This document shows positions 1 to 64,000 of a stretch of 64,000 nucleotides of DNA, one piece after another. The stretch is taken from assembly GCF_022899245.1 (NCBI RefSeq), contig NZ_JALJAZ010000001.1, forward strand, positions 1,957,001 through 2,021,000, in the 5' to 3' direction. Numbering within the stretch: position 1 is the first letter of the stretch; each line of letters opens with the position of its first letter. This DNA is from Falsirhodobacter halotolerans (GTDB lineage: Bacteria > Pseudomonadota > Alphaproteobacteria > Rhodobacterales > Rhodobacteraceae). The notes beneath the pieces are model-generated. The model had not been told where the DNA came from, ran no database searches, and saw only the letters and a list, made by a program, of their open reading frames with translations. The position numbers were made by a program, and so were the translations under genes.

Positions 1-1292
1 GTCGTCTCCAGCGTGCGGCCGATGACATAGCCCTGGATCAGTTCCGTCACCTCGGCCCCGACCATGTGGGCACCCAGAAGCTCGCCGGTCTTGGCGTCGA
101 ACACGGTCTTGATCAGGCCCTCGGCCTCGCCCAGGGCGATCGCCTTGCCGTTGCCGATGAAGGGGAAACGCCCGACTTTCACGTCGAAGCCTGCTTCCTT
201 GGCCTTCGCCTCGGTCATGCCGACCGACGCGATCTGGGGGTAGCAATAGGTGCAACCCGCAATCGTCCCGGGCTTGATCGGATGGCCCTTCTGGCCCGCG
301 ATCATCTCGGCCACCATCACGCCTTCATGGCTGGCCTTGTGCGCCAGCCACGGCGCACCGGCAATGTCGCCAATGGCATAGACACCGTCCACGCCCGTGC
401 GGCAGTATTCGTCCACCACCACATGCGTCCGGTCGATCTTGACGCCCAGCTCTTCCAGCCCCAGCCCTTCGACATTGCCGACGATGCCCACGGCGGAAAT
501 CACCGTGTCGAACTCCTGCGTCGTGACCTTGCCGCCGGATTCCAGATGGGCAGTGACCTTGCCGCCCGCCTTGTCCAGTTTCTTCACGGACGTCTTTTCA
601 AGGATCTTCATCCCCTGCTTCTCGAACGCCTTCTTGGCGAAGCCCGCAATCTCGGCATCCTCCACCGGCAGGACGCGATCCATGACCTCGACCACGGTGG
701 TGTCGGCGCCCAAAGTGTTGAAGAAGGACGCGAATTCGATGCCGATCGCGCCCGACCCGATGACCAGCAGCTTCTTCGGCATCCGCTTGGGTTGCAGCGC
801 GTGGCGATAGGTCCAGACCAGATCGCCATCGGCCTCCAGCCCCGGCAGGGTGCGGGCCCGCGCCCCGGTGGCCAGCACGATGGCCTTGGCGGTCAGGTCC
901 TGCGTCCCCTTCTCGCCCTTGACGGACACCTTGCCCTTGGCGGGGATCGTCGCCTCGCCAATGACCACGGTGATCTTGTTCTTCTTCATCAGGTGGCCGA
1001 TGCCCGAGGACAGCTGCTTTGCCACCCCGCGCGAGCGTTTGACCACCGCGTCGAGATCATAGCTGATACCTTCGGCCTTCAGCCCGAATTCCTTGGCACG
1101 GTGCATCAGGTGGAACACTTCGGCCGAGCGCAAAAGCGCCTTGGTCGGGATGCAGCCCCAGTTCAGGCAGATGCCGCCCAGATTCTCGCGTTCCACGATC
1201 GCGACCTTCAAGCCAAGCTGCGCGCCACGGATGGCCGCCACATAGCCGCCGGGTCCGGCGCCAATCACGATCATGTCGAAGTTGTCGGCCAT
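1..1292 (-). CDS. lpdA: Dihydrolipoyl dehydrogenase (E3), C-terminus cut by window edge
   Basis: Flavoprotein that reoxidises dihydrolipoamide in 2-oxoacid dehydrogenase complexes, passing electrons to NAD+. Translation of the minus strand starts MADNFDMIVIGAGPGG, which gives the FAD-binding GxGxxG at residues 11-16. The redox disulfide motif GGICLNWGCIPTK follows, with Cys42 and Cys47. A second Rossmann motif (VIGSGAIGIE) near residue 180 binds NAD, and the FAD-binding sequence YAIGDIAG lies near residue 315. About 430 of the usual 465 residues are visible. The C-terminal interface domain with its HxHPT active-site motif lies beyond the left edge. The ATG at 1290-1292 is the natural family start. 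It is the last gene of the leftward group and follows the DUF924 gene after a 37-base gap. Confidence 0.95.
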   Translation of the reverse strand, partial: MADNFDMIVIGAGPGGYVAAIRGAQLGLKVAIVERENLGGICLNWGCIPTKALLRSAEVFHLMHRAKEFGLKAEGISYDLDAVVKRSRGVAKQLSSGIGHLMKKNKITVVIGEATIPAKGKVSVKGEKGTQDLTAKAIVLATGARARTLPGLEADGDLVWTYRHALQPKRMPKKLLVIGSGAIGIEFASFFNTLGADTTVVEVMDRVLPVEDAEIAGFAKKAFEKQGMKILEKTSVKKLDKAGGKVTAHLESGGKVTTQEFDTVISAVGIVGNVEGLGLEELGVKIDRTHVVVDEYCRTGVDGVYAIGDIAGAPWLAHKASHEGVMVAEMIAGQKGHPIKPGTIAGCTYCYPQIASVGMTEAKAKEAGFDVKVGRFPFIGNGKAIALGEAEGLIKTVFDAKTGELLGAHMVGAEVTELIQGYVIGRTLET

Positions 1293-1329
1293 CGAGCCCT
1301 CCACTGAAAACTAGTTCAGTATTAAACTA

Positions 1330-1923
1330 TCACCGGACCACACGCAACGGACCCTCCGCCCGGAAACGTTCGACGAAGCCGGCATAGGCCCCTTCGGACA
1401 TGAACGCCTCTTCTTCGGGGGTATTCGCGCGGCCCAGGGCGGCGTTGCGGAACGGGAATCGCCCGAACTGCTTGATGATCGCCTCATGCGCGCGGGCGTG
1501 AAGATAGTTCTCCGCCCCTTCCGGCATCCGTTCCCGGAAGAGGTGAACGGCCAGCGCCTGATCCTCGGGATATTCGGAATGTTCGAACGGCAGATAGAAA
1601 AACTGCCGCTCCGGCTCGGGGGCCAGCATGTCCCAGCCATGTTCCAGGGCGCGGCGTGCGGCGGCGCGGGCCTGCGGATCGGTGGCGAAGGCGCGCGCCT
1701 TGCCGCGCCAGATGTTGCGCGAAAACTGGTCGCAGACGATCAGGAAGGCCAGCGTTCCCGCCGGGCCGTCGATCCAGTGGTCCAGACCGCCCTGCAGCGC
1801 CGCCTCCCACAGATCGCCGAAACTTTCGCGGATCTCCTCGTCCAGTTCGGGATCGGCGGAATACCAGTCCTCGGGGGAACATTCGCCCAACCAGAAATCG
1901 AGCACGCTTTGTGGATCGTCCAT
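1330..1923 (-). CDS. DUF924 family protein
   Basis: A 197-residue soluble protein recognisable as DUF924 from its opening PQSVLDFWLG and the central FLIVCDQFSRNIWRG and YLPFEHSE segments. The family is widespread in Proteobacteria and has an all-helical, TPR-like predicted fold. Its biochemical role is not established. The reading frame stays open upstream to 1974, but the ATG at 1921-1923 has a GGAGG about seven bases before it and gives the normal family length, so I start there. Its position just upstream of lpdA may reflect co-transcription only. Confidence 0.85.
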   Translation of the reverse strand: MDDPQSVLDFWLGECSPEDWYSADPELDEEIRESFGDLWEAALQGGLDHWIDGPAGTLAFLIVCDQFSRNIWRGKARAFATDPQARAAARRALEHGWDMLAPEPERQFFYLPFEHSEYPEDQALAVHLFRERMPEGAENYLHARAHEAIIKQFGRFPFRNAALGRANTPEEEAFMSEGAYAGFVERFRAEGPLRVVR

Positions 1924-1984
1924 CAGATACCTCCGTCCCCCCACCGTGACAGAGCGGCGGGGGTCTGACAACACTAGGGCGATC

Positions 1985-3241
1985 TCAGAGTTGCTCCACC
2001 TCGGCCGCGGTATCCTGACCCGCTTCCTCCATCAACTGACCCACGGCGACGGCGGCGGCGGTCGGCGCCATGACGACGAAGGCCCCCGTATCCTCGGGCT
2101 TGGGCGCGGTGCGCTGCGTCGTGCGATAGGCGGCATAGGCCGCGATCATCACCATCAGGGCGCAGATGAACACGAAGAACCCCTGTTGCCCGATCCGGTC
2201 CATCATCCAGCCGATGATCGGCGGCCCCGCCATCGCCCCCAACCCGTTCGACAGCAGCAGGCCCGCGCTGGCCCCCGCCATCTGCTCTTTGGTCAGGTGG
2301 TCGTTGGTGTGCGCGATCAGCAGCGAATACATCGGGTTGGCCACGCCGCCGATGACGATCGCCGCCGGGATCAGCACCCACATGGCGATGGGCAGGAAGG
2401 TGGTGATGAACATCGCCACCGCGCCCACCGCCGCGACGATCCCGATCAGCGCGCGGCGGTCCATCCGGTCCGACATCCAGCCGATGGGATACTGGAACAC
2501 CAGCCCCCCCACATACATCGCGGCGATGAAGGCTGAGATCTGCGCGACCGACAGCCCGACCACCGTGCCCCAGACGGCGGCCATGCCGAACATGCAGGCG
2601 AAGATCCCGCCCGCAAGGAACATGCCCACCACGCCCAAGGGCGACACTTCATAAAGGCGAGCGAAGGACAGCCGCTCCGTCGTCTCGAACGTGGGGGCCT
2701 GCGTCACCGTCAGCAGGATCGGGATGAAGGCGATGGACACGAGGACCGAGGGCAGCACGAAGATCGCGAACCCCGCCGGATCGCCCACGTTCAAAAGGAT
2801 CTGCGACGTCACGATCCCCAGCATCTGCACGATCATGTAAATCGACAGCGCCTGCCCGCGCGTCTCGTTCGTGGCGGTGTTGTTCAGCCAGCTTTCGGCG
2901 GTGATATAGACGCCCGAGAAGCTGAACCCGATCGCCACCCGCATCAGCGCCCAGATCAGCCAGTCCGGCATCACCGGATAACAGACCAGCACCGCCGAGA
3001 TGATGGAGCCCAGCGCGGCGAACACCCGCACATGGCCCACGCGCTGGATCATGTCCGGCACCATTTTCGACCCGAACAGGAAGCCCGCGAAATAGGACGA
3101 CATCACAAGCGATATCTGCAGCGTCGTGAAGTCCTCGATCCCGCCGCGAATCCCAAGAAGCGAGCTTTGCATCCCGTTGCCGACCATCAAGAGCAGCACG
3201 CCGACAAGAAGCGGCCAGGTGGAAAAGAATACGGCGGTCAT
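1985..3241 (-). CDS. MFS transporter, 12 predicted membrane segments
   Basis: A 418-residue major facilitator permease with hydrophobic segments spread over the length in two six-helix halves and a short cytoplasmic tail. The loop after TM2 has a degenerate MFS motif A ([13 protein letters not shown]) and the second half carries [10 protein letters not shown]. The overall pattern resembles the YcaD-like group of MFS proteins, whose substrates are mostly unknown. The start codon overlaps the queA stop as ATGA, so translation is probably coupled to queA. Nothing in the sequence names a substrate. Confidence 0.85.
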
Positions 3242-4293
3242 GAATCACCCGAAGGAATAAGCAGCGACGAATCGCCATAGGAGAAGAAACGGTAACCCTG
3301 CGTGACGGCGTGATCGTAGATGGCGCGGATGCGCGCCTCGCCCATCAGGGCCGAGACCAGCATCAGCAGGGTCGATTTTGGCAGGTGGAAGTTGGTCATC
3401 AGCGCGTCCGTCACGCGGAAACGGTATCCGGGATAGATGAAGATGTCCGTCGTGCCCCGCCACGCCCGCACCTGCCCCGAGGCGGCGGCGCTTTCGATCA
3501 GGCGCAGGGCGGTGGTGCCCACGGGGATGATCCGGCCCCCGGCGGCGCGGGTGGCCGAGATCTCGGCGGCGGCGTCCTCGGTCACCTCGCCCCATTCGGC
3601 GTGCATCTTGTGGGTGGTCACATCCTCCACCTTGACCGGCAGGAAGGTGCCCGCGCCCACATGCAGCGTGACTTCGGTGAAGGTGACACCCTTGGCGCGC
3701 AGGGCGGCCAGAAGGGCATCGTCGAAATGCAGGCTGGCGGTGGGGGCCGCAACCGCGCCGGAATGGCGGGCAAACACCGTCTGGTAATCGTCGCGATCCT
3801 GCGCATCAGGGGCGCGTTTGGCGGCGATATAGGGGGGCAGCGGCATCGCCCCCACCTGCGCCAGCGCCGCATCGAAGGCGTCGCCTTCGGCATCGAAGAC
3901 CAACCGCAGTTCGGTCTCCGACTTTTCCACCACGCGGGCCGACAGCGCGTCCGAAAAACGGATCACCTCCCCCTCCGCCAGTTTCCGCAGCGGTTTGGCC
4001 AGCGCCCGCCAGCCGGTCGCGGCGGGTTCCAGCAGCGTCACCTCGATCTTGGCGGTGGCCTCCCCCTGCCCCGTCATGCGGGTGCGGGTGCCGGTCAGGC
4101 GGGCGGGAATGACCCGCGTGTTGTTCAGGACCAGCCGGTCGCCGGGCCGGAAGATGTCCACCAGATCGCGCACATGCCGGTCGTGGATCGCCTCCCCTTC
4201 GGCCAGCAGCAGCCGGGCCGAGGTGCGGGGCCGCGCGGGCCGGGTCGCGATCAGATCGTCGGGCAGGTGGAAATCGAAATCGGACAGTTTCAT
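3238..4293 (-). CDS. queA: S-adenosylmethionine:tRNA ribosyltransferase-isomerase
   Basis: Transfers and isomerises the ribose of SAM onto 7-aminomethyl-7-deazaguanine in tRNA, forming epoxyqueuosine at position 34 of GUN-anticodon tRNAs. At 351 residues it has the normal length. Family hallmarks are the opening [20 protein letters not shown], the segment [16 protein letters not shown] and the C-terminal [13 protein letters not shown]. It overlaps by ATGA with the AsmA-like gene upstream and with the MFS gene downstream, so the three are read as one coupled operon. The two tRNA-Asp (GTC) genes further along are potential substrates of the pathway. Confidence 0.96.
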
Positions 4294-7200
4294 TCGGCCA
4301 ACCTCGGCGGGGGGGATTGAAGAAGATCGCGCAGCGGGCCGGGGGCCAGAAGCGCCAGCGGATTGGCGGAAAACTTCGGCGCGTCCGCCGTCCCGCGCAG
4401 GCGATAGGTGACGCCGAACAGCCCTTCGCCGCGCGGCGCCAGCGCCCCGTTCAGGAAATAGATGGGGGATACGACGCCCTGCATGAAGAATCGCTTGTCC
4501 GCCATCCGATACACTCCCGCCGCCGTTACACCCAGCGACGCCCCGACCGCAACGCCTTGCGTGACCTCCACCGCGCCGGGGGTGAAGCGGAACCGCGCCT
4601 CGGCCCCGTCGAACAGGATGCCGCCCCCTTCGGCCGCCTGCGCCGCGCCCACGACCGAGACGGCGTTCACCGCCTGCGCCAGAACCGGAAGGTCGTGGAT
4701 ACGCAGGGCGTTGGCGCGGGCCACGCCGTCATATTCGCCCGACGCCGCGCGGGGGGTCAGGATCACTTCCATCGGGCCGCCGGTCGCCTTGTCGAAGATC
4801 CCCGCCGACCGCAGCGCGCCCCCCGCATCGCGGGCGTAAAGGCGGATCGCCGTGCCGTGCTCGGACGGGGTCAGGCGGCCCGTCGCCTCGGTCCCGCCAT
4901 TGATCCGGCCTGCGAAATCGCCTTGGAACCCGCCCGCCGTGCGGAAATCGCCGCGCATGTCGGTCAGCGCCAGCGCGTCGCTCACCCGCACCTCGTCCAG
5001 TCGGGCCGTGACCGGCGTATCGCCCGCGCCGTCGCCCCCGCCGGGTCCCAGGGACAGGCGGCGCAGGTCCACCATGCCCGCCCCCACCGCCACCGCCGGG
5101 GTCTGCCCCGCGCCCCGCGCGGTCAGCGTCACCGGCGCATCCAGCCAGCCGTTCAGACGCAGGCGCGAAAACCGGACCGCGTCCAGCCCGCCTGCGGGGG
5201 TCAGGTCCACCCGCCCCTCGGCGGCCAGCCCGCCGCCCTCGACGGCCAGACGGCGCACCTCGGTCGGTTCCGACAGGACGGCGTCCACCTCCAGCCGCCC
5301 CGCCGCCGCCGCGGGCTTCGACCACCCCACCGCCGGAACCGCCGCCCCGATCCCGCGCAGGTCCGAGGTCAGGGTCAGGTGCGGCGGCTGGCCGGGGTCG
5401 AGCGCCACCTGAAACCGCCCCTGCCCCTGCCCGGTGATCAGCCCGTCGGGCAGGTCGATGCCGAAGGTGCGCGCGGCCCGAGGCGACAGCGTCGCCTGGC
5501 CCACCACCGTCTGGGTCGTGCCGGGGGCGGCCAGCGGCAGGCGATAGGTGGCGGTGAACGGGACCCCCGCCAAGGTGCCGTCCCCGGCCACGGTCAGGGC
5601 CTGCGGCGTTGCCGCCAGCGTCAGGGCGTCGGACAGCAATTCCTTGCCCGGCACCAAGGTCGAGGATGCGAAATCCGTGATCCGCCCCTGCACGTCGAAA
5701 TCGACGGCATCGGGGGTCAGGCCATCGACGATGGGCAACGTCAGCCGCGTGCGCACCGCCGCCTGCCCCGTGCCCAGATCGACGCTGCGGTTCGCGCGGC
5801 TTAAAAAGCGGAAGGGCGGCTGATCCAGAAGCGACAGCGCCGCCGTCACGCTGGACCGGGTCACAAGGTCGATCTGCGCCCGGATGGGGCGTTCGCGCAG
5901 GTCCGGCACGACAAGGGTGGACCGATCCGCCGCCACCCGCCCCCCTTCGGGCGGGGTTACATGGCCGCGTTCCAGCACCATGGAATACCGGTCGTTCTGG
6001 ATGGCGGAATACCCCTCCCCCCCCTCGATCGGCGGCAGGGTGCGCAGGAAGCGCACATCGCCCCCGGCAAAGGAATAGCCCAAGGCCACCCGCGTCTCCT
6101 GCCCCGGGGCGATGCGGACAGCGGCGCGCACGTCGCGCAGATTGCCCTCCAGCACGTTCTGGTCCAGCCAGTCGCGCGTGCGCGGCACCAGCGTCACGGG
6201 CCACAGCGCCAGAAGCTGGTCGCGGCGGATGGCGTTCAGCGTCGGATCAAAGGACAGCCACCAGCCGTCGGGATCCGCGCGCACCTGGCCCCGCCCGCGC
6301 AACGTCCGCTCCCCCTCCATCAACGCGACCTGCCCGATGTCCAGCGTGAACGGATCAAGCCGCAGCCGGGCGTCCAGCTGCCCTTCGGAAAAGCGGACGG
6401 GTTCGGTGAACAGGCCCTGCGGGTCCACCGCCACATCGCGCAGGCGGATCTGCGCCAGAAGCGTCTGCGGCCGCCCCCGCTCCAGATCGCGCAGAAACAT
6501 CTGCCCCACGGCCTTGGTGCGCAGGGTGGGGCCCTGCACCGACAGATCGGCCAAATCCAGACGCTGATCCGTGGGGTCGTAGCCGATCGTCAGGCCCGCG
6601 CTGTCGAACGGAATGGGGCGCATGTCGTCGCGCGGCAGCAGGGCGCCGCGTCCCAGCTCCAGACGCGCATCGAACGCCGCCAGTGCCCCCGTCCGGTCCA
6701 GCGAGGCGCGCACCGTGCCCGCCGCCGGGGCCCGCAGCACCGCAAGCACGGCCAAGGGGGCCGCCTGCGCCGCCACGTCGGTCGTGGCCACATCGCGCAC
6801 ATCCGCGCGAAGCGTGGTCTGACCGTTCTCCAGATCGGCGGCGATGCTCAGCCCCAGCCGGCCTTCGGTGGTGCCCGCCACCCCCGCCGACAGATCCGCC
6901 GAAAGGATGTCGTCGTCGCGCAGCAGCGTCAGGCTGCCGTCCCGCAGTTCCCAGATGCGGTCCGCCCGCTCGTCGTCGATCCGAACCGTCACGCGGGAAA
7001 TGGAAATCTCGTGCAGGTCCGAGATGACGGGCGCGGTCAGAAAACGCCGCACCTCCTCCAGCGCGCCGGCGTAATCGGTGGTCATGGCGCCTTCGGCCTG
7101 AACGCCCAACGCCAGATCGAAGCGGCCATCCGCATCGCGCCGCACCGCGATGCGGGCGCCGTCCAGCACGACGGCATAGGGGCGCGGCACGGGGGTCAGC

Positions 7201-7565
7201 AGGGTCGGGTGGGTGAAGACCAGCCGCGCCTCGGGCAGGTGCAGGATGGGGCGCTGGGTCGCATCGGACACGCGGATGTCGCGCAGCACCACGCGCGGGC
7301 GCAAACTGCGTTCCACGGCCAGCGACACGCCGCCCAGACGGACCGCCACGCCCGTGGTGCCCGCCTGCCGCAGCCCCGCGTCGATCCGGTGCTGCGCCAC
7401 GTCCAGCACCGCGCGCGGCAGGGGCACGGCGCGGCCCGACACGGCCAGCGCGCCGATCGCCAGCACGACGAGCGTCAGCGCCACGAGGCACATGGCCCCC
7501 GCCCCCCGCATCAGCCGTCCTGCCGCCCGCTTGCCCGCCACACCCGTTCCTCTATCCTGCTTCAT
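4290..7565 (-). CDS. AsmA-like / YhdP-type large envelope protein (DUF3971)
   Basis: A roughly 1091-residue protein with one N-terminal membrane segment (about residues 22-42) and a very long, weakly repetitive beta-rich remainder. This is the architecture of YhdP/AsmA/TamB-like proteins, which form bridge-like structures proposed to carry phospholipids between inner and outer membranes. The C-terminal 200 residues carry the AsmA_2-like pattern ([18 protein letters not shown] and [20 protein letters not shown]). The frame is open far upstream across bcp, but that part is antisense. I place the start at the ATG at 7563-7565. The ATG 18 codons further in has a better AGGA at six bases and is an alternative. 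It ends in an ATGA overlap with queA. Confidence 0.85.
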
Positions 7566-7616
7566 CAGGCGATGCCTGTTTCCCGCCGCAATGGCAACAT
7601 AGGACAAGGACCGATC

Positions 7617-8060
7617 ATGACCCGCACCGCGCCCGATTTCACCCTGCCCACCACCGATGGCGAGGTTACGCTTTCGGCCCTGAAGCAGCCGGTGGTTCTG
7701 TATTTCTATCCCCGCGACGACACGCCCGGCTGCACGCTGGAGGCGCAGGACTTCCACCGCCTGTCGCCCGAGTTCGAGGCGGCGGGCGTCCGGGTGATCG
7801 GCATTTCCAAGGACGATCTGGCCTCGCACAACAAGTTCTGCGGCAAATACGGGCTGGGGATCACGCTGGCCTCGGACGTGGCGGGGGTGGCGGAGGCGTA
7901 TGGCGTGTGGGTCGAAAAGAACATGTATGGCAAGAAAAGCATGGGCATCGAACGCGCCACCTTCCTGATCGACTCCGAAGGGCGGATCGCGCAGGAATGG
8001 CGCAAGGTGAAGGTGCCCGGCCATGCCGAGACCGTGCTGGACGCCGCCCGCGAACTGTAG
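7617..8060 (+). CDS. bcp: Peroxiredoxin of the Bcp/PrxQ group (thiol peroxidase)
   Basis: A 147-residue thioredoxin-dependent peroxidase that reduces hydrogen peroxide and organic hydroperoxides in the cytoplasm. The peroxidatic site DDTPGCTLEAQDF places Cys39 at the expected position. The E. coli-type partner five residues later is absent. Instead Cys75 lies in HNKFCGKYGLG, 36 residues downstream, which matches PrxQ proteins with the resolving cysteine in helix 3. The start ATG at 7617 follows AAGGACCGATC. The gene diverges from the AsmA-like gene across 51 bases, so the two promoters sit very close together. Confidence 0.95.
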   Translation: MTRTAPDFTLPTTDGEVTLSALKQPVVLYFYPRDDTPGCTLEAQDFHRLSPEFEAAGVRVIGISKDDLASHNKFCGKYGLGITLASDVAGVAEAYGVWVEKNMYGKKSMGIERATFLIDSEGRIAQEWRKVKVPGHAETVLDAAREL

Positions 8061-8274
8061 TTACCCACAGGCAATGTGGCGAAAATCCGCCGAAATGCGC
8101 AAGGTTCCGCCGCAGTGCGGAACCCGATTTCCAAATTGGTTGCCCTTTCCCGCCCCGCTGCCGTATCCATACGGCGGGACAGGGAATGCGAGTCAGGAAA
8201 TCTTCCGATATTCGCATTGCGGTCGTGGGTCACGCGGGCGTCTTGTCTGGGCAACAACAACGGAAACCGATCCT

Positions 8275-9597
8275 TTGCTGAAACGCACCACCTACCGGCT
8301 TCATTCGACACTGGAACGCTGGCTTCCCGAACAGCGGCTGTATCTGAAGTCCGACACGGCCACGCGCTTCGTGCGCATCCGCCCCCTGACCCAACTGGCC
8401 GCACTGGCCGGGGGGGTGACGCTGACGGGATGGGCCATGGTGGCTTCGGCCATCGTGTTCATGGACGGCGTATCGACCGAATCCGGCAAGGGCGCCACCG
8501 CCCGCCAGCAGGCGATGTATGAACAGCGCCTGAACGAATTGTCCGACGACCGTGACGCCCGCGCGCAGGAGGCGGCGAACGCCCAGGCCCGCTTCGCCAC
8601 CGCCCTGGCCGAAGTGTCGTCGATGCAATCGCGCCTGCTTGCGTCCGAAGACGAACGGCGCGAACTGGAAAGCGGCCTCGGCGCGGTGCAGGACACCCTG
8701 CGCAAGACGCTGGAGGAACGCGATTCCGCCCGGACCGAAATCACCCGCGTGACCGCCGCGATGAACGACCGCACCCCCGAGGACGGGGTGGAGGCGACCG
8801 ACACGCTGAAGATGATCACCGCCGCGCTGGACAGCACCGCGCGCGAACGCGACGACATGGCCCAGGCCGCGCAGACCGCGCTGGCCCAAAGCACCGACAC
8901 CGCGGACGAGAAAGCGGCGCTGGAGGCGCGCAACAACGCGATCTTCACCCAGTTGGAAGACGCGGTGGAGATGTCGATGGAGCCGCTGGACCGCATGTTC
9001 CGCGCCGCGGGCCTCAACACCGACGACCTGCTGCGGCAGGTGCGGCGCGGCTACTCCGGCCAGGGCGGCCCCCTGACGCCGGTCAGCCTCTCCACCATGA
9101 GCGGCGCCGTCTCGGCCGAGGAAACGCGCGCCAACGCCATTCTGGACGGGTTGGAGCGGATGAACATGTATCGCATCGCCGCCATGCGCGTGCCGATGGC
9201 GATGCCGGTCACCAGCCGTTTCCGCTACTCCTCCGGCTTTGGATATCGCAACGATCCCAAGGGCGCGGGCCGCCGGATGCATGCGGGCATCGACATGGCC
9301 GCCCCCGTCGGCACCCCCATCCTGACCACCGGCGACGGTGTCGTGGTCAAGGCCGGTTGGGGCAACGGATATGGCCGCATGGTCGAGGTGCGGCACGATT
9401 TCGGCATCATGACCCGCTATGCCCACATGTCGCGAATTGATGTGAAAGTCGGCGATAGGGTGTCGCGTGGCGACCAGATCGGTGCTATGGGAAGTTCAGG
9501 ACGGTCCACCGGCAGCCATCTGCATTACGAAGTGCATGTTGGCGGTCAGGTCGTGAACCCCATGACCTTCATCAAGGCGGGAAGAGATGTTTTCTAA
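8275..9597 (+). CDS. M23 family metallopeptidase with coiled coil (murein hydrolase or activator)
   Basis: About 440 residues: a short cytoplasmic start (LKRTTYRLHSTLE), a membrane segment near residues 42-62, a long glutamate/arginine-rich coiled coil to about residue 200, and a C-terminal LytM domain. Zinc ligands are present in MHAGIDMAAPVG and in HLHYEVH, so the domain should be active as a peptidoglycan endopeptidase. No ATG fits. I choose the TTG at 8275 because homologous N-termini begin at this point; the CTG at 8278 is an alternative. The next gene, a bactofilin, overlaps by 11 bases. This pairing suggests that a localised scaffold directs the hydrolase. Confidence 0.85.
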   Translation: MLKRTTYRLHSTLERWLPEQRLYLKSDTATRFVRIRPLTQLAALAGGVTLTGWAMVASAIVFMDGVSTESGKGATARQQAMYEQRLNELSDDRDARAQEAANAQARFATALAEVSSMQSRLLASEDERRELESGLGAVQDTLRKTLEERDSARTEITRVTAAMNDRTPEDGVEATDTLKMITAALDSTARERDDMAQAAQTALAQSTDTADEKAALEARNNAIFTQLEDAVEMSMEPLDRMFRAAGLNTDDLLRQVRRGYSGQGGPLTPVSLSTMSGAVSAEETRANAILDGLERMNMYRIAAMRVPMAMPVTSRFRYSSGFGYRNDPKGAGRRMHAGIDMAAPVGTPILTTGDGVVVKAGWGNGYGRMVEVRHDFGIMTRYAHMSRIDVKVGDRVSRGDQIGAMGSSGRSTGSHLHYEVHVGGQVVNPMTFIKAGRDVF

Positions 9598-10102
9598 AAG
9601 CAGAGTGAACGAGCCCGGCCCGAAACAGGGCGATGGCGAAAACAAATCCTGGACGGACGCGCCCAAGGGCGATGCGCCCCCCCCGCGCGCCAAGGCGGGC
9701 ACTTCGGTCCTGTCCTCGGATCTGACGATCACGGGCAACATCAAGACCACCGGCGACGTTCAGGTCGAAGGCACGGTCGAAGGCGACATCCGCGCCCACC
9801 TGCTGACCGTGGGTGAAACCGCCACCATCCGGGGCGAGATCGTGGCCGACGATATCGTCGTCAACGGTCGGGTCATCGGCCGCGTTCGGGGTCTGAAGGT
9901 TCGCCTCACCTCCACCGCGCGGGTGGAGGGCGACATCATCCACAAGACCATCGCGATCGAGTCGGGCGCGCATTTCGAAGGCTCGGTTCAGCGTCAGGAC
10001 GATCCACTGCAGCAGGGCAAAAAGGCCATCGCGCCGCCCCAGCCGCAGGTAACGCAGACGGCGGCCCCTGCCCCGGCCGCGCCCCCCAAACCCCAAGTTT
10101 GA
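9587..10102 (+). CDS. Bactofilin (polymer-forming cytoskeletal protein)
   Basis: A 171-residue DUF583 protein. The centre (about residues 40-135) shows the regular short hydrophobic/glycine repeats of a bactofilin beta-helix, for example VEGTVEGDIRAHLLTVGE and VVNGRVIGRVRGLKV. It is flanked by unstructured termini, the last rich in proline and alanine. Bactofilins self-assemble without nucleotide and place cell-wall enzymes at particular sites. The gene begins inside the end of the M23 peptidase gene, so they are translationally linked. This is the common bactofilin/M23 arrangement in Proteobacteria. A strong terminator follows at once. Confidence 0.94.
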   Translation: MFSKSRVNEPGPKQGDGENKSWTDAPKGDAPPPRAKAGTSVLSSDLTITGNIKTTGDVQVEGTVEGDIRAHLLTVGETATIRGEIVADDIVVNGRVIGRVRGLKVRLTSTARVEGDIIHKTIAIESGAHFEGSVQRQDDPLQQGKKAIAPPQPQVTQTAAPAPAAPPKPQV

Positions 10103-10103
10103 C

Positions 10104-10130
10104 AAAAGCGCCCCACGGGGCGCTTTTTTA
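10104..10130 (+). terminator. Rho-independent terminator after bactofilin
   Basis: An AGCGCCCC / GGGGCGCT stem with a two-base loop is followed by a run of six T, two bases after the bactofilin stop codon. It closes the M23-bactofilin operon and separates it from the AT-rich patch that follows. Confidence 0.92.
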
Positions 10131-10147
10131 TTGCATGCTCACTTTTT

Positions 10148-10558
10148 ATGACACCTTTAAAAAAGACTTCGTATTCCCAATTAAATTCAAGACAGCGGGA
10201 AAATTTTAATTTCCATAAAATCGCCTCTTGTTTAGCAGATTACGGCTATCATTCGATACGTCTATCTGACGACTTCCACGGAGCGGATTTTATTGCACTT
10301 CACATCGGCGGAAGTGATATTTTAAGGGTGCAACAAAAGGCCCGCATGACTATCGATAAGAAATACGAGGGCAAAGATATTTACATTGCCTTCTGAGAAG
10401 ATGAGCAAGTGTATCTTTACCCACACGACAAAACAATTGACTGGATTGTAGCTCAAGAGCGCATTTCGGGCACTGTATCTTGGAGTACGCATCGTGGGTA
10501 TTCGTGGCCAAGAATACCGGTTTGGGCAAAAGATTATATGAAGCAATTCGCAATTTGA
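10148..10558 (+). pseudogene. Hypothetical protein gene interrupted by one in-frame TGA
   Basis: The frame opens MTPLKKTSYSQLNSRQRENF and runs 82 codons to a TGA at 10394-10396. The same frame then stays open for 53 more codons (EDEQVYLYPHDKTIDWIVAQ and onward) to a TGA at 10556-10558. The two parts read as one protein of about 136 residues, with IYIAF and EDEQVYLYPHD joining naturally around the stop. I recall hypothetical proteins of similar sequence and length in other bacteria, but assign no function. The patch is clearly AT-richer than its neighbours, which suggests transfer. It lies between a terminator and the 3' end of prfB. Confidence 0.7.
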
Positions 10559-10598
10559 TAGGTCCAACAATGCGGGATGACCCCGCATCCATTAAGCG

Positions 10599-11723
10599 TC
10601 ACTCCGCGTTCGCTTCCGCCCGGCTTTTCCCGGCCACGTCCTGCGCCAGCGTCGCCGCCATGAACTTGTCCAGATCGCCGTCCAGCACGCCCTGCGTGTC
10701 CGATGTCTCCACGCTGGTCCGCAGGTCCTTCACCATCTGGTAGGGCTGAAGGACGTAAGAGCGGATCTGGTTGCCCCAGCCCGCGTCGCCCTTCGCGTCG
10801 TGTTGGGCGTTGATCGCGGCGTTGCGGCGGTCCAGTTCCTGTTGATACAAGCGCGACTTCAGCGCGGCCATACAGTTGGCGCGGTTCTGGTGCTGCGACT
10901 TCTCGGAGCTTGTCACCACGATGCCCGTCGGAATGTGGGTGATCCGCACGGCGGAATCGGTGGTGTTGACGTGCTGCCCACCCGCGCCGGACGAGCGATA
11001 GGTGTCGATGCGGATGTCGCGGTCGGGAATGTCGATCTCGATATTGTCGTCCACCACCGGATAGACCCAGACCGACGAAAACGACGTGTGCCGCCGTGCC
11101 GCGGAATCATAGGGGGAGATGCGCACCAGACGGTGCACGCCCGATTCCGATTTCAGCCAGCCATAGGCGTTCGGCCCGGAAATCTTGTAGGAAACGGACT
11201 TGATCCCCGCCTCCTCGCCCTCGGACATGGACTGGGTTTCGACCTTGTAGCCCTTCTTTTCGGCCCAGCGGACATACATCCGCGCCAGCATCGACGCCCA
11301 GTCGCAGCTTTCGGTGCCGCCCGCGCCCGCATTGACCTCCAAAAATGTGTCGTTGCCGTCCGCCTCGCCGTCCAACAGCGCCTCAAGCTCTTTCGCCTGG
11401 GCCAGGGTGACCAGATCGCGAATGGCCTGCTCGGCCTCCTCCACGATGTCCTGATCGCCCTCGGCCTCGCCCAGCTCGATCAGTTCGACATTGTCGCGCA
11501 AACCCGCGTCGATCAGGTCGAAGGTGGAGATCTGGTCCATCAGCGCCTGCCGGTCGCGCATCAGCTTCTGCGCTTTGGCCGGGTCGTTCCAGATGTCGCC
11601 CGCCTCGATCATGGCGTTGAACTCCTCCAGCCGGTGACTGGCGGTTTCACGGTCCATGCGCTGCGCCAGAAGCTCCAGCGATTTGCGGATCGTCTCGACG
11701 TGGTTCTGGATTTCAGTGCGCAT
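10599..11723 (-). CDS. prfB: Peptide chain release factor 2
   Basis: Recognises UGA and UAA stop codons and triggers peptide release. It is 374 residues with the catalytic GGQ in SGAGGQHVNTTDSAVRITH. The stop-recognition tripeptide reads SPY (VRISPYDSAARRHTSF) where E. coli has SPF. The frame is continuous from the ATG at 11721-11723, so the autoregulatory +1 frameshift at an early UGA known from many bacteria is absent here. The upstream extension of the open frame into the mrcA intergenic region is not coding. It follows mrcA after 73 bases that contain a GC hairpin. Confidence 0.95.
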   Translation of the reverse strand: MRTEIQNHVETIRKSLELLAQRMDRETASHRLEEFNAMIEAGDIWNDPAKAQKLMRDRQALMDQISTFDLIDAGLRDNVELIELGEAEGDQDIVEEAEQAIRDLVTLAQAKELEALLDGEADGNDTFLEVNAGAGGTESCDWASMLARMYVRWAEKKGYKVETQSMSEGEEAGIKSVSYKISGPNAYGWLKSESGVHRLVRISPYDSAARRHTSFSSVWVYPVVDDNIEIDIPDRDIRIDTYRSSGAGGQHVNTTDSAVRITHIPTGIVVTSSEKSQHQNRANCMAALKSRLYQQELDRRNAAINAQHDAKGDAGWGNQIRSYVLQPYQMVKDLRTSVETSDTQGVLDGDLDKFMAATLAQDVAGKSRAEANAE

Positions 11724-11761
11724 GGGTGTCCTCGGCAGGTGTGGGGTCGTCTTATCCGCTT

Positions 11762-11786
11762 GCCCCCCGCGCTTCAAGCGGGGGGC
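11762..11786 (-). terminator. Possible terminator or attenuator hairpin between mrcA and prfB
   Basis: A perfect nine-base stem (GCCCCCCGC with GCGGGGGGC) and a seven-base loop lie 11 bases past the mrcA stop. No T-run follows, so it may act as a weak or Rho-assisted stop, or as an RNA-stability element, rather than a standard intrinsic terminator. Confidence 0.4.
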
Positions 11787-11796
11787 GGCGGGAGTG

Positions 11797-14310
11797 TCAG
11801 TAGAGCCCCCCAGAGCTGAGCGTGCCAAAGCCCGCATTCTCACGCGGGATGACCCGCCGTTCGCCGGTGGAGGTGGTGACCGCCTGACTGTCTTCGGTTT
11901 CGCCCGGCGCGAACATGGGCAGGTTTTCCCCCATGACGAAGCCGCCATCTACCGCGTTGCCGAATTGCGGCTCGATTCCATCGCGGAAATATTCCGAGAT
12001 GACGTTCGGACCCGATGCGCTGTCCGGCAGGCGCGCGCCCGAGAACCGGTCGATCTTCATGAAATATCCGCCCGGCGGCACCTTGAAATCCGTCCCGCCA
12101 AAGCGCGCCACGGCCTTTTCCATGAACTCCTGGAACACCGGCACGCACAGGGTTCCGCCGAAGGCCGACCGGCCCAGCGAACGCGGCTGGTCATACCCGA
12201 TATAGCAGCCCGCCACGATGTTGGAGGTGTAGCCGATGAACCACACGTCCTTGGCGTCGTTCGTCGTCCCCGTCTTGCCCGCCACGGGCACGGGCAGATG
12301 CACGCCGCTGCCCGATCCGCGCTGCACCACGCCCTGCATCATGGAGGTGAGCTGATAGGCGGTGATCGGGTCCATGATCTGGTCGTTGTTGGCCTGAATC
12401 TCCGGGGCCTGCCCGCCGGGCAGCGTGGCCGATCCGCAGTTCGTGCAGGTGCGCTGATCATGACGATAGACCGTCCGCCCGAAGCGGTCCTGCACCCGGT
12501 CCACCAGCGTCGGTTCCACCCGCTGCCCGCCATTGGCGAACATGGCATAGGCCGACACCATCTTCATCAGCGTCGTTTCCTGCGCGCCCAGCGCGTTGGC
12601 CAGGAATTGCCGCATGGGGGCATAGACGCCGAACCGTTCGGCATATTGCGCCACGGTGTCCATGCCGATTTCCTGCGCCAGACGCACGGTCATCAGGTTG
12701 CGCGACTGTTCGATCCCCACGCGCATCGGCGTCGGCCCGTAATAGCGCCCGGAGGCGTTCTGCGGCGTCCAGAGGCCCTGAGGGGTGTTCACCTCGATCG
12801 GGGCGTCAACGATGATCGTGGCGGGCGTCATGCCCCGATCCAGCGCGGCGGCATAGATGAACGGCTTGAACGACGACCCCGGCTGACGCTGCGCCTGCGT
12901 CGCCCGGTTGAAGCTGCTGTCCTGATAGGAGAAGCCGCCCTGCATCGCCAGAACGCGGCCCGAATTCACGTCCATCGCCATGAACCCGCCCTGCACCTCG
13001 GGCACCTGACGCAGGGACCACGCGTCCCCGCTTTCGCGCACCAGCACCACGTCGCCCACCGCCACCAGATCGGAGGCCTCGTCGGCGCGGGGGCCAAGGC
13101 TGCCATTGGCCGTCAGCTTGCGCGCCCAGGTCACGTCGCTGGCGGGAACGGTGCCCGTGCCCTCCACGTCCTCGATGCCCAGCGTCGCGGTCGCCCCGGC
13201 CTCCAGCACCACCGCCGGGTGCCAACCCGGAATGTCGCGCGGAACGGCGGCGGCGGACAGGGCGGGACGCCAGTCGTCCTCGGATCCCAGCACCTCGGGG
13301 GGCAGGGTCACGCGGCTGCCGCGCCACACGCCTTTGGAACGGTCAAGCTTCTCCAACCCTTCGCGCAGGGCGGCGGCGGCGTCGGCCTGCAATTCGGGGT
13401 CCACCGTGGCGCGGACCGAAAGGCCGCCGCCGAAGAACTGCTGTTCGCCGAAATCCCGCGACAACTGGCGCCGGATCTCGTCCGAGAAATAGCTGCGGGG
13501 GGGCAGCGCCTCGCGGTAGGGTTCGTAATCGCCCGTCTGGACCGACCGCAGCGGTTCGGCCAGCGACGCCTCCATCTGCGCATCATCGATATAGCCGTTC
13601 TGGCGCATTTCGCGCAGGACGTAATCGCGCCGCTGGGTCAGGCGTTCCCCGTTGGTGGCGGGGTTGTAGCGGCTGGGCGCCTGCGGCATCGACGCAAGAA
13701 CCGCGGCCTCGGCCGGGTCCAGATCGCTCAGGCTCTTGTTGAAATAGGTCTGCGCCGCCGCTGCCACGCCATAGGAGTTCTGGCCCAGGAAAATCTCGTT
13801 CATATAGAGTTCCAGAACCTTGTCCTTGGACAACGAACTGTTCAGCCGTGTGGCCAGGATGATTTCCTTGATCTTGCGTTCCGCCGTGCGGTCCGAGGAC
13901 AGAAGGAAGTTCTTGGCCACCTGCTGGGTGATGGTGGATGCGCCGCGCACGGTGGCGCCGCGCGTCTGCACCGCCTCCACGATGGCCGCCGTGATGCCGC
14001 GCGGGTCATAGCCCTGGTGGGTATAGAAGTTCTTGTCCTCGGCCGAGATGAAGGCGTTCTTCACCAGATCGGGGATTTCCTCCACCGGGACGAAGATGCG
14101 GCGTTCATGGGCAAACTCGTCGATCACCTGCCCTTCGCCGTTATAGATGCGGCTGATCGTGGGCGGCGTGTATTGCGCCAGACTGTCATGGCTTGGCAGA
14201 TCGCGCGAATACATCCAGAAGACCGCGCCCAGAACCAGGGCCCCGAACACGATCCCAAGGGTGATCGCCGTGAAGATGGCCCCGAGAACGGAGCCGATGA
14301 ACCTGAACAC
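11797..14310 (-). CDS. mrcA: Penicillin-binding protein 1A (bifunctional transglycosylase/transpeptidase)
   Basis: An 837-residue class A PBP that polymerises and cross-links peptidoglycan in the periplasm. An N-terminal membrane anchor covers about residues 5-33. The GT51 domain follows with SAEDKNFYTHQGYDPRG and GASTITQQVAKNFLL. An OB-like insert comes next, then the transpeptidase domain with the nucleophile motif SSFK (QPGSSFKPFIY), SRN and KTGT (AGKTGTTNDAKD). All catalytic motifs are intact and the length is normal. Translation starts at a GTG (14308-14310) preceded by GGGGGCAGGGTA. amiC lies just upstream in the same direction, so wall synthesis and septal hydrolysis genes are adjacent. 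Confidence 0.96.
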   Translation of the reverse strand: MFRFIGSVLGAIFTAITLGIVFGALVLGAVFWMYSRDLPSHDSLAQYTPPTISRIYNGEGQVIDEFAHERRIFVPVEEIPDLVKNAFISAEDKNFYTHQGYDPRGITAAIVEAVQTRGATVRGASTITQQVAKNFLLSSDRTAERKIKEIILATRLNSSLSKDKVLELYMNEIFLGQNSYGVAAAAQTYFNKSLSDLDPAEAAVLASMPQAPSRYNPATNGERLTQRRDYVLREMRQNGYIDDAQMEASLAEPLRSVQTGDYEPYREALPPRSYFSDEIRRQLSRDFGEQQFFGGGLSVRATVDPELQADAAAALREGLEKLDRSKGVWRGSRVTLPPEVLGSEDDWRPALSAAAVPRDIPGWHPAVVLEAGATATLGIEDVEGTGTVPASDVTWARKLTANGSLGPRADEASDLVAVGDVVLVRESGDAWSLRQVPEVQGGFMAMDVNSGRVLAMQGGFSYQDSSFNRATQAQRQPGSSFKPFIYAAALDRGMTPATIIVDAPIEVNTPQGLWTPQNASGRYYGPTPMRVGIEQSRNLMTVRLAQEIGMDTVAQYAERFGVYAPMRQFLANALGAQETTLMKMVSAYAMFANGGQRVEPTLVDRVQDRFGRTVYRHDQRTCTNCGSATLPGGQAPEIQANNDQIMDPITAYQLTSMMQGVVQRGSGSGVHLPVPVAGKTGTTNDAKDVWFIGYTSNIVAGCYIGYDQPRSLGRSAFGGTLCVPVFQEFMEKAVARFGGTDFKVPPGGYFMKIDRFSGARLPDSASGPNVISEYFRDGIEPQFGNAVDGGFVMGENLPMFAPGETEDSQAVTTSTGERRVIPRENAGFGTLSSGGLY

Positions 14311-14409
14311 TACCCTGCCCCCGCACCTGTGCTGGGCGGTATATACTCCGCGTGGGGGCGAAGGTCAAAACGACAGGTGCGGCGGTAACGCGATCTTATG
14401 GGGGCCCCC

Positions 14410-15588
14410 TCAGGGGGCGACGATGAACCGAAGCTCGCCATCCTGCGCGGCCCAGGCCTTCAGCGCGTCGCGGATCGCCTGCGCCATGCGCAGACGCCAG
14501 GCCTGCGTGGTCATCAGCGCCATGTCGCGGGACGAGGACATGAACCCCAGTTCCAGCAGCACCGACGGCATGTCGGGGGATTTCAACACCGCGAAATCCG
14601 CCGCCTGCCGCGGGCGGGTGTGCATACGGATGTCCTGCCCCTTGATCGCCCGTTCCAGCGTCCAGGCCAGACGTTCGGTGCGCGGGGTGGTATCGGTGCG
14701 GGTCATGTCCATCAGCACGCGGGCCAGCGCATCGTCCTGCCCACCCAGATCGACGCCCGCCAGAATGTCGTCGCGGTCGTGCATCGCGGCCAGCACTTCG
14801 GCCGCGCGGTCGGTCGCGTTCGGGGAAAAGGTGTAGATGGTGGCCCCCGACGCCTCGCCCGAACGGATGGCGTCGGCATGGATCGACAGAAACACCCCCG
14901 CCCCCGCTTGACGCGCGCGGGTCAGCCGCGCCTCAAGCGACACGAACTCGTCGCTGTCGCGCGTCAGGGCCACGCGGAACGTGCCGTCGGCCACCAGCAC
15001 CGCCTGCAGCTCCCGCGCGAATTGCAGGGTCAGCGCCTTTTCGGCATAGCCCTGATAGCGGGCGCCGGGGTCGATCCCGCCATGGCCGGGGTCCAGCATC
15101 ACCGTCAACGGCCCGCGCCCCTGCGCCGGTGCGGGGGCGGGTGGTTCGGGCAGGGTCCATTCGGGCGGCTCGGGGCGGGCCGCCTCGGCGCGGAAGGCGG
15201 CCTCGTCGGTCTTTTCCAGCGCGATGGTCACGGTGGCCCCGTTCCCCGTCGCCATGTCGGCGCGGGTGATCGCGAAGGGACCGTTCAGCCCCACCACCAG
15301 CCGCGACCAGCCGGGGCGAAGCGAGCCGGAGGTGACCGAGGTCACCCGCCGCCCATGCGTCCACTCGGCCTCCCCCAGATCGGCGCCGCGAAAATCGACG
15401 ATCAGGCGCGGGGGATCGTCCATCAGCCGCGCGCGCCACGGCACGGGGGCCGAAAGCTTCAGCACCGCTTCCACCCCGCCCAGCCACGGCGTGCGGATGG
15501 CCGACCCTTCGGGGTCAAGCCGCGCCCCCTCCTGCGCCACCGCCGCCACGGCCAAGGCCAGCCACAGGGCCAACGCACGCCAGATCAT
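14410..15588 (-). CDS. amiC: N-acetylmuramoyl-L-alanine amidase, AmiC type
   Basis: A 392-residue periplasmic zinc amidase that removes peptide stems from glycan strands during cell separation. From the ATG at 15588 it begins MIWRALALWLALAVAAVAQ, a clear signal peptide. An AMIN domain (about residues 30-140) is joined by a proline-rich linker to the Amidase_3 domain. That domain has MLDPGHGGIDPGA, SIHADA and the glutamate-bearing LLELGFMSS. Its start overlaps the stop of the upstream aminotransferase as ATGA, so the two are coupled although functionally unlike. Confidence 0.95.
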   Translation of the reverse strand: MIWRALALWLALAVAAVAQEGARLDPEGSAIRTPWLGGVEAVLKLSAPVPWRARLMDDPPRLIVDFRGADLGEAEWTHGRRVTSVTSGSLRPGWSRLVVGLNGPFAITRADMATGNGATVTIALEKTDEAAFRAEAARPEPPEWTLPEPPAPAPAQGRGPLTVMLDPGHGGIDPGARYQGYAEKALTLQFARELQAVLVADGTFRVALTRDSDEFVSLEARLTRARQAGAGVFLSIHADAIRSGEASGATIYTFSPNATDRAAEVLAAMHDRDDILAGVDLGGQDDALARVLMDMTRTDTTPRTERLAWTLERAIKGQDIRMHTRPRQAADFAVLKSPDMPSVLLELGFMSSSRDMALMTTQAWRLRMAQAIRDALKAWAAQDGELRFIVAP

Positions 15589-16730
15589 GCCCGCCCCGCC
15601 ATGAACGTCACAAGCCGGTCCAGCCCTTCCTCGATATCCGCCGTGGCGCGGGCATAGGAGAAGCGCAGCCATTGCCCCCCGCGCACCGGGTCGAAATCAT
15701 GGCCCGGCGTGACCGCCACCCCCGCCTGATGCAGGATGTCCTGCGCCAGCATACGGCTGTCAGGCGTCAGGTCGGACACGTCGGCATAGATATAGAAGGC
15801 CCCATCGGGCGGCGCGATTTTCGTGAACCCCGCCTGCGGCAGGCGTTCCAGCATCAGGGCGCGGTTGCGGGCATAGACGGCGCGGTTGGCCTCCAGCTCC
15901 TCCCCCGCCTCAAGCGCGGCCAGCGCGGCCACCTGACTGGCATGGGGCGGGCAGATGAACAGGTTCTGCGCCAGACGCTCCACCCGGCGGACATGATCCT
16001 CGGGCACGACCATCCAGCCGATGCGCCAGCCGGTCATGGAAAAATACTTGGAAAACGAATTGATCACATAGGCGCGGTCCGAGATTTCCAGCGCCGATAC
16101 CGCACGGGGGCCGTAATGCAGCCCGTGATAGATCTCGTCCGAGATGAAGGTTATGTCGCGCCCCGCCGCATGGTCCATCAGCGCGGCCATCGCGGCACGG
16201 TCCAGCATCGTGCCCGACGGGTTGCCGGGCGATGCCACGATCAGCCCCGCCAGATCCGGCACCGCCGCCAGATCCTCCGGCACGGGCTGCAGACGGTTCT
16301 CCACCCGCGCGGGGATGCCCACGGGCGTCACGCTCAGCGCGCGCAGGATCTGGCGATAGGAGGGATAGCCCGGCTCGCCCAGCGCCACACGGTCGCCCGC
16401 ATCGAAAAGCGCGGTGAAGGCCAGAAGGAACGCCCCGGACGACCCCGAGGTCACGATCACCCGCGCCGGGTCCATATCCACGCCATACCAGCGGGCATAA
16501 AGCGCCGCGATCCCCGCCCGCAACTCCGGCAGGCCCAGCGCCAGCGTATAGCCCAGGGGCCGGTCCATCGCCGCCGTCAGCGCCGCCCGCGCGGCGGCGG
16601 GGGCGGGCGTTCCGGGCTGGCCCACCTCCATATGGATGATACGGCGGCCTTGCGCCTCCAGCGTGGCGGCGGCATCCATCACGTCCATGACAAGGAACGG
16701 ATCGACCCCGCCCCGGTTTGAAACGCGCAT
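15585..16730 (-). CDS. Class I/II PLP-dependent aminotransferase
   Basis: A 381-residue fold-type I aminotransferase. The PLP lysine lies in INSFSKYFSMTGWRIGW. The substrate-binding N-terminal pattern MEVGQPGTPAP and the PLP-site SPGNPSG and SDEIYHG are present, as is the terminal arginine segment LRFSYARA. These features place it with aspartate/alanine-type transaminases, but the exact amino acid cannot be read. The open frame continues upstream to 16829; I choose the ATG at 16728-16730, where the family sequence begins (MRVSNRGGVDPF). It is convergent with nothing and diverges from the DsbA-like gene. Confidence 0.9.
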   Translation of the reverse strand: MRVSNRGGVDPFLVMDVMDAAATLEAQGRRIIHMEVGQPGTPAPAAARAALTAAMDRPLGYTLALGLPELRAGIAALYARWYGVDMDPARVIVTSGSSGAFLLAFTALFDAGDRVALGEPGYPSYRQILRALSVTPVGIPARVENRLQPVPEDLAAVPDLAGLIVASPGNPSGTMLDRAAMAALMDHAAGRDITFISDEIYHGLHYGPRAVSALEISDRAYVINSFSKYFSMTGWRIGWMVVPEDHVRRVERLAQNLFICPPHASQVAALAALEAGEELEANRAVYARNRALMLERLPQAGFTKIAPPDGAFYIYADVSDLTPDSRMLAQDILHQAGVAVTPGHDFDPVRGGQWLRFSYARATADIEEGLDRLVTFMAGRA

Positions 16731-16843
16731 CTTTGCCCCCACATATGGCCCACACCCTTCTGTCGGGCACATGGTCGCAGAGGTCAACACTTGCCATCCC
16801 GCCGCGCAGCGTGTTCCCTGCCGCCGCAAACATGGAGTCGCCG

Positions 16844-17578
16844 ATGAAACGCCTTGCCCTTGCGGCTGCCCTTGCCGCCCTTGCCCTGCCCGCCGCGGCG
16901 CAGGACATGACGAATGCCGAACGCCAGGTGCTGCGCAAGGAAGTGCGCGATTACCTGCTGGAAAACCCCGAAGTGCTGATGGAGGCGATTCAGATACTGG
17001 ACGAACGCCAGCAGCAACAGCAGGTCGGCGCGGACGAGGCGTTGATCGCCGCCAATGCCGACGCGCTCTTCTCCTCCCCCGCCGATTGGGTGGGCGGCAA
17101 CGTGGATGGCGACGTGACGGTGGTGGAGTTCATGGATTACCGTTGCGGCTATTGCCGGCAGGCCTTTGCCGAGACGGAGCAGCTTGTTGCGCAGGACGGC
17201 AACATCCGCTTCGTGCTGAAGGAACTGCCGATCCTGGGCGAACAGTCGGTCATGGCCTCGCGCTTTGCGCTGGCCGCGAAGGCGATCGGCGGGGATGATG
17301 CCTACAAAAAGGCGCATGACGCGTTCTTCACCCTGCGGGGGGAGGTGAACGACGCCACCCTGACCCGGCTGGCGGGCGATCTGGGGCTGGATGCGGCCGA
17401 GGTGAAGGCCCGCATGAACGCCGACGACATCACGCAGATCATCGCCGACAACCACGCGTTGGCGCAGAAGATGCAGATCCAGGGCACGCCGACCTTCGTC
17501 GTGGGGGACACGTTGCTGCGCGGCTACGTGCCCGGTCCGCAGATGGCGCAGATCGTGCGCAGCGAACGCGAGGGGTAA
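16844..17578 (+). CDS. DsbA-family periplasmic thiol-disulfide oxidoreductase (ScsC/Com1-like)
   Basis: A 244-residue exported thioredoxin-fold protein. The ATG at 16844 has GGAG six bases upstream and gives a clean signal peptide (KRLALAAALAALALPAAAQ). A charged helical segment (about residues 22-60, ending in a run of five glutamines) resembles the N-terminal oligomerisation helix of ScsC-like proteins. The active site is CGYC in FMDYRCGYCRQAF, and the cis-proline region is QGTPTFVVGD. It probably shuffles or reduces disulfides rather than acting as a plain oxidase, but that is inference from the helix. Its 3' end faces ispG. Confidence 0.9.
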   Translation: MKRLALAAALAALALPAAAQDMTNAERQVLRKEVRDYLLENPEVLMEAIQILDERQQQQQVGADEALIAANADALFSSPADWVGGNVDGDVTVVEFMDYRCGYCRQAFAETEQLVAQDGNIRFVLKELPILGEQSVMASRFALAAKAIGGDDAYKKAHDAFFTLRGEVNDATLTRLAGDLGLDAAEVKARMNADDITQIIADNHALAQKMQIQGTPTFVVGDTLLRGYVPGPQMAQIVRSEREG

Positions 17579-17585
17579 GATGGGG

Positions 17586-17606
17586 GGCGGCGGTTATTCC
17601 GCCGCC
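17586..17606. terminator. Possible shared hairpin between convergent dsbA-like and ispG genes
   Basis: The inverted repeat GGCGGCGG / CCGCCGCC with loop TTATT spans the short gap between the two convergent stop codons and includes the ispG stop. It has no T-run on either side, so intrinsic termination is uncertain. Confidence 0.35.
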
Positions 17607-18730
17607 ACATCCTCGGCCGCGGCCTTCTCGGCCTCGATCTGCGCGGCCTTGGCCTCCACCTGCTCCACGATGTGGTCGATCATCTGATCGTTCGACAGCT
17701 TGTGGCTTTGCTTGCCCGCCAGATAGACCATGCCGCTGCCCGCCCCGCCGCCGGTGAAGCCGATATCGGTCATCAGCGCCTCGCCCGGGCCGTTCACCAC
17801 GCAGCCGATGATCGACAGGCTCATGGATGTGGTCACATGGGCCAGACGTTCCTCCAGCGTGGACACGGTCTTGATCACGTCGAACCCCTGCCGCGCGCAG
17901 GAGGGGCAGGAGATGATCGTGACACCGCGGTGGCGCAGGCCCAGCGATTTCAGGATTTCATACCCGATCTTCACCTCCTCCACCGGATCGGCGGAGAGGG
18001 AGACGCGGATCGTGTCGCCGATCCCCATCCACAACAGGTTGCCCAGACCGATGGCGGATTTCACCGTGCCGGAAACCAGCCCCCCGGCCTCGGTGATGCC
18101 AAGATGGATCGGGGCATCCGTCGCCTCGGCCAGCGCCTGATAGGCGGCGGCGGCCAGGAACACGTCCGACGCCTTCACCGAAATCTTGAATTCGTGGAAA
18201 TCGTTGTCCTGCAGGATCTTGATGTGATCCATGCCGGATTCGACCATCGCCTCCGGGCACGGCTCGCCGTATTTCTCCAGAAGGTGGCGTTCCAGCGACC
18301 CGGCATTCACCCCGATGCGAATGGAACAGTTGTGATCGCGGGCGGCCTTGATGACCTCCTTCACCCGCGCCTCGTCCCCGATATTGCCGGGGTTGATCCG
18401 CAGGCAGGCCGCGCCCGCCGCCGCCGATTCGATCGCGCGTTTGTAATGGAAGTGGATGTCGGCGACCAAGGGTACCGGACTTTCGGCCACGATCTCCTTC
18501 AACGCGCGGGACGATTCCTCGTCCGGGACGGAGACGCGGACGATATCCGCCCCCGCCGCCGCCGCCGCCTGAATCTGGGCGATGGTGCCGCGGACGTCGG
18601 TGGTCAGCGTGTTGGTCATGGTCTGGACCGAGATCGGGGCATCGCCCCCCACGGCCACATTGCCCACCATGATCTGCCGGGATTTCCGGCGATAGATATT
18701 TCGCCACGGACGGACGTGGTTCAGCGACAT
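17594..18730 (-). CDS. ispG: 4-hydroxy-3-methylbut-2-en-1-yl diphosphate synthase
   Basis: Penultimate enzyme of the methylerythritol phosphate route to isoprenoids; a [4Fe-4S] enzyme converting MEcPP to HMBPP. The cluster cysteines are in [12 protein letters not shown] and [13 protein letters not shown]. The N-terminal TIM-barrel signature is [16 protein letters not shown] start at the ATG at 18728-18730 ([12 protein letters not shown]), which has CGGAG upstream; an ATG eight codons earlier has no clear ribosome site. Product length is 378 residues plus a short charged alanine/glutamate tail typical of alphaproteobacteria. It lies 65 bases downstream of the RodZ-like gene, in the same direction. 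Confidence 0.96.
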
Positions 18731-18795
18731 GGGGGAAAACTCCGCTTTGGCCATGCGCCGAACATAGGTGGCGCGGGGCCGTTCGGCAACCGCCC

Positions 18796-19953
18796 CTATT
18801 GCGCGGCGTCGGCGGTCAGGATCTTCTGCAGATCGGCATCCTGCGTCGCGTCCGCGGCGGCATAGGTTTCGGTCAGCGCCTGCGGCGTCAGGCTGACATT
18901 CTTGACCACCGACGCCCCGGCAGCGGCGGGGCCATAGGTCTGCCCGTTCACCGCGAAATAGACCGAGCCGGAATTGCCCGCGCGCAGCCGCGCCGGTTCT
19001 TCCATCTGCGGCACCTCATACCGTTCGCCGGCCCCGAGGATCTTTTCGAACAGCACCGTGCCGTCGGCCGATTGCACGCGCACCCAGGACGGGCGCACCG
19101 CCAGGATTTCCACGGCCGGGGCCTGCGCCGCGACCACCTGCGGGGCGGCGGCGTCGGGCTGTTCGGGGCCGAACACCTCGCCCGCCTCGGCCGTCTGAAC
19201 CGCACCTGCACGGGGGTCGATCGTGCCGATGGGCCCGTCGCGCGGCACAAGAACCGGCACATCCAGCGCCTGATCCTGCGGGCGATAGAGGCGCGCCATC
19301 AGATCATCGGACCGCAGGCCGGCTTCGGTCGCCGGTTGCACGGGATCGTCGGCACGGCGCCCCATGCCCGCCAGCGGATCCATGTCCGCCACGACATCGG
19401 GCGATTGGGTCACGGGGGCCAGCTGCACCTGCTGGATCTGCTTCAGAACCGACCAGCCGCCGAAACCGATGCCGCCGATCAGCATGGCCACGACCAGGAT
19501 CGACGCCACGGCCCGCAGATCGATCTGCGCGGCAAGGCTTTGCCCGCGCGGCAGGAATTTCGGATGCGGATCGGCCAGCGGATCGCGCGCGACCCCGGCC
19601 CGGACGGGAACCGGACGCTTGGGCGATCCGGTCGCCATGCCGTGATGCAGCGTGAAATTGGCCTCGACGCAGAACTTCTCATAGGCCCATTCCGGGTCCA
19701 TCCCCAGATACCGGGAATAGGACCGGATATAGCCTGCGATGAACCCCTGGCTTTCGAACGCCGTAAGGTCGCAATTCTCGATCGCGGCGATATAGGTGGC
19801 CTTGATCCGAAGCTCGCGCTGGACGTCCAGAAGGGATTTTCCCAGCGTCGCCCGTTCGCCGCGCATGATGTCGCCAAGACGCAACTCGAAGTCGTCAAAC
19901 CCCTTGGGTTTGCCGTCCGTCGCCGTCGAAGGGGATGTCCTCCGCCAGATCAT
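18796..19953 (-). CDS. RodZ-like helix-turn-helix membrane protein (DUF4115)
   Basis: A 385-residue protein. A cytoplasmic HTH_25 domain comes first ([20 protein letters not shown] then [19 protein letters not shown]), followed by a proline/basic linker. A single membrane helix near residues 160-182 ([18 protein letters not shown]) leads to a long periplasmic part ending in a DUF4115 beta domain ([19 protein letters not shown]). This is the RodZ layout; RodZ links MreB filaments to the wall elongation machinery. The start could be the TTG at 19959 or the ATG at 19953. I use the ATG because related proteins begin MI-R. It precedes ispG in tandem, a pairing also common in gammaproteobacteria. 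Confidence 0.88.
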
Positions 19954-20060
19954 GCTCAATTCTGCCCTGCCCCGGATATGCCCGAGCCTTGTCCCGACTC
20001 GAGCCGCTTGATACTTCGATCACCTATCACAGACCAGAGAGCATTGCATCCGGCAATTCG

Positions 20061-21281
20061 TCAGGCCGACATCTCGGCGCGATTCAGCGCACAGTGCCCC
20101 CACAGGGAATCCAGCGCCTTCACCAGCCCGTCGATCTGCGCCGCGTCATGCAGGGGGGACGGGGTGAAGCGCAGCCGTTCCGTGCCGCGCGGCACGGTGG
20201 GGAAGTTGATCGGCTGCACATACATGCCATGATCTTCCAGCAGCATGTCCGACAGCATCTTGCAATGGACGGGGTGCCCCACATGCACCGGAACGATGTG
20301 GCTGCCGTGATCGATCAGCGGCAGGCCCAGCCCCTTCAGCCGCATCTTCAGCGTCGCCGCCTGGCTTTGGTGCCGCGCCCGCACCGCGCCGTCGCCCTTC
20401 AGATGCCGGATCGACGCCGCCGCCCCCGCCGCCACCGCCGGCGGAAGCGAGGTGGTGAAGATGAACCCCGGCGCATAGGACCGCACCGCGTCCATCATCT
20501 TCGCCGACCCCGCGACATAGCCGCCAAACACCCCGAACGCCTTGCCCAAGGTGCCGTTGATGATGTCGATCCGCCCCATCAGCCCGTCGCGCTCGGCCAC
20601 CCCGGCCCCGCGCGCGCCATACATGCCCACGGCATGAACCTCGTCGATATACGTCAGCGCGCCGAATTCGTCCGCCAGATCGCAGATCGCCCCGATGGGA
20701 CCGAAATCACCGTCCATGGAATAGATCGACTCGAACGCGATCAGCACGGGACGCCCGCGCAGACCCTCGAGTATCTCGCGCAGATGGGCCAGGTCGTTGT
20801 GGCGGAACACGTGCTTTTCCCCGCGCCCGTTGCGAATGCCCTGGATCATCGACGCATGGTTCAGCTCGTCCGAGACGATGACCAGACCGGGGAACAGCTT
20901 CGGCAGGGTCTGCAACGTCGCGTCATTGGCCATATAGGCCGAGGTGAAGACCAGCGCCGCCTCCTTGCCGTGCAGATCGGCGATCTCCGCCTCCAGCGCC
21001 TTGTGATAAAGCGTGGTGCCCGAGATGTTGCGCGTGCCGCCCGACCCGGCGCCGGCCGCGTCCAGCGCGTCGTGCATCGCGGCCAGAACGTCGGGATGCT
21101 GCCCCATGCCAAGATAGTCGTTGCCGCACCAGACGGTGATCTCCCGCTCGGTCCCGTCGGGTCGGCGCCACAGGGCGCGGGGAAAATCGCCCTGCCGACG
21201 CTCGATGTCGATGAAGGTGCGGTAACGCCCTTCGTCATGCAGACGGCTCAGGGCGGTGTCCAAGGCGGTATCATAGGTCAT
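20061..21281 (-). CDS. hemA: 5-aminolevulinate synthase
   Basis: Condenses glycine and succinyl-CoA to 5-aminolevulinate, the C4 (Shemin) entry to tetrapyrroles that is characteristic of alphaproteobacteria. It has 406 residues. The PLP lysine is in [13 protein letters not shown]; the substrate and cofactor segments [24 protein letters not shown] and [12 protein letters not shown] are all present. The ATG at 21279-21281 has GGAG eight bases upstream. The leader contains a GC hairpin at 21326-21351. No FNR box of the form TTGAT-N4-ATCAA is visible in the 120 bases upstream, so oxygen control of this copy is not evident. Confidence 0.97.
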
Positions 21282-21325
21282 GTGCTGTCTCCCTGACGCC
21301 CGGATGGGTTGGCTGGGGCTTGTCG

Positions 21326-21351
21326 CGTCAGGCCGCAGGCGCGGCTTGACG
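21326..21351. other. GC-rich hairpin in hemA leader
   Basis: An 11-base inverted repeat (CGTCAGGCCGC with GCGGCTTGACG) and a four-base loop lie about 45 bases upstream of the hemA start. Read on the plus strand it pairs fully with one G-U pair; on the hemA strand it has one A-C mismatch. It could be an RNA structure in the hemA leader or a protein-binding palindrome. Confidence 0.35.
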
Positions 21352-21403
21352 TGGATGTAAGGGGCGCGTCGTCCCGGTGAAACTGGACAAAACGCCCGAC
21401 GGA

Positions 21404-21946
21404 TCAGTTCTGAAGGATGACCCGGCAGCCCGCGCCGCATTCGGCGATGGCCGCATCCGCCGCCCCCGCGCCCTTGGCCAGACCCCATTCGCCGGTGGAG
21501 GGGGAGATGGCGAAGGCCTTCGGCCCCTCGCCCCGGAAATCGTTCAGGAAGGCGGCGGTCGCGGCCTGCGACAGTTGCACCGGCTGCTGCTGCCAGCCTG
21601 CGGGCCGGATATAGCCCACGACTTCGCACGCCCGCTCGGCCTTGCGCTTGGCGTTGCAGTCGCGCAGGGCGGCGGTCGCGGCGGCGTCGGTCGTGTGATA
21701 GTTGGCCGCCGCCACCGTGGCCTCGGTCATGATCCCTTCGGCGGGCGAAATCGCAATCGCGCCGTAATAGGGCTGCTGCACGCCCACCGTGCGCAGAAGC
21801 GCGGCCTGATCGGCGGGCAGATAGTCCTTGGGCAGGATCTCGACGTCGATGCCCGCCCGAGGGTAGAGCATCCCGCGCACGTCCGTCAGCGTGGTCTGCG
21901 CGGCGGCGGGGGTGGCGATCAGAAGCGCAAGGGCAAGGTATTTCAT
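21404..21946 (-). CDS. Small secreted protein of unknown function upstream of hemA
   Basis: A 180-residue protein with a clear signal peptide ([16 protein letters not shown]) and a strong ribosome site (GGAAGGAC) before the ATG at 21946. The mature part has four cysteines in two close groups ([14 protein letters not shown] and ECGAGCRV), which suggests disulfides in the periplasm. The segment [12 protein letters not shown] and the second copy-like [14 protein letters not shown] hint at an internal duplication. Proteins like this next to hemA are sometimes labelled aminolevulinic acid synthase, but nothing here resembles that enzyme. Function unknown. Confidence 0.75.
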
Positions 21947-22057
21947 GGTCGTCCTTCCGGTGGCGGCGTGTTCGCCCCGAACATAGCGCGGCGCGTCCGG
22001 TCTGGACAGGGGCGGATGCGGTGATACCCTGCGCGCAATTCGGACAAGGACATTCCC

Positions 22058-23428
22058 ATGACGCTTCAATCGGTTCTGGACACCATCGACCGCGACCTGC
22101 CGCAGGCGACGGAACGGCTGCTGGACCTGCTGCGCATCCCCTCCATCTCCACCGATCCGGCGTTCAAGGGCGATTGCGACCGGGCGGCGGACTGGCTGGT
22201 GGCCGATCTGGCCGAGCTGGGATTCGACGCGCGCAAGGCCGTCACGCCGGGGCATCCGATGGTCGTGGCCCATTCGGGGACCGAAGGCCCGCATGTCCTG
22301 TTCTATGGCCATTACGACGTGCAGCCGGTCGATCCGCTGTCGCTGTGGGACCGCGATCCCTTCGACCCGCAGGTGGAGGAGACGGCCAAGGGTCGCGTGA
22401 TCCGCGGGCGCGGGTCGTCCGACGACAAGGGCCAGCTCATGACCTTCATCGAGGCCTGCCGCGCGTGGAAGGCCGTGCACGGCACCCTGCCCGGCCGCAT
22501 CACCATCTTCCTTGAGGGGGAGGAGGAATCCGGCTCCCCCTCGCTCATCCCGTTCATGAAGGAGAACGCGGACGAGTTGCGCGCCGACATCGCCCTGATC
22601 TGCGACACGGGCCTGTTCGAATCCCGCACCCCCGCCATCGTCACCATGCTGCGCGGGCTGGCGAAATGCGAAGTGACGGTCCACGCCGCCAACAAGGACT
22701 TGCATTCGGGCATGTTCGGCGGGCTTGCGATCAACCCGATCCGCGTGCTCACCCGCATTCTGGGCGGCCTGCACGATGACACGGGCGCGGTGGCGGTGCC
22801 CGGATTCTATGACGGGGTGAAGGAACTGCCCGACGCGATGCGCCAGCAATGGCAGGCGCTGGCCTTCGATCACGCGTCCTTCCTTGGCGACGTGGACCTG
22901 TCGGTCCCCGCCGGCGAACAGGACCGCACCCCGTTGGAGATGATCTGGTCCCGCCCCACGGCGGAGATCAACGGCATCTGGGGCGGCTATACCGGCGCGG
23001 GGTTCAAGACCGTGCTGCCCGCCGACGCCCATGCCAAGATCAGCTTCCGTCTGGTGCCCGGCCAGGACCCCGACGCCGTCATGGCCGCGTTCGAGGCATG
23101 GTTCACCCCCCAGCTTCCCGCCGATTGCGCGGCGGAGTTCAAGGACGTCAACGGATCCCCGGCGGGCGAAATGCAGATCAGCCATCCGGCCTTCGAGAAG
23201 GCCCGCCTTGCGCTGTCGGACGAATGGGAGGTGCCCGCCGCCTATGTCGGCTGTGGCGGGTCGATCCCCATCGCGGGATATTTCCAGACCTATCTGGGGA
23301 TGGACGCCATGCTGATCGGGTTTGGCAAGGATGACGACCAGATCCATTCCCCGAACGAAAAATACGACCTGGACAGCTTCCACAAGGGCATCCGCTCCTG
23401 GGCACGGATCCTCGACCGGCTGATGTGA
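22058..23428 (+). CDS. M20 family metallopeptidase/dipeptidase
   Basis: A 456-residue dinuclear-zinc peptidase of the ArgE/DapE/ACY1/CPG2 group, probably a cytoplasmic dipeptidase. Metal and catalytic residues are seen in [12 protein letters not shown] (His, and catalytic Asp), [10 protein letters not shown] (bridging Asp), [10 protein letters not shown] (catalytic and metal Glu), ICDTG (Asp) and IHSPNEKYD (His). The dimerisation lid sits between about residues 200 and 320. Length is standard for the dipeptidase subgroup. Its stop overlaps the start of the CDF transporter (TGATG), so the two are co-translated. Confidence 0.93.
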
Positions 23429-24351
23429 TGCGCACCGAACAGGACATCCTGCGCCTGTCCATCATGGTGACCTTCGCCCTGGCCGCATTCGGCGTGGGCT
23501 TCGGCATCTGGACGGGATCATCGTCGATCATCTTCGACGGCGTCTATACCACGCTGGACGCCAGCATGACGGTGCTGGCCCTTCTGGTGTCGCGGCTGAT
23601 CACCGATTCCCTGTCCGAAAGCGCCCGCGCGCGGCTGGTGCAGCATTTCACCATGGGCTTCTGGCATCTGGAGCCGATCGTGCTGGGCCTCAGCGGAACG
23701 CTGCTGATCGTCGCCTCGGGCTATGCGCTGCTGACGGCGATCAGCGACATCCTGTCGGGTGGGCGGGCATTGGAATTCGGCCATGCCGTGATCTATGCCG
23801 TCATCGCCGGGGTGGTGGCCGCCGCCATGGCCCTGTTCGGGCACCGTCAGAACAGGAGCATCGGATCGGCCTTTCTTGCGCTGGACGTGAAGGCCTGGAC
23901 GATTTCGGCGGGGCTGACCTCGGCCTTGCTGGTCGCGTTCGTCTTCGGCTGGCTTATTCAGGGGACGCGGCTGGAATGGCTGTCACCCTATGTCGATCCG
24001 GCCGCCTTGGCGCTGGTGTGCCTGATCGTGCTGCCCATGCCCATCCCCACCGTGCGCGGGGCGCTGGCCGACATCCTCCTCGTCACCCCGCGCGACCTGC
24101 GCGAGGAGGTGGAGGGCGTGGCCCAGCAGATCGTCGATCAATACGGGTTTCTGGATTACCGCGCCTACGTCGCGCGGGTCGGGCGCGGGCGCCAGATCGA
24201 GCTGTATTTCATCGTCCCCACCGGAACGCCCCCCCGCGCGCTGGAGGAATGGGACGCGATCCGCGACGAGATCGCCCCCCTGATCGAAGGTCGGGGGCCG
24301 GACCGCTGGCTGACCATCGCCTTCACGACCGATCTGAACTGGGCCACGTAG
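23428..24351 (+). CDS. Cation diffusion facilitator family transporter
   Basis: A 307-residue membrane protein with six predicted helices and a C-terminal cytoplasmic ferredoxin-like domain (about residues 210-305, FLDYRAYVARVGRGRQIELYF). TM2 carries DGVYTTLDASM, but the canonical H/D-xxx-D metal pairs of TM2 and TM5 (in YiiP D45/D49 and H153/D157) are not both visible. TM5 reads LALDVKAWTISAGL. The substrate may therefore differ from zinc or manganese. The ATG at 23428 shares a base with the upstream stop codon; the GTG three bases earlier is an alternative. A bidirectional terminator follows. Confidence 0.8.
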   Translation: MRTEQDILRLSIMVTFALAAFGVGFGIWTGSSSIIFDGVYTTLDASMTVLALLVSRLITDSLSESARARLVQHFTMGFWHLEPIVLGLSGTLLIVASGYALLTAISDILSGGRALEFGHAVIYAVIAGVVAAAMALFGHRQNRSIGSAFLALDVKAWTISAGLTSALLVAFVFGWLIQGTRLEWLSPYVDPAALALVCLIVLPMPIPTVRGALADILLVTPRDLREEVEGVAQQIVDQYGFLDYRAYVARVGRGRQIELYFIVPTGTPPRALEEWDAIRDEIAPLIEGRGPDRWLTIAFTTDLNWAT

Positions 24352-24360
24352 GATACGAAA

Positions 24361-24386
24361 AAACCGCCCCGAGGGGCGGCCTTTTT
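24361..24386. terminator. Bidirectional terminator between CDF gene and tRNA-Asp pair
   Basis: The stem CCGCCCC / GGGGCGG with a GA loop is flanked by A-runs on the left and CTTTTT on the right. It can stop transcription of the CDF gene rightward and of the tRNA-Asp genes leftward. Confidence 0.88.
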
Positions 24387-24393
24387 CGTGGAA

Positions 24394-24470
24394 TGGCGCG
24401 GTTGACGGGGCTCGAACCCGCGACCCTCGGCGTGACAGGCCGATACTCTAACCAACTGAGCTACAACCGC
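24394..24470 (-). tRNA. tRNA-Asp (GTC), copy 1
   Basis: A 77-base gene reading leftward. Acceptor GCGGTTG pairs with CAACCGC, the anticodon loop is CTGTCAC with GTC, the T-loop is GTTCGAA, the discriminator is G, and 3' CCA is encoded. It is identical to the second copy 31 bases away and ends close to a bidirectional terminator. Confidence 0.97.
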
Positions 24471-24501
24471 ATTCCAACGGCAGCAGGACTTGGGGCGAAA
24501 G

Positions 24502-24578
24502 TGGCGCGGTTGACGGGGCTCGAACCCGCGACCCTCGGCGTGACAGGCCGATACTCTAACCAACTGAGCTACAACCGC
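24502..24578 (-). tRNA. tRNA-Asp (GTC), copy 2
   Basis: A second 77-base copy with the same sequence as copy 1, including encoded CCA. The tandem spacing of 31 bases and common orientation imply one precursor transcript. A GTC anticodon makes it a substrate for queuosine modification through QueA. Confidence 0.97.
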
Positions 24579-24662
24579 CCTTTCGCCGCCCGGACCTGCC
24601 GAACGTGGGGAGGGTTTACGCACACGCATCGCCCCCGTCAAGCGCCCTTTCGCGCGAAATCG

Positions 24663-26057
24663 TCACGTTCCGCAAAAGGTGCGATAGGGGCCGAAATCCG
24701 CAGGTGCAGGCTGGGCCAGCGCCTCGTGCTCCGGCTGGTCGTCGAACGGGCGCTGCAACACCTGCGTCAGGCGGTCGAACGGCCCCATGTCGCCCGCATG
24801 GGCGGCGGCCAGCGCCTCCTCCACCCGATGGTTGCGCGGGATAAACAGCGGATTCGCCGCCCGCATCCGGTTGGCCGAGCCGTCGTCCTGCCGCGCCTGC
24901 CAGCGGGGAAGCCAGCCCTCCAGCCACCCATCGGCCATCAGGCGCGAACGGAACCCGTCCATGTCCCGCCCCAGATCGCGGAAGGACAGCGTCCAGTCGG
25001 CCCCTTCGATCCCGCGCAGAAAGTCCTCGGCCAGCGCTAGATCGCCCGTCTCCTCGCCCGCCAGACCCAGCTTGGCCCGCATTCCCGACAGCCAGGCCGC
25101 CTGATACTGCGCCGCCACGCCCTCCAGTATCCCGGTCGCCCGCGCGATGGCCTGCGATTCGTCGGTGTCGATCAGCGGCAGAATCGCCTCGGCCAACCGC
25201 GCAAGGTTCCACCCCAGGATCATCGGCTGGTGGCCATAGGCATACCGCCCCTGCCGGTCGATGCTGGAAAACACCACCCCCGGCGCATAGGCCTCCATGA
25301 ACGCGCATGGCCCGTAATCGATCGTCTCGCCCGATATGGTCATGTTGTCGGTGTTCATGACCCCATGGACAAATCCCACCAGCATCCATTTCGCGATCAA
25401 CTCCGCCTGCCGCGCGGCGACATCGGCGAAGAACCCCGCGTAATCCCCCGCCCGATGCGGATAATGCCGTGCGATGGCGTAATCGGCCAAGGCCTGCACA
25501 TCGCCGTTCGCCGCCGCATACTGGAACGTGCCGACGCGCAGATGGCTCGCCGCCGTCCGCACCAGAATCGCCCCCGGCAGCGGCCCGTCCTCGCGCCACA
25601 CCGACTCGCCCGTCGTCACCACGGCCAAGGCTCCGGTCGTGGGGATGCCAAGCCCCGTCATGGCCTGCGCCATCAGATATTCGCGCAGCACCGGCCCCAA
25701 TGCCGCCTTGCCATCCGCCCCACGGGAATAGGGCGTCCGCCCCGACCCCTTCAGCGCGACGTCGGTCAGCACCCCGTCGCGCGCCACCTCGCCCAGCAAA
25801 AGCGCGCGCCCATCGCCCAGCCGGGGGGAATAGCCGCCGAACTGGTGTCCGGCATAGACCTGCGCCACGGGATGCGCGCCCTCGGGAACCTCCATCCCCG
25901 CCAGCATCTGCGGCGAGGCGTCGGCCAACCCAAGGCGGTCCGCCAGCGCGCGGTTCATCCGCAGGATCTTGGGACCCGGAACGTTCGCGCCTTGCCACGG
26001 GGTGACAAGGTCGGGAAGGGCGTCGGCGTAATGATGGGTCAAACGGATCTGGGTCAT
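24663..26057 (-). CDS. selO: Protein adenylyltransferase SelO (YdiU/UPF0061)
   Basis: A 464-residue pseudokinase-fold enzyme that transfers AMP to serine, threonine or tyrosine of target proteins and is linked to redox stress. Recognisable segments are VYAGHQFGGYSPRLGDGRALLLGE, LKGSGRTPYSRGADGKAALG, GVMNTDNMTISGETIDYGPCAF and the C-terminal YRTFCGT with its conserved cysteine. The frame is open upstream, but the ATG at 26055-26057 (MTQIRLTHHYADALPD) matches the family start. It is followed by the tandem tRNA-Asp genes and diverges from the small lipoprotein gene. Confidence 0.96.
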   Translation of the reverse strand: MTQIRLTHHYADALPDLVTPWQGANVPGPKILRMNRALADRLGLADASPQMLAGMEVPEGAHPVAQVYAGHQFGGYSPRLGDGRALLLGEVARDGVLTDVALKGSGRTPYSRGADGKAALGPVLREYLMAQAMTGLGIPTTGALAVVTTGESVWREDGPLPGAILVRTAASHLRVGTFQYAAANGDVQALADYAIARHYPHRAGDYAGFFADVAARQAELIAKWMLVGFVHGVMNTDNMTISGETIDYGPCAFMEAYAPGVVFSSIDRQGRYAYGHQPMILGWNLARLAEAILPLIDTDESQAIARATGILEGVAAQYQAAWLSGMRAKLGLAGEETGDLALAEDFLRGIEGADWTLSFRDLGRDMDGFRSRLMADGWLEGWLPRWQARQDDGSANRMRAANPLFIPRNHRVEEALAAAHAGDMGPFDRLTQVLQRPFDDQPEHEALAQPAPADFGPYRTFCGT

Positions 26058-26132
26058 GGCCCCAAGATGGGCCGTTCGGCCGTCCACCGCCACCCGTTCA
26101 CGATAAAATCACACCCCGGCGACGGAAATGTG

Positions 26133-26157
26133 GGAACCGAACGTAAGGGTTGGGGTT
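26133..26157 (+). promoter_or_regulatory. Possible ECF-type promoter of the glycine-zipper lipoprotein
   Basis: GGAAC at 26133-26137 is followed after exactly 17 bases by GTT at 26155-26157, the spacing of alphaproteobacterial EcfG-type promoters. The -10 region overlaps a perfect 12-base palindrome, GGGGTTAACCCC, at 26152-26163. The spacing to the start codon leaves a leader of about 45 bases. This is pattern reading only. Confidence 0.35.
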
Positions 26158-26210
26158 AACCCCGCATATTCAGGGGTGACACCTCATCGGATCCTAAGGA
26201 GATATTGGAT

Positions 26211-26396
26211 ATGACCCGTAAAGTCGTTCTCGCCATTTCGGCCCTCACCATCGTCGCCACGGTCGCAGCTTGCGGCAACACCCGCGGTCAGCGCGTGGCC
26301 ACCGGTGCCCTGGGCGGTGCCGTCGCAGGTGAGGTTCTGGGCGGAGAGCCGGTTGCCGGCGCCCTGATCGGTGGCGGCATCGGCGCCGTCAACTAA
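26211..26396 (+). CDS. Small glycine-zipper lipoprotein
   Basis: A 61-residue protein. The signal peptide MTRKVVLAISALTIVATVAAC ends in a lipobox-like VAAC, so the mature protein should be lipid-anchored at its cysteine. The remaining 40 residues are a glycine/alanine-rich zipper (GALGGAVAGEVLGGEPVAGALIGGGIG), similar to 17-kDa-antigen or osmotic lipoprotein repeats that insert in membranes. The ATG at 26211 has AAGGAG nine bases upstream; the TTG at 26205 is less likely. A strong terminator follows, so it is a single-gene unit. Confidence 0.85.
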   Translation: MTRKVVLAISALTIVATVAACGNTRGQRVATGALGGAVAGEVLGGEPVAGALIGGGIGAVN

Positions 26397-26420
26397 GACG
26401 CTGCGCCTTCGGGCAAACGA

Positions 26421-26450
26421 AAACCGGGGGACGCGGTCCCCCGGTTTTTT
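26421..26450. terminator. Rho-independent terminator after lipoprotein gene
   Basis: The stem ACCGGGGGA / TCCCCCGGT with a short CGCGG-region loop is followed by TTTTTT. The A-run on the other side lets it also terminate the leftward-facing side if needed. Confidence 0.9.
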
Positions 26451-26462
26451 CATGTCCGCACC

Positions 26463-26681
26463 TCAGGTTCGGGTGGCAAGAACCGCCATCCGCTCGCCGC
26501 ATTCGCGCAGCGCGCCCCGATCGCGCCCCCAAGCCAGCTCCACCTCGCCTTGGGTCAGCGCGCGCTCCGGCAACGTCTGCGGCAAGGCGCAAGGCACGGT
26601 CAGGCTCGGAACCTCACCGCTGGTTGAGGCGGCGCACGCTGTCAGCGCGCAAAGACAAGGCAGAAGCATCAGGGTCCGCAT
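26463..26681 (-). CDS. Rz1-like outer-membrane spanin lipoprotein (o-spanin)
   Basis: A 72-residue protein with the lipobox LTAC at residues 13-16 after a short signal peptide. It has a small mature domain containing TLPERALTQGEVELAWGRDR and a conserved-looking late cysteine (LRECGERM). The TRGEVE/TQGEVE-x-W-x-RDR pattern is typical of LysC/Rz1-like phage proteins. The ATG at 26681 follows GGAGG at nine bases. The first 68 bases lie inside the i-spanin gene in another frame, the classic Rz/Rz1 arrangement. It would link to the i-spanin and disrupt the outer membrane in the last lysis step. Confidence 0.82.
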   Translation of the reverse strand: MRTLMLLPCLCALTACAASTSGEVPSLTVPCALPQTLPERALTQGEVELAWGRDRGALRECGERMAVLATRT

Positions 26682-26907
26682 GGGCGGCATCCTCCAGGGT
26701 TCGGAACAAACGATCACGTTCGGCCACGGCGCGCAGCCGCGCAGCCTCGGCCCGGCGGGCGGCGGCGGCGGCGGCCTCTGCCCGGGTCTGCGCCTCGGCC
26801 AAACGCAGGGCGGCGGCCGTGTCGGCGGCACGATGCCCCATCCGCCACCCATGCCCCCCGCAGGCCAACCCGAAGGCCAGCAACGCAAGGATCAGCCACG
26901 CCCTCAT
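26614..26907 (-). CDS. Rz-like inner-membrane spanin (i-spanin)
   Basis: A 97-residue type II membrane protein. An N-terminal helix (RAWLILALLAFGLACGG) is followed by an alanine/glutamate/arginine-rich coiled coil (RLAEAQTRAEAAAAAARRAEAA), the general layout of Rz/LysB proteins. The ATG at 26905-26907 overlaps the endolysin stop as ATGA. The o-spanin gene starts within its last third. Sequence alone is low-complexity; the assignment rests mainly on size, topology and position after a muramidase and before a lipobox protein. Confidence 0.78.
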   Translation of the reverse strand: MRAWLILALLAFGLACGGHGWRMGHRAADTAAALRLAEAQTRAEAAAAAARRAEAARLRAVAERDRLFRTLEDAAHADPDASALSLRADSVRRLNQR

Positions 26908-27512
26908 GACGCCACCAGATCGGGCACCTTCGCCCATTTCGCATAAGCCGCCGCCAACCGCGTGTGGTATCCGTGTCTGGCGTAGCCTGCGCCGTTATAG
27001 CCCCGCGCAAAGGCCGACCAGTCATGGCGGCGCAGTTCGTCATCCAGCCCCTCGGACTGGATGAACCGCACCATCGCCTCAAGCTGGGCCGGCTCCGAAT
27101 CCATGAAGGCCGCGACCATCGCCTGCGCGGTCGGGTATCCGGCGGCCTTGTGGTTGAACCCCATGATCTGCCCCAGACCCCAGGAACAGGACCGCAGTGC
27201 CGCCACCGGATCCAGCATCATCGCCATGACCAGGCGGGGATAGCTGTCGCGCGGATAGGGCTTCTCCCCCCATTTGGGATAGGCAAGGCCCGCCCGTTCC
27301 GCCCCACGGCGCTTGGCCTCGGGCAGTTCGCGCCAGAAGACATGCGGCTCGAACAACATGCGCGGGCGGCCCTTGGCGTCGAACCCGCCGCCCGCCGTCT
27401 CCACCTCGATCACGGCGCGGATTTCGTCCTCGCCCACGCCGATCAGCGCGCCGATCTCCGGCAGATCGTAGTCGTTCAGCCGCACCGCGCGGCCCTGAAA
27501 GCGGTGTGTCAT
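26904..27512 (-). CDS. Endolysin: N-acetylmuramidase (DUF3380 family)
   Basis: A 202-residue peptidoglycan hydrolase. The pattern IRAVIEVETAGGGFDAKGRPRMLFEPHVFWREL contains the conserved catalytic glutamate of the family. YPRDSYPRL, SCSWGLGQIMGFNHKAAGY and FARGYNGAGYARHGYHTRLA are further family hallmarks. There is no signal peptide, so it needs a holin to reach the wall. The ATG at 27510-27512 overlaps the stop of the upstream 30-codon ORF and has TGGGGG upstream. All five genes of the cassette overlap, which implies a single, tightly coupled transcript. Confidence 0.92.
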   Translation of the reverse strand: MTHRFQGRAVRLNDYDLPEIGALIGVGEDEIRAVIEVETAGGGFDAKGRPRMLFEPHVFWRELPEAKRRGAERAGLAYPKWGEKPYPRDSYPRLVMAMMLDPVAALRSCSWGLGQIMGFNHKAAGYPTAQAMVAAFMDSEPAQLEAMVRFIQSEGLDDELRRHDWSAFARGYNGAGYARHGYHTRLAAAYAKWAKVPDLVAS

Positions 27513-27601
27513 AGGAACCCCCAGATGAAAATGACGACGGCAAGGGCAAGGGACCAGGTGCGGCATTCCTCGGCGACCAGACGGCGGATGGGATCAGGCA
27601 T
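27509..27601 (-). CDS. Thirty-residue single-pass membrane peptide in lysis cassette
   Basis: A tiny ORF whose product starts MPDPIRRLVAEECRTW and ends in a hydrophobic helix (SLALAVVIFIWGFL). It begins eight bases before the holin stop and its stop shares bases with the endolysin ATG. That perfect fit in the overlap chain makes it likely real in spite of its length. It could be an antiholin, a second pore-forming peptide or a translational coupling ORF. No homologue is known to me. Confidence 0.6.
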   Translation of the reverse strand: MPDPIRRLVAEECRTWSLALAVVIFIWGFL

Positions 27602-27908
27602 CGCCCATCCTCCGCGCCCGCGTCTCCACCAGCGCCACGATCAACCGGACGCCAGACATGCCCAGCGTGCCGGCCACGAACGCGGCCATGGTCATGGAAT
27701 GGGGGGATTCGGTCATCCCCAGCGTCCACAGGATGATCGGCCAAAGATAATGGCCGGCCAGCACCCCGCCCGCCACCGCCATGCCGGCATCGCGCAAATG
27801 CCGCCGGTCGGTCGCGATCCAGCGCGTCAACCCGCCCAGCGCACTGGCCAGAAGCGTGCCACCGCCCTCCGACAGCACCGCGCCGCATCCCAGAACGATC
27901 CGCTCCAT
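27594..27908 (-). CDS. Putative holin-like protein
   Basis: A 104-residue membrane protein with about three hydrophobic stretches (VLGCGAVLSEGGGTLLASALGG, AGMAVAGGVLAGHYLWPIILW, MTMAAFVAGTLGMSGVRLIVAL) and a short basic C-terminus (ETRARRMGDA). Size, topology and position before a signal-less muramidase indicate the holin role. The ATG at 27906-27908 lies after AAGGGTTGGGGG and yields the shortest sensible protein. Upstream lie 140 non-coding bases up to tRNA-Leu, which must hold the promoter of the cassette. Confidence 0.75.
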   Translation of the reverse strand: MERIVLGCGAVLSEGGGTLLASALGGLTRWIATDRRHLRDAGMAVAGGVLAGHYLWPIILWTLGMTESPHSMTMAAFVAGTLGMSGVRLIVALVETRARRMGDA

Positions 27909-28017
27909 CCCCCAACCCTTTCGTCGTGATGGGGGCAAGGTGCGACGGCGGGGGTTAAGACAGCCGATCCGCCCCGCGCGGTGCGGGTGCAACGGGTGCG
28001 CTCAGGGCCGAAAACGA

Positions 28018-28048
28018 CAAAAGCGGACCGCGATGGCCCGCTTTTCGT
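28018..28048 (-). terminator. Probable terminator of tRNA-Leu
   Basis: An AAAAGCGG-A-CC / GG-C-CCGCTTTT stem with one mismatch and T-runs on both sides lies directly after the tRNA-Leu 3' end. It should end tRNA transcription before the holin promoter region. Confidence 0.65.
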
Positions 28049-28052
28049 AAAA

Positions 28053-28139
28053 TGGTGCGGTCGAGAGGACTCGAACCTCCACGGGAGTTACCCCACAGCG
28101 ACCTCAACGCTGCGCGTCTACCAATTCCGCCACGACCGC
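28053..28139 (-). tRNA. tRNA-Leu (GAG)
   Basis: An 87-base class II tRNA. Acceptor GCGGTCG pairs with CGACCGC, the D-loop has the Leu-type TTGGTAGACGC, the anticodon loop is TTGAGGT with GAG, a long variable arm follows (TGTGGGGTAACTCCCGT), the discriminator is A and CCA is encoded. Confidence 0.96.
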
Positions 28140-28274
28140 ATATCCTGACTTGGTAGCGGGCTTGTAGCCGAGGCCGATCATGATGAAAAGCGGATTTTTA
28201 CGCCCCCCGCACGATTGTATATGACCGCCGTTTCGCCCATGTGTGGGAACAGCGAACGGATATGAGCGACCCTT

Positions 28275-28931
28275 ATGGAATGGACCCATCTTCCCGGCCG
28301 GGCGGATTATGCGGCAACCCTTGCCGCGATGGAGGAACGGGTCGCCCGCATCGCCGCCGGTGACGCACCCGAGGCGGTCTGGCTCTTGGAGCATCCGCCC
28401 CTCTATACCGCCGGCACCTCGGCCGACCCCCAGGATCTTGTGGCCCCCGACCGTTTCCCCGTCTTCGCGGCCGGGCGTGGCGGGCAATACACCTATCACG
28501 GGCCGGGGCAGAGGGTCGCCTATGTGATGCTGGATCTGGGCGCCCGCGGACGCGACGTGCGCAAATTCGTCTGCGCGCTGGAGGGCTGGGTCATCGCCAC
28601 CCTCGCCGAATTCGGTGTGCGGGGCGAACGGCGCGAGGGGCGCGTCGGCGTCTGGGTCGCCCGCCCCGATCTTCCCCCGACCGCGACCGGCGCCGTGCGC
28701 GAAGACAAGATCGCGGCCATCGGCGTCAAGCTGCGCCGCTGGATCAGCTTTCACGGCATCTCCATCAATGTCGAACCCGATCTGGCCCATTTCGACGGCA
28801 TCGTGCCCTGCGGCATTCGCGATCACGGCGTCACGAGCCTTGTCGATCTGGGCCTGCCGGTCACCATGGCGGATGTGGATGCGGCCCTGATGGCCACCTT
28901 TCCCGATCATTTTCCGAAGGCCGCGCGATGA
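28275..28931 (+). CDS. lipB: Lipoyl(octanoyl) transferase
   Basis: Transfers octanoate from acyl carrier protein to the lipoyl domains of 2-oxoacid dehydrogenases and the glycine cleavage H protein. It has 218 residues. Family motifs are [56 protein letters not shown] (catalytic lysine) and [14 protein letters not shown] with the acyl-thioester cysteine. The end overlaps the following membrane protein gene as ATGA. It supplies the cofactor used by the complexes that contain LpdA at the left edge of the window. Confidence 0.96.
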
Positions 28932-30130
28932 CCGCCCTGCTGACCACCGATCCCCGGCGAATCGCCCTTGCTCATACCGCGCTGGCGTTGGTGGCGGGCG
29001 CGCTGGCCTTGGCGGCGGTCCTGATCCTGCGCGCCACCCCGACCCTTGCCGATGCGCTGAGCCTGGCCCATGGCGCAATCCTGACCGTATTCGTGACGTT
29101 GCCGGTTCTGTTCTGCGGGCTGGGCCTCTGGCGCATGGCGGTGATGATCGGCGCGCCGGGCCTCGCCTATCCCCGCGCCGCCAATCTTGGGGCATGGCTG
29201 CATGGCGCAAGCCTGCCCACCGGGGCCGCATCACTTCTGCTGGCGGACGCGCGGCTCGCGCTTGCGGCGTTGGCGTTGATGGCGACCTGCCTGATGATCG
29301 GCGCGTTCAACGCGATCGCGACCTTCCTCAATATGCGCGCGCCGGGCGTGACGCTGGCAAAGGCCGCACCCCTCGCTTGGGCCACTTCGCTGACCGGGAT
29401 GGTGATCCTGACGGCCCTGCCAGTGATGATGGCCGCCGCCATGGATCCCGTTCCCAGCCTTCCCGCCCTGCGCGACATAGTCTGGGTCACCGGGCAGCCG
29501 CATCTGACGGCGCTGTGTCTTCTGACGCTGGGCGTGGCGTCCAGCCTGCTGCCCCCCCCTCGTCGCAGGGCGCTGGCGCAGGGCAGCCTCGGGATGATCG
29601 CGGCACTGGGACTTGTCTTGTGGTTGCAGCAGGTGCTGAACACCGGGCCGATGCCCGATGCACAGGCCATGTTCCGCCTTACCATCCTGATCGCTGCCCC
29701 CTTCGCGCTGCTGTTCGCCGGCGCGGGCTGGGGGTTGCCGCGCGGCCCGCAGGCCGTCTGGATCATCGGGATGATCGCCGCCACCGCCGCCGGCCTTCTT
29801 CCCTTGGCCGAGGATATGACCGCCCGCCTTCATGGGATCCTCGGCCTCGCCTCGGTCTTTGCGACCTTCGGGGCGACGATGCTGTGGTTTCCTGCGCTGA
29901 CCGGACGGCACCTGCCGCCCCGCATGGCATATGGGCAGGCCGTGGCAATGGTCGCGGGGGGGCTTCTGACGCTCCTTCCCGCCGCGCAGCCCATGGCCAC
30001 GATCGGCATGGCGCTGATGACGGGGGCCTTCATGGCCTTTCTCGGCATGGCCGCCTGGGCGTTGGCCTTCGGCCCCCGCGCGCCCACGGAAACGGCGGAG
30101 GCGCGCTCCGCCGCGCCCCAGATCAGCTGA
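28928..30130 (+). CDS. Oxidase subunit I-like membrane protein lacking the binuclear-centre ligands
   Basis: A 400-residue protein with about ten to twelve hydrophobic helices. It aligns by eye with CtaD-type cytochrome c oxidase subunit [22 protein letters not shown] and [15 protein letters not shown] match TM2 and the next loop, and [17 protein letters not shown] is almost identical to the CtaD signature. His48 and His302 fall at the two low-spin heme ligands. The copper-B and high-spin heme positions are changed: the HPEVY motif is QPHLT (Gln190), the HH pair is Gln234-Gln235, and the heme a3 histidine is Arg300. It is about 150 residues shorter than CtaD. Oxygen reduction is therefore unlikely; a one-heme electron carrier, sensor or heme/copper insertion partner is possible. 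It is coupled to lipB by ATGA. Confidence 0.8.
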
Positions 30131-30578
30131 GCCGGGCCTTCACCTGCGGCCCCACGGCGGCAAAGTCCATCTGGCCGGTGTAACGCGTCTTCAACTCCGC
30201 CATCACCCGCCCCATGTCCCGAAGCGAGGTTGCGCCCGTGGCGGTCACGGCGGCATCGATCGCCGCCGCCACTTCGTCGGGCGACAGGCGGCGCGGCAGG
30301 AACTCCTCCACCACCTTGATCTCCGACCGCTCCTTCGCGGCCAGCTCGGGCCGCCCGCCCTCGTCATAGACGCGCGCGCTTTCCTGACGCTGCTTCACCA
30401 TCCGCCCCAGCACGGCCAGAATGTCGGCATCCGACACCGCCTCCTGCCCCTCGCCGCGCGCGGCGATGTCGCGGTCCTTGATGGCGGCGTTGATCAGGCG
30501 CAGGGTGGACAGGCGGTCACCATCGCGGGCGCGCATCGCCTCTTTCAGCGCATCTTGCAGTCGGTCGCGGGTGCTCAT
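30123..30578 (-). CDS. GatB/YqeY domain protein
   Basis: A 151-residue soluble helical protein. It opens RDRLQDALKEAMRARDGDRLSTLRLINAAIKDRDI, and the middle has ILAVLGRMVKQRQESARVYDEGGRPELA. The C-terminal half (MGRVMAELKTRYTGQMDFA) corresponds to the tail domain of the GatB amidotransferase subunit. The stand-alone family is suspected to act on tRNA or amidated substrates, but its role is unproven. The ATG at 30576-30578 has AAGGA seven to eight bases upstream. Its end overlaps the convergent oxidase-like gene by eight bases. It diverges from carA. Confidence 0.92.
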   Translation of the reverse strand: MSTRDRLQDALKEAMRARDGDRLSTLRLINAAIKDRDIAARGEGQEAVSDADILAVLGRMVKQRQESARVYDEGGRPELAAKERSEIKVVEEFLPRRLSPDEVAAAIDAAVTATGATSLRDMGRVMAELKTRYTGQMDFAAVGPQVKARLS

Positions 30579-30711
30579 CGGGATCATCCTTGTGTCACAA
30601 GGGCGAATACATATCGCGCCTGCCCAGATGCGGCAAGAATGAACGAACCCGCCTTGACCCTGCCCGTTCGGACGCCTAATTTCCGCCCGTTTATCAAAAA
30701 GGAGTCGCGCC

Positions 30712-31863
30712 ATGGAGCCGCAATCGAAACCCACCGCCTGCCTGGCGCTGGCCGATGGGACGGTCTTCTACGGACGCGGCTTCGGCGCGACCGGGGAAAC
30801 GGTGGCCGAACTGGTGTTCAACACCGCCATGACCGGCTATCAGGAAGTGATGACCGATCCCTCCTATGCAGGTCAGATCGTCACCTTCACCTTCCCCCAT
30901 ATCGGCAATGTCGGCACCACGGCGGAAGACGATGAAACCGCCGATCCCGTCGCGGCGGGCATGGTCGTCAAATGGGACCCGACCGAGCCGTCGAATTGGC
31001 GCGCCACCGAAACGCTGAACGAATGGCTGCGGCTGAAGGGCCGGATCGGCATCGGCGGTCTCGACACCCGCCGCCTGACCCGCGCGATCCGCCAGCAGGG
31101 CGCACCCCATGCGGCCCTTGCGCACGATCCCGACGGCAATTTCGACGTGCCCGCCCTTGTGGCCCGCGCCAAGGCCTGGGCCGGTCTGGTCGGCCTCGAC
31201 CTCGCGCGCGACGTGACCTGCGCGCAATCCTATCGCTGGGATGAAATGCGCTGGGCTTGGCCCGACGGGTTCAAGAAGCGCGAGGGCGAGGGCCTGCGCG
31301 TCGTCGCCATCGATTATGGTGCGAAGCGCAACATCCTGCGCTGCTTGGCCTCGGCCGGTTGCGACGTGACGGTCCTGCCCGCCACGGCCACCGCCGAGGA
31401 GGTGCTGGCCCTGAACCCCGAAGGCGTGTTCCTGTCGAACGGCCCCGGCGATCCGGCGGCCACGGGCGAATATGCCGTCCCGGCGATCAAGGGCATTCTG
31501 GAGCGTGACATTCCGGTCTTCGGCATATGCCTCGGCCACCAAATGCTGGCCCTCGCCCTTGGGGCGCAAACGGTGAAGATGAGCCACGGGCACCACGGCG
31601 CGAACCACCCCGTCAAGGACAATGAGACGGGCAAGGTGGAGATCACGTCGATGAACCACGGTTTCACCGTGGACAGCCAGACCCTGCCCGCCGGCGTTTC
31701 GGAAACCCATGTCAGCTTGTTCGACGGATCCAATTGCGGCATCCGCATGGATGGCCGCCCGGTCTTCTCGGTGCAGTATCACCCCGAGGCGAGCCCCGGC
31801 CCCCAGGACAGCTATCACCTGTTCGAGCGGTTTGCCGAGGCGATGAAGACCCGCCGCGCCTGA
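30712..31863 (+). CDS. carA: Carbamoyl-phosphate synthase small subunit
   Basis: Glutaminase subunit that feeds ammonia to CarB for pyrimidine and arginine synthesis. It is 383 residues. The N-terminal domain begins KPTACLALADGTVFYGRGFG. The class I glutamine amidotransferase domain has the nucleophile in VFGICLGHQMLALALG, and the His-Glu pair in VQYHPEASPGPQDS. The ATG at 30712 follows AAAAAGGAG. carB is not adjacent; the next gene is a glycosyltransferase 73 bases on, so the two subunits are encoded apart, as is usual in this family of bacteria. Confidence 0.97.
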   Translation: MEPQSKPTACLALADGTVFYGRGFGATGETVAELVFNTAMTGYQEVMTDPSYAGQIVTFTFPHIGNVGTTAEDDETADPVAAGMVVKWDPTEPSNWRATETLNEWLRLKGRIGIGGLDTRRLTRAIRQQGAPHAALAHDPDGNFDVPALVARAKAWAGLVGLDLARDVTCAQSYRWDEMRWAWPDGFKKREGEGLRVVAIDYGAKRNILRCLASAGCDVTVLPATATAEEVLALNPEGVFLSNGPGDPAATGEYAVPAIKGILERDIPVFGICLGHQMLALALGAQTVKMSHGHHGANHPVKDNETGKVEITSMNHGFTVDSQTLPAGVSETHVSLFDGSNCGIRMDGRPVFSVQYHPEASPGPQDSYHLFERFAEAMKTRRA

Positions 31864-31936
31864 CGGGCCCGGGCGCGCGTTAACCATAGGTTAACCGTTT
31901 CACGACAGGATCGGTCGGGTCACTCAAAGGCCCGAC

Positions 31937-33784
31937 ATGTCCGCCCAAACCCTCCTGTTTCCCGGTCGAAAATCGGAAAACCCCGTTCCGCGGATGCGTG
32001 TGCAGGTGGCGGACACGCTGCGGCAGGGCGGGGCCTTGGATGACGACGGCGTCGCGGCCGCCCGTGCATTCGCCGCCGAACGTGAGGTGACGTTCCCCCG
32101 CGCGGTCGTCGCCCTGCGGCTTGTGGCGGATGACACGCTCTATCCCCTTCTCGCACAGCATTACGGCGTGCGCCGGATCGATCCGGTCGCACATCCGGTG
32201 GACCCGCGCCTGACCGACCGTCTGGGCCTCGATCTGTGCCTGCAGGAGGGCATCATCCCGTGGCGCGACACGGGGGGAATGACGATCATCCTCGCGCCCC
32301 TGCCCGAGGTGTATGACCGCCTTCGCCCCCAGCTTCAGGCCTGTTTCGGCCCCACCGTCTTCGCCCTTGCCCCCGAACGGGCGATCACCATGGCCCTGTT
32401 GGAGGCGCGCGGCCCGATCCTTGCCACCCGCGCGCAATCCCTGACGCCCGACCTCTACAGCTGCCGCCACTGGAACAGCTCGGCCGTGCAGGAGCCGGTG
32501 CTGCTGGCGCTGATCCTGCTGGTGGGGTTCACCATCCTGTGGCCCGGCGCGGTGCTGGCGGCGGCGACGATCTGGGCCATCATGTCGCTGATCCTGTGCA
32601 TGGCGCTCAAGGCCGCCGCCGCCATCGCCGCCCATCGCCAGGCCCTGCCTGCGCCGCCGCCGCCTCTCATCGCCCGCCTGCCCGACGTGTCGATCATCGT
32701 CGCCCTTTATCGCGAGGCCGACATCGCCGAACGTCTGGTCGAACGTCTGTCCCGACTGGATTACCCCCGCGACAAGCTGGAAATACTTCTGGCGATCGAG
32801 GAGCGGGACACCCTGACCCGCGATGCGCTGGAACGGGCCGCCCTGCCGGAATGGATGCGGCTGGCCATCGTCCCGCATGGCAAGCTCAAGACCAAGCCGC
32901 GCGCCCTGAACCACGCCCTCGGCCTTTGCCGCGGGTCGATCATCGGCATCTTCGACGCCGAGGATGCGCCCGCCCCCGACCAGATCCGCCGCATGGTGGA
33001 CCGGTTCCACGCCACCCCCGCCGAGGTGGCCTGCCTGCAAGGGGTGCTCGATTACTACAACCCCCGCACCAACTGGATCGCGCGCTGCTTCACCATCGAA
33101 TACGCCACGCTGTTCCGCATCATTCTGCCGGGCATCCAGCGCATGGGCCTTGCCATCCCCCTGGGCGGCACGACCCTCTATGTCCGGCGCGAGGCGTTGG
33201 AGAAGGTGGGCGCATGGGACGCCCACAACGTGACCGAGGATGCCGATCTGGGCCTGCGCCTCGCCCGCTTCGGCTACCGGACCGAGGTTGTGAACACCGT
33301 CACGCATGAAGAAGCGAACTGCATGCCGGTGGCATGGGTCAAGCAACGCTCGCGCTGGCAGAAGGGCTACATGATGACGTGGTTCGTGCATATGCGCGCC
33401 CCCATGCGTCTGCGGGCCGAAATCGGGGCGCGGGCGTTCTGGGGCTTTCAGATCATGTTCTTCTGCGCCCTGTCGCAGGCCATCCTCGCCCCGGTCCTGT
33501 GGTCCTATTGGCTGCTGGCGCTCGGCTGGTCGCATCCCGTCACCAACGCGCTGCCCACATGGACGGTCATCGCCCTTGTGGCCATGTTCCTGATGACCGA
33601 AGCGATCAACATCACCATCGGCATCCTCGCCATCCGCAAGACCGGACATCGGATGAACCCGCTTTGGGTGCCGACGCTGATCTTCTATTTCCCGCTGGCG
33701 ACCTTATCGGTTTACAAGGCCTTGTGGGAAATGGTCCGCGCCCCGTTCTATTGGGACAAGACCACCCACGGCCATTTCGGCTAG
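31937..33784 (+). CDS. GT2 glycosyltransferase with GspE-type N-terminal domain
   Basis: A 615-residue membrane enzyme. Residues 20-160 form a MshEN/GspE-N-like domain (TFPRAVVALRLVADDTLYPLL, then LGLDLCLQEGIIPWRD). A hairpin of membrane helices (about 188-222) follows. The catalytic GT-A domain has VSIIVALYREADI, the metal site FDAEDAP, TEDADLGLRL and the processive QRSRWQKG (QxxRW). Four or five membrane helices close the protein. This layout matches XagB-like or BcsA-related enzymes that make and export a linear polysaccharide, but no partner genes are present. It is separated from carA by 73 bases with no visible terminator. Confidence 0.88.
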   Translation: MSAQTLLFPGRKSENPVPRMRVQVADTLRQGGALDDDGVAAARAFAAEREVTFPRAVVALRLVADDTLYPLLAQHYGVRRIDPVAHPVDPRLTDRLGLDLCLQEGIIPWRDTGGMTIILAPLPEVYDRLRPQLQACFGPTVFALAPERAITMALLEARGPILATRAQSLTPDLYSCRHWNSSAVQEPVLLALILLVGFTILWPGAVLAAATIWAIMSLILCMALKAAAAIAAHRQALPAPPPPLIARLPDVSIIVALYREADIAERLVERLSRLDYPRDKLEILLAIEERDTLTRDALERAALPEWMRLAIVPHGKLKTKPRALNHALGLCRGSIIGIFDAEDAPAPDQIRRMVDRFHATPAEVACLQGVLDYYNPRTNWIARCFTIEYATLFRIILPGIQRMGLAIPLGGTTLYVRREALEKVGAWDAHNVTEDADLGLRLARFGYRTEVVNTVTHEEANCMPVAWVKQRSRWQKGYMMTWFVHMRAPMRLRAEIGARAFWGFQIMFFCALSQAILAPVLWSYWLLALGWSHPVTNALPTWTVIALVAMFLMTEAINITIGILAIRKTGHRMNPLWVPTLIFYFPLATLSVYKALWEMVRAPFYWDKTTHGHFG

Positions 33785-34416
33785 CGCAGGCGCAATTCCC
33801 CCGCATCCACCAGAAGCCGCGTCTCGAACGCGCGGCTGATATGGCGGCGCAAGGCCTCGTCCGCCGCGTCCCCGTCCCGCGCCTCGATCGCAGAGACGAT
33901 GGCATCATGTTCGGCCATCGCCGCGCCGTCGCGGCCCTCGGCGGCCAGCGATGTTCCGGCCATCAGCGCCATCGACCGCTGCAACAGCCCCAGCTGCTGC
34001 ACCAGAAACCGGTTGTGCGAGGCCAGATGAATCTGCTTGTGAAACCGCCGGTTGGCACGCGAAAGCTTTTGCGGATCGGCCCCCAGCAGGTTCTGATCCT
34101 CGTCCACCATCCGGCGCAGCACATGGATTTCCTCGTCCCGCGCGTGGCGGGCGGCCAGCCGGGCGGCCAACCCCTCCAACTCGGACCGCACGGCATAGAA
34201 TTCCGCCAGCTGGTTGTGATCCAATGCCGCCACGATCAGGCTGCGCCCGTCGCGCACGACCATGGATTGCGTCTCCATCCGCTGCAACGCTTCGCGCACG
34301 GGCGTGCGCGAAACGCCCAGCCGGTCGGCCAATTCGGATTCCACCAGCCGGTCCCCCGGCTTGTAGGTCCCGCCCTCGATCGCCTCGATGATCAGCGAAT
34401 AGGCGTCTTTCTGCAT
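33781..34416 (-). CDS. GntR family transcriptional regulator (FadR/FCD subgroup)
   Basis: A 211-residue regulator. The winged helix covers residues 1-70 (GDRLVESELADRLGVSRTPVREALQRME). An all-helical FCD ligand domain follows, with the metal/ligand histidines in ANRRFHKQIHLASHNRFL and AEHDAIVSAIEARD. Such proteins usually repress catabolic or transport operons and respond to small carboxylates. The ATG at 34416 has AAGGGACGGCC upstream. It converges on the glycosyltransferase gene with a four-base overlap and diverges from the HAD phosphatase. Its target is not evident. Confidence 0.92.
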   Translation of the reverse strand: MQKDAYSLIIEAIEGGTYKPGDRLVESELADRLGVSRTPVREALQRMETQSMVVRDGRSLIVAALDHNQLAEFYAVRSELEGLAARLAARHARDEEIHVLRRMVDEDQNLLGADPQKLSRANRRFHKQIHLASHNRFLVQQLGLLQRSMALMAGTSLAAEGRDGAAMAEHDAIVSAIEARDGDAADEALRRHISRAFETRLLVDAGELRLR

Positions 34417-34452
34417 GGCCGTCCCTTTTCGTAGCGCGCGCGCCAAGATAAC

Positions 34453-35109
34453 ATGGCCCCCATGGATTCCAATGACTTCCGGCACGTTCGCGCGTGGGTG
34501 TTCGATCTGGACAACACGCTCTATCCCCCTTCGGCCCGCCTGTTCGACCAGATCGAGGTGCGGATGACCGATTACGTCATGCGCACCCTGTCCGTCACAC
34601 GGGCCGAGGCGGACCACCTGCGCGCGACCTACTGGAAGCTGCACGGCACCACATTGGCGGGGCTGATGACCGAACACGGGGTCGATCCAGTGCCCTATCT
34701 GGTGGACGTGCACGACATCACGCTCGATCATCTGACGCGGGACGCACCGCTCGCCGATCGCATCGCCCGGCTGCCGGGACGCCGGATCGTTTACACCAAC
34801 GGCTCCGCCCCCTATGCCGAACGGGTGCTGACGGCGCGCGGCCTGTCGGGCCTGTTCGACGGCATCTTCGGTGTGGAGCACGGCGATTATCGCCCCAAAC
34901 CCGACCGCAAGGCGTTCGAGACGGTCTTCGCCAAGGCGGGGATCAATCCGCGCGAAGGGGCCATGTTCGAGGATGACCCCCGCAACCTGATCGCGCCCCA
35001 CGCCATGGGTATGCGCACGGTCCATGTCGCTGGATTGCCCGCCCCCGCACCCCATATCCATCATCACACCGACGATCTGGCCGGATTTCTGGCGCGTATA
35101 GTGGATTAG
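34453..35109 (+). CDS. HAD-family pyrimidine 5'-nucleotidase
   Basis: A 218-residue haloacid dehalogenase-like phosphatase, subfamily IA, of the Sdt1/pyrimidine nucleotidase type. Motif I is VFDLDNTLYPP, motif II IVYTNGSAPYAERVL, motif III with lysine DYRPKPDRKAFETV and motif IV MFEDDPRNLIAPHAMGM. It should hydrolyse UMP/CMP-like nucleotides in the cytoplasm. Two ATGs (34453 and 34462) are possible. A run of histidines near the end (PHIHHHTDD) is unusual but lies outside the catalytic core. The next gene starts four bases after the stop. Confidence 0.9.
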   Translation: MAPMDSNDFRHVRAWVFDLDNTLYPPSARLFDQIEVRMTDYVMRTLSVTRAEADHLRATYWKLHGTTLAGLMTEHGVDPVPYLVDVHDITLDHLTRDAPLADRIARLPGRRIVYTNGSAPYAERVLTARGLSGLFDGIFGVEHGDYRPKPDRKAFETVFAKAGINPREGAMFEDDPRNLIAPHAMGMRTVHVAGLPAPAPHIHHHTDDLAGFLARIVD

Positions 35110-35112
35110 GGC

Positions 35113-36279
35113 ATGGATACCGACATTCTGATCTCCGGCGGGGGCATTGCCGGTCTGACGGCGGCGGCGGCGTTCGGGACCGCCGGCTACCGCGTGATCT
35201 GCGTCGATCCCGCCACCCCGGCCGAGGCCGATCAACGCTCCACCGCCTTTCTTCAGCCCGCCATCGGCGTACTGGACGCGGCGGGCCTGTGGGACGACTT
35301 GCGCCCCCACGCGGCCCCCCTTCAGGTGATGCAGATCGTGGACAGCGGCCGTTCGGGCGCGGCCCCCCGCACCACCGCGCGATTCGATGCGGTGGACATA
35401 TCGGACCACCCCTTCGGCTGGAACATCCCGAACCAGACCCTGCGGCAGGTCATGGCCGCCCGCGTGGCGGACCTGCCCACCGTGACCCACATCACCGGCA
35501 CCGCGACCGACCGCCTGATGACCCGCCAATCCGAAGCGAAGGTCACCCTGACCGACGGCACCCGCATCCGCGCCCGTCTGGTCATCGCGGCGGACGGACG
35601 CGATAGCCCCATGCGCCCCGCGGCGGGGATTGGCACCCGCACCACCCGCTTCGGCCAGCGCGCGCTGGTCTTCACCGTCACCCATCCCATCCCGCATGAC
35701 AACATCTCGACCGAGGTGCATCGGTCGGGCGGCCCGTTCACCCTCGTGCCCCTGCCCGACCGGGGTGGCCAGCCCTGCTCGGCCGTCGTGTGGATGGAGG
35801 CGGGGCCGACCGCCGAACGCCTCCGCGCCCTGCCGCAAGCCGAATTCGAGGCGGCGATCACCGACCGGTCCGCCGGACTCCTCGGGGCGCTGACGCTTGC
35901 CAGCCCCATCGGCAGCTTTCCCATCATCGCCCAGATGGCCGACCGCATGGGCGCCGAACGGCTGGTCCTGATGGCCGAAGCGGCGCATGTCCTGCCCCCC
36001 ATCGGCGCGCAGGGCCTCAACACATCGCTTGCCGATCTGGCGGCGCTGCTGGATTTGGCCGACCCCGCCACCTTGGGCGACGCCGCCATGATCGAGGCCT
36101 ATCACCGCCGCCGCCATGCGGATGCCAAGGCACGGATGATGGGCGTGGGGCTTTTGAACCGCGCCTCCATGACAGGCCTTCCGCCGCTTCAGGACCTGCG
36201 GGCCACCCTGCTGGCACAGATGCACGGCATAGCGCCCCTGCGCCGCAGCCTGATGCGGATGGGCCTGGGTGTCAGATAG
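35113..36279 (+). CDS. UbiH/COQ6-family FAD monooxygenase
   Basis: A 388-residue flavoprotein hydroxylase. The N-terminal dinucleotide motif is DILISGGGIAGLTAA. A DG-type second motif is seen at LVIAADGRDSPMRPAAGI, and the FAD-ribose GD-like motif region is MAEAAHVLPPIGAQGLNTSLADL, the UbiH signature apart from GD being replaced by EA. The family hydroxylates the ubiquinone ring; whether this copy acts on ubiquinone precursors cannot be told from sequence. It is tightly linked to the HAD gene upstream and converges with an Lrp-type regulator with an eight-base overlap. Confidence 0.88.
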   Translation: MDTDILISGGGIAGLTAAAAFGTAGYRVICVDPATPAEADQRSTAFLQPAIGVLDAAGLWDDLRPHAAPLQVMQIVDSGRSGAAPRTTARFDAVDISDHPFGWNIPNQTLRQVMAARVADLPTVTHITGTATDRLMTRQSEAKVTLTDGTRIRARLVIAADGRDSPMRPAAGIGTRTTRFGQRALVFTVTHPIPHDNISTEVHRSGGPFTLVPLPDRGGQPCSAVVWMEAGPTAERLRALPQAEFEAAITDRSAGLLGALTLASPIGSFPIIAQMADRMGAERLVLMAEAAHVLPPIGAQGLNTSLADLAALLDLADPATLGDAAMIEAYHRRRHADAKARMMGVGLLNRASMTGLPPLQDLRATLLAQMHGIAPLRRSLMRMGLGVR

Positions 36280-36727
36280 GACCGATCCGCCGCTCCTCGG
36301 ACAAGAGCACGTTCGCCTCCACCTGCCCCACGCCGGGGAGGGTCATGATCCGCCGCCGCAGCACCCGCTCGAAATCCGCGATGTCCCGCGCCACCACCCG
36401 CAGGCGATAGTCGAAAAGCCCAAGGACGTGCTGGACGATCTGCACCTCGGGGATGGCCGACACCGCGCGCTCGAAATCCTCCAGCCCCACGCGGCCCTTG
36501 GCGGCCAGCTTGATGCCCAGAAACACCGTCACGCCGAACCCCAAGGCCTCGCGGTTGACGATCACGCGGCGTCCCGCGATGATCCCCGCCTCCTCCAGCC
36601 GCTTGATCCGCCGCCATGTCGCGGGCTGCGACAATTCCACCCGACGGCCCAATGCCCCCGCCGACAGCGTGGCATCGCCGGCCAGCGCGCGCAGGATCGC
36701 GCGGTCCGTGTCGTCCAGATCGGTCAT
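36272..36727 (-). CDS. Lrp/AsnC family regulator 1
   Basis: A 151-residue regulator with an N-terminal HTH (LDDTDRAILRALAGDATLSAGALGRRVELSQPATWRRIKRLEEAG) and a C-terminal RAM ligand-binding domain (IVQHVLGLFDYRLRVVARD, TLPGVGQVEANVLLSE). The ATG overlaps the stop of regulator 2 as ATGA, so the two are co-translated. Two paralogues in one operon could form mixed oligomers. The pair diverges from ilvC. Confidence 0.92.
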   Translation of the reverse strand: MTDLDDTDRAILRALAGDATLSAGALGRRVELSQPATWRRIKRLEEAGIIAGRRVIVNREALGFGVTVFLGIKLAAKGRVGLEDFERAVSAIPEVQIVQHVLGLFDYRLRVVARDIADFERVLRRRIMTLPGVGQVEANVLLSEERRIGPI

Positions 36728-37179
36728 ACCGGCAAAGCCTCCGCATCCTTCAGGGTGGAGATCAGCATCAGCGCCTCGATATCGGCGATATGCGGCAGGG
36801 TCAGGATGCGGTCGCGATAGATTTCCTGATAATGCGCCATGTCGCGGGCAATGACGATCAGGCGCAGGTCCACACGGCCCAGAAACGTCTCGATCGCCAG
36901 CACCTCCGGCACCGACCGCGCGGCGGTGATGAAATCGTCAAAGGCGCGCGGCGCGGTCTTGTCCAGCGTGAAGCGCAGGGCGACCTCCACCTCATACCCC
37001 ATGGCGCGCCAGTCGATCACCGCCTCCTGCGCGCGGATGATCCCCTGTTCCGTCATCCGTTCCAGCCGCCGCCACGCGGTCGCCGCCGCCACCCCGGCAC
37101 GGTCGGCAATTTCGGCCGTGCTGGCCGAGGGATCGGCCAGAAGATGACGCAGCAGACGCCGATCCGTATCGTCAAGCAT
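36724..37179 (-). CDS. Lrp/AsnC family regulator 2
   Basis: A 151-residue paralogue of regulator 1 with the same HTH (AEIADRAGVAAATAWRRLERMTEQG) and RAM layout (AIETFLGRVDLRLIVIARD, TLPHIADIEALMLIST). I use the ATG at 37177-37179 (LDDTDRRLL), which lines up with the start of regulator 1; the frame stays open six codons further up. It is divergent from ilvC across 127 AT-richer bases and is a plausible regulator of branched-chain amino acid synthesis, though that is inference from position. Confidence 0.92.
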   Translation of the reverse strand: MLDDTDRRLLRHLLADPSASTAEIADRAGVAAATAWRRLERMTEQGIIRAQEAVIDWRAMGYEVEVALRFTLDKTAPRAFDDFITAARSVPEVLAIETFLGRVDLRLIVIARDMAHYQEIYRDRILTLPHIADIEALMLISTLKDAEALPV

Positions 37180-37276
37180 GGTTTGTCCGCAAATCAATCA
37201 AAGAACGTATGATATTTTTACATTTGCGCATATTTCTGCGCCCTGAACAATATGAAACCCGCCGCATCCCCCGTAA

Positions 37277-38329
<1,053 letters not shown>

Positions 38330-38332
38330 TGA

Positions 38333-38362
38333 CAAAAGGGCGCCCCGCGGGGCGCCCTTTTC
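38333..38362 (+). terminator. Rho-independent terminator after ilvC
   Basis: A long perfect stem (AAAAGGGCGCCCC with its complement GGGGCGCCCTTTT) directly after the ilvC stop. T- and A-runs on both arms make it effective in either direction, so it may also end the leftward glmM transcript. Confidence 0.93.
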
Positions 38363-38468
38363 ATTTCCGTGCCGTGGCGCGAACCCGTGCGGGCCGCGGG
38401 GCCATCGCCACCATCAGGGCCAGACATCCAAGACCCGCACCGAACGCCATCAGCCATTCCATCTGCAT
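38361..38468 (-). CDS. Possible short membrane peptide downstream of glmM
   Basis: A 35-codon ORF giving one hydrophobic helix (EWLMAFGAGLGCLALMVAMA) and a basic tail (RPARVRATARK). It starts 58 bases after glmM and ends against the shared terminator. GGAAAAGGATGACGGATCG precedes the ATG at 38468. The same frame can be extended to a TTG at 38510 behind GAGGAA, giving about 49 residues. The typical inner-membrane peptide shape supports it, but no homologue is known to me. Confidence 0.4.
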   Translation of the reverse strand: MQMEWLMAFGAGLGCLALMVAMAPRPARVRATARK

Positions 38469-38526
38469 CGATCCGTCATCCTTTTCCAGAACCGACAGAT
38501 CAACACGCAATGCGCCGAACTGTTCC

Positions 38527-39864
38527 TCAGGCCGCCCGCTCCACCGCCGCGACGATGCTGTCCACCACCTCGGTCAACACGACCGCATCCTCCGCCTCGG
38601 CCATGACGCGGATCAACGGCTCGGTCCCCGATTTGCGGATCAGCAGCCGTCCCTGCCCCTGCAACCGCGCCTCGGCCTCGGCGATCGCGGCCTTGACGGG
38701 GGCCGCCGACAACGGCTCCTGCCCCGCCGCATAGCGGACGTTCTTCAAAAGCTGGGGCACCGTCTCGAACGTCTGCGTCAGGTCGGACGCCGCCCGCCCG
38801 GTGCGCGCCATTTCCGCCAGGAATTGCAGGCCCGCCACCAACCCGTCGCCTGTGGTGGTATAGTCGGTCATCACGATATGCCCCGACTGTTCGCCCCCAA
38901 GATTGAACCCGCCCTGCCGCATCCGTTCCACGACATAGCGGTCGCCCACCGGCGTCCGCTCCAGCCGCAGACCCTGCGCGTGCAGATGCCGCTCCAGCCC
39001 GAGGTTCGACATGACCGTGGCCACCAGCGCGCCCCCCTTCAGGCGCCCCTCCTCGGCCCAGCGGCTGGCCAGAAGCGCCATGATCTGGTCCCCGTCCGCC
39101 ACACGGCCGTGCTGGTCCAGAATCATCACCCGATCCGCGTCGCCGTCCAGCGTGATGCCCACATCCGCCCCATGCGCCACGACCGCCTCCGCCGCCGCTT
39201 CGGGATGCGTCGATCCGCAGCCCTTGTTGATGTTCTTGCCGTTGGGGCTGGTGCCGACCGGGATCACCTCGGCCCCCAGCTCCCACAACACCTCGGGTGC
39301 TGCGCGATAGGCGGCCCCGTTGGCGCAGTCGATCACGACGCGCAGCCCATCCAGCTGCAGCCCTTGCGGAAAGGTCGTCTTGGCATATTCCTGATAGCGC
39401 CCGCGCCCATCCTCGATCCGCTTGGCGCGCCCGATATCGGCGGGATCGGCCAGCGGAATGTCGGTGCCGAGCAAGGCCTCGATCTCGGCTTCCGCCGCAT
39501 CCGACAGCTTGAACCCGTCTGGGCCGAAAAACTTGATGCCGTTGTCCTGATGCGGGTTGTGACTGGCCGAGATCATGACCCCAAGATCCGCCCGCATCGA
39601 CCGCGTCAGAAACCCGACCGCCGGTGTCGGCACGGGGCCCAGCAGCAGCACGTTCATTCCCATCGCCGTCAGCCCCGCCGTCAGGGCGTTTTCCAGCATA
39701 TAGCCCGACAAACGCGTGTCCTTGCCGATCACCACGCGCGGCAAGGCCGACTTGCGCTGGAAATACTTCCCCGCCGCCAGCCCAAGACGCAACGCGATTT
39801 CCGCCGTCATGGGGGGCGTGTTGGCGGTGCCGCGCACCCCGTCGGTTCCGAACAGCTTTCTCAT
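38527..39864 (-). CDS. glmM: Phosphoglucosamine mutase
   Basis: Converts glucosamine-6-phosphate to glucosamine-1-phosphate for peptidoglycan and lipopolysaccharide precursors. It is 445 residues. The phosphoserine loop is [20 protein letters not shown], the magnesium loop [12 protein letters not shown], the sugar loop GGEQSGHI and the phosphate loop [12 protein letters not shown]. The start ATG at 39862-39864 ([12 protein letters not shown]) shares a base with the folP stop (TGATG), so glmM is translated with the folate genes. Confidence 0.97.
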
Positions 39865-40829
39865 CACACCCCCGTTGCGGCCTGCCACAGGCGCAGGGCC
39901 TGCCGCGTTTCATTCACATCATGCACACGCAGGACCTGCACGCCCTGCGCCACCCCCGCCAAAGCCACTGCCACCGATCCCGGCATCCGGTCGCGCGGGA
40001 CCTCCGCCCCGCCGATCGCGCCGATGAACCGCTTGCGCGATACGCCTAGCAGAACCGGACATCCCAGCGTGTGGAACAGCGACAGACGGCGCAGCAACGT
40101 CACGTTATGCGCCGCGGTCTTGCCGAACCCGATGCCGGGATCGACCACGATCCGGTCGCGCGCAATGCCCGCCGCTTCGGCCGCGGCCATCCGGTCGGCC
40201 AGATGGTCATAGACCTCCAGCAGCACATCGTCATAGCGGGGGTCGTCCTGCATCGTCTCCGGCAGGCCCTGGGCATGCATCAGACAGACCGACGCGCCCA
40301 TCCTCGCCACCGCCGCCGCCATGCCCGGATCGTAAAGCATCGCCGACACATCGTTGACCATATCCGCATCCGACGCGACCGCCACCCGCGCCTTGCGCGT
40401 ATCGACCGATATCGGCACCCGCCCGCGCAGCCCGTCGATCACGGGGCGAATGCGGGCGATCTCCTGATCCTCCGGCACGGTCTCGGCCCCCGGCCGGGTG
40501 CTTTCGCCGCCGATGTCCAGCAGGTCGGCCTCCAGGGTCCGGCCATGCGCCACCGGGTCATAGCGGCCGCCATCGGAAAAACTGTCCGGTGTCGCGTTCA
40601 CGATGCCCATGATGCGGGGGGCCGCCCAGTCCAGCCCGTGCAACGGCGCCCGCCGCGCGGTCATCCGGTGCAGCACCTCGGTCGGCACATCGGACAAAGG
40701 CACGATCTGCGGCGCGGTTCCGCGCGCAAGAACCTCCACCCGGTCGAACCAGCACCACCCCCCGGCCAGCGTCCGCGCCCCGGCGGGGCGGGCGGGATCG
40801 GTCATCGGAATGGGGCGGTAATACGTCAT
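39864..40829 (-). CDS. folP: Dihydropteroate synthase
   Basis: Joins p-aminobenzoate to pterin diphosphate in folate synthesis; the sulfonamide target. It is 321 residues with an N-terminal extension of about 70 residues ([17 protein letters not shown] onward) seen in this bacterial family. The TIM-barrel core shows [61 protein letters not shown] and GVSRKRFIG. Between the second and third of these only 16 residues separate SDGG from DIGGE where E. coli has 22, a six-residue shortening next to the active site. folB lies 37 bases upstream. Confidence 0.96.
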
Positions 40830-40866
40830 GCCGTTCGTTCTATGCCTGCGCCCGCAGGGTCGCAAG

Positions 40867-41622
40867 TCAGGGTCGGGTCTGCGGAATGCGGCTTTCCGCC
40901 GGAAATGTGTCAAACACCGTGATCGACGCGGCCCCCAATTCCCCGGCCAGCCATTCGGCCAGGGCCACGGGCGTGGTGGAGGGCGGGTCGGCGGCGTCCA
41001 GCACCATCCGCGCGGGCGCCCAGAGGACGGCCTGCCCCTGCCCCACCGCCCATTCGATCTCGGTCCGCGATCCCGCGACGGTAAATCGCGGATCGGCATC
41101 GGCGCGGTGCCACGCGGCCATGTCCAGCGCCAACAGATCCGCGCGGCGCTGCTTTTCGGGATCGGTCAGGCGCGGGCCTTCGGCGTGCAGGCAATGCACC
41201 GCCCCCGGCAGCAGCCCCTCGGCCCGCCCCAGCCAGACCACCGGCACCGCGCGCGACATGTGGGGGGCCGCCACCTCGCCCCGCCGGCGCAGAATGCGGA
41301 TGCCAAGCGTGAAGGGGCCGCGATCCGGCTTCTCGATCTCGATCTGCGCCGACAGCGCCTGAGGGTGCGCCAGCACCCGCGCCGCGATCCCGTCGGCCAG
41401 GGTTTCCAGAAGCGCCACGCGCCCCGCCGAAAGCTCGCCCGAAATCGCCTCGGCGATGCGGTCATAGGACAGGATGCGGTCCACATCGTCCCCCGCCTCC
41501 ACCCGCGCCACCTCCACCTCCACGTTGAAGCGCAGGCGTTGGGTGATGCCGCGTTCGACCTCGAAGGCTCCTATCTCCACCTCCACGGTGTGATCGCGCA
41601 GGAAGATGCGGTCATGCGGCAT
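40867..41622 (-). CDS. folB: Dihydroneopterin aldolase with long C-terminal extension
   Basis: Residues 1-115 are a FolB domain (IFLRDHTVEVEIGAFEVERG, ILSYDRIAEAI, LLETLADGIAARVLAHP, IEIEKPDRGPF) that releases glycolaldehyde from dihydroneopterin. Another 135 residues follow, including VVWLGRAEGLLPGAVHCLHAEGP and ALAEWLAGELGAASITVFDTFP, which do not belong to the standard enzyme of about 120 residues. I do not recognise that part. The length agrees with longer FolB-annotated proteins in Rhodobacterales. With folP it forms the late folate segment of the operon; folE2, which supplies the pathway, is 8 kb upstream. Confidence 0.88.
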   Translation of the reverse strand: MPHDRIFLRDHTVEVEIGAFEVERGITQRLRFNVEVEVARVEAGDDVDRILSYDRIAEAISGELSAGRVALLETLADGIAARVLAHPQALSAQIEIEKPDRGPFTLGIRILRRRGEVAAPHMSRAVPVVWLGRAEGLLPGAVHCLHAEGPRLTDPEKQRRADLLALDMAAWHRADADPRFTVAGSRTEIEWAVGQGQAVLWAPARMVLDAADPPSTTPVALAEWLAGELGAASITVFDTFPAESRIPQTRP

Positions 41623-41633
41623 GGAACGGCCCC

Positions 41634-42251
41634 CTATTCGCGATAGAAAAGATGATCGCCGATGGTGACCGTATGGGGCAGATCGCGCGCCCAGGACGGC
41701 TCCACCGCGTTGGTGTGGAAATGCGTGGCGCCCATGGTCAGGATGCGTGGGCCGTTGTCCAGCATGATCGCGGCGATCCGCTTGGCACGATCGGCGGCCT
41801 CACGCTCGCGCATCGCCTCGGGCTTGCCGTCGCAGGCGAATGAGAACTGGCATCCCGACCGTTCCGCCCCTTGGGTCGTCACATCGCAGACGGTGTCGGG
41901 ATAGCGGGGGGATTCGACGCGGTTGATGATCACCTCGGCCACGGCGAATTGGCCGCGGATCGGTTCGCCCCGCGCTTCGAAATACAAGGCCTCGGCCATG
42001 CATTCCAACTGGGGGTCGGCGGCCACCTCCGGCTCCTGCGCCGCGATCCAGCTGTCGTCATACCGGACCAGCGGCAAGGCGTCGCGCAGGCGCGGAAAGG
42101 CGGACGGCAGATCGTTCAGGGGAGGGGTATAGGCGGCGGCGTTCAGCGTGGGGGCGATATGCGCAAACGCGGGGCCAAGGGCCGGACTTGCCTGGGTGGT
42201 CGTGCCCATGATCCCCATGGCGCAGGCCAGCCCAAATCCAAACAACTTCAT
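41634..42251 (-). CDS. SleB-type cell wall hydrolase
   Basis: A 205-residue exported protein with a signal peptide (KLFGFGLACAMGIMGTTTQA). The C-terminal Hydrolase_2 domain shows the catalytic glutamate in ALYFEARGEPIRGQFAVAEV, then INRVESPRYPDTVCDV, CQFSFACDG and ATHFHTNAVEPSW. This is the same domain as spore-cortex lytic transglycosylases, used in non-spore-formers for wall remodelling. Upstream Shine-Dalgarno is weak. It precedes folB by 11 bases in the same direction, so the two are probably co-transcribed. Confidence 0.92.
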   Translation of the reverse strand: MKLFGFGLACAMGIMGTTTQASPALGPAFAHIAPTLNAAAYTPPLNDLPSAFPRLRDALPLVRYDDSWIAAQEPEVAADPQLECMAEALYFEARGEPIRGQFAVAEVIINRVESPRYPDTVCDVTTQGAERSGCQFSFACDGKPEAMREREAADRAKRIAAIMLDNGPRILTMGATHFHTNAVEPSWARDLPHTVTIGDHLFYRE

Positions 42252-42363
42252 AACGTCGGTTCACTCTGCAAGGGTCGCGCAACCGGGAACGTCCTTTCAC
42301 CCATCAGCGCACAACAGGCGCCGCGCATATCCCAATGCGGTGCAAGAGTCCACAGAACCGCCG

Positions 42364-44979
42364 TCAGACCCCCGCCGGGTCGGCTGGGTTCGGCGCGCCG
42401 ACATGGGCGGGACGGCGCAATTCCCCCGTCTGCCAGTCGCGCGCGCCCACCGGCGTGACCCGTTCGCGCAAGGCCAGATGCGCCGCCGCCAGCCGCGCCA
42501 TCGGCACCCGGAAGGGCGAACAGGAGACGTAATCGAACCCCGCCTTGCGGCAGAAATCGATCGATTCGGGGTCGCCGCCATGTTCGCCGCACAGGGCCAG
42601 CGTCAGATCCTTGCGCGCCGCCCGCCCGCGTTCGGCCCCGATCAGCAACAGCTCCCCCACCCCGTCCACGTCCAGCACGTGGAACGGATCCTCGGTAAAC
42701 ACCCCCGATTGCAGATAGGGGCCCATGAACCGCCCCGCATCGTCGCGCGACAGGCCATAGGTCATCTGCGTCAGATCGTTGGTGCCGAACGACAGGAACG
42801 CGGCGTTCACCGCGATGTCCGACGCGCGCAACGCCGCGCGCGGGGTTTCGACCATCACGCCCAGGCGATAGGCGAACTCGCCCCCGCGCGTGGTGCGGAC
42901 CAGGGCTGCCACCGCGTCGATCTTGGTGCGGACCAGCTCCACCTCGCGCCGGGTGGAAACGAGGGGGATCATGATCTCCGGCACCACGGTCACGCCGTCG
43001 GCGGCGCAATCCAGCGTCGCCTCGAAGATCGCGCGGGCCTGCATCTCGTAGATTTCCGGCCAGACGATGCCGAGCCGCACGCCGCGCATCCCCAGCATCG
43101 GGTTGAATTCCGACAGCGCCTCGGCCCTTCGCGTCACCTCGGACAGCGGACGATCCAGCGCCTCGGCCAGGGCGCGCAGCCCCTCGCGCGTGTGGGGCAG
43201 GAATTCGTGCAAAGGCGGGTCCAGCAGGCGGATGCAGACCGGACGTCCCGCCATGATCTGGAACACACGCCGGAAATCCGCCCGCTGCATCGGTAGAAGA
43301 CGCGCCAGAACCGCCGCCCGGTCGGCGGGCGTGTCGGCAAAGATCATCTCGCGCATCACGGTCAGGCGGTCTTCGTCGAAGAACATATGCTCGGTCCGGC
43401 AGAGGCCGATGCCCTGGGCGTCGAACTTGCGGGCGATCTCGGCATCCGCCGGGGTGTCGGCATTGGCGCGCACCCCGATGTCGCGCGCCGCATCCGACCA
43501 GTGCAGAAGCGTGCGGAACGTCTCGTCCAGCGCGGGGGCCAGCATGGGCATCGCCCCCGCCAACGCCTCACCGGCGGAACCGTCCAGCGTCACCACATCC
43601 CCCTCGCGCAGCACGCGGCCCGAGGGGGTGGTCATCGCCCCTTCCCGCACATCCAGCCGCATGTCCCCCGCGCCGACGACGCAAGGCACGCCAAGCCCCC
43701 GCGCAATCACGGCGGCATGGCTGGTGACGCCGCCCCGCTCGGTCAGCACCCCCGCCGCCGAATGCATCCCGCGAATATCCTCGGGCGAGGTTTCGCGTCG
43801 CACCAGAATCGACGGCTCCCCCCGCGCGGCAAAGGTCTGCGCGGCGATGGCCGTGAAGGCCAGCCGCCCCGTGGCCGCCCCGGGCGAGGCCGCGATCCCC
43901 CGCACCAGCACATCCCGCGCGGCATGGGGATCGACCTGCGGGTGCAGCACCTCGGACAGGGCGCGCGGCTCGATCCGCAGCAGCGCCTCTTCGCGCGGGA
44001 TGATCCCGTCATCGGCCAGCGCGACCGCGATCCGCACCGCCGCCCGCGCCGTCCGGTCCACCTTGATCGCATCCAGAACCGACAGGCGGCCATCCTCGAT
44101 GGTGAACTCGATCTGCATCTCCTCGCGCAGACGTTCGCGGCAGCGGGCACCATGGCGGATCAGATCGGCGAACACCTTCGGCGCGCGGTCTTCCAGCGAC
44201 GGCCCGCGCGGATCGCGCGTCAGAAAGATCGCCGCCTCCTCTCCCAGGGCCACCGGGCCCTGCGTCTGGCCGCGAAACCGTCCGACGATCTGCGGCTCGC
44301 CACTCGTGCCGCTGACGAACTGGATCATGCCGGTGCCCGAAAGGCCCGGCCCGAACCCCTGCGCCATCTCCTGCACCAGAAGGCCAAGCCCCGCCCCTTC
44401 CGGTGCGCCCTTGGCCTGCCGCAAAAGACGCGCGCTCGTCCCCTCCCACGCCCGGGCCATGGAGCGCAGGACGTCGGTCAACTGACGCTGCGGATCCTCG
44501 GGGAACGGCTCGTCCGTTTCCTCGCGATAGGCGCGAAGCGCGGTGGCAAGGTCCGCGCCATCGAACATGTCGGGGTCCAGACGGGCGACATGGATGGCAT
44601 AGGATTGCACGAACCGGCGATACATCGTATCCGCCGCCTGCGCCCCATGCGTGCGGGTCAGTTCGGCATGGCGCTGGCTGTTCATGCCCACGTTCAGCAC
44701 CGTCGCGGGCCCGCCCCAATCGGGGTTTTCCGGGCTGGGCCGGACCGAGACCAGAGCCGCATCCCCGAACCGCATCAGGACCGCGCGGCAATCCACCGGC
44801 TGCCCTTGCGCGATGGCCCGCACGGTGGTCATCGGCAGCGCCACGGTGGGCGGCACCGGAATGTCCAGACGGATCAGCCGTTGCAGACATTTCGCCCGCC
44901 AGCCATGCGTGGCCCCCGCCAGCGTTTCCGTGGGCGTCAGGGGGGCGATGTCGGTCAGGATGGCGGCAGGTGCGTTCAT
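42364..44979 (-). CDS. Pyruvate phosphate dikinase-like protein with altered ATP-binding domain
   Basis: An 871-residue PPDK-type protein. The swivelling histidine domain is intact (ERGGVTSHAAVIARGLGVPCVVG, His421), as is the PEP/pyruvate barrel (GIGLCRTEHMFF, MLGMRGVRLGIVWPEIYE, SFGTNDLTQMTYGLSRDDAG, LCGEHGGDPESI with the catalytic cysteine). The N-terminal ATP-grasp half is divergent. The lysine of the GGKG loop is replaced (HGWRAKCL), the SMPGMMDT loop is NPDWGGPAT, and the metal/ATP motif LQTR is LDAI at residues 302-305. Arg80 and Glu291 remain. It may therefore not use ATP as normal PPDK does, and a canonical copy could exist elsewhere. It lies downstream of glyS. Confidence 0.85.
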   Translation of the reverse strand: MNAPAAILTDIAPLTPTETLAGATHGWRAKCLQRLIRLDIPVPPTVALPMTTVRAIAQGQPVDCRAVLMRFGDAALVSVRPSPENPDWGGPATVLNVGMNSQRHAELTRTHGAQAADTMYRRFVQSYAIHVARLDPDMFDGADLATALRAYREETDEPFPEDPQRQLTDVLRSMARAWEGTSARLLRQAKGAPEGAGLGLLVQEMAQGFGPGLSGTGMIQFVSGTSGEPQIVGRFRGQTQGPVALGEEAAIFLTRDPRGPSLEDRAPKVFADLIRHGARCRERLREEMQIEFTIEDGRLSVLDAIKVDRTARAAVRIAVALADDGIIPREEALLRIEPRALSEVLHPQVDPHAARDVLVRGIAASPGAATGRLAFTAIAAQTFAARGEPSILVRRETSPEDIRGMHSAAGVLTERGGVTSHAAVIARGLGVPCVVGAGDMRLDVREGAMTTPSGRVLREGDVVTLDGSAGEALAGAMPMLAPALDETFRTLLHWSDAARDIGVRANADTPADAEIARKFDAQGIGLCRTEHMFFDEDRLTVMREMIFADTPADRAAVLARLLPMQRADFRRVFQIMAGRPVCIRLLDPPLHEFLPHTREGLRALAEALDRPLSEVTRRAEALSEFNPMLGMRGVRLGIVWPEIYEMQARAIFEATLDCAADGVTVVPEIMIPLVSTRREVELVRTKIDAVAALVRTTRGGEFAYRLGVMVETPRAALRASDIAVNAAFLSFGTNDLTQMTYGLSRDDAGRFMGPYLQSGVFTEDPFHVLDVDGVGELLLIGAERGRAARKDLTLALCGEHGGDPESIDFCRKAGFDYVSCSPFRVPMARLAAAHLALRERVTPVGARDWQTGELRRPAHVGAPNPADPAGV

Positions 44980-45012
44980 GGGGCCTACGATAGCAGGCCC
45001 CGCGCGCGCCGA

Positions 45013-47106
45013 CTACTCCGCGATTTTGGTCAGATCCGCCACGCCCGCACAGGCCGCGCGAATGCGGTGCAGCAGATTCAGGCGGTTGCGGCGCAGCACC
45101 TGATTATCCACGTTCACCTGCACCTCGGTGAAGAACGCGTCGATCGGGGCGCGCAAGGCGGCAAGCGCCTGCATGGCGGCGGCGAAATCCTCCGCCTCCA
45201 TGGCCGGGCCAATGCGGGTCTGGGCATCGTCCAGTGCGGCGAACAAGGCACGCTCCGCATCGGTTTCGGCGAATTTCGCATCCGCGCCGAAGGAATATTC
45301 GACCCCGTCCTTCGCCTCGGCCTGGCCCACGATGTTGTTGGCACGGCGGAAACCTTGGATCAGGTTCGTCCCATCCTCGGTCACGACGAAGGCCTGAAGC
45401 GCCGTCGCCCGCTTCACCAGCAGGGTCAGATCGTCGCTGCCCGGCATGGCAAGGCAGGCGTCGATCACGTCATGGCGGATGCCCTGATCGCGCAGGAACA
45501 CCTTCAGGCGATCATGGAAGAACGACAGCAGGTCCGCATCGCCCACCGACAGAAGCGGCAGGCGGGTATCGTTCACCACCAAAAGCCGGATCACGCCCAG
45601 CGCGGCACGGCGCAGCGCGAAGGGATCCTTCGAACCCGTGGGCTTTTCGTCGATGGACCAGAAGCCGGTCAGCGTGTCCAGCTTGTCGGCCAGCGCCACG
45701 GTGACCGAGACGGGCGCGGTCGGCACCGCGTCGGAGGGGCCGAGCGGCGAATAATGCGCCTGACATGCCTCGGCCACCGCATCGGGCAGGCCGGCGGCGC
45801 GCGCATAATAGGTGCCCATCAGGCCCTGAAGCTCCGGAAACTCCCCCACCATGGCCGATTGCAGATCGGCCTTGGCGATGCGGGCGGCCTGTTCGGCGTG
45901 ACCCGCATCCGCGCCCACCTGCGGGGCAAGCGTGCGGGCCAGCGCGGCGATCCGGTCCACCCGGTCGGCCTGGCTTCCAAGCTTGTTGTGGAAGGTCACA
46001 TCGGCAAGACCGGCGGCCATCCCCTCCATCCCGTCGGCCTTCACGCGGCGCAGATCGTTTTCCCAGAAGAACTTCGCATCCGACAGGCGGGCGGACAGAA
46101 CCTTCAGGTTGCCCGCAAGGATCGTCGCCCCGTCATCCGCCGTCGCGCGATTGGCCACCGTCACGAACCGCTCGATCCGGCCCGAGGGGGCGCGGACCGA
46201 AAAGAACTTCTGATGCTCCTTCATCGAGGTCTGCAGGACCTCCGGCGGCAGGTCGAGGAAGTCCGCCCCGATCGGGCCCATCAGCACCACGGGCCATTCC
46301 ACAAGGCCCGCAACCTCGGCCAGAAGACCCTTGTCCTCCACCACCTCAAGCCCTTGGGCAAAGGCGGCGTTGGTCGCGTCGTTCCAGATGATCGCCTCCC
46401 GCTCGGCGCTGTCCAGCACCACATGCGCGGCGGACAGCTTGGCGCGGTAATCGTCGAAATTGGTCACCGCAAACCGCGCGGGGGCCATGAAACGGTGCCC
46501 CTCGGTCGTGTTGCCCGCGGTCAGGTGATCGACCGTGACCGGCACCACGTCCGACCCGGCGTCATCGCTCATCACGCACAGGATGGAATGCAGCGGGCGC
46601 ACCCAACGCAAGGTGCCGCTGCCCCAACGCATCGACTTGGGCCAGGGGAAGGCGCGGATCGTCCGCTCCACCACCTCGGCCACGATATCGACCGCCGGAC
46701 GGCCCGGTTTGGTGACGCGGGCGAACAGGACTTGGCCCTTCTTGTCGTCCCGCACCTCCACCACGACGCCGTCCAGATGGACATGCGCGCCCGACGGCTG
46801 ACCGGCCAGCGCCATGACGGGGGCGGCGTCGGTGATCCCCAGACCCCGCAGAAACCCCGCCAGCGCCTGTTCGGGCGCGTCGGCCTTGGGGCCCTTGCGC
46901 TCCTCGCGCACGGTGGGGGATTCCTTGGCCAGCCCTTCCACCGCCAGCACCAGACGGCGCGGGGTGGAGAATGCCCCGGCCGAGGCATAGGTCAGACCCG
47001 CCTCCACCAGTCCATCCGTTACCAGCTTGCGCAAATCCTCACGCGCGCGGGCCTGCATACGGGCGGGAATTTCCTCGGAAAACAGTTCGAGCAGCAGATC
47101 GGCCAT
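45013..47106 (-). CDS. glyS: Glycyl-tRNA synthetase beta subunit
   Basis: Large subunit of the tetrameric alpha2-beta2 enzyme that charges tRNA-Gly. It is 697 residues. The start is MADLLLELFSEEIPARMQ with a GGAAACACC ribosome site. SAGAFSTPRRLVLAVEGLA, KGPKADAPEQALAGFLRG and RWGSGTLRWVRPLHSIL are family signatures. The HD-like region (LGSQADRVDRIAALARTL) and the C-terminal anticodon-binding DALR-like domain (FFTEVQVNVDNQVLRRNRLNLL) are present. It begins 10 bases after glyQ ends. Confidence 0.97.
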   Translation of the reverse strand: MADLLLELFSEEIPARMQARAREDLRKLVTDGLVEAGLTYASAGAFSTPRRLVLAVEGLAKESPTVREERKGPKADAPEQALAGFLRGLGITDAAPVMALAGQPSGAHVHLDGVVVEVRDDKKGQVLFARVTKPGRPAVDIVAEVVERTIRAFPWPKSMRWGSGTLRWVRPLHSILCVMSDDAGSDVVPVTVDHLTAGNTTEGHRFMAPARFAVTNFDDYRAKLSAAHVVLDSAEREAIIWNDATNAAFAQGLEVVEDKGLLAEVAGLVEWPVVLMGPIGADFLDLPPEVLQTSMKEHQKFFSVRAPSGRIERFVTVANRATADDGATILAGNLKVLSARLSDAKFFWENDLRRVKADGMEGMAAGLADVTFHNKLGSQADRVDRIAALARTLAPQVGADAGHAEQAARIAKADLQSAMVGEFPELQGLMGTYYARAAGLPDAVAEACQAHYSPLGPSDAVPTAPVSVTVALADKLDTLTGFWSIDEKPTGSKDPFALRRAALGVIRLLVVNDTRLPLLSVGDADLLSFFHDRLKVFLRDQGIRHDVIDACLAMPGSDDLTLLVKRATALQAFVVTEDGTNLIQGFRRANNIVGQAEAKDGVEYSFGADAKFAETDAERALFAALDDAQTRIGPAMEAEDFAAAMQALAALRAPIDAFFTEVQVNVDNQVLRRNRLNLLHRIRAACAGVADLTKIAE

Positions 47107-47116
47107 GGTGTTTCCC

Positions 47117-48025
47117 TCAGTTCGCGGCGGGGGTGGTGACGAAAGCGTCGGCGCAGGCTTTCGCCAGCGCGCGCACCCGCCCGATATAAGCCTGACGTTC
47201 GGTGACGGAGATCACGCCCCGCGCGTCCATCAGGTTGAACAGGTGGCTGGCCTTGATGCACTGGTCATAGGCGGGCTGGGCCATGACGATGGTGCGCCCC
47301 GCCGCATCCGTTTCGGGCGCGGACAGGATGCGCCCGCACTCGGCCTCGGCATCCTTGAAATGTTGCAGCAGCGTGGCGGTGTCGGCCACATCGAAGTTCC
47401 AGCGGCTGTATTCCCGCTCCGCCTGCCGGAACACGTCGCCATAGGTCAGGGGCGTCGGGCTGTCCGGATCGTTGAACGGCATGTCCATGACGTGATCCAC
47501 GCCCAGAACATACATCGCCAGACGCTCCAGCCCGTAGGTCAGCTCGCCCGACACGGGCTTGCAGTCATGCCCGCCGACCTGCTGGAAATAGGTAAATTGC
47601 GACACTTCCATCCCGTCGCACCAGACCTCCCATCCCAGACCCCAGGCGCCCAAAGTCGGGGATTCCCAGTCATCCTCAACGAAACGGATATCGTGCAGCG
47701 CCATGTCGATGCCGATCGCCTGCAACGATCCGAGATACAACGCCTGAAGATCGGGGGGCGAGGGCTTCAGGATCACCTGATACTGATAGTAGTGCTGAAG
47801 CCGGTTCGGGTTTTCGCCATAGCGCCCGTCGGTCGGACGGCGCGACGGCTGGACATAGGCCGCGGCCCAGGGCTTCGATCCAAGCGAACGCAGCGTGGTC
47901 GCCGGGTGGAACGTCCCCGCCCCCACCTCCATGTCATAGGGTTGCAGGATGGCGCAGCCCTTGCCCGCCCAATAGGTCATCAGGCGAAGGATGATCTCCT
48001 GAAAGCTGCGCGGCGGTGTGGTCAT
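47117..48025 (-). CDS. glyQ: Glycyl-tRNA synthetase alpha subunit
   Basis: Catalytic class II subunit, 302 residues. Motifs include [67 protein letters not shown] and [12 protein letters not shown]. The frame stays open upstream to 48169; the ATG at 48023-48025 has CAAGGGGCCCGTC before it and fits the family start. Together with glyS it forms the usual operon, here preceded by trkH in the same direction after a 56-base gap. Confidence 0.97.
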
Positions 48026-48081
48026 GACGGGCCCCTTGGTCAAAGCGCCCCCTGCATAGGGCGGCGGCGCGCAAGGGTCAA

Positions 48082-49566
48082 TCATCCCCGCCAGAAGCGC
48101 GGCATCAGCAGAACGAACACGGTCAACAGCTCCAACCGGCCCAGCAGCATACCGATGATCATCACCCATTTCGCCGCCACCGGAAAGCCGATCAGCGCCC
48201 CCGTCTGCCCCACGCCCGCCCCGAACACCGGCCCCACATTGGCGATGGAGGTCCAGGCGGCAGTGATGGAGGCGCGCACGTCCAGACCCGCCAGCGACAA
48301 GAGCACGACCAGCACGCCGAAGGTCAGCATGAACATGGTGAAGAACAGGATCACGGAATCCATCACGTCCCGCTCCACCACCCGCCCATCATAACGGACG
48401 GCGATGACCGCGTTCGGCGAATGCAGGCGGCGGATCTGGACCTTCACCGCCTCGAACAGGATCTGATAGCGGAAGACCTTCACCGAACAGCCGGTGGACG
48501 ACGTGCAGCCCCCGATCAGTCCGACGATGATCAGGATCATGAACGGAAACGTTGCCCACTGCGTCAGATCGGTGCTGACGAACCCGGTGCCGGAAAAGGC
48601 CGACGCGACGTTGAACAGCGCCTCGCGCGCCGATGTCAGGATCGGCGCGCCGTCCCGAAGGACGTGATAGGCCGTCACCGCCGTTGCGGCATAAAGGTTC
48701 CATCGCAGATAGGCCCGCACCTGAGGATCGCGCCACATGGGCGCGTAATGCCCGTTCACCATCTGGACATAGCGGATGAAGGGCAGCGTCGCCGCCAGCA
48801 TGAACACCGTGCAGGCCAGTTCCAGCCGCGCCGGAAACGCCCCGAACGACGCGTCATAGGAGGAGAAGCCCCCCGTGGCGGCGGTGGAGAGCGCATGCAT
48901 CAGCGCGTCCGTCCCGCTCATCCCCAGCGCGTTGTAGGTCAGCGCGCACAGCACCGTCATGCCCACATAGATGCGGATCAGCGCGCTGGAAATGTCGATC
49001 GCCCGTGGCAGGACCTTTCCCTGCGTGTCGAACCCTTCGGAGCGGAAGAACTGCATCCCCCCCACCTTCATCACCGGCAGGAACAGCATGGCGACGATGA
49101 CGATCCCCAGCCCGCCCAACCAATGCAGGATCACCCGCCACATGTTGATGCCCACGGGCAGGTCGTCCAACCCCGCGAACACCGTGGCGCCGGTGGTGGT
49201 CACGCCCGATACCGCCTCGAAGATGGCATCGGTCAGCGTCGCCTCGGTCGCGCCCATCAGGAAGGGCAGCGCCCCGAACAGCGGCATTGCGACCCAGACG
49301 CCCGCCGTCAGGATGAAGATCTGCTGCAAGCTCAGCGTTTTGCGCGGGCCGTTGGCGCAGGCCAGCGCGACCATCCCGCCCGTGACCATGGTCAGCAGGC
49401 TGCATTGCAGAAACACCTCCCAATGCCCGTTTCCAGCCCGGTAGTCGAACATCATGGGCACCAGCATCATCAGGCCCAGAAAGGCCACGATCAGCCCGAT
49501 GACATAGCCGACCGGGCGCAGGTCGATCAGCCCCGTCCGTCGGGGGCGGCCCACGACCGCCGTCAT
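48082..49566 (-). CDS. trkH: TrkH-type potassium uptake channel subunit
   Basis: A 494-residue inner-membrane protein with four M1-P-M2 repeats. The four selectivity segments are visible: [37 protein letters not shown] and [12 protein letters not shown]. The membrane re-entrant [14 protein letters not shown] and the loop [19 protein letters not shown] are also typical. It takes up potassium with the cytoplasmic nucleotide-binding partner TrkA, which is not in this window. It starts three bases after folE2, an unusual but tight linkage. Confidence 0.96.
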
Positions 49567-49569
49567 GCC

Positions 49570-50640
49570 TCACCCCACATGGAACAGGGTCGTGAACAGG
49601 CGCGGATCCAGACTTTGCTGCGCGAAGGTGTCGCCTTCGGTCAGCACCGACACGGCGTCATGGCTGTGCAGCGATTCCTGATGGCTGGCCACCACGCGGA
49701 AATCCCCCACGCGGGCGTCGGCCTGCAGGGCGGCGCAGAAGGACCGCGCGGCATCCTCGACGAAGATCGGGTTGGCGGCGTTCAGTTCGGCAAAGGCCTG
49801 TTCATCCTCGCGCTTGACCATGACCTGCGTTTCGGTCGGCACGGCGGATCGCGCGATCTCGATCAGATCCTCGAACCACAGGCGGCTGTCGCCCGTCATC
49901 TCCACCGACAGACGCGCGACCGACCGCTGCGAATGGGGCGTCGCCAACTGCCCCCGCGTCTGCCGCGCATGTTCCGACAGTTCCAGCGAGCAGGGACAGG
50001 TGGAGGAATAGACATAATCCAGATGGATCATCTTCTTGCGCTGGCCCGCGACATCCACCAGCTCAAGCGCGATGTCGTAATACTGCCACCCCTCCAGCCC
50101 CGACCGCAGCGATTTCACCCGCGTGGGATAGGAGAAGCGCATCTGGATGCGCGCATCGAAGCTGCCCAGATCGCGTTTGTAATCGTCCAGCGCGTGTTCG
50201 ATCACCTCGATGGAGAAATCACGTTCGGCATGGACATAGAAGGACCGCATGATGCGGCTCATGTTGATGCCCTTCTTCTCCGCCTCAAGGCTGACCGTGC
50301 CGGTAACGGACGTTTCCAGAACCAGATCGCCCCCCGCCTTCAGACGGTAACGGATGGGCAGGCGGAAGTTCGAGATGCCGACATGCTGGATCACCGCCTT
50401 GGCGCCGACGATCAGGCTGGCCGGACCGTTCTGCAGGTCGGGCAGGCTGGCGAGATAGGCCGCATCGGCCGCGAACCCCTCGGGATAGGCGCGCGACAGT
50501 TCGGGATAGGCCCGCAACACCGCCGGAAGTTGCAGGGCGGCGATGTCATCCTCGGTCGCCTGGGTGGTGAAGGCGCGCAAGGTGGCCAGCGCGGCCTCGG
50601 CCTCCTCGCGGGTGGGGGGCATGTCGGGACGGACGTTCAT
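49570..50640 (-). CDS. folE2: GTP cyclohydrolase I, FolE2 type
   Basis: Makes 7,8-dihydroneopterin triphosphate from GTP, first step of folate (and queuosine) synthesis. It is 356 residues. Typical features are KGINMSRIMRSFYVH, the catalytic cysteine in SSTCPCSLELSEHARQTRG, PHSQRSVARLSVEM and VKREDEQAFAELNAANPIFVEDAAR. FolE2 tolerates different metals and is often favoured under zinc limitation. No Zur-like palindrome was obvious upstream. Its product feeds FolB and FolP, encoded 8-9 kb away on the same strand, and also the precursor for QueA. Confidence 0.96.
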   Translation of the reverse strand: MNVRPDMPPTREEAEAALATLRAFTTQATEDDIAALQLPAVLRAYPELSRAYPEGFAADAAYLASLPDLQNGPASLIVGAKAVIQHVGISNFRLPIRYRLKAGGDLVLETSVTGTVSLEAEKKGINMSRIMRSFYVHAERDFSIEVIEHALDDYKRDLGSFDARIQMRFSYPTRVKSLRSGLEGWQYYDIALELVDVAGQRKKMIHLDYVYSSTCPCSLELSEHARQTRGQLATPHSQRSVARLSVEMTGDSRLWFEDLIEIARSAVPTETQVMVKREDEQAFAELNAANPIFVEDAARSFCAALQADARVGDFRVVASHQESLHSHDAVSVLTEGDTFAQQSLDPRLFTTLFHVG

Positions 50641-50700
50641 GGCGGTTCCCCTGATGGGTTTGGCGCCGCCAATATAAGGCAGCGGCGCCCCTTTCCCAAG

Positions 50701-51882
50701 TCAGATCGCGTCCAGCGCGGCGCGAATGTCGGCGATCAGGTCGTCGGCATCCTCCAGCCCGACCGACAGGCGGATCAGACCCGGCGTGATGCCCAGCGTC
50801 GCCTTCTGATCGTCGGGCAGACGCTGGTGGGTGGTGGTGGCCGGATGGGTGGCGATAGATTTCGCGTCGCCCAGATTGTTCGACAGCTTCACGATCTCCA
50901 GCGCGTTCAGGAACCGGAACGCCGCCTCCTTGCCCGCCGCCAGTTCGAACGCGATCATCGTGCCGCCTTCCGACATCTGCGCGCGGGCCACCGACTGCTG
51001 CGGATGATCGTCGAGAAACGGATGGATCACGCGGGACAGACGGGCGTCGCCCTGCAGCGCCTGCGCGATCTTCCACGTGCTGTCGGCCATGGCCCGGCAG
51101 CGCAGGTCCAGCGTCGCCATGCCGTTCAGCATGATCCACGCGTTGAACGGGCTCATGGATCCGCCGGTGTGCTTCATATACGGCTCCAGCGTGCCGCGGA
51201 TGAAGTCGGTCGTGCCCAGAACCACGCCGCCCAGCGCGCGCCCCTGCCCGTCGATATGTTTGGTGGTGGAATAGATCACCACATCCGCCCCAAGGCCGAT
51301 CACGTCCGAAAACATCGGCGTGGCAAAGACGTTGTCCACGATGACCAGCGCCCCCGCCGCAAGGGCGATCTCGGCCACGGCCTTGACGTCGATCACCTCC
51401 AGCGTGGGGTTGGATACGGTTTCGAAGAACACGGCCTTCGTGCCCGGCGTCACGGCGCTGCGCCATGCGTCCAGATCGGTGCCGTCCACCAGCACGATCT
51501 CCACCCCGAAGCGGCCCAGAATCCCCTCAAGGATATAAAGGCAGGACCCGAACAGCGCGCGGGCCGCCACGATCCGGTCCCCCGCCTGACAGATCGACAC
51601 CAGCGCGCCGTTGACCGCGGCCATGCCCGAGGCGGTGGCGAAGGCGTCCTCCGCCCCCTCGATCGCGGCGATGCGTTCTTCGAACATCCGCGTCGTGGGG
51701 TTGCCATAGCGGGCATAGATGAATTCGTCCCCCTCGATCCCCACAAACCGCTTTTCCGCCTGTTCGGCGCTGTCATAGACGAAGCCCTGCGTCAGGAAGA
51801 TCGCCTCCGCCATCTCGCCATACTGGCTGCGGCGGCTGCCGGCGTGCACCAGTTTCGTGCGGGGTTTCCAATCCTCGGCCAT
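50701..51882 (-). CDS. metZ: O-succinylhomoserine sulfhydrylase
   Basis: PLP enzyme making homocysteine from O-succinylhomoserine and sulfide, the direct sulfhydrylation branch of methionine synthesis. It is 393 residues. The start MAEDWKPRTKLVHAGSRRSQ follows AAGGAGG. YARYGNPTTRMFEERIAAIEGAE, FETVSNPTLEVID and the PLP lysine in IYSTTKHIDGQGRALGG are diagnostic. The leader was examined for SAM-II and SAM/SAH riboswitch hallmarks, and none was convincing. It diverges from the hydrolase gene over 138 bases. Confidence 0.95.
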   Translation of the reverse strand: MAEDWKPRTKLVHAGSRRSQYGEMAEAIFLTQGFVYDSAEQAEKRFVGIEGDEFIYARYGNPTTRMFEERIAAIEGAEDAFATASGMAAVNGALVSICQAGDRIVAARALFGSCLYILEGILGRFGVEIVLVDGTDLDAWRSAVTPGTKAVFFETVSNPTLEVIDVKAVAEIALAAGALVIVDNVFATPMFSDVIGLGADVVIYSTTKHIDGQGRALGGVVLGTTDFIRGTLEPYMKHTGGSMSPFNAWIMLNGMATLDLRCRAMADSTWKIAQALQGDARLSRVIHPFLDDHPQQSVARAQMSEGGTMIAFELAAGKEAAFRFLNALEIVKLSNNLGDAKSIATHPATTTHQRLPDDQKATLGITPGLIRLSVGLEDADDLIADIRAALDAI

Positions 51883-52020
51883 GACATGCCTCCTTGCGGT
51901 ATCGCGCTTCGCTTCGGGCTTAGGCCCGCCATGCGTCGTCGTCAATCCTTCACGCCCGCGTCATTCCCCCTTCGCGAAACCGCGCGACCCTTGGGGCAAT
52001 GGGACGAAGGGGGCGCCAAG

Positions 52021-52851
52021 ATGCTGCTGGCCGTCAATGCCGTGAACGACCGGCCCGTGCCGGAATGCGGCGCCTGGCCCCGCCCGCCCCGGGGCACCCC
52101 GACCACCATCCTCGTCCACGGCTATCGCTGGGCGCCCGACGGGGGGCGGGACGACCCGCATCTGCACATTCTGGGGGCCGAGGGCTGGCCCCGCCGTCTG
52201 GGCTTCGGGCGCGGGCAAGCCGGGCTGTGCGTGGGGTTCGGCTGGGACGCGCAGGGCACGATCTGGGGGGCGCAGGCCCGTGCGGCGGCGGCGGGTCTGG
52301 CCTTGGCACGGCTGGTCCGCAGTGTGCGTCCGAACGGGCCGGTCAACATCTTCGCCCATTCGCTGGGGGCGCAGGTGGCGCTGACGGCCCTGTGCCATCT
52401 GGGTCCGCAGGATGTCGCGCGGATGGTGCTTCTGGCGGGGGCCGCGTTCCGCGACACCGCCGACGCCGCCCTGACCGGGCGGCAGACCGAGGTTCTGAAC
52501 GTCACCAGCCGGGAAAACGACGGCTACGACCTGTTATACGAGGCGCTTGTGGCCCCGCTGTCGGGCCGTCGCACGCTGGGGACCATGCCCTCCGGCCCGC
52601 GCATGGCGACCGTGCAGATCGATGCGCCCGACCATCGGCTGGCGCTGGCGGGACTGGGCTTTCCCACCCGTCCGCCGGAACGCCGCATCTGCCACTGGTC
52701 GGGGTATCGTCGGCCCGGCCTGTTCCGGCTTTATCGCCATTTCCTGCATCGGCCGGACGATCTGCCCCTGTCGCGCCTGCACGTGGCGCTGCCCGCGCCC
52801 AGCGCCCGCTGGGCGGGTCTGCGCATCCCCGCACCGATGCTGCGCGCCTGA
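52021..52851 (+). CDS. Alpha/beta hydrolase
   Basis: A 276-residue hydrolase. ILVHGYRWAPD gives the oxyanion HGY, and NIFAHSLGAQVALTAL gives the nucleophile elbow with Ser (AHSLG in place of the common GHSxG). A likely acid/base pair is in the last third (IDAPDHRLALAGLG). There is no signal peptide, so it should be cytoplasmic. A very long open frame runs through from upstream, but that part is antisense to trkH-metZ. The ATG at 52021 follows AAGGGGGCGCCAAG. Substrate unknown. Confidence 0.85.
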   Translation: MLLAVNAVNDRPVPECGAWPRPPRGTPTTILVHGYRWAPDGGRDDPHLHILGAEGWPRRLGFGRGQAGLCVGFGWDAQGTIWGAQARAAAAGLALARLVRSVRPNGPVNIFAHSLGAQVALTALCHLGPQDVARMVLLAGAAFRDTADAALTGRQTEVLNVTSRENDGYDLLYEALVAPLSGRRTLGTMPSGPRMATVQIDAPDHRLALAGLGFPTRPPERRICHWSGYRRPGLFRLYRHFLHRPDDLPLSRLHVALPAPSARWAGLRIPAPMLRA

Positions 52852-52914
52852 CGGGGTGGCCATGCGGGCGTCGCCCGCTACCATCCGGGCGATGCATCCT
52901 GAAGGAGGATCCCG

Positions 52915-53610
52915 ATGATCGACCTGTATTACTGGCCCACCCCGAACGGACAGAAGATCACCATCGCGCTGGAGGAGATGGGGCTGCCCTATGCCGTCCA
53001 TCCCATCAACATCGGCAAGGGCGAGCAATTCGCCCCCGATTTCCTGAAGATCGCGCCCAACAACCGCATGCCCGCCATCGTCGATCCCGACGGGCCGGAC
53101 GGCGCGCCCATCTCCATCTTCGAATCCGGCGCGATCCTGCAATATCTGGCGCGCAAAACGGGCAAGTTGTGCGGCCCCACCGAACGCGACCGGGTGGAGG
53201 TGGACCAGTGGCTGATGTGGCAGATGGGCGGCGTCGGCCCGATGGCCGGTCAGGCGCACCACTTCCTGTCCTATGCCCCGGCGATGGACCCGCCGAACGA
53301 CCTGCCCTATGCCAAGGACCGCTATCGCAACGAAGTGGCGCGCCTTTACGGCGTGCTGGACAAACGTCTGGCGGACCGCGAATTCGTGGCGGGGGATTTC
53401 GTGTCGATCGCCGACTGCGCGATCTGGCCCTGGGCGATGGGGTGGGAAAAGCAGCAGCAGACGCTGGACGACAAGCCGAACCTTGCCCGCTGGCTGAAGG
53501 CGCTTGAGGCGCGGCCCGCCTTTGCCAAGGGCCACAAGGTCGGGGCCGACCTGCGCACCGATGCCGCCCAAGACCGCGAGGCGCAAAAGCACCTGTTCGG
53601 CAAACGCTGA
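52915..53610 (+). CDS. Glutathione S-transferase, YfcG/Ure2-like
   Basis: A 231-residue GST. The thioredoxin-like half has LYYWPTPNGQKITIALEEMGLPY, NNRMPAIVDPDG and the glutathione-binding FESGAILQYLARKTG. The helical half contains DQWLMWQMGGVGPMAGQAHHF and DFVSIADCAIWPWAMGW. The T-P-N-G active-site segment is that of Nu-class enzymes such as YfcG, which act as disulfide reductases using two glutathiones. ATG at 52915 follows GAAGGAGGATCCCG, an excellent ribosome site. It converges on mobA. Confidence 0.93.
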   Translation: MIDLYYWPTPNGQKITIALEEMGLPYAVHPINIGKGEQFAPDFLKIAPNNRMPAIVDPDGPDGAPISIFESGAILQYLARKTGKLCGPTERDRVEVDQWLMWQMGGVGPMAGQAHHFLSYAPAMDPPNDLPYAKDRYRNEVARLYGVLDKRLADREFVAGDFVSIADCAIWPWAMGWEKQQQTLDDKPNLARWLKALEARPAFAKGHKVGADLRTDAAQDREAQKHLFGKR

Positions 53611-53613
53611 CCC

Positions 53614-54174
53614 CTAATGGCGGGCGTTCGCGTCCGCCAGATCCTTGGCGGTGTTGATGTTGAAGAAGGCGGCATCGTCGGGAAACGATACCTCGACCAT
53701 GCCCAGGCGGCCGGCGATGCGGCGGATGCTGCGTTCGCCGTCCTGCATCGCGGCCTCCAGTTCGGGCAGGCGCGCCGGGGTCCAGAGGCCGAAGGTGGCA
53801 TGGAGGCGATCCGGCCCCGCAGCCAAGGCGACGGGGGCCTCCGCCTCTGCCAGACGGGCCACCAGATCGGCGGGAAAGAAAGGCGTGTCCGTCGCGGCCG
53901 TGGCCATGCGGTCCGCTCCCATGGCCCTTGCCCAACGCAGACCCGCCAGAATGCCCGCCATCGGTCCCTGCCCCGCCATCGCATCCGGCAGCACCGGCAG
54001 GGAAAACCGCCCCGAATCGCCATTATAGCTGACGGCCATCACCGCGACCTGCGACGCCAGGCGGCCAATGACGTGATCGGCCAGGGTCGCGCCGTTCAGG
54101 CGCAGCAGGGCCTTGTCGGCCCCGCCCATCCGGCGGCCTTCACCCCCGGCCAGAACCAGTCCTGCGATCCTCAT
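53614..54174 (-). CDS. mobA: Molybdenum cofactor guanylyltransferase
   Basis: Adds GMP to molybdopterin to give the MGD cofactor of DMSO-reductase-family enzymes. It is 186 residues. The nucleotide motif LVLAGGEGRRMGGADKALLRL and MATAATDTPFFPADLV are diagnostic. The gene starts 35 bases inside the end of the YdeP-type oxidoreductase gene, with GAGGTGA directly before its ATG. An alternative later start would destroy the nucleotide motif. It is the last gene of the fdhD operon. Confidence 0.95.
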   Translation of the reverse strand: MRIAGLVLAGGEGRRMGGADKALLRLNGATLADHVIGRLASQVAVMAVSYNGDSGRFSLPVLPDAMAGQGPMAGILAGLRWARAMGADRMATAATDTPFFPADLVARLAEAEAPVALAAGPDRLHATFGLWTPARLPELEAAMQDGERSIRRIAGRLGMVEVSFPDDAAFFNINTAKDLADANARH

Positions 54175-56446
54175 TCACCTCGATCCTGACGGGCACGCCC
54201 TTATAGGCGGGCGTCTTCGATTCCTCGTCATGCGCCGACAGCGGCACAAGAACGTTCGCCTCGGGGTAATAGGCCGCGACACAGCCGCGCGGCAAGTCAT
54301 AGGCCGTGACCCGCAGCGGCATCCGCCGGTCGCCATTGTCCACCGAGGAGACCAGCATGACACTCTGCCCTTCGCGCAGGTTCAATGCGGCGATGTCGGC
54401 GGGCGAGATCAGGACGACCTTCCGGTCCCCCTTCAGCCCCCGCAGACGGTCGTCAAAGCCATAGATCGTGGTGTTGAACTGGTCGTTCGACCGCAGGGTG
54501 ATGAGGGTGAACACCGCCTCCGACGGCACATGGCCCAGCGCGCTCAGCCCTTCGGGCGTGGTGAATTCGGCCTTGCCGCTTTCGGTCTTCCATTCCCGAT
54601 GCCGCACGGCATTGCCGCGATAGAAGCCGCCGGGCTGGAACATGCGGTCGTTGAAGTCGTGGAATTGCTCGGCATAGGTTTCGGCGATCAGGTCGCGCAC
54701 CAACCCGTAATCGCCGGTCCAGTCGTCCCAGCGCAGCTTGGGGTTCGCATCCAGCGTGGCCTTGGCCAGACCGGCCACGATCGCCACTTCCGACAGCAGC
54801 GTGGGCGCCGCCACAGGACGCCGCCCGATGGAGCCGTGAATGTGGCTCAGGCTGTCCTCCATCGTCACGGCCTGCGGGCCGCTGGCCTGCCGATCCACCT
54901 CGCCCCGCACCAGACAGGGAAGCAGCCATGTCCCATCCCCCACCAGCGTGTGGGAGCGGTTGAGACGCGTTGCGATCTGCACGTTCATTTCCAGCTTCGA
55001 CCAGGCGGGGTCGGCATGGCCCTGGTCGGGGATCGCCCGGGCAAAGTTGCCGCCCAGGCTGACGAAGGCCTTCACCGTGCCGTCCAGCACGCCCTGCACC
55101 GCCTCGATCGTGGTCATGCCGGTGTCGCGGGGGGGATCGAAGTCGAACTGCTGGGCGATCTTGTCCAACGGCACCAGTTCGGGCTTTTCCGCGATGCCCA
55201 CGGTGCGCTGACCCTGCACGTTGGAATGGCCGCGCACCGGGCAGATACCCGCCCCCTCGCGGCCCATGTTGCCGCGCATCAACAGCAGGTTGATCAACAT
55301 GCCAATGGATTTCGCGCCATGCACATGCTGCGTCAGGCCCATGCCGTAAACGCCGATCACCCGTTCGGACACGGCATAGACCTCGGCCACCTGTTCCAGA
55401 TCGGCGCGGTCGATGCCGGAGGTCGCCTCGATCTCCTCCCACACCTGCGCGGTGGCCCAGTCGCGGAAGGGGGCGAAGTCGTGGGTATGCTCTGCAAGGA
55501 ACCCGTGGTCCAGAACGCCGCCCTGCGCCGCCTCCATCGCGAACAGGTGCTTGGCGATGCCGGCGATGGCCGCAATGTCGCCGCCGGGCTTCACCTGAAG
55601 ATACAGATCGGACATCGACGTCGCCTGCCCCGTCAGCATCTGTGCCGGATTCTGCGGGCTGGCAAACTCGATCAGGCCGCGTTCGCGCACAGGGTTGAAG
55701 ACGATGACCTTGCAGCCGCGCTTGCGTGCCGCCTGGATCGGATGCAGGAACCGCGGGCTGTTCGATCCGGTGTTCTGGCCGAAGAACATCAGCAGGTCGC
55801 AATGTTCGAAATCGTCCAGAATGCAGGTCCCCACGGGCGATCCGATGCGCTTCTTCATCGAAACGCTGGTCGTCTCGTGGCACATGTTCGAACTGTCGGG
55901 CAGGTTGTTGTGCCCATAGGCCCGCGCATAAAGGGCCCAGAGATAGGACGTCTCAAGGCTGGCCCGACCCGAGGCGTAGAACACCGCCGCCTTCGGGTCG
56001 ATCCCGCGCAGCTTGGCCCCGATGGCGGCGAAGGCTTCCTCCCACGTGGTTTCGACATAGCGGTCGGTGGCCGCGTCGAACCGCATCGGGTGGGTCAGGC
56101 GGCCGAGCATCTCCAGTTCATGATCCCCCCAGGTGCGCAGTTCGGTCGCGGTGTGGCGCGACAGGACATCCGGCCCGCACAGGGTCTTGGTGTGATCCCA
56201 GACGGTGGCCTTGGCCCCGTTTTCGCAGAACTCCGCCAGATGGGGATGCGCGGGCTTGGCCCAGGCGCAAGAGGTGCACATGTGCCCGCGCGGCTTGTTC
56301 TGATGCCACAACGTGTCCAGCGCCGACAGACCCGCATTGCCGTGACCCAACTGGTTCAGGACGCTGCGGACGGACCCCCAGCCGCCGGTCGGGTGATCAT
56401 AGAACGGGGTGCGGGGGTCCTGCTCCTTGGCGGAACGGTCGGTCAT
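54140..56446 (-). CDS. FdhF/YdeP family molybdopterin oxidoreductase
   Basis: A 768-residue bis-MGD enzyme of the formate dehydrogenase alpha-like YdeP group. The molybdenum-ligand region is SSNMCHETTSVSM with cysteine. FFGQNTGSNSPRFLHPI, GMGLTQHVHGAKSIGMLINLLLMRGNMGREGAGI and PVRGHSNVQGQRT are pterin-binding signatures. The N-terminal CTSCAWAK and a later Cys (FCENGAK) could hold an iron-sulfur cluster. There is no Tat signal, so it is cytoplasmic. The true substrate of this group is unsettled. The ATG at 56446 follows GGGAGGGCACGCCA. fdhD upstream and mobA downstream supply its cofactor steps. Confidence 0.92.
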   Translation of the reverse strand: MTDRSAKEQDPRTPFYDHPTGGWGSVRSVLNQLGHGNAGLSALDTLWHQNKPRGHMCTSCAWAKPAHPHLAEFCENGAKATVWDHTKTLCGPDVLSRHTATELRTWGDHELEMLGRLTHPMRFDAATDRYVETTWEEAFAAIGAKLRGIDPKAAVFYASGRASLETSYLWALYARAYGHNNLPDSSNMCHETTSVSMKKRIGSPVGTCILDDFEHCDLLMFFGQNTGSNSPRFLHPIQAARKRGCKVIVFNPVRERGLIEFASPQNPAQMLTGQATSMSDLYLQVKPGGDIAAIAGIAKHLFAMEAAQGGVLDHGFLAEHTHDFAPFRDWATAQVWEEIEATSGIDRADLEQVAEVYAVSERVIGVYGMGLTQHVHGAKSIGMLINLLLMRGNMGREGAGICPVRGHSNVQGQRTVGIAEKPELVPLDKIAQQFDFDPPRDTGMTTIEAVQGVLDGTVKAFVSLGGNFARAIPDQGHADPAWSKLEMNVQIATRLNRSHTLVGDGTWLLPCLVRGEVDRQASGPQAVTMEDSLSHIHGSIGRRPVAAPTLLSEVAIVAGLAKATLDANPKLRWDDWTGDYGLVRDLIAETYAEQFHDFNDRMFQPGGFYRGNAVRHREWKTESGKAEFTTPEGLSALGHVPSEAVFTLITLRSNDQFNTTIYGFDDRLRGLKGDRKVVLISPADIAALNLREGQSVMLVSSVDNGDRRMPLRVTAYDLPRGCVAAYYPEANVLVPLSAHDEESKTPAYKGVPVRIEVNEDRRTGSGRG

Positions 56447-56483
56447 TGGCGTGCCCTCCCATATGGCTGGCGGGCCAACGATC

Positions 56484-57224
56484 TCAGCCCGGCATCTGTT
56501 CCCCGACGCGCTGGGGATGCGAGAAGACATGATACCCCTCCCCCCGCGCCAGACCGATGACGGTGATGTTCAGGCGCATCGCCAGTTCCACCGCCTGCGC
56601 CGTGGGCGCCGACACGGCGATCAGCACCGGCGCGCCCAGGGCCGCCACCTTCTGCACCAGATCGACCGAGACGCGGCTGGTCATCAGCACCGCCCCCGCC
56701 ACGTCGCCCGACGCCACCGCCCCCGCCAGCTTGTCCAGCGCGTTGTGCCGCCCCACATCCTCGCGCACCGCGACCATGCCCTGCGCCGGATGCCAGAAGC
56801 CCGAGGCGTGGACCGCCCGCGTCGCATCGTGCAGCGGCTGATGATCGCGCAGCCCCGCGATGGCCTGGCCCACTTCGGCAGGCGTCAGGCGCAGGTCGGT
56901 CGTGACGGGGGCCATGGGGCGCATCGCCTCGGCCAGCGAATCGATGCCGCACAGCCCGCAGCCCACCGGCCCCACCATCCGCCGCCGCCGCGCCGCCAGC
57001 CGCGCCCCCGCCTCCGGCGCCAGCCACATGCGCAGGTCGATCCCGTCAGGAACCTCGGCCACCTCGATCTCGCGGATATCGTCCAGCGCGGCGATCCCCT
57101 CGGTCAGGGTGAAGCCCCGCGCGAAATCGGTCAGATCCTGCGGCGTGGCCATCATGACCGCCTGCGTCGTCGCATCATAACTGATGGCGATCGCGATTTC
57201 ATCGGCAAGGGGGCGGGGTGTCAT
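56484..57224 (-). CDS. fdhD: Formate dehydrogenase accessory sulfurtransferase
   Basis: Passes sulfur from a cysteine desulfurase to the molybdenum cofactor of formate-dehydrogenase-type enzymes. About 246 residues from the ATG at 57224, which has AAGG eight bases upstream. An earlier ATG at 57281 would add 19 residues and match longer homologues. AVMMATPQDLTDFARGFTLTEG, the catalytic CGLCG in GPVGCGLCGID, VREDVGRHNALDKL and TSRVSVDLVQKVA are all conserved. The YdeP-type gene begins 37 bases downstream. Confidence 0.94.
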   Translation of the reverse strand: MTPRPLADEIAIAISYDATTQAVMMATPQDLTDFARGFTLTEGIAALDDIREIEVAEVPDGIDLRMWLAPEAGARLAARRRRMVGPVGCGLCGIDSLAEAMRPMAPVTTDLRLTPAEVGQAIAGLRDHQPLHDATRAVHASGFWHPAQGMVAVREDVGRHNALDKLAGAVASGDVAGAVLMTSRVSVDLVQKVAALGAPVLIAVSAPTAQAVELAMRLNITVIGLARGEGYHVFSHPQRVGEQMPG

Positions 57225-57406
57225 GGCGGAACCTTCTGGCGGAAGCGGTGTCCGCCAACTTAAAGTTGCATACGAGAGCATAAGGATGCTTTAGTCGTGT
57301 TAACATACAGTCCTATCAATAATTTGACCACATCGTTGATTGCATTCCCCTGCACCTTCCGGCATCGAGTTGAACACCTGATGGTGGGATGGATGGGGGG
57401 ATAGAG

Positions 57407-58654
57407 ATGCCGCAGATAGCTAAAGAACTGGGCGTTTTGGCCGTCAAAAACATCAAGACGACTGGATATCATACAGTAGGCGGTGTGCCCGGCCTCATGC
57501 TCAGCGTCGGCGCTGCAGGCAATAGGTCTTGGATCTTGCGGATGACAGTGGGCGCGAAGCGCCGAGAATTCGGTCTAGGATCCTTTTCACAGGTTAGCTT
57601 GGCCGATGCGCGAGAGAAAGCTCGTGCGCTGCGTAACAAGATCGACGCGGGTATCGATCCGGTAGAGGAGAAGACCGAGGCCCGACGGCGCCTGAAAGAA
57701 AAACAGCGAAAAGACATTACCTTCTCTGAAGCAGTCACGCAGTTCCTCGGCACAGGACGCTTAAACCAATACAGCAACCTGAAACATCGTGCACAGATCG
57801 CATCGACGCTGACAGGCTTAGCTGTTCCGAAACTCGGCACCCTTGCCGTCAAGGACATTACTACGAACGACGTTCTGGAGGTGCTTCAACCGATTTGGGC
57901 AACAAAAACGGAAACGGCTTCACGTCTCCGGGGCAGGATTGAAAATGTTCTAACGTGGGCGTCAGTTCAAGGGCATCGCGTAGGTGATAATCCGGCCCGG
58001 TGGAAGGGCAACTTGGATGCACTTCTCCCTTCGGCAAGCAAAATTAAGAAGGAGAGTCATCATCCGGCTCTATCAGTAGCCGAAGTTCCAGCGTGGTTCG
58101 CGAAACTTCGGTCGCTCACCGGCCAGGGTGCTTTGGCTCTACAGTTCCTATGCTTGACTGGCGCCCGATCCGGGGAGGTGCGAGGTGCACGTTGGTCGGA
58201 GATCGACCTAAAGTCCAAGACATGGCGCATCCCTGCAGAGCGAATGAAGATGGGCAAGGAGCACCATGTGCCACTGAGCAGAGCCGCAGTAAAATTTGTG
58301 TCTGGGTTGCCCCGCGAGGCAGGTGTCGATCTGATGTTTCCATCGAGAAAGCAGCGCGCGATCTCTGACATGACAATCTCTGCCGTCATGCGAAGGATGC
58401 AGGAGAATGCTGAAGAACGTGGCGAGCGTGGATGGCGAGACTCGCGGTCTGACAAGCCAGCTGTGCCCCATGGCCTCCGGTCGACCTTCCGCGTTTGGAT
58501 TGCCGAAAACACCACATATTCGGACCAAGTTGCAGAAGCAGCTCTGGCGCACAAAAATCCAAACGCAGTAGTCCGGGCGTATCAAAGAAGCGACTTGCTC
58601 GAGCAACGACGACCATTGATGGAGGAATGGGCAACTTATCTAGGTGCGATCTAA
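57407..58654 (+). CDS. P4-type tyrosine integrase
   Basis: A 415-residue site-specific recombinase. A DUF4102 N-terminal arm-binding domain (PGLMLSVGAAGNRSWILRM, REFGLGSFSQVSLADAREKA) is followed by a core-binding domain and the catalytic domain. The active-site residues are Arg in TGARSGEVRGARW, Lys in MKMGKEHHVPLS, His/Arg in PHGLRSTFRVW, His in LAHKNPNAVVRAYQR, and Tyr in the same segment. It looks intact. Codon use is less GC-extreme than the genes to the left, consistent with transfer. No tRNA or direct repeat was found next to it, so the attachment site is unclear. Confidence 0.94.
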   Translation: MPQIAKELGVLAVKNIKTTGYHTVGGVPGLMLSVGAAGNRSWILRMTVGAKRREFGLGSFSQVSLADAREKARALRNKIDAGIDPVEEKTEARRRLKEKQRKDITFSEAVTQFLGTGRLNQYSNLKHRAQIASTLTGLAVPKLGTLAVKDITTNDVLEVLQPIWATKTETASRLRGRIENVLTWASVQGHRVGDNPARWKGNLDALLPSASKIKKESHHPALSVAEVPAWFAKLRSLTGQGALALQFLCLTGARSGEVRGARWSEIDLKSKTWRIPAERMKMGKEHHVPLSRAAVKFVSGLPREAGVDLMFPSRKQRAISDMTISAVMRRMQENAEERGERGWRDSRSDKPAVPHGLRSTFRVWIAENTTYSDQVAEAALAHKNPNAVVRAYQRSDLLEQRRPLMEEWATYLGAI

Positions 58655-58719
58655 CGATGGCAGTGCGCCCCGCATTGAGAGCAGGCGCAACCTTCACCAA
58701 TGATGCTATGGTGGCATCT

Positions 58720-59922
58720 TCAGATATGGATCGCAGCGACGCTGCTTTGCCACGGCATCCGCACCCGGAGCAGGATCAGCGCGGCGGCGGCCAGCATGAC
58801 GACGCCACCCTCAAGGAAGACGCCAGTGACACCGCTGGTGCTGAACACCGCGCCACCCGCCGCCGCCCCCTCTGCGATGGAGCCCTGCACCGAGGCCACG
58901 ACCATGCCGCCCGCGCTTTCCGCTTGATCGGGAACCGAGCTTGCGACCCAGGCCGACCACGCCACGGGCACCCCGCCGAAGGCAAGACCCCAGATCACCA
59001 CCAGCACCGAATGACCGGTGAGGGTGACCGGTGCCAGCGTCAAGGCCAAGGCCAACGCCGTAAGGCCCACGACGGCGGGCAGCAGCGCCATGGTTGCACG
59101 CATGTTTCGCTCCATCAGCCAGCCGACCAGCAGGGTGCCCGCGAAGTTCGCCGCGCCGAAGGCCAGAAGCAGCACGGCCAGCCCCTCGGACCCGATGCCG
59201 ATGGAGGCTTCGAGGAACGGGCGGATATAGGTAAACAGCGCGTAATGCCCGGTATGGGCCAGAATGCAGCCGAGCATGCCGACCGCGATGCCGGGGCGCG
59301 TCACCACGTCCCAAATGGTCCGCAACGCCGCAGGACGACCGGGGGCCATCGACGGCAGGGTGAAGGCCTGCACCAGCAGCGTCAGCGCTCCAAGCCCCGC
59401 TGCCGCATTGAACGCGCTTCTCCACCCGAACGTGCCGCCCATGTAGCTGCCGAGCGGGACGGATACGACGGCGCCCACCGCGATGCCACTGAAGATGATC
59501 GATATCGCACGAGGCAGGAGCCGCGCCGGAACCAGGCGCATCGCGATCGCGGCCACCATGCTCCAGAACCCGCCGAGCGCGACGTCCAGCAGAGCGCGCG
59601 TGACCAGCAGCACGGTAAAGTTCGTAGACAGCGCGACCAACAGGTTCGATGCGATCATCAACACGGTGAAGCTCAGCAGCACCGTCCGCCGGTTCAGCGC
59701 CCGCGTCACGATCGGCACCATCAGGCCGGAGACGAGCGCCACGACCGCCGTGACGGTCACGGCCTGGCCGGCCAGCGCCTCCGACACGCCGAGGTCGCCC
59801 GCCATGGGCGTCAGAAGGCTGGCGGGCAGGTATTCGGACGTCAGCAGGCCGAACACCCCCATCGTCAGGGAAAAGACCGCCAGCCATGCCAGTGAGGCCG
59901 GCGCGGCGTCTTGCTGTATCAT
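58720..59922 (-). CDS. MFS efflux transporter, NepI-like (purine ribonucleoside type)
   Basis: A 400-residue DHA1-family permease with 12 predicted helices. The sequence follows E. coli NepI closely in several places: EYLPASLLTPMAGDLGVSE, TRALLDVALGGFWSMVAA, AMRLVPARLLPRAISIIFSG and WGLAFGGVPVAWSAWV. NepI exports inosine and related nucleosides. The start ATG at 59922 has no Shine-Dalgarno sequence. It diverges from an AraC regulator over 94 bases, which likely controls it. This pair sits just after the integrase and may have come with it. Confidence 0.88.
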   Translation of the reverse strand: MIQQDAAPASLAWLAVFSLTMGVFGLLTSEYLPASLLTPMAGDLGVSEALAGQAVTVTAVVALVSGLMVPIVTRALNRRTVLLSFTVLMIASNLLVALSTNFTVLLVTRALLDVALGGFWSMVAAIAMRLVPARLLPRAISIIFSGIAVGAVVSVPLGSYMGGTFGWRSAFNAAAGLGALTLLVQAFTLPSMAPGRPAALRTIWDVVTRPGIAVGMLGCILAHTGHYALFTYIRPFLEASIGIGSEGLAVLLLAFGAANFAGTLLVGWLMERNMRATMALLPAVVGLTALALALTLAPVTLTGHSVLVVIWGLAFGGVPVAWSAWVASSVPDQAESAGGMVVASVQGSIAEGAAAGGAVFSTSGVTGVFLEGGVVMLAAAALILLRVRMPWQSSVAAIHI

Positions 59923-60016
59923 CAGGAGGATTCTTGTTCTGTCAGGCCCGCTATCTAGACAGCATGGGCTGAACGATCTATGACGAGGCGTCCATCTCTT
60001 TCATCCGATCGTCCAA

Positions 60017-60973
60017 ATGGATCTGCTCACCGATGCCATCAGCGAATTCCTGACGTCGCTTCGCCTGCGGGGCATTCAGCATCACCGCATCCAGACCGGG
60101 CCGACCTTCGGCTTTGGCTTCCGCAGCCGCCCGGATGAGGTGTTTTTCTACTTCATGGCCGTCGGCACGGCGATCTTGCGACTGGAGGACGGGTCCGAAC
60201 ATCGGTTGGGGCCGGGGGATGCGGCGTTTCTTCCGCGAGGATCGGGGCACAGCCTCCTGTCCGGGACGGGCGTGCCGGTGACGGATATCGATCGTTTCGA
60301 CGGCGCAACCTTGGGCGACGGGGTGCGGAACATCGACACCTGCCCCTCCTCCGCGCCGGAGCCGGGCGCTGTCCTGTTCCGCGGTCGCATGACAATGGAT
60401 CTGGGCGGGGTGCATGGGCTGGGGCCGCTGATGCCCCCAATCATCCACGTGGCCGCACAGGAACGCCGCGCGCCGGACCTGACGCCGATCCTGCAGACGA
60501 TGAAAGCCGAGATTTGCGCGGGAAGCGTGGGCTTTGCGGGCATTCTCGCGCGTCTTGCGGATGTGGCGGCGGCGATGACGATCCGCGCGTGGGTGGAGCG
60601 GGGCTGCGACGATGCCTCCGGCCTGATCGCCGCCCTGCGCGATCCGAAGCTTTCGCGCGCGATCCTTGCGCTGCACCGCGATCCGGGCCGCAACTGGACG
60701 GTGGCCGACCTTGCGGCGGAGTGCAACGTCTCCCGCTCGACCTTTGCGAGCCGTTTCCACGAAACGATCGCGATGACGCCCCTACGCTACGCAGCGGAGG
60801 TGAAGATGAACCTTGCCCGCCAATGGCTGACGCAGGACCGCATGGCAATCGACACGGTGGCCGATCGGCTGGGCTATACCTCGCATGCGTCGTTCAGCCG
60901 GGCATTCAAGCGGGTGACAGGCCATCCGCCGGGAGCCAGCCGTCGCGAAAACTTTGTGGCTCGCGGAAGCTGA
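60017..60973 (+). CDS. AraC family transcriptional regulator (cupin-type)
   Basis: A 318-residue regulator. The N-terminal cupin domain (FYFMAVGTAILRLEDGSEHRLGPGDAAFLPRGSGH) probably binds an effector. The C-terminal double HTH (about residues 215-310) has TVADLAAECNVSRSTFASRFHETI and DTVADRLGYTSHASFSRAFKRVTG followed by PPGASRR, a good match to the AraC signature. It shares its promoter region with the NepI-like efflux gene and is the natural candidate for its regulator. Confidence 0.93.
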   Translation: MDLLTDAISEFLTSLRLRGIQHHRIQTGPTFGFGFRSRPDEVFFYFMAVGTAILRLEDGSEHRLGPGDAAFLPRGSGHSLLSGTGVPVTDIDRFDGATLGDGVRNIDTCPSSAPEPGAVLFRGRMTMDLGGVHGLGPLMPPIIHVAAQERRAPDLTPILQTMKAEICAGSVGFAGILARLADVAAAMTIRAWVERGCDDASGLIAALRDPKLSRAILALHRDPGRNWTVADLAAECNVSRSTFASRFHETIAMTPLRYAAEVKMNLARQWLTQDRMAIDTVADRLGYTSHASFSRAFKRVTGHPPGASRRENFVARGS

Positions 60974-61029
60974 TACGGTTTTTCGCAGGGCACACTGGGG
61001 CTGCGCGAGACGCTCATGGGACAAAGCCG

Positions 61030-61572
61030 TCATCCCGCTTTCAGGTGATCCAGGACGAAAGCAACACGCTCCTCGACCGTCACTTTGGGAAGCTCAACAA
61101 GCTGGTAGCCGAAGCGGGAGTAAGTATCAGCCATGACCTGGTGGGTTGCCTCGGCTTCTTCGTGATCCTGCTTTCTTTCGGCGTCCTGCCCGAAAATGGC
61201 CTCCCAATATGGGGCGATAAAGGCCATCCTGTTATAGCGATATGTCTTCGCGGCAGCCTCCACATGGGCGGGAATCCGAAGACCAGATAGCGACAGATAG
61301 CCAACGACATCAGGGACGCCCCTGTCCATAAGCACCGGCTTTTCCAAAGCCGAAGCTTCATGCCATGACCGCAACTCCCATCCGAGCATAAGTTCGGCAA
61401 ACATGATTTTGTCTGCCCATGGCAAAGCGGTGCCGCCAATCTGAACCTGATCCCGAATGATCGCTCGCCCGGCCTCTGGCATCGAGGCAAATCCCCTGTC
61501 GCACAGAGCGTCGATCAACGTGCTCTTGCCGGAACCGGGGCCACCAGTCACGACAAACATATGGTCACACAT
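61030..61572 (-). CDS. Small P-loop ATPase (COG3911-like)
   Basis: A 180-residue cytoplasmic protein. Walker A is VVTGGPGSGKSTLIDAL at residues 7-23. A Walker B-like or DRG motif is VLMDRGVPDVVGY. The rest (EAGRAIIRDQ, YRYNRMAFIAPYWEAIFGQDAERKQDHEEA) matches a group of predicted ATPases/kinases of unknown substrate. AGGGATGGCAC precedes the ATG at 61572. An internal ATG four codons on is also possible. It stands alone between the AraC gene and the b561 gene, in an accessory-like stretch. Confidence 0.85.
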   Translation of the reverse strand: MCDHMFVVTGGPGSGKSTLIDALCDRGFASMPEAGRAIIRDQVQIGGTALPWADKIMFAELMLGWELRSWHEASALEKPVLMDRGVPDVVGYLSLSGLRIPAHVEAAAKTYRYNRMAFIAPYWEAIFGQDAERKQDHEEAEATHQVMADTYSRFGYQLVELPKVTVEERVAFVLDHLKAG

Positions 61573-61724
61573 GTGCCATCCCTATTTTCCAATGGAGGGG
61601 TAAGCGCTGATGATCGACCCTGCAGGTCGATCTTTATGCGCGTCCCTACAGGTTAGCGTCATCGGCGAAGGTCAGCAAGGGGCTCCGAGGGTTGATCGTC
61701 GGACAAAGCGGACTCTCGCCACCT

Positions 61725-62213
61725 TCATGCCCTACGGTGCAATGTCACGTCCCGCCGGAAGCCGTGCATAACGGCCCCTGCGATATGAAGCCCTATGAGA
61801 GCGATCATCACCCAAGCCAGCTCGCCGTGCGCGATGTTGCCAAGCTTGACCATCCACGCGACTTCCTCCCCCGTCTCAGGCACGATGGTCAGCCCGCGGT
61901 GGACCCACCCCTTGCCGCTGCCATAGGCGCGCAGAAGCGCAAGCGCCGGTATCGCAACCAAAAGCACACGCAGCGTGTGATGGACAAGCCGCGCCGCCCT
62001 ATTCGAGGCCGCCGGAGGGCGCACCAGTCTCAGCAGCGCCAGCGGAAGCACGATCAGCCCGACCATGCCATGCGATGGCCCGAGGGATGCCATCTTATCA
62101 AGAAATGGGGAGGACCCAGCGATCTTGTAGGCCGTCACGATCCCGATCTGCCAGAAAACCAGTGCCGCCAGAGCCCAGTGGAGGATGCGAGAGAAAATGG
62201 GATACCGCCTCAT
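61725..62213 (-). CDS. Cytochrome b561-like membrane protein
   Basis: A 162-residue four-helix protein of the COG3038 type. Heme-ligand histidine candidates are in FSRILHWALAALVFWQ, SLGPSHGMVGLIVLPLALLRL, NIAHGELAWVMIALIGLHIAGAVMHGF, so the usual set of histidines is kept. It should carry electrons from the quinone pool; in E. coli, CybB-type members oxidise superoxide to oxygen. The ATG at 62213 overlaps the mntP stop as ATGA, so it is translated after mntP and should be under the same manganese riboswitch. Confidence 0.88.
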   Translation of the reverse strand: MRRYPIFSRILHWALAALVFWQIGIVTAYKIAGSSPFLDKMASLGPSHGMVGLIVLPLALLRLVRPPAASNRAARLVHHTLRVLLVAIPALALLRAYGSGKGWVHRGLTIVPETGEEVAWMVKLGNIAHGELAWVMIALIGLHIAGAVMHGFRRDVTLHRRA

Positions 62214-62764
62214 GCGAGAAACAGATGGTCGATCAGGATAGAGAAGCCTAAGCCCACAAGCGCTATACCCCCAAGAAATTCCGCCGTCCGTCCGATACGC
62301 GCTCCAATGAAGCGCCCCGCCAGCATTCCGACCGTGGCCATGATCGTCGTGGCAATGCCGATAGCAGTCGCCACCATCAGGATGTTAACCTCAAGAAAGG
62401 CAAGCGAGACCCCCACGGCCATCGCGTCAATCGAAGTGCCGACGGCGGTCGCGACGATGGCTCCGAACGATCGGCCCCCGCCGCTCTCTTCGCGTGGCTT
62501 GAACGCCTCCAGCATCATCTTGATGCCGATGGCCCCCAAAAGCCCGAATGCAATCCAGTGATCCACCGCCTGGACGTAGCTCGAGGCCAGAAGCCCCAAG
62601 GTCCAGCCAATGAGAGGCGTGATCGCCTCGATGATGCCGAAGACAGCCCCGGTGCCGAGAGCGGCCATCAGGCCGTGTCGTTCTTTCGCACCACGCCCCA
62701 ATGACGCGATAAGGGCATCGACGGACATGCCGATGGCAAGGATACCGATGGAGGTCGGAGACAT
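62210..62764 (-). CDS. mntP: Manganese efflux pump MntP
   Basis: A 184-residue inner-membrane exporter with six helices in two similar halves. The two metal-site motifs are MSVDALIASLGRGAKERHG and GTSIDAMAVGVSLAFL, matching the aspartates needed in E. coli MntP. The frame extends upstream to 62857, but the ATG at 62762-62764 has AAAGGACCCATCC and the family start. It is preceded by a yybP-ykoY-type manganese riboswitch and followed by a coupled b561 gene. Confidence 0.94.
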   Translation of the reverse strand: MSPTSIGILAIGMSVDALIASLGRGAKERHGLMAALGTGAVFGIIEAITPLIGWTLGLLASSYVQAVDHWIAFGLLGAIGIKMMLEAFKPREESGGGRSFGAIVATAVGTSIDAMAVGVSLAFLEVNILMVATAIGIATTIMATVGMLAGRFIGARIGRTAEFLGGIALVGLGFSILIDHLFLA

Positions 62765-62798
62765 GGATGGGTCCTTTCGCGACGGGCGGGGCGAGATT

Positions 62799-62908
62799 GC
62801 CCCCTGCCGGTCTCGTGGAACCCGAAGGCCGGACACACCACGCGTTGCCGCGATCATGTTGACGTGCCCCCGCCAGATATGGCGGTCACTACTCCCCGAT
62901 GCAGGGGC
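62799..62908 (-). promoter_or_regulatory. yybP-ykoY manganese riboswitch upstream of mntP
   Basis: On the minus strand the leader carries, in order, the conserved GGGGAGUAG (62889-62897), CGUCAACAU (62856-62864) and ACGAGACC (62809-62816). These are the landmarks of the yybP-ykoY class that binds Mn2+ and activates mntP. The closing stem pairs GCCCCUGC (62901-62908) with GCAGGGGGC (62799-62807). The aptamer ends 34 bases before the mntP ATG, so translation or early termination could be controlled. Confidence 0.85.
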
Positions 62909-63189
62909 TGATGCCGGATCAGGCGGTAAGCGTCAACGAAAACATGTGCTTATGACACTCATTCGCAAAGAAACTTCTTGGTTATAAGGACGTCTGCTCA
63001 GATATGTCAGACAACTGGCCCTGCTAAAGCGCACCGCTCAGATAAAAGGTCGAACCAGCCATTTACCCTATCGCCATCGGCAAAACATTGATTGCCTTAC
63101 TGCGAAAAATGTTCATGAGATACGCCGAAATTAAATCGTTTGCACTTCAAAGGCGAATTTAGTTCCTGGGACCCTAGAAGAGAGGGTTC

Positions 63190-63870
63190 ATGGACAAGAT
63201 TGGTATCAGAGTTCTGTCGTCGGCCGAGCAGCGCTGCGACACAACCACGTTAGAGGCATTCCGCCAAGTGGGAGTCGCACAGGTCAGCGACTGCATGGGA
63301 CGTCTTTACGGATCGGTCGGGCTGCGACCGATTCACGGACCCGGGGTTCGGATGTCGGGGATCGCGCTGACAGTTAAGACACGTCCGGGCGACAACCTTA
63401 TGATCCACCGCGCCATTGATCTTGCCCAACCCGGCGATGTCATCGTCGTGGATGGCGGTGGATGCACGGCCAACGCCCTTGTTGGGGAACTGATGATGAA
63501 GCAGGCGCAGCGACGCGGCGTCGTCGGGTTCGTCATCGACGGAGCCGTGCGCGACGCCGAGGCATTCGGACCTGCAGGGTTTGCCTGCTTCGCACGGGAC
63601 ATTTCACATCGCGGCCCGTTCAAGGACGGTCCCGGAGAGATCAATGTTCCGGTCAGTGTCGGCGGTCTGGTGGTTCAGCCGGGCGACGTGATCTTGGGCG
63701 ACGCCGATGGTCTGACAGCTATCCCCCAAGCCTACGCCGTTGAGGTTCTTCGCCTTGCCGAAGCGAAGGAGCAGGCGGAGGCCAAGGGAATGGAGCGCAT
63801 CGCCGCCGGCACCTATGAAAAGCCTTGGCAGGCCCCAGCCCTCGCCCGGTTGCAGAAGGACTACGCATGA
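63190..63870 (+). CDS. RraA family protein (HMG/CHA aldolase-like)
   Basis: A 226-residue protein. The family pattern is seen in VAQVSDCMGRLYG, LTVKTRPGDNLMIHRAIDLAQPGDVIVVDGGG, ALVGELMMKQAQRRGVVGFVIDGAVRDAEA and VQPGDVILGDADGL. The G-E-L-M and DGAVRD motifs hold the divalent metal and catalytic residues of 4-carboxy-4-hydroxy-2-oxoadipate aldolase/oxaloacetate decarboxylase. RNase-E-inhibitor RraA has lost parts of this site, so an aldolase or decarboxylase role is likelier. GAGAGGGTTC precedes the ATG. Its stop overlaps the next aminotransferase start as ATGA, which suggests a short catabolic operon. Confidence 0.9.
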   Translation: MDKIGIRVLSSAEQRCDTTTLEAFRQVGVAQVSDCMGRLYGSVGLRPIHGPGVRMSGIALTVKTRPGDNLMIHRAIDLAQPGDVIVVDGGGCTANALVGELMMKQAQRRGVVGFVIDGAVRDAEAFGPAGFACFARDISHRGPFKDGPGEINVPVSVGGLVVQPGDVILGDADGLTAIPQAYAVEVLRLAEAKEQAEAKGMERIAAGTYEKPWQAPALARLQKDYA

Positions 63871-64000
63871 GCATCGTTTCCGCCCGGATGCGGCAGGTCA
63901 AATTGTCGCCCAGCGTCGCCGCGCGCATCATTCTGAACCAGTTGAGGGAGGAAGGTCGCCGCATCATCGACCTGACGATCGGCGAGCCGGACTTTACTAC
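63867..64000 (+). CDS. PLP-dependent aminotransferase, cut by window edge
   Basis: Only 44 codons are visible. The N-terminal pattern (SIVSARMRQVKLSPSVAARI, then GRRIIDLTIGEPDF) is that of class I aspartate-type aminotransferases, where the IGEPDF stretch lines the substrate pocket. It is coupled by ATGA to the RraA-like gene, so it may act in the same pathway by amination or deamination of an oxoacid. Confidence 0.85.
   Translation, partial: MSIVSARMRQVKLSPSVAARIILNQLREEGRRIIDLTIGEPDFT

Follow-up and report, generated by a model that had tools for sequence, protein, structure and literature searches.

A derived cytochrome c oxidase subunit I of Falsirhodobacter with the heme a ligand positions kept and the ligands of the oxygen-reducing centre replaced

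The ctaD* locus, its ancestry and its distribution

Our window, a stretch of 64,000 nucleotides from Falsirhodobacter halotolerans, carries directly behind lipB an open reading frame for a derived subunit I of cytochrome c oxidase, which we call ctaD* and whose start is joined to lipB by an ATGA overlap. The derived form is found in the source genome (G000) and in G297, G295, G298 and G150, and residues across these five are given in that order throughout; the canonical ctaD is found in G296 and G299. The features of the locus are as follows.

28275..28931, + strand: lipB, the ancestral upstream neighbour of ctaD
28928..30130, + strand: ctaD*, derived cytochrome c oxidase subunit I, 400 aa with 12 predicted transmembrane helices
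29069..29071, + strand: codon of His48, an axial ligand position of heme a; occupied by His in all 5 derived and all 54 canonical proteins
29471..29473, + strand: codon of Arg182; Gln in the canonical protein, Arg in 5/5 derived
29495..29497, + strand: codon of Gln190, first CuB ligand position; Q,Q,H,H,Q across the derived five
29627..29632, + strand: codons of Gln234-Gln235, second and third CuB ligand positions; QQ,DR,QE,QD,QQ
29825..29827, + strand: codon of Arg300, which takes the place of the heme a3 ligand; all five derived proteins have Arg here, and their codons differ synonymously
29831..29833, + strand: codon of His302, the other axial ligand position of heme a; likewise occupied by His in all 5 derived and all 54 canonical proteins
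30123..30578, - strand: a gene that we take to be gatB (GatB/YqeY-domain protein), ancestral downstream neighbour; start codon picked by eye
30712..31863, + strand: carA, ancestral downstream neighbour

The product of ctaD* is a member of the heme-copper oxidase superfamily and has the COX1 fold. It lies over the Pfam COX1 cut-off (E 1.1e-14, 54.7 bits, cut-off 34.8), matches subunit I of Paracoccus and Rhodobacter in the PDB with E-values from 1.3e-19 (Paracoccus) to 6.7e-19, and fails the NCBIfam equivalog model for CtaD (TIGR02891) with 71.2 bits against a curated cut-off of 670.75. The predicted structure comprises 12 helices (pLDDT 71, pTM 0.77), and its best structural matches are the aa3 subunits I of R. 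sphaeroides and P. denitrificans with a TM-score over the query of 0.79-0.83, the range across the 50 matches listed being 0.75-0.83. The alignment behind the model had 12 rows, including eight canonical CtaDs and three derived relatives. Model confidence is low over much of residues 240-300 and also near R182 and R300; the placement of residues in ctaD* comes from sequence alignments and not from superposition of the model.

Seven genomes, assigned to Falsirhodobacter on the basis of their matched records, were available for comparison. The derived form is the only match of the ctaD* protein in five of them, and the other two match by their canonical ctaD. Searches with the window proteins (tblastn) revealed the order lipB-X-gatB-carA in all six same-genus stretches compared, where X is the canonical ctaD in G296 and G299 and the derived form in the other four, as in G000. 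The same arrangement, in which ctaD is preceded by lipB and followed by gatB-carA, in several cases with room for extra genes between, was present at 12 of 13 comparator loci, which comprise one stretch of genome G001 and 12 of the 29 loci from a genome-contig scan; beside ctaD of the remaining one, L098, none of lipB, gatB and carA was found. Since a canonical ctaD lies at the same place in congeners and comparators, the gene is therefore ctaD itself with an inherited lipB neighbourhood: ctaD* is the orthologue of ctaD, transformed in place. A first-pass annotation of this DNA had reported a COX1-type frame overlapping lipB, with which the Pfam, PDB and fold matches agree, and had called the coupling to lipB unexplained. 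A functional lipB link is ruled out, as the position is ancestral for ctaD. Given the chosen start codons, the gene begins 115 bp after the lipB stop in G296 and G299 and 32-52 bp after it in the four other derived genomes, and the gap in G000 is -4. A three-gene tree with outgroups places G296 and G299 outside the derived five with a bootstrap of only 63, and both the ctaD tree and the shared arginine agree with one origin of the derived form.

A protein search with ctaD* matched 279 of 295 family genomes, including the two genus members in this sample. Among the matches listed, no second derived case was seen outside the genus, and the open frames there comprise at least 540 aa, apart from one of 334. 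The 16 family genomes without a match were searched with profile A1, which returned three short matches (open frames of 79-199 aa) and none in the other 13. One genome-contig scan with ctaD* yielded no relative; a second yielded 29 loci, and of the 20 examined, 17 have canonical motifs and three, all from Falsirhodobacter, the derived form. Named derived loci are those of Falsirhodobacter sp. alg1, F. deserti and F. sp. 20TX0035. At E 0.001, ctaD* did not match the other COX1 genes of the four other derived genomes. A literature search over titles and abstract starts found no report on an A1 subunit I reduced to the heme a site, which is no proof of absence from print, and no paper that names Falsirhodobacter together with 'cytochrome c oxidase'. 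That an oxidase subunit was transformed in place is well supported; examples have so far come from some members of a single genus.

Elsewhere in the window we observed two tandem tRNA-Asp genes (24394-24578), a region which the ORF listing reads as ORFs with a repeated peptide, and a phage-type integrase gene (57389-58654, + strand). An N-acetylmuramidase gene (26904-27566, - strand) is adjoined by small ORFs without a Pfam match, and an N-acetylmuramidase stretch is also present upstream of lipB in G295, G150, G296 and G299.

Residues and loops kept and lost

For the analysis of individual residues, we used 54 distinct canonical CtaDs from loci fetched by similarity to ctaD*. These were chosen by the ligand motifs GHPEVY, AHFHY and HHM, and because of this choice the ligands are invariant among them by construction. 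In this alignment, H48 and H302 fall on the positions that we take to be the heme a ligands, R300 on the heme a3 histidine, Q190, Q234 and Q235 on the three CuB histidines and T194 on the cross-linked tyrosine. This is the assignment that the first-pass annotation had made, including its statement that all four ligands of the oxygen centre and the tyrosine are replaced in ctaD*, and the presence of other histidines at the CuB or a3 positions is ruled out by the same alignment. The bis-His positions of the low-spin heme carry histidine in 5/5 derived proteins, and the proximal histidine of heme a3 has become arginine in 5/5, so the earlier description of one heme site kept and the other lost extends to all five. 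The annotation had further asked whether its Q/Q/Q/R pattern is conserved and had named random variation at H48 and H302 as evidence against its reading. Among the five homologues found, all with intact frames, H48 and H302 are invariant and the arginine is constant, and the three glutamines vary. The codons of H48, H302 and R300 carry synonymous changes among the derived five. The first CuB histidine is kept in two of them (G295 and G298), the second and third in none; at the position of the cross-linked tyrosine the residues are T,V,Y,F,F, with tyrosine in one of five, and none of the five has the full set of CuB histidines plus tyrosine.

The 54 canonical proteins share 263 invariant columns, whose residue is kept in none of the derived proteins in 87 cases, in one in 57, in two in 43, in three in 25, in four in 24 and in all five in 27. 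Exactly two of the 11 canonical-invariant histidines are kept in 5/5 derived proteins, and these two are the heme a pair. With columns treated as independent, the probability that two retained histidines are just this pair is 1/55, and the probability that two random invariant columns both lie in the retained set is about 1%. Eight positions are fixed across the derived five unlike the canonical majority, three of them to arginine (canonical numbering: K26R, Q265R and H408R). None of the five has the Arg-Arg of the TM11-12 loop, the arginine at the position that presumably contacts the heme a formyl reads R,S,R,R,R with a serine in one of five, and the lysine at what we take to be the K-channel position is lost. 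In the model, Arg182 is located near the periplasmic end of TM6, where local confidence is low, and both R182 and R300 are near the periplasmic side.

Among the loops, those of the periplasmic face have shortened, with helices taken from the model and the sides of the loops assumed from the known topology. The periplasmic loops sum to 120 residues in the canonical protein of G296 compared to 29, 37, 69, 33 and 48 in the derived proteins, whereas the cytoplasmic loops sum to 41 residues in G296 and to 41, 37, 41, 40 and 38 in the derived ones. The form of G295 retains one long periplasmic loop of 31 residues, and that of G000 is the shortest. The cytoplasmic tails have shrunk from 24 to 7-13 residues at the N-terminus and from 45 to 12-21 at the C-terminus (8 and 19 in G000), and TM7, TM8 and TM9 of ctaD* have 25, 21 and 17 residues compared to the canonical 30, 27 and 28. 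With the CuA subunit gone, the periplasmic loops would have been free to shrink, a cause which we infer.

Partner genes and selection

In G296, a single cluster contains COX2, ctaB, Cox11, COX3 and SURF1 matches, followed by thrC. At the same site, the derived five have ctaB, a surf1-like ORF (surf1*) and thrC, where ctaB and thrC are the names we assume for these genes. Cox11 was detected in two of the seven genus genomes, G296 and G299, with no match in the derived five, and full-length COX3 and strong CtaC-type COX2 matches are confined to the same two. Weaker COX2 matches of other oxidases occur in all seven genomes, and the remaining COX3 matches cover profile positions 77-257 and adjoin other COX1 genes. 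None of the five derived genomes yielded CtaC, CtaE or Cox11, and their weaker or partial COX2 and COX3 matches were assigned to other oxidases by place or score. As an alternative, ctaD* might be a one-heme electron carrier or redox sensor, with a low-spin heme that is reduced by a quinol or a small redox protein and then passes the electron to a partner or signals. In its favour, both axial ligand positions are kept, and electron transfer is a common role of low-spin hemes in membranes; against it, the CuA subunit was not found, the periplasmic loops are shaved and no partner gene is evident beside ctaD*. We regard such a function as improbable.

A genome search for SURF1 found a second SURF1 in G150, G295 and G298, and in G000 and G297 surf1* was recovered only by local comparison. 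The surf1* of G000 lies outside the window at about G000:C1:1034415-1035023 (L165:8416-9024) and reaches 27.2 bits in Pfam (cut-off 23.4). The histidine which we take to be the heme ligand of Surf1 is lost in G000 and kept in four of the five, and a nearby tryptophan, whose role we likewise assume, is lost in two of five. Retention of Surf1* alongside ctaD*, in G000 without its putative heme-ligand histidine, would fit a heme-free protein that serves the remaining oxidases as a scaffold or in assembly and whose two histidines would be purely structural. However, of all canonical-invariant histidines it is exactly the heme a pair that stays in every derived protein, and we consider a heme-free protein very improbable.

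Only in G295 and G150, a hydrophobic-rich ORF is located between ctaB and surf1* at the place of ctaE (L161:7728-8300 and L160:7774-8439). These ORFs, of 191 and 221 aa, are about 55% identical to each other; their match to CtaE is not significant, and neither has a Pfam or NCBIfam match over the cut-off.

Other oxidases of G000 include a CyoB over the NCBIfam cut-off, whose gene adjoins a SURF1, and another CyoB-like protein that stays below this cut-off. A further COX1 of this genome is split over both ends of contig C3 (L052 from 8672, L053 3-1526), as expected of a circular replicon, with a Caa3_CtaG gene upstream. CtaA is present in all seven genus genomes. Its retention is not usable as a sign of heme A in ctaD*, since the CyoB beside SURF1 and the COX1 near Caa3_CtaG in G000 make it explicable without ctaD*.

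The ctaD* frame is intact in five of five derived genomes, although the protein has changed fast: mean identity among the five is 37% compared to 73-92% for four flanking genes, and ctaD* is more divergent at first codon positions (0.50) than the flanking genes and ctaB are at third positions (0.33-0.45). We estimated omega with our own codon model, using F3x4 and F1x4 and branch lengths either free or fixed to those of neighbours. With free branch lengths, ctaD* gave 0.21-0.23 (F3x4) and 0.33-0.34 (F1x4), and omega = 1 was rejected (2dlnL 162-239); for eight neutral simulations that were aligned by the same procedure, omega came out at 0.87-1.05. The free fit, however, makes the branches two to four times as long as those of the neighbouring genes. 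With the branch lengths of lipB, carA, gatB and ctaB, omega rises to 0.68-0.81 (2dlnL 37-113), in a fit that is worse than with free lengths. The corresponding values for surf1* are 0.20-0.25 free and 0.42-0.51 with the neighbours' lengths (2dlnL 177-290). Free estimates are 0.05-0.11 for lipB, carA, gatB and ctaB and 0.055-0.08 for the canonical ctaD of five other genomes. Judged by the omega on the neighbours' clock, ctaD* is therefore under real constraint, which is weak outside the positions that are kept.

Had the five genes evolved without constraint at the neighbours' rates, about 23-27 stops would be expected in them, and none of 2000 simulated runs was clean; 15 stops are expected at half the ctaB rate, and at a tenth of it 1.8% of the runs were clean. 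The intact frames rule out a plain pseudogene. A slowly dying relic of the aa3 oxidase, under strongly relaxed selection and of little or no use, is a rather unlikely but serious alternative, in which the heme a ligands survive because they help to hold the fold. It draws on the fast protein change and the high omega on the neighbours' clock, on the graded loss, with the long periplasmic loop of G295, the first CuB histidine of G295 and G298 and the shortest form in G000, and on the persistence of the ctaE-place ORF in only two of five genomes. Against it, the frame is intact in every derived genome where about 23-27 stops are expected, omega lies below 1 in every converged fit with surf1* constrained as well, and eight positions, three of them arginine, have been newly fixed in all five proteins.

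A one-heme reading and its relation to known systems

We give about even chances to the reading, built on sequence comparison, that ctaD* encodes a stable one-heme membrane protein retained together with a diverged Surf1*. It would resemble a frozen form of the SUI-Surf1c assembly intermediate of P. denitrificans, described in the excerpted text of PMC5249081 as subunit I with Surf1 before subunits II and III join. The ligands for oxygen reduction and the greater part of the periplasmic loops are gone from ctaD*, and the 12-helix core, the cytoplasmic loops and both axial ligand positions of the low-spin heme are kept. The protein would bind a single low-spin heme at H48/H302, probably heme A, and the co-retained Surf1* may contact it and help to supply this heme. 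The ctaD*-surf1* pair would thus represent the SUI-Surf1 intermediate made permanent, minus Cox11/CtaG. Because of its ligands, ctaD* should not be an oxidase; a weakly supported role would be the handling or buffering of heme A, or assembly, for the remaining heme-copper oxidases. Counting against this one-heme reading are that heme binding is deduced from two residues, that constraint is weak, that the Surf1* histidine is lost in G000 and the tryptophan near it in two of five, that the presumed formyl arginine is a serine in one of five, and that the cytoplasmic tails and, in G000, TM7-TM9 have become shorter. Moreover, loss of Surf1 in R. sphaeroides costs mostly heme a3, according to the excerpt of PMC9145763, which makes a Surf1* that serves a heme-a-only protein awkward.

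A bolder version, which we offer tentatively and consider unlikely as a whole, would be a new cytochrome converted in place: a permanent SUI-Surf1 intermediate with its periplasmic face removed, in which R182 and R300 perhaps hold the heme propionates in place of the lost Arg-Arg loop and Surf1* acts as a dedicated heme A partner. With its unchanged congeners, the genus provides a baseline case for what an oxidase subunit becomes after the loss of its catalytic partners. If ctaD* binds heme, it would be a naturally occurring protein in which the low-spin site is the one heme site of cytochrome c oxidase left, and it could help with the open question of how heme A enters subunit I and of the part played by Surf1. 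Both genes of the ctaD*/surf1* pair could be deleted with no functional aa3 oxidase being affected.

Among known systems, the SUI-Surf1c intermediate, as presented in the excerpt cited above, likewise pairs subunit I with Surf1, a contact that in Falsirhodobacter is presumed. The pair of ctaD* and Surf1* differs from it in that it would be permanent, in the strong divergence of both proteins and in that Cox11 was not found in the derived genomes. With the A1-type aa3 CtaD of Paracoccus and Rhodobacter, ctaD* shares the locus of the genus, the 12-helix fold, the heme a histidine pair and the motifs of the cytoplasmic loops. It differs in the heme a3 ligand, the CuB site and the K-channel lysine, in the lost Arg-Arg of TM11-12 and the shaved periplasmic loops, and in that CtaC and CtaE were not found in the genomes. 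The 'degenerate' B-family oxidases of alphaproteobacteria, which according to the excerpted text of PMC6431628 are without the catalytic tyrosine and may have lost oxygen reductase function, are alike in belonging to the heme-copper superfamily and in the possible loss of this function. Compared to that description, ctaD* is not a B-family protein without the tyrosine and instead represents an A1 enzyme whose binuclear site is gone.
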